From: Rubrivirga sp.
GTDB lineage: Bacteria > Bacteroidota > Rhodothermia > Rhodothermales > Rubricoccaceae
Reading direction: 5' to 3'
Length of the DNA: 11,912 nt
Assembly: GCA_012269805.1 (NCBI GenBank)
Contig: JAAXJP010000339.1
Coordinates: forward strand, 1-11,912
Shown: one piece after another, positions 1 through 11,912 of the stretch
Layout: every line of letters starts with the position of its first letter
Position numbering within the stretch: position 1 is the stretch's first letter
Made by a program: the position numbers and the translations under genes
The notes under the pieces: model-generated
Databases searched by the model: none
Told to the model about the DNA's origin: nothing
Seen by the model: the letters and a program-made list of their open reading frames with translations, nothing else

Positions 1-863
1 CCGGCAAGGACACCGTCGACGACGAGGTGCTCGACGACCTCGAGGAGGTCCTCGTGACGTCCGACGTCGGCGTCCAGACGACGATCGAGATCATCCGCCG
101 GATCGAGGCGCGCGTGGCCGAGGACAAGTACGTCTCGACCAAGGAGCTCCAGGGCCTCATGCGGGCCGAGATCGCCGAGCTCCTCCTCTCGAACGCCCCC
201 GAGCGCCCGGCCGACTTCGACGCGCCGCTCCCGAGCACGCCGCACGTCGTGATGGTCGTCGGCGTCAACGGCGTCGGCAAGACGACGTCGATCGGCAAGA
301 TCGCGCACCACTACAAGCAGGCCGGGAAGCGGGTGCTCCTCGGCGCTGGCGACACGTTCCGCGCGGCGGCGACCGAGCAGCTCGACCTGTGGGCCCAGCG
401 GGCCGGCGTCGAGATCATCAAGCAGTACCAGGGCGCCGACCCCGCCGCCGTCGCCTTCGACACGCTCGCCGCCGCCAAGTCGCGCGGCGCCGACGTGGTC
501 CTCATCGACACGGCCGGCCGGCTCCACAACCAGGTCGGGCTGATGGACGAGCTCGCGAAGGTCCGCCGCGTCATGGACCGCCAGGTGCCGGGGGCGCCCC
601 ACGAGGTGCTCCTGGTGCTGGACGCGAGCACGGGCCAGAACGCGATGCGCCAGGCCGAGGCCTTCACCCAGTCCGTCGACGTCACCGGCCTCGTGCTCAC
701 GAAGCTCGACGGGACGGCGAAGGGGGGCATCGTGATTGGCATTTCCAACGAGTTCCAAATCCCCGTTAAGTACATCGGCGTCGGCGAGGGGATCGAGGAC
801 CTCCAGGTCTTCGACCGCGCGGCCTTCGTGGCGGCCCTCTTCGGGGACGCCGCGGCGGCGTGA
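1..863 (+). CDS. ftsY: FtsY, signal recognition particle receptor GTPase (5' end missing)
   Basis: FtsY is the SRP receptor. It binds Ffh-ribosome complexes at the inner membrane, and the paired GTPases hand nascent membrane proteins to SecYEG. The reading frame is already open at base 3 and runs without a start to the TGA at 861-863, so about 286 C-terminal residues are visible. The acidic N-terminal A region and the true start lie outside the window. Visible parts are the end of the helical N domain (VDDEVLDDLEEVLVTSDVGV) and the whole G domain. G1 is GVNGVGKTT (bases 261-287), followed by DTFRAAA; G3 is DTAGR (507-521) and G4 is TKLDG (699-713). The closing stretch is GIGVGEGIEDLQVFD-like, as in FtsY. 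The DVGV and GVNGVGKTT motifs separate it from Ffh, which has a C-terminal M domain that is absent here. It is followed by a GC hairpin and a new promoter, so it is probably the last gene of its transcript. Family assignment is secure. Confidence 0.96.
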   Translation, partial: GKDTVDDEVLDDLEEVLVTSDVGVQTTIEIIRRIEARVAEDKYVSTKELQGLMRAEIAELLLSNAPERPADFDAPLPSTPHVVMVVGVNGVGKTTSIGKIAHHYKQAGKRVLLGAGDTFRAAATEQLDLWAQRAGVEIIKQYQGADPAAVAFDTLAAAKSRGADVVLIDTAGRLHNQVGLMDELAKVRRVMDRQVPGAPHEVLLVLDASTGQNAMRQAEAFTQSVDVTGLVLTKLDGTAKGGIVIGISNEFQIPVKYIGVGEGIEDLQVFDRAAFVAALFGDAAAA

Positions 864-886
864 CGGCGAACCCCGTGCGCTCGACG

Positions 887-909
887 CCGGCCCCCTCCGC
901 TGGGGCCGG
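887..909 (+). terminator. GC-rich hairpin after ftsY, possible terminator
   Basis: CCGGCCCC (887-894) pairs perfectly with GGGGCCGG (902-909) around a 7-nt loop, 24 nt after the ftsY stop. No T-run follows, so it is not a textbook intrinsic terminator. In GC-rich genomes such stems can still mark transcript ends or protect 3' ends. Terminator function is inferred from position. Confidence 0.4.
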
Positions 910-955
910 GCCGGCGACGGTTCGGCGCCCCCAGCCGACGGTTCGCGGAACGCGC

Positions 956-987
956 TTGTGAAAGCGCTCCCGCGCGCCCCATCTTTG
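956..987 (+). promoter_or_regulatory. putative Bacteroidetes-type promoter of the GWxTD/receptor operon
   Basis: CATCTTTG (980-987) matches the Bacteroidetes -7 consensus TAnnTTTG at 7 of 8 positions. A TTG (956-958), matching the core of the -33 element, lies 21 nt upstream, within the spacing known for these promoters. Transcription would begin near 991-995, about 45 nt before the chosen start codon at 1038. The spacing is the same as in the promoter proposed before the M23 peptidase gene. Called by eye; no transcript data. Confidence 0.45.
957..972. promoter_or_regulatory. LacI/cre-like palindromic operator candidate
   Basis: TGTGAAAGCGCTCCCG centres on the palindrome AGCGCT with a central CG pair, the hallmark of LacI/GalR-family operators. 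The 14-mer at 959-972 matches the Gram-positive cre consensus TGWAARCGYTWNCW at 12 of 14 positions. It lies between the -33 and -7 elements of the proposed promoter, where a bound repressor would block RNA polymerase. A near-identical 15-mer with one mismatch occurs at 10671-10685. Which regulator binds it is unknown; no LacI-family gene is in the window. Confidence 0.4.
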
Positions 988-1037
988 ACGATGGTACCAT
1001 GCCAGTCGCCCATCCTCTCCCCGCATCTGCCGAGCCT

Positions 1038-2402
1038 ATGCGCGCTCGCTACGCTTTCCGCTCCGCCGGCCGGAGCGCCCGGGCCGTTCTCCTGACCCTC
1101 GTCGCGGCGCTCGCCGTCGCGTTCCCGGCCCTCGCCCAGGCCGCCTACACGCCCGCCTTCGACGTCGAGGTCGTGACCCAACGGGGCGACGCCGAGGCCC
1201 AAGCCCGCCTCGACGTCTACACGGCGGTCCCGAACACGAGCCTCCGGTTCCTCGCCCGGGCGGGCGGCTTCGAGGCGCGCTACGCCGTGACGGTCGGCGT
1301 CTACGCGCTCGACGAGGAGGGCGAGCAGCAGGGCCTCGTCGTGAGCCGGACGTTCGAGCGCGAGGTGGCCGTCGCCGACTACGAGATGACGCAGGACGGC
1401 GAGCGGGAGGACCGGGCCGTCCAGTCGCTCGCCGTCACGCCGGGCCGGTACCTCGTCGAGGTCGCCGTCGAGGACGGCGCCAGTGGCCGCTCGCTGAGTC
1501 GCGAGGTCGCCCACGTGGTCCGAGACGTGAGCGCCGGGGGCGTCGCCATCTCCGACCCGCTCCTCCTCAGCGCCTACGACCCCGCCGCCGGGACGGCCAC
1601 GCCGATCGTCGGCGCGACGGTCTCGACCGAGGACGAGGCCTTCTGGGTTTCCTACGAGCTCTACGCGCCCGAGGCCACCGACCTCGAGGTCACCTACGTC
1701 GTGACCGAGCAGAGCCGCGTCCGCGAGCGGCCGACGTTCGGCGCGCTCCTCGGGCTCGCGCCCCGCCAGCAGGCCGACCTCGGCACGCCGGTCGCCGTGA
1801 CGGAGGCCCTCGAGCTCGAGGGCGGCCGGACGCCCGCCGCCTTCCGCATCGAGACCGAGGCGCTCCAGGTCGGCGATTACACCCTCACGGTCCGCCTCGC
1901 GACGCCGGAGGGCGAGGAGCTCGCCTCTGTCGACAAGCGGTTCGCCGTCCGCTGGATGGGCCTCGACAGCCAGATCGCCGACCTCGACCAGGCCATCGCC
2001 CAGCTCCGTTACGTGGCCAAGGACGACGAGCTCCGCGCCATCCGGAACGCGCCGACGCCGGAGGAGCAGCGCCGCCTGTTCCTGCACTTCTGGGACCGCC
2101 GCGACCCCACGCCCGGCACCGACCGGAACGAGCGGATGGAGGAGTACTACTTCCGCGTGGCCTACGCCAACGAGCGCTACTCCCGCTTCCACGACCGGGG
2201 CTGGAACACCGACCGGGGCGAGATCTTCATCCGCTTCGGCGAGCCCGACTACGTCGAGGACCACCCGTTCAACTACGGGACCCAGCCGTACCAGATTTGG
2301 AACTACTACGGCCAGGGCCGCCGCTTCATCTTCGTCGACGAGACGGGGATGGGCGACTTCCGCCTCCTCATCCCACACTGGGACGACCGCACGCGGATGT
2401 GA
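1038..2402 (+). CDS. secreted GWxTD-domain protein
   Basis: Exported protein of 454 residues with a C-terminal GWxTD domain, a family typical of Bacteroidetes-related bacteria and without an assigned biochemical function. The ATG at 1038 is preferred over the in-frame ATG at 999. It places a clean signal peptide at the N-terminus: Arg-rich start, hydrophobic core VLLTLVAALAVAF, and probable cleavage after ALAQA near residue 35. Residues about 40-310 look like repeated beta-sandwich segments. The signature region follows: HFWDRRDPTPGTDRNE (350-365), then RGWNTD containing G388-W-N-T-D392, GEIFIRFGEPD, and QIWNYY (419-424). It is the first gene of the operon, and its ATGTGA end overlaps the GTG start of the receptor gene by 4 nt, so translation of the two is probably coupled. 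It may act in the periplasm or cell envelope with that receptor; this is inference from context. No Shine-Dalgarno sequence is visible. Confidence 0.88.
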   Translation: MRARYAFRSAGRSARAVLLTLVAALAVAFPALAQAAYTPAFDVEVVTQRGDAEAQARLDVYTAVPNTSLRFLARAGGFEARYAVTVGVYALDEEGEQQGLVVSRTFEREVAVADYEMTQDGEREDRAVQSLAVTPGRYLVEVAVEDGASGRSLSREVAHVVRDVSAGGVAISDPLLLSAYDPAAGTATPIVGATVSTEDEAFWVSYELYAPEATDLEVTYVVTEQSRVRERPTFGALLGLAPRQQADLGTPVAVTEALELEGGRTPAAFRIETEALQVGDYTLTVRLATPEGEELASVDKRFAVRWMGLDSQIADLDQAIAQLRYVAKDDELRAIRNAPTPEEQRRLFLHFWDRRDPTPGTDRNERMEEYYFRVAYANERYSRFHDRGWNTDRGEIFIRFGEPDYVEDHPFNYGTQPYQIWNYYGQGRRFIFVDETGMGDFRLLIPHWDDRTRM

Positions 2403-4663
2403 CCTCACATCCCGGACGCCGCTTCCTCTGGGCCGCGCTGGCGACGCTCGTCGTCGGCGCGGCTCCCGTTTGGGGGCAGTCGGTAAGGGGGTTCGTGACG
2501 GCCTCGGGGCGGGGGCCGCTGGCCGGGGCCAACGTGGCGCTTCAGCGCGTCGAGGCGGGCGCAGCCGTCGGGGCGCTCCGCGGGGCCGTGGCGGACGCGC
2601 AGGGGTTCTACGAGGTCGGGGCGCTCGAACCCGGCCGCTACGCCGCCCGCGCGACCTACGTCGGCTACGCGGCGGCGCTCGACACGCTGGTCCTCACGGA
2701 TGGCCCGGCGACGTGGAGCCCGGAGCTCGCGGCGGCGGACGGCCTCGGCGAGGTCGTCGTCCAGGCCGACGGCGGCGCGGCCGACGTCCAGGCCGGCCTC
2801 CAAAAGATCCGCCCGGCCGACCTTGGCCGGATCCCGTCGCCCGACGTCGCGGGCGACCTCGCGGTCTACCTCCAGTCGCTGCCCGGCGTCGTGACCGTCG
2901 GCGACCGCGGCGGCGGCCTCTTCGTCCGCGGCGGGACGCCGGCCCAGAACCTCGTCCTCGTCGACGGCGCGCCGGTCTTCCAGCCGTTCCACGCCATCGG
3001 CTTTTTCTCGGCGTTCCCCGAGGACCTCGTCGGCGCGGCGGACTTTTACGCGGGCGGCTACGGGCAGCGGTACACGGGGCGCGTGTCGTCCGTGCTCGAC
3101 GTGACGCTCCGGGAGGGGAGCACGGAAAAACTCCAGGCGGCCGGGACCGTCGGCCCGTTCGTCGTCTCGGCGCAGGGGGAGGGGCCGATCGAGAGGGGCA
3201 CGTCGTCGTGGATCGCCTCGGCGCGGACGTCGGTGGTCGAGCCGCTCGCCGAGGCGGTCGGGGTCGACGTGCCGCTCCGGTTCATGGACGGCCTCGTCAA
3301 GGTGTCGACGGCGTCGGACGCGTCGCGGTGCTCGGCCCACGCGCTCGGGACCTACGACCGCGGCCGCCTCGACAGCGAGTCAGAGGACGCCTTCGAGTGG
3401 CGAAACCTCGTCGTCGGCGGCCGGTGCGTCTCGGCGCCGAGGGGGCTCGACGGGCGGATCGACATGGCGGCGAGCGTGAGCCACCTCGACAGCGGGATCG
3501 GCCCGGCGACGGCGTTCCTCCGCTCCGACGGCCGCGAACGGGCCTCGCGCCTCACCGAGGGCCGCTTTTCCGCCGACCTTACGCGCTCGCTCGGCTGGGC
3601 CCGCCTCCAGTTCGGGGCCCGGGGCTCCCTCGTCATCACGCGCTACCGGTTCGGCGACGACGCGACCTCGCGCGAGGACGGCGACTTCCTGCTCGGCGGC
3701 GCCGCCCACGTCGGCCTCGAGGTCCCGCTCGGCCCCCTCACGGTCTCGCCGGGCGTGGCGCTCGTGATGAAGCCGTACTCGGAGTCGTTCGGGCTCGAGC
3801 CGCGGGTCCGGGCGTCGCTGCTGCCGGCCGGGCCGCGCGGTCCGGAGCTCTCGGCCGCCGCCGGCCTCTATCGCCAGTCGCTCGTGGGGCTGACCGACGA
3901 GCGTGACGCGGCCTCCCCGTTCATCGCCTGGACCGGCCCGCCCGCCGGGTTTGACGAGCAGACGGCGCTCCACGCGCTCGCCGGCGCGACGGTGCCGCTC
4001 GCCCGTGGGCTCCGCGTCGGCGTCGAGGGGTACGCGCGGCGGATCGACGGGCTGCCGATCCCGATCTGGAGCGCGCGGACGCAGTTCACGGTCCTCCCGG
4101 TCGAGGCCCGCTCGACGTCGGTCGGCGCCGACGCGCGTGTCGAGTGGCAGCGCGGGCCGGCCTACACCTACGTCTCGTACGCCTACGGCGTGACCGAGTA
4201 CCAAGCGGTCGACGGCCCCTTCCTCGTCCGCGGCGGCCAGCCGTACGACCGCTACAACCCGGCGCACGACCGGCGCCACCAGCTCCAGATGGCCCTTCAA
4301 CTCGACCTCGGGCGGGTCGAGGCCGGGGCCCGCTGGCAGTACGGATCGGGCCTCCCGTACACGCGGCCGTACGGGTTCGACGTGGTCGTCCCGCCGTTCG
4401 GGCTGCCCGAGGTCACGACCGCCCCCGGGTACCCGCGCGTCGTGTTCGAGCGGCCGTTCAACGGGCGGCTCCCGTCCTACCACCGGCTCGACCTCTCGGC
4501 CGGCACCGACGTCCGCCTCGGGGAGGCGCGGCTCGACCTCCGGGCCGGCGCGATCAACACGTACAACCGCGACAACGTGTTTTACTACGACGTCTTCCGC
4601 GGCCGCCGCGTCAACCAGCTCCCCCTCGTCCCCTACGTGTCGGCGAGGCTCCGGACGCCGTGA
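2399..4663 (+). CDS. TonB-dependent outer-membrane receptor with carboxypeptidase-regulatory-like domain
   Basis: Predicted outer-membrane transporter of 754 residues that would import a ligand using TonB/ExbBD energy; the ligand is unknown. The frame is open further upstream, but GTG at 2399 is chosen. It overlaps the previous stop (GTGA) and gives a signal peptide (GRRFLWAALATLVVGAAPVWG, cut before QS near residue 27). Residues about 28-105 form a CarboxypepD_reg-like beta-sandwich (VRGFVTASGRGPLAGANVAL through GFYEVGALEPGRYAARATYVG). A short EVVVQA strand follows. The plug is at about 145-240, with YLQSLPGVV, LFVRGGTPAQNLVLVDGAPV and YAGGYGQRYTGRVSSVLDV. The remaining roughly 500 residues are barrel. 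Two cysteines (C311, C343) lie in neighbouring barrel segments and could form a disulfide. The C-terminus (YVSARLRTP) lacks the usual terminal aromatic residue of the beta-signal. No TonB box was identified. Three lipoprotein genes follow with 4-nt overlaps. Confidence 0.92.
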   Translation: MTSHPGRRFLWAALATLVVGAAPVWGQSVRGFVTASGRGPLAGANVALQRVEAGAAVGALRGAVADAQGFYEVGALEPGRYAARATYVGYAAALDTLVLTDGPATWSPELAAADGLGEVVVQADGGAADVQAGLQKIRPADLGRIPSPDVAGDLAVYLQSLPGVVTVGDRGGGLFVRGGTPAQNLVLVDGAPVFQPFHAIGFFSAFPEDLVGAADFYAGGYGQRYTGRVSSVLDVTLREGSTEKLQAAGTVGPFVVSAQGEGPIERGTSSWIASARTSVVEPLAEAVGVDVPLRFMDGLVKVSTASDASRCSAHALGTYDRGRLDSESEDAFEWRNLVVGGRCVSAPRGLDGRIDMAASVSHLDSGIGPATAFLRSDGRERASRLTEGRFSADLTRSLGWARLQFGARGSLVITRYRFGDDATSREDGDFLLGGAAHVGLEVPLGPLTVSPGVALVMKPYSESFGLEPRVRASLLPAGPRGPELSAAAGLYRQSLVGLTDERDAASPFIAWTGPPAGFDEQTALHALAGATVPLARGLRVGVEGYARRIDGLPIPIWSARTQFTVLPVEARSTSVGADARVEWQRGPAYTYVSYAYGVTEYQAVDGPFLVRGGQPYDRYNPAHDRRHQLQMALQLDLGRVEAGARWQYGSGLPYTRPYGFDVVVPPFGLPEVTTAPGYPRVVFERPFNGRLPSYHRLDLSAGTDVRLGEARLDLRAGAINTYNRDNVFYYDVFRGRRVNQLPLVPYVSARLRTP

Positions 4664-5475
4664 CCCGCCTCGGTCTCGTCGTGAGCGGGGTCGCACTCGC
4701 CGCCTGCGCGCTCGCCGGGTGCGAGGTCCCCTTCGACCCGCGCGTGCCGTCGGACGACGGGGTCTCCCTCAGCGGGTACCTCGACGCCACGGCCGATACG
4801 CAGTGGGTCCGGGTCGAGCTGTTCGGCGCCGTCGCCGGGACGAGTGCCCGGCCGCTTCCGGTGGCCGTGACGCTGGTGGACGAGGGCGGGGCCGAGGCGG
4901 TTCTGGACCAGCGCGTACGGCCGACGGTCGCCGGCCCGGCCCACCTGTTCTGGACGACGGCCGACGTCGAGCCCGGCCGGACCTACCGGCTCGACGTCGA
5001 GGCCGAGGTGGGCCCGGCCACGACGGCCGTCGTCACGCCGGACACGACGGACTACTCCGTGACGGTGGATGCGGGACCCCAGACGTGCCCAGCCGTGGTC
5101 ACCGTGCGGGGCGACGTCGACCTCGCGGACGTCCAGGTCGTGTTCGAGGTCGTGCGTCGGGGCGAGGTCGAGACGGTGAGGCTGAGTCGGGCCCGGTACG
5201 TCGAGGTGGACGCCGACGGGACGGACCACGTCTCGCTCTACCTCACCGACGACGTGCAGGAGGCGACCCGGCCAGGAGACGTGGTGTTGAGCGCCCGGCT
5301 CCGGGTGTCGGTAGCGACCGACTGGCCCGTCGGGTCGGGGGTGACGCTAGAGGACGTCCTCGTCGAGCCGGAACTCGGCGCGGTCGACCGGATCGCGGGC
5401 GGGGTCGGGTTCGTGGGAGGGGTCGTCTCTGAATGGTTCGCCCACGGCGGCCCCGTCCCCTGCGTCCGCCCATGA
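4660..5475 (+). CDS. DUF4249-like lipoprotein, copy A
   Basis: Predicted lipoprotein of 271 residues, first of three tandem paralogues after the receptor. GTG at 4660 overlaps the receptor stop by 4 nt (GTGA). It gives a short signal peptide with lipobox LAGC, so C21 would be lipidated. C16 in LAAC is a second, less likely acceptor. The mature start is CEVP. An N-terminal Ig-like segment carries SLSGYLDATADTQWVRVE (36-53) and PAHLFWT (93-99). A second part starts near the CP at C143-P144. The C-terminal end has GGVGFVGG (247-254) and a Cys at 268, three residues before the end. The layout resembles DUF4249, a Bacteroidetes lipoprotein family usually found beside TonB-dependent receptors. The DUF assignment is from remembered family pattern and is moderate; lipoprotein and paralogy calls are strong. 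It may bind ligand at the cell surface for the receptor. Confidence 0.75.
   Translation: MTRLGLVVSGVALAACALAGCEVPFDPRVPSDDGVSLSGYLDATADTQWVRVELFGAVAGTSARPLPVAVTLVDEGGAEAVLDQRVRPTVAGPAHLFWTTADVEPGRTYRLDVEAEVGPATTAVVTPDTTDYSVTVDAGPQTCPAVVTVRGDVDLADVQVVFEVVRRGEVETVRLSRARYVEVDADGTDHVSLYLTDDVQEATRPGDVVLSARLRVSVATDWPVGSGVTLEDVLVEPELGAVDRIAGGVGFVGGVVSEWFAHGGPVPCVRP
4791..4811 (+). repeat. 21-bp direct repeat, copy in lipoprotein A
   Basis: This stretch encodes ADTQWVR and is identical to 5588-5608 in copy B. The same place in copy C (6427-6447) differs at one base. A second identical block of 24 bp, encoding the PAHLFWTT segment, is at 4936-4959 in A and 5736-5759 in B. These blocks are dispersed within three diverged paralogues. 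Confidence 0.85.
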
Positions 5476-6317
5476 GCCGGCTCGCGCTCCTGCTCGCCCT
5501 CACGGCCCTCGCCGCGTGCGAGGTCCCGCTCGTCCCTATCGAGCCGTCGGACCGCGTGTTCTCCCTGAGCGGCTACCTCGACACGTCGGCCGATACGCAG
5601 TGGGTCCGCGTCGAGCCGCTGGCCCGGACCGCTGGGGGGGACCCGGGCCCGATCGACGCGGTCGTGACGCTGACCGACCTCGCGACCGGGAGAGGGGAGG
5701 CACTCGCGCAGCGGGTCCGCCCGTTCTCCACCGGGCCGGCCCACCTGTTCTGGACGACGACGGACGTCGCGCCCGGCCGGACGTACCGCCTCGAAGCCCG
5801 CCGCTCGGACGGCGCGGCCGCGACGACCGACATCCCACTTCCCGCCGTCGGCTCGTTCTCGGTCACGGTCGTGACGGGTCCGAAAGTGTGCCCGACGGTC
5901 GTGGAGGTGACTGGCGCCGAGCGCGTCGTCGACGTCCAGTCCCGCTACGTCGTAATGGAAGAGGGGCAGCCCGTCGAGTACCGGTTCTCCCACGCCGACA
6001 CGTTCGCCCGCCAGTCCGACGGGTCCGTCGCCGCGTCCGTGTACTACGCCGACGACGCCCGCGAGATGGGCCTCGACCCGATCGCGGACCCGGGGTCCCA
6101 GGGCGTCCTCGCCTCCGACGTCGTCGCGGCCATCGCGGCGGACGCGTGGCCCGACCCCACGGGGCTGACCCTGGAAGAGGTCCTCCAGATCGAGGGGTTC
6201 GGTGTCGAGGGCGGGGTCGGGTTCGTCGGCGGGGCGGTGACGGAGCGGCGGCCGTTCACGCCGGGCGTCCTGGAGCAGGGGTTCGGCAACGTGCTCCCCT
6301 GCGCCCTCGACCCGTGA
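5472..6317 (+). CDS. DUF4249-like lipoprotein, copy B
   Basis: Predicted lipoprotein of 281 residues, second paralogue. ATG at 5472 overlaps the previous stop by 4 nt (ATGA). An in-frame upstream extension from 5433 would put an Arg/Pro-rich tail before the signal peptide, so it is rejected. The signal peptide MSRLALLLALTALAAC places the lipidated Cys at residue 16, and the mature start is CEVP as in copy A. Shared motifs are FSLSGYLDTSADTQWVRVE (30-48), GPAHLFWT (88-95), PGRTYRLE, the CP at C140, and GGVGFVGG (247-254). C277 lies four residues from the C-terminus. Only three cysteines occur in the whole protein. Two stretches over 20 bp are identical in DNA to copy A (see repeat entries). 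Copies B and C resemble each other more than A in the FSLSGYLD region and in total length. No specific substrate can be named. Confidence 0.75.
   Translation: MSRLALLLALTALAACEVPLVPIEPSDRVFSLSGYLDTSADTQWVRVEPLARTAGGDPGPIDAVVTLTDLATGRGEALAQRVRPFSTGPAHLFWTTTDVAPGRTYRLEARRSDGAAATTDIPLPAVGSFSVTVVTGPKVCPTVVEVTGAERVVDVQSRYVVMEEGQPVEYRFSHADTFARQSDGSVAASVYYADDAREMGLDPIADPGSQGVLASDVVAAIAADAWPDPTGLTLEEVLQIEGFGVEGGVGFVGGAVTERRPFTPGVLEQGFGNVLPCALDP
5588..5608 (+). repeat. 21-bp direct repeat, copy in lipoprotein B
   Basis: Identical to 4791-4811. The two copies lie at equivalent codons of paralogous genes about 0.8 kb apart, so the repeat follows from tandem gene duplication. It could also serve as a substrate for recombination between copies. 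Confidence 0.85.
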
Positions 6318-7156
6318 CGCGCGCCGGGCTCCTGCTCGCGGTGGCGCTGGTGGCGTGCGAGGCGCCGCTCGACCCCATCGCCCCGTCCGACCGCGTGTTC
6401 TCCCTCAGCGGGTACCTCGACGCCTCGGCCGACACGCAGTGGGTCCGCGTCGAGCCGTTCGGGACGGTCGCCGACCCGGTGCCGGGTGCCATCGACGCCG
6501 CGGTCACCCTCGTGACGCCCGACGGGGTGCGCGTGCCGATGACGCAGACCGTCCGCACGTTTGAGACCGGGCCGGCTCACCTGTTCTGGACGGTCGAGCC
6601 GCTCGTGGCGGGCGTGACGTACCGCGTCGAGGCCGAGCGGAGCGACGGCGCTCTGGCGCGCGCGACGGTCCGCATCCCCGAAGCCGAGTCCGTGGCGCTC
6701 ACGCTGATCGACGGGCTCGTCAACTGCCCGACGCTCGTGATCGTGGAGGGCGCGGAGCGGCTGGCGGACGTCCGCGCGCGGTACGAGTTGTTGGGGCCGG
6801 ACCGGCAGGGGGAGGTCTACGAGTTCTCGAAGCGGCCGTCGCTCGCTCAGACCGCCAGCGGCGCATACACGGCCCAGGTCTTCTTCGGCGAGGACGCGAC
6901 CGAGATGGAGATCAACCCGTTCCCCGGCGTCGAGCCGATCGCACCCGAGGTCGTCGTGGCCGTGGCGACCGACGACTGGCCCGAGGTGGACGGGCTCACG
7001 CTCGAAGAGGCGCTCGCGTCGGCCGACTTCGACCGCGTGGAGGGGGGCGTCGGGTTCGTCGGCGGGATCGTGACGACGACGGCCGACTTTGTGCCGGGCT
7101 ACGGGTTCATCCCGTTCGAGCTCGACCCGCGGCCGCCGGAGCCCTGCTTCCCGTAG
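6314..7156 (+). CDS. DUF4249-like lipoprotein, copy C
   Basis: Predicted lipoprotein of 280 residues, third paralogue and last gene of the operon. GTG at 6314 overlaps the previous stop by 4 nt (GTGA). The signal peptide ends in lipobox LVAC with C15 lipidated, and the mature start is CEAP. Motifs shared with A and B are FSLSGYLDASADTQWVRVE (29-47), GPAHLFWT (86-93), the CP at C138, VEGAERLADVRARYEL, and EGGVGFVGG (243-251). C278 is three residues from the end. Its C-terminal tail is longer and Pro-rich (DPRPPEPCFP), yet the terminal Cys is kept. The stop at 7154-7156 is followed by 48 nt before fmt, with a possible new promoter. Role as in the other copies: possible surface partner of the TonB-dependent receptor, inferred from context only. 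Confidence 0.75.
   Translation: MTRAGLLLAVALVACEAPLDPIAPSDRVFSLSGYLDASADTQWVRVEPFGTVADPVPGAIDAAVTLVTPDGVRVPMTQTVRTFETGPAHLFWTVEPLVAGVTYRVEAERSDGALARATVRIPEAESVALTLIDGLVNCPTLVIVEGAERLADVRARYELLGPDRQGEVYEFSKRPSLAQTASGAYTAQVFFGEDATEMEINPFPGVEPIAPEVVVAVATDDWPEVDGLTLEEALASADFDRVEGGVGFVGGIVTTTADFVPGYGFIPFELDPRPPEPCFP
6427..6447 (+). repeat. 21-bp direct repeat, copy in lipoprotein C
   Basis: Same codons as the repeats at 4791 and 5588, with one silent difference (GAC for GAT). Confidence 0.8.
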
Positions 7157-7174
7157 GCAGCGGGCAGGCGGCGG

Positions 7175-7182
7175 TAGCTTGG
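7175..7182 (+). promoter_or_regulatory. possible -7 promoter element for fmt
   Basis: TAGCTTGG matches TAnnTTTG at 7 of 8 positions and lies 22 nt before the GTG start of fmt. No TTG is seen at the -33 spacing, so the call is weak. It would allow fmt to be transcribed independently of the lipoprotein operon. Confidence 0.3.
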
Positions 7183-7204
7183 GGCGCCCCTCCCAACGCC
7201 TCTC

Positions 7205-8143
7205 GTGGACGCCCCCCGCATCGTGTTCATGGGCACGCCGGACTTTGCCGTGCCCTCCCTCGACGCCCTCGTCGAAGCCGGCCTCGCGCCGGTCGCCGTC
7301 GTCACCGTGCCGGACAAGCCGGCGGGGCGGGGCCAGAAGGTCCGCGCGTCGGCGGTAAAGCGGGCAGCCGAGCGGCACGGGCTGCCCGTCCTCCAGCCCG
7401 CGTCGGTCAAGGACCCAGCGTTCGCGGAGCAGATCGCGGCGCTCGACGCCGACGTCCTCGCGGTCGTCGCCTTCCGGATCCTGCCGCCGGTCGTGTTCGA
7501 GGCCGCCCGCCTCGGCGCGTTCAACCTCCACGGCTCGCTCCTGCCCGCCTACCGCGGCGCGGCGCCCATCCAGCGCGCGATCATGGACGGCGTCGAGGAG
7601 ACCGGCGTGACGACGTTCTTTCTCCAGCGGACCGTCGACACCGGCAACGTGATCCTCCGACGCCGGATCGCCGTCGGGCCCGACGACACGGCCGGTGACG
7701 TCCACGACCGCCTCGCCGAGATCGGGGCGGAAGCCGTCGTCGAGACGGTCCGCCAGATCGCCGCCGGGACCGCCGAGGCCGAGCCGCAGGACGACGCGCT
7801 GGCGAGCCCCGCCCCCAAGATCTTCCGCGAGGACGCCGAGATCGACTGGTCCCGCCCGGCCCGCAAGGTCCACGACCACGTCCGCGCGCTCTCCCCGTAC
7901 CCCGGCGCGTGGACGGCGTGGGAGGGGGAGACGGTGAAGGTTCTCCGCACGCGGTTCGAGGAGGCCCGCCTCGACGGCCCGCCGGGCCGGGTCACGGTCG
8001 ACGAGGGCCGGATGCTGGTCGCCTGCGGCGCGGACGCCGTCGAGGTGCTGGAGGTCCAACGTGAGGGGAAGCGCCGCATGGACGCCGTCGCGTTCCTGAA
8101 CGGGGCGGAGGTCGACGGCGCGGTGCTCGGCGAGGCGCCGTAG
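7205..8143 (+). CDS. fmt: methionyl-tRNA formyltransferase
   Basis: Transfers a formyl group from 10-formyltetrahydrofolate to Met-tRNAfMet in the cytoplasm, preparing the initiator tRNA. The protein is 312 residues, the normal family length. The GTG at 7205 begins the typical start (APRIVFMGTPDFAVPSLDAL). The N-terminal Rossmann-type catalytic domain contains KPAGRGQK, AFNLHGSLLPAYRGAAPIQR (105-124) and TVDTGNVI. The catalytic triad N107, H109 and D145 corresponds to E. coli N106, H108 and D144. The C-terminal tRNA-binding OB-like domain begins near 208 (KIFREDAEIDW) and ends with the familiar QREGKRRMDAVAFLNG. No def (peptide deformylase) gene, its frequent neighbour, is adjacent. No Shine-Dalgarno sequence; the leader just before the start is pyrimidine-rich. 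Assignment is secure. Confidence 0.97.
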   Translation: MDAPRIVFMGTPDFAVPSLDALVEAGLAPVAVVTVPDKPAGRGQKVRASAVKRAAERHGLPVLQPASVKDPAFAEQIAALDADVLAVVAFRILPPVVFEAARLGAFNLHGSLLPAYRGAAPIQRAIMDGVEETGVTTFFLQRTVDTGNVILRRRIAVGPDDTAGDVHDRLAEIGAEAVVETVRQIAAGTAEAEPQDDALASPAPKIFREDAEIDWSRPARKVHDHVRALSPYPGAWTAWEGETVKVLRTRFEEARLDGPPGRVTVDEGRMLVACGADAVEVLEVQREGKRRMDAVAFLNGAEVDGAVLGEAP

Positions 8144-8246
8144 GCCCCCACCCCCGTCCCCACTGGGCACTGCGCTCGGAGGGCGGCGTATCCTCCGCAC
8201 GACCGGCCGACGCCCGCCCGTTCCGCCGCCCCCCGACGCCCCCGGC

Positions 8247-9317
<1,071 letters not shown>

Positions 9318-9322
9318 GCGCC

Positions 9323-9369
9323 ACGAGGCGAGAGGGAAGGGGCCCGTGGGACCCCGCCCTTCGCCTCGT
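9323..9369. terminator. long hairpin between moxR and hprK, probable terminator
   Basis: ACGAGGCGA (9323-9331) pairs perfectly with TCGCCTCGT (9361-9369). Inside this, AGGG (9333-9336) pairs with CCCT (9357-9360) and GGGG (9339-9342) with CCCC (9352-9355), around a 9-nt loop. That makes 17 base pairs with two small interruptions. It begins 6 nt after the moxR stop and ends 21 nt before the hprK start. There is no T-run, so it may instead be an mRNA-stabilising or attenuating structure. Confidence 0.55.
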
Positions 9370-9381
9370 ACCTCATCCCCC

Positions 9382-9393
9382 ATGCCCCTGTGA
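9382..9393 (+). other. three-codon micro-ORF overlapping the hprK start
   Basis: ATG-CCC-CTG-TGA encodes Met-Pro-Leu and stops at the TGA inside the GTGA that contains the hprK start codon (GTG at 9390). This reproduces the 4-nt coupling overlap seen four times in the operon upstream. It may be chance, but it could feed terminating ribosomes onto the hprK start. Confidence 0.2.
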
Positions 9394-10406
9394 GAAAGCC
9401 CCAGCCGTTTCGGCGCGAGAAGATCCTCCTCCCGGCGCTGCTGACGCGGCTCCGCGACCGCGTCGGCGTCGAGATCGAGGCGTGCGGGGGCGGCGAGGCC
9501 GAGGGCCGAGCCGTGACGGTCCGCCACGTCCACCGGCCGGGCCTCGTGCTGGCCGGCTACACCGAGCACTTCGAGCACCGGCGGATCCAGATCCTCGGCA
9601 ACACCGAGTGCCGCTACCTCGGCTGGCTCGAGCCCGCGGCGGCCCGGGAGGCGTTCGACCGGCTCCTCTCGTTCGACCCCCCGTGCGTGATCCTCACGGC
9701 GGGCAACGAGCTGGAGGTCGGCTTCGAGGCGCTCGCCGCCGACCGCGGCGTCCCGCTTTTCCGGACGCCCGTCGCGACGGTCCCGTTCATGGGCCTCCTC
9801 CGCGACGTCCTCGACGACCACTTCGCGGAGCAGCTCACGGTCCACGGCTCGCTCGTCGACGTGTACGGGATCGGGCTCCTGCTCACGGGGCCGGCCGGGA
9901 TCGGGAAGTCCGAGATGGCCCTCGACCTCGTCGAGCGCGGCCACCGGCTCGTGGCCGACGACGTGGTCATGGCGACGCGGACCGGCTCGGGCGTCATCAT
10001 GGGGGCGGGGACCGACCTCGCCGAGCACTTTATGGAGATCCGAGGGCTCGGCATCATCGACGTCCGGTCGATGTTCGGCGTCCGCGCGATCCGGTACCAG
10101 AAGCGGATCGAGGTCGTCGTCCAGATCCACCCGTGGGACGAGGACGAGGAGTACACCCGGATCGACATGGTGACCGAGATGGACTCGATCCTCGGCGTCG
10201 ACCTCCCGCTCGTCAAGCTGCCCATCACGCCGGGCAAGAACGTGACGGTCATCTGCGAGGTGATTGCCATGAACCACCTCCTCCAACACTACGGATACGA
10301 CCCGGCCGAGGCGTTCTCGGCCAAGCTCCGCCAGCGGATCGAGCAGAAGTCGGACACGCCAGGGGCCGGCCGCGGCATCGACTGGTTCGAGCACGACTTC
10401 GAGTAG
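9390..10406 (+). CDS. hprK: HPr kinase/phosphorylase
   Basis: Bifunctional enzyme that phosphorylates the carrier HPr (or a homologue) on a regulatory Ser and reverses the reaction; cytoplasmic hexamer in studied members. The protein has 338 residues, close to the family norm. The N-terminal domain (about 1-145) includes LAGYTEHFEHRRIQILGNTE and FMGLLRDVLDDHFA. The kinase domain contains TVHGSLVDVYGIG with H152, Walker A GPAGIGKS (167-174), GHRLVADD (184-191), and the HprK signature MEIRGLGIIDVRSMFGVR (215-232). It closes with LPITPGKNV (277-285) and the NHLLQHYGYDPAEAF tail typical of Bacteroidetes/Chlorobi-type members. Start GTG at 9390; no Shine-Dalgarno sequence. No ptsH or other PTS gene is in the window. 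In Gram-negatives HprK usually belongs to regulatory rather than sugar-transporting systems; that role here is inferred. Confidence 0.95.
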   Translation: MRKPQPFRREKILLPALLTRLRDRVGVEIEACGGGEAEGRAVTVRHVHRPGLVLAGYTEHFEHRRIQILGNTECRYLGWLEPAAAREAFDRLLSFDPPCVILTAGNELEVGFEALAADRGVPLFRTPVATVPFMGLLRDVLDDHFAEQLTVHGSLVDVYGIGLLLTGPAGIGKSEMALDLVERGHRLVADDVVMATRTGSGVIMGAGTDLAEHFMEIRGLGIIDVRSMFGVRAIRYQKRIEVVVQIHPWDEDEEYTRIDMVTEMDSILGVDLPLVKLPITPGKNVTVICEVIAMNHLLQHYGYDPAEAFSAKLRQRIEQKSDTPGAGRGIDWFEHDFE

Positions 10407-10436
10407 TGCGGACCTGGTCCCTCCCCAACCGTCAAC

Positions 10437-10451
10437 CCCCGCTCGGCGGGG
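10437..10451. terminator. GC hairpin after hprK, possible terminator
   Basis: CCCCGC (10437-10442) and GCGGGG (10446-10451) form a perfect 6-bp stem with a 3-nt loop, 30 nt after the hprK stop. G-rich sequence, not T-rich, follows. Termination is inferred from position. Confidence 0.4.
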
Positions 10452-10515
10452 CCGGGGGGCGGGGACGTTCGACCGGACGGCTGGGCGCTACCCTCCATTG
10501 CGGTCCGCCGCTATG

Positions 10516-10543
10516 GGCCTCCGAGGCGGCCCGCCTCGGGGCC
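10516..10543. other. strong inverted repeat in the hprK-M23 intergenic region
   Basis: CCGAGGCG (10521-10528) pairs with CGCCTCGG (10532-10539) around a 3-nt loop. GGCC (10516-10519) pairs with GGCC (10540-10543), leaving T10520 bulged. This gives 12 base pairs. It may be a second terminator stem or part of a structured leader. Confidence 0.4.
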
Positions 10544-10631
10544 GGCGGGGGCGAACTCCCGACCGGCCGGGGCACCTTTTGGAACGGAAACACTGGGTTT
10601 TGGGGAGATGGGGGAAAGCCGGGGGCCGAGG

Positions 10632-10663
10632 TTGCCGAAAGCCCGAAAGGGCGTCTATGTTTA
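10632..10663 (+). promoter_or_regulatory. putative promoter of the M23 peptidase gene
   Basis: TATGTTTA (10656-10663) matches the Bacteroidetes -7 consensus TAnnTTTG except at the last base. A TTG at 10632-10634 lies 21 nt upstream as the -33 core, the same spacing as in the promoter at 956-987. A GCCC-GAAA-GGGC hairpin (10641-10652) falls between the elements. Transcription would start near 10668-10671, giving a leader of about 180 nt. Confidence 0.5.
10641..10652 (+). other. GNRA-tetraloop hairpin beside promoter
   Basis: GCCC-GAAA-GGGC is a perfect 4-bp stem capped by a GAAA tetraloop. The following bases, GTCTATGTTT, are the most T-rich nearby. The element could therefore also end transcripts coming from hprK, sharing bases with the -7 element. 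Confidence 0.3.
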
Positions 10664-10670
10664 CCCCGCC

Positions 10671-10686
10671 TGTGAGAGCGCTCCCA
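10671..10686. promoter_or_regulatory. LacI/cre-like palindromic operator candidate, second copy
   Basis: TGTGAGAGCGCTCCCA differs from the site at 957-972 only at the fifth position and the last base. The 14-mer from 10673 matches the cre consensus at 12 of 14 positions. It sits at or just after the inferred transcription start of the M23 gene, a usual place for a repressor operator. Confidence 0.4.
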
Positions 10687-10849
10687 CCACCGGCCGGGGT
10701 CCGACGCCCTGCCGAGCGCGAGCCCGGAGCTTCGGCCCGGTTGTTGCGGAAGGGGAGCGTGCGCACGGACCGCCCCCTCCTCCGTCCGGCCGCCGTCACC
10801 CCACTGTGGGGCCGCACCGGGGAGTCGCACCACCGCCTCCCTCTCCCGC

Positions 10850-11833
10850 ATGCCTGACAACCGCTACTTCTACTACGACCACGACGCGTGCACGTTCGTC
10901 GAGGTCGAGCCGAGCCGGAAGGGGCTCTGGCTGAAGGTCGGAGCGATCGCCTGCCTCTCGCTCGTGCTCAGCGCCGTCGGCGTCGGCGTCCTCTCGACGT
11001 TCCTGACCTCGCCGACCGAGATCGCGCAGGCCGAGGAAATCGACGCGCTCCGCGGCCAGCTGGCCTCGACGCACTCGCAGCTCACGTCGTTTTCCGAAGA
11101 GCTCGAGACCCTCGCCGAGACCGACCGAGAGATCTACCGGACGGTCCTCAACGCCGAGCCGATCACCGAGGACGAGTTCCAGCTCGGCGTCGGCGGCGCG
11201 GAGAACAGCCGGTTCACCCGGTTCTCGACGCCCACCGCCGAGCTCCTCACCGAGACGTCCGAGACGTTCGACCGCCTCGAGCGGCAGCTCGAGCTCCAGA
11301 GCCGGTCCTACGACGAGATCCGGAGCCTCGCCTCCGAGCGCGACGCCGTGCTCCGCCAGCAGCCGGCGATCCTACCGCTCAAGAACGCGCGCCTGACCTC
11401 GGGCTTCGGGATGCGCTACCACCCGATCCTCCGCGTCTCGCGGATGCACGCGGGCGTCGACTTCCCGACGCCCGTCGGCACGCCGCTCTACGCCGCCGGC
11501 GACGGCCGCGTCCGGTTCGTCGGCACGAAGGGCGGCTACGGGAACGTCATCGAGATCGAGCACCCGCTCGCGCGCAAGATCACGCGCTACGCCCACCTCT
11601 CGCGCGTCGCGGACGGCATCGCCGAGGGCACGCTCGTCCGCCGCGGCCAGACCGTCGCGTACAGCGGCAACACGGGCCTCTCGACGGCCCCGCACCTCCA
11701 CTACGAGGTCCGGATGATGAACGCCGAGGAGACCCCGCTGAACCCGGTCGCCACGTTCGTCCCGGACGTCACGCCGGCCCAGTACCGCGAGCTCGTCGAG
11801 GCGGCCCGCTCGCAGACGGTCTCGTTCGACTAA
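10850..11833 (+). CDS. membrane-anchored M23 (LytM-type) zinc metallopeptidase
   Basis: Predicted cell-wall peptidase or divisome/elongasome factor of 327 residues. An N-terminal cytoplasmic segment (PDNRYFYYDHDACTFVEVEP) resembles that of Bacteroidetes M23 proteins. One membrane span is at about 27-52, and a periplasmic coiled coil covers about 58-95 and 130-172. The M23 domain (about 178-302) begins LTSGFGMRYHPI. Zinc and catalytic residues are present: H200xxxD204 in RMHAGVDF, H249 in RYAHL, and H282-L-H284 in PHLHYEV. The full set argues for an active endopeptidase rather than a degenerate EnvC/NlpD-type activator. Family members cut peptide crosslinks in peptidoglycan; the substrate here is inferred. 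ATG at 10850 follows a pyrimidine-rich leader without a Shine-Dalgarno sequence. The gene stands alone with its own promoter. Confidence 0.94.
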   Translation: MPDNRYFYYDHDACTFVEVEPSRKGLWLKVGAIACLSLVLSAVGVGVLSTFLTSPTEIAQAEEIDALRGQLASTHSQLTSFSEELETLAETDREIYRTVLNAEPITEDEFQLGVGGAENSRFTRFSTPTAELLTETSETFDRLERQLELQSRSYDEIRSLASERDAVLRQQPAILPLKNARLTSGFGMRYHPILRVSRMHAGVDFPTPVGTPLYAAGDGRVRFVGTKGGYGNVIEIEHPLARKITRYAHLSRVADGIAEGTLVRRGQTVAYSGNTGLSTAPHLHYEVRMMNAEETPLNPVATFVPDVTPAQYRELVEAARSQTVSFD

Positions 11834-11846
11834 CGAGCCCGCTCCG

Positions 11847-11858
11847 CCCCTCCCTGGA

Positions 11859-11862
<4 letters not shown>
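11847..11862 (+). terminator. hairpin after the M23 peptidase gene, possible terminator
   Basis: CCCCTC (11847-11852) pairs with GAGGGG (11857-11862) around loop CCTG, 13 nt after the stop. The right arm merges into the poly-G tail, so its true extent cannot be judged. Confidence 0.4.

Positions 11863-11912
<50 letters not shown>

Follow-up and report, generated by a model that had tools for sequence, protein, structure and literature searches.

Tandem DUF4249-like lipoproteins behind a TonB-dependent receptor in Rubrivirga: a candidate outer-membrane uptake unit

Introduction

Lipoprotein lids on TonB-dependent transporters are a major uptake strategy of Bacteroidota. BtuG and XusB are each described as a lid on a regular-size receptor (excerpts of PMC10404256 and PMC13142918, respectively). 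A receptor with a single DUF4249 protein is also known already. Briefly, BT2172 and BT2173 of Bacteroides thetaiotaomicron are an adjacent TonB-dependent transporter and DUF4249 protein, in a conserved operon and with similar mutant phenotypes (excerpt of PMC11003636). In a literature search that had subscription papers and preprints outside its coverage, DUF4249 was described for a single receptor pair. Within the same coverage, nothing was found on tandem lipoprotein duplication with a TonB-dependent transporter in Bacteroidetes. DUF4249 is an uncharacterised lid candidate; profile searches gave no relative for it among solved structures beyond chance-level matches.

Here we analyse a stretch of 11,912 nucleotides from the marine bacterium Rubrivirga sp., referred to as the window. 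It encodes one TonB-dependent receptor and three DUF4249-like lipoproteins, named LpA, LpB and LpC. We compare this locus with its relatives and ask what tandem lipoproteins might do for a single receptor.

Results

The receptor and lipoproteins form an overlapping gene chain

The window is the start of contig C327 (21,143 bases), from a genome of 751 contigs that is 81% complete. Its features are listed in Table 1. A previous sequence-only reading described one receptor, then three paralogous lipoproteins, in an overlapping chain. The coordinates were exact and the 4-bp overlaps were confirmed. That reading started the chain at the receptor; here it had to be extended, since the chain opens one gene earlier, with the GWxTD-domain gene. 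All junctions from this gene to LpC are 4-bp overlaps. The three genes 3' of Fmt in the window are presumably MoxR, HprK and an M23 peptidase.

Table 1. Coordinates of features in the window
Feature	Position	Strand	Basis or remark
FtsY	3..863		truncated by window start
GWxTD-domain gene	999..2402	+	TIGR04514 109.8 bits, cut-off 28; first gene of overlap chain
TonB-dependent receptor, GTG start, 754 aa	2399..4663	+	signal peptide, carboxypeptidase-regulatory-like N domain, plug, barrel
LpA, DUF4249-like lipoprotein, GTG start, 271 aa	4660..5475	+	PF14054 E 8e-4, 19.5 bits, below cut-off
LpB, DUF4249-like lipoprotein, ATG start, 281 aa	5472..6317	+	PF14054 E 8.1e-4, 19.5 bits, below cut-off
LpC, DUF4249-like lipoprotein, GTG start, 280 aa	6314..7156	+	PF14054 E 0.015, 15.3 bits, below cut-off
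LpC N-terminal beta-sandwich (residues 24-122)	6383..6679	+	secondary structure of model; paralogue comparison
LpC second domain (residues 123-258)	6680..7087	+	model, paralogue comparison; 123-212 is the most divergent part between array copies
4-bp overlap, GWxTD stop / receptor start	2399..2402	+	arrangement also in G003, G001 coordinates
4-bp overlap, receptor stop / LpA start	4660..4663	+	
4-bp overlap, LpA stop / LpB start	5472..5475	+	
4-bp overlap, LpB stop / LpC start	6314..6317	+	
Fmt (methionyl-tRNA formyltransferase)	7205..8143	+	PF00551, PF02911; far side of insertion

Two other species, represented by genomes G003 and G001, have a receptor and three lipoproteins at the same site, their genes overlapping by 4 bp at each junction and being followed by Fmt. 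Hence, the unit is not an assembly product of a fragmented genome. At the window end (11859-11912) a G run is interrupted by a single C. Because the genome is fragmented, it seems to be an artefact of sequencing or assembly. The join to the remaining contig should be distrusted; the run lies outside the finding reported here.

The unit occupies a conserved FtsY-GWxTD-Fmt neighbourhood

FtsY was upstream of GWxTD in all 30 GWxTD loci fetched. Downstream of GWxTD, Fmt was found in 16 loci and a receptor in three (the window, G003 and G001). In two other loci the sequence stops about 100 bases or less from the gene, and nine have neither Fmt nor a receptor in the 0.8-1.5 kb available. None of the 16 loci with Fmt directly after GWxTD carries the receptor-lipoprotein unit there. 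In G002, a third genome of the same genus, GWxTD is followed directly by Fmt, and the genome search gave no lipoprotein match. G002 shares this order with at least 15 further genomes. The simplest interpretation is therefore a lineage-specific insertion, by which one branch of the genus gained the four-gene unit within a conserved neighbourhood. The alternative is that the unit was lost elsewhere. The GWxTD gene, though in the overlap chain, belongs to the older FtsY-GWxTD-Fmt neighbourhood. A literature search of the same coverage as above gave no paper on GWxTD.

The overlap with GWxTD, retained in G003 and G001, could also mean that the unit is functionally tied to this gene (and to FtsY/Fmt) and serves envelope biogenesis, not uptake. 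We consider this very improbable. All 60 genomes searched gave a GWxTD match, whether or not they carry the unit, and Fmt directly follows the gene far more often than a receptor does (16 loci against only three). Furthermore, array units other than that of the window adjoin other genes.

The receptor is of the regular-size type

The receptor scored 38.2 bits against CarboxypepD_reg (Pfam cut-off 32.3) and 26.2 bits against Plug PF07715 (Pfam cut-off 23.9). Its structural model (pLDDT 88.2, pTM 0.89) comprises an N-terminal sandwich, a plug and a barrel, with the predicted beta-barrel closed by the plug. The best solved-structure matches of this model are siderophore, colicin-receptor and B12 transporters. 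B. theta B12 transporter-lipoprotein complexes, including BtuB-BtuG, are part of this group. The SusC-type chains matched are 997-1041 aa long and align over the N-terminal part of the receptor only; the receptor is shorter. A search against NCBIfam up to E 1 gave two weak matches and no SusC model. The receptor is of the regular-size type, and is more like BtuB-BtuG and XusAB than SusCD.

The lipoproteins are DUF4249-like and have two predicted domains

In a joint alignment, identity to LpA is 49% for LpB and 42% for LpC; three pairwise alignments gave identities of 45-53%. Each protein has a lipobox-like cysteine. The lipid-anchor cysteine, C15, is invariant in an alignment of 116 sequences. 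A location at the cell surface is putative for all three.

The proteins had been described as DUF4249-like. By Pfam's rule they are no more than that, because all three score below the curated PF14054 cut-off of 28.5 bits (Table 1). At E<=0.01, DUF4249 is matched by 22 of 29 family members, but not by the domain piece of LpC that is among the 29. Two relatives from Rubrivirga marina are labelled 'DUF4249 family protein' by NCBI. In a profile-profile comparison, 12 accepted DUF4249 members matched the family (E 8.7e-5, probability 60), with the alignment limited to the N domain. Since the Pfam scores fall below the cut-off and the profile match is confined to the N domain, DUF4249-like seems the best name on sequence grounds.

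The AlphaFold2 model of LpC (pLDDT 92.0, pTM 0.83) has two mainly beta domains, both beta-sandwiches, at residues 24-122 and 123-258. Its fold matches are generic immunoglobulin-like only, and SusD is absent among those listed, an absence that carries no weight against a SusD fold. SusD Pfam families gave no match for any of the three lipoproteins up to E 10. Profile searches of solved-structure sequences returned no match with the lipoprotein family, and two chance-level matches only (E about 0.7) with accepted DUF4249 members. A SusC/SusD-type pair was considered as a candidate identity and is not supported, given the SusD Pfam and SusC NCBIfam results and the regular-size receptor.

One adjacent lipoprotein is the norm

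We surveyed the best 80 of 262 receptor relatives in public genomes, chosen regardless of lipoproteins and with some sharing a genome. Neighbours on the same strand as the receptor were counted. One lipoprotein lay downstream in 58 of the 80 loci, and 8 of these 58 had another upstream. How often a receptor is followed by two or more such lipoproteins had been left to a survey of this kind: we found two in five loci (L101, L106, L127, L137 and L156, where the second copy of L101 is in a broken frame and L106 and L127 are from the same genome) and seven in one (L098). A further seven loci had a lipoprotein upstream only, and in nine no lipoprotein was detected beside the receptor. Overall, a lipoprotein is directly beside the receptor, on the same strand, at 71 of 80 loci. 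This agrees with the earlier statement that DUF4249-type genes adjoin TonB-dependent receptors, and such a pair is published (excerpt of PMC11003636). Hence, a receptor with one adjacent lipoprotein is the norm. The distance matrices of receptor and lipoprotein correlate across 74 unique single pairs (Mantel r 0.858, 0/500 permutations as high), a value that includes the contribution of shared ancestry.

Arrays contain two to seven lipoproteins

The largest array is in L098, from a Rhodothermia MAG. Seven tandem DUF4249-like lipoproteins are encoded at 10265-16733, with one receptor in the stretch. All seven lipoprotein matches of this genome are within the one array, and open frames indicate 4-bp overlaps at five of seven junctions. 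Further arrays were found by searching with the lipoprotein, so they report occurrence, not frequency. Three copies follow one receptor in the window, G003 and G001, and also in L170 and L171, the two such arrays of G014. Four copies follow one receptor in L036 (G003) and L037 (G001). In the window's own genome, L174 is the same kind of locus and has at least three copies, the array being ended by the contig end. Outside the class, G154 has a receptor with four copies and a receptor with two, and G115 has a receptor with two.

The lipoproteins of L036, L037 and L174 are longer, at about 550-590 aa, with a DUF4249-like N part and a long C-terminal part. Four proteins from this second genus locus were scanned for a lamin-tail domain. 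One scored above the cut-off, two scored below and in one the domain was not found.

Some arrays are arranged differently. In G053, no receptor was detected within 18 kb at one three-copy array (L168), and the sole receptor near another (L169) is on the opposite strand. Two copies lie upstream of the receptor in G041. Two copies were found with no receptor in the stretch in G016, and with no receptor detected in G154 C44. More generally, L168, L169, L172 and L173 are arrays of 2-3 copies with the receptor undetected, on the opposite strand or downstream of the copies. Lipoproteins consistently apart from the receptor, which would have spoken against the sequence-only reading, were thus not what we observed. 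The exceptions are the nine survey loci and the arrays lacking a same-strand receptor.

Twenty neighbour proteins at five arrays other than the window were scanned and gave no clear substrate hint. Upstream of the receptor and three copies in L170 (857-6718) are cytochrome c554/TPR, FG-GAP/ASPIC and TPR proteins. Downstream, on the opposite strand (12775-15085), are xylose-isomerase-like and epimerase-like genes. These neighbours are a possible substrate clue.

The lipoproteins diverge at different rates

The receptors of the window and G003 share 92% identity (dN 0.043). The corresponding values for LpA, LpB and LpC are 67%, 80% and 84% (dN 0.25, 0.13 and 0.096). Compared with G001, the receptor is 79% identical and the lipoproteins 44-54%, approximately the distance between copies in one genome. 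For reference, where single-lipoprotein loci have receptors that are 90-98.5% identical, their lipoproteins are 82-98% identical (12 pairs, domain alignment). LpA is well below this range, LpB just below and LpC inside. Hence, LpC is the slowest-evolving of the three copies. All nine lipoproteins from the three species fall into a single clade with support of 1.0. This suggests that the triplication predates the split of these species and that all three copies were retained. Only LpC groups with its G001 counterpart at high support (0.997).

The slow evolution of LpC, and its well-supported grouping, would fit a scheme in which one lipoprotein is the true lid. The other two would be surface satellites that capture ligand and pass it to the lid-receptor pair. 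Such a role is proposed for BtuH, beside BtuB-BtuG (excerpt of PMC10404256). However, a satellite need not keep the N domain of the lid, yet this domain is the kept part in Rhodothermota arrays, as described below. We consider satellites unlikely.

Alternatively, LpA, LpB and LpC could bind the receptor simultaneously, as a four-protein surface machine, the first of two ideas in the sequence-only reading. Equal translational coupling in the three species would suit a fixed stoichiometry, as would retention of every copy. Conversely, the receptor is of regular size, even including its CPD-like domain; the larger SusC offers extra interfaces for further lipoproteins (excerpt of PMC10404256). In addition, 1, 2, 3, 4 or 7 copies occur behind the same kind of receptor. 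Receptor size and variable copy number make a simultaneous complex less likely, and we give it little credence.

Copies in Rhodothermota arrays have a constant N domain and a variable second domain

We compared identities between pairs of lipoproteins for two segments: N (LpC residues 24-122) and M, the next stretch (residues 123-212). Repeated records were removed. For pairs with N identity of at least 0.6, N minus M averages 0.29 within arrays (n=25, 11 arrays) and 0.06 between single-lipoprotein loci (n=43). The Mann-Whitney p is 1.8e-8, for pairs that are not independent. The single-locus pairs are mostly orthologues, in which something other than a lone lid may account for the retention of both domains. 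At N identity of at least 0.8, M is 0.27-0.67 in 8 array pairs (6 arrays), compared with 0.80-0.96 in 13 single pairs. Mean N exceeds mean M in 16 of 16 arrays counted, although these are not 16 independent events. At matched M identity, the N domains are more alike in array pairs in all five bins tabulated. Where a locus has two receptors, each with its own lipoprotein, N-domain identity is only about 31%, from 10 pairs in which one locus enters twice.

Two arrays bear on how N domains stay alike. In L037, copies 1 and 2 have nucleotide identity of 0.97-1.00 over domain residues 10-109, dropping to 0.53 at the domain edge. We read these roughly 100 codons as a recombination tract that ends at the domain boundary. 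In L098, amino-acid identity between copies 5 and 6 is 1.00 over residues 48-87, yet third positions there agree at only 0.40-0.70. Identical amino acids at this level of third-position identity reflect selection rather than recent copying. The same two copies diverge in their middle, and share 93-100% of their DNA over residues 209-268. Among array pairs with N identity of at least 0.5, the N domain has the smaller median dS of the two domains. Hence, part of the N similarity is due to gene conversion, for which a docking role is unnecessary.

Divergence among the three copies of the window is too great for the constant/variable pattern to be seen in them alone. Their mean N is 0.56 and M is 0.31-0.32, with N below 0.6 in two of three pairs. 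At N identity of 0.5-0.6, the second domain does not differ between array pairs (0.33) and single pairs (0.35). The pattern is also weak or reversed outside Rhodothermota (A6). Here, N is above M in 7 of 9 within-array pairs; the G154 C19 and G115 pairs are reversed, with M above N.

Faster divergence of the lipoproteins than of the receptor, and active gene conversion in arrays, raise another explanation. Tandem duplicates might provide dosage, or might have diversified as exposed targets of phages or predators, with the ligand staying the same. Dosage fails to explain why the second domains of the window's copies are only 26-36% identical. We think this explanation improbable.

Discussion

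The receptor and lipoproteins likely form an uptake unit. Our tentative interpretation, held with about as much doubt as confidence and slightly more of the former, is an outer-membrane unit in which the DUF4249-type lipoprotein has been tandemly multiplied and the copies are alternative lids on one receptor. In this scheme, a single message with translational coupling would yield LpA, LpB and LpC, which would then be attached to the cell surface. Only one of them at a time would sit on the shared regular-size receptor, bound via the common N-terminal beta-sandwich. Differences in the second domain would let the copies pick up distinct but chemically related ligands, or variants of a single ligand. 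The captured ligand would be handed to the receptor and imported with TonB energy. Two observations lead us to prefer alternative lids to a single three-lipoprotein complex: a receptor can be followed by as many as seven copies, and copies in Rhodothermota arrays resemble each other in one half of the protein but vary in the other.

A broader idea can be put forward with more reserve, and we hold it possible but doubtful. Receptors with arrays may have a repertoire of 2 to 7 co-transcribed, exchangeable lids. The docking N domain would be held uniform by selection, and by gene conversion able to stop at the domain boundary, while the ligand domain diversifies. If so, the cell widens the range of one transporter and leaves the transporter unchanged. 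Natural arrays of one to seven lids per receptor would then provide a test of what a lid does: docking, specificity or both. The border between kept and varied parts marks where to cut for chimeras.

How does the unit compare with known systems? As in SusC-SusD, a lipoprotein adjoins a TonB-dependent receptor. The comparison with SusD, drawn in the sequence-only reading, finds no further support. The lipoproteins have no SusD Pfam match and are modelled mostly as beta-sandwich. The receptor has no SusC NCBIfam match, is shorter than the SusC-type chains and is a regular-size barrel nearest to siderophore and B12 transporters. BtuB-BtuG(-BtuH) differs in its lipoproteins: BtuG is not among the 50 fold matches listed for LpC, in either list, and the excerpt of PMC10404256 does not describe the accessory lipoproteins as tandem lid copies. 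XusA-XusB of B. theta is similar: its 22-strand receptor carries a carboxypeptidase-like domain at the N terminus and has a lipoprotein as its lid (excerpt of PMC13142918). However, XusB is a DUF4374 beta-propeller according to the same excerpt, whereas LpC is modelled as two beta-sandwiches. BT2172-BT2173 shares with the window a receptor adjoining a DUF4249-type gene. The excerpt of PMC11003636 describes one DUF4249 gene at that locus; the window has three, each below the Pfam DUF4249 cut-off.
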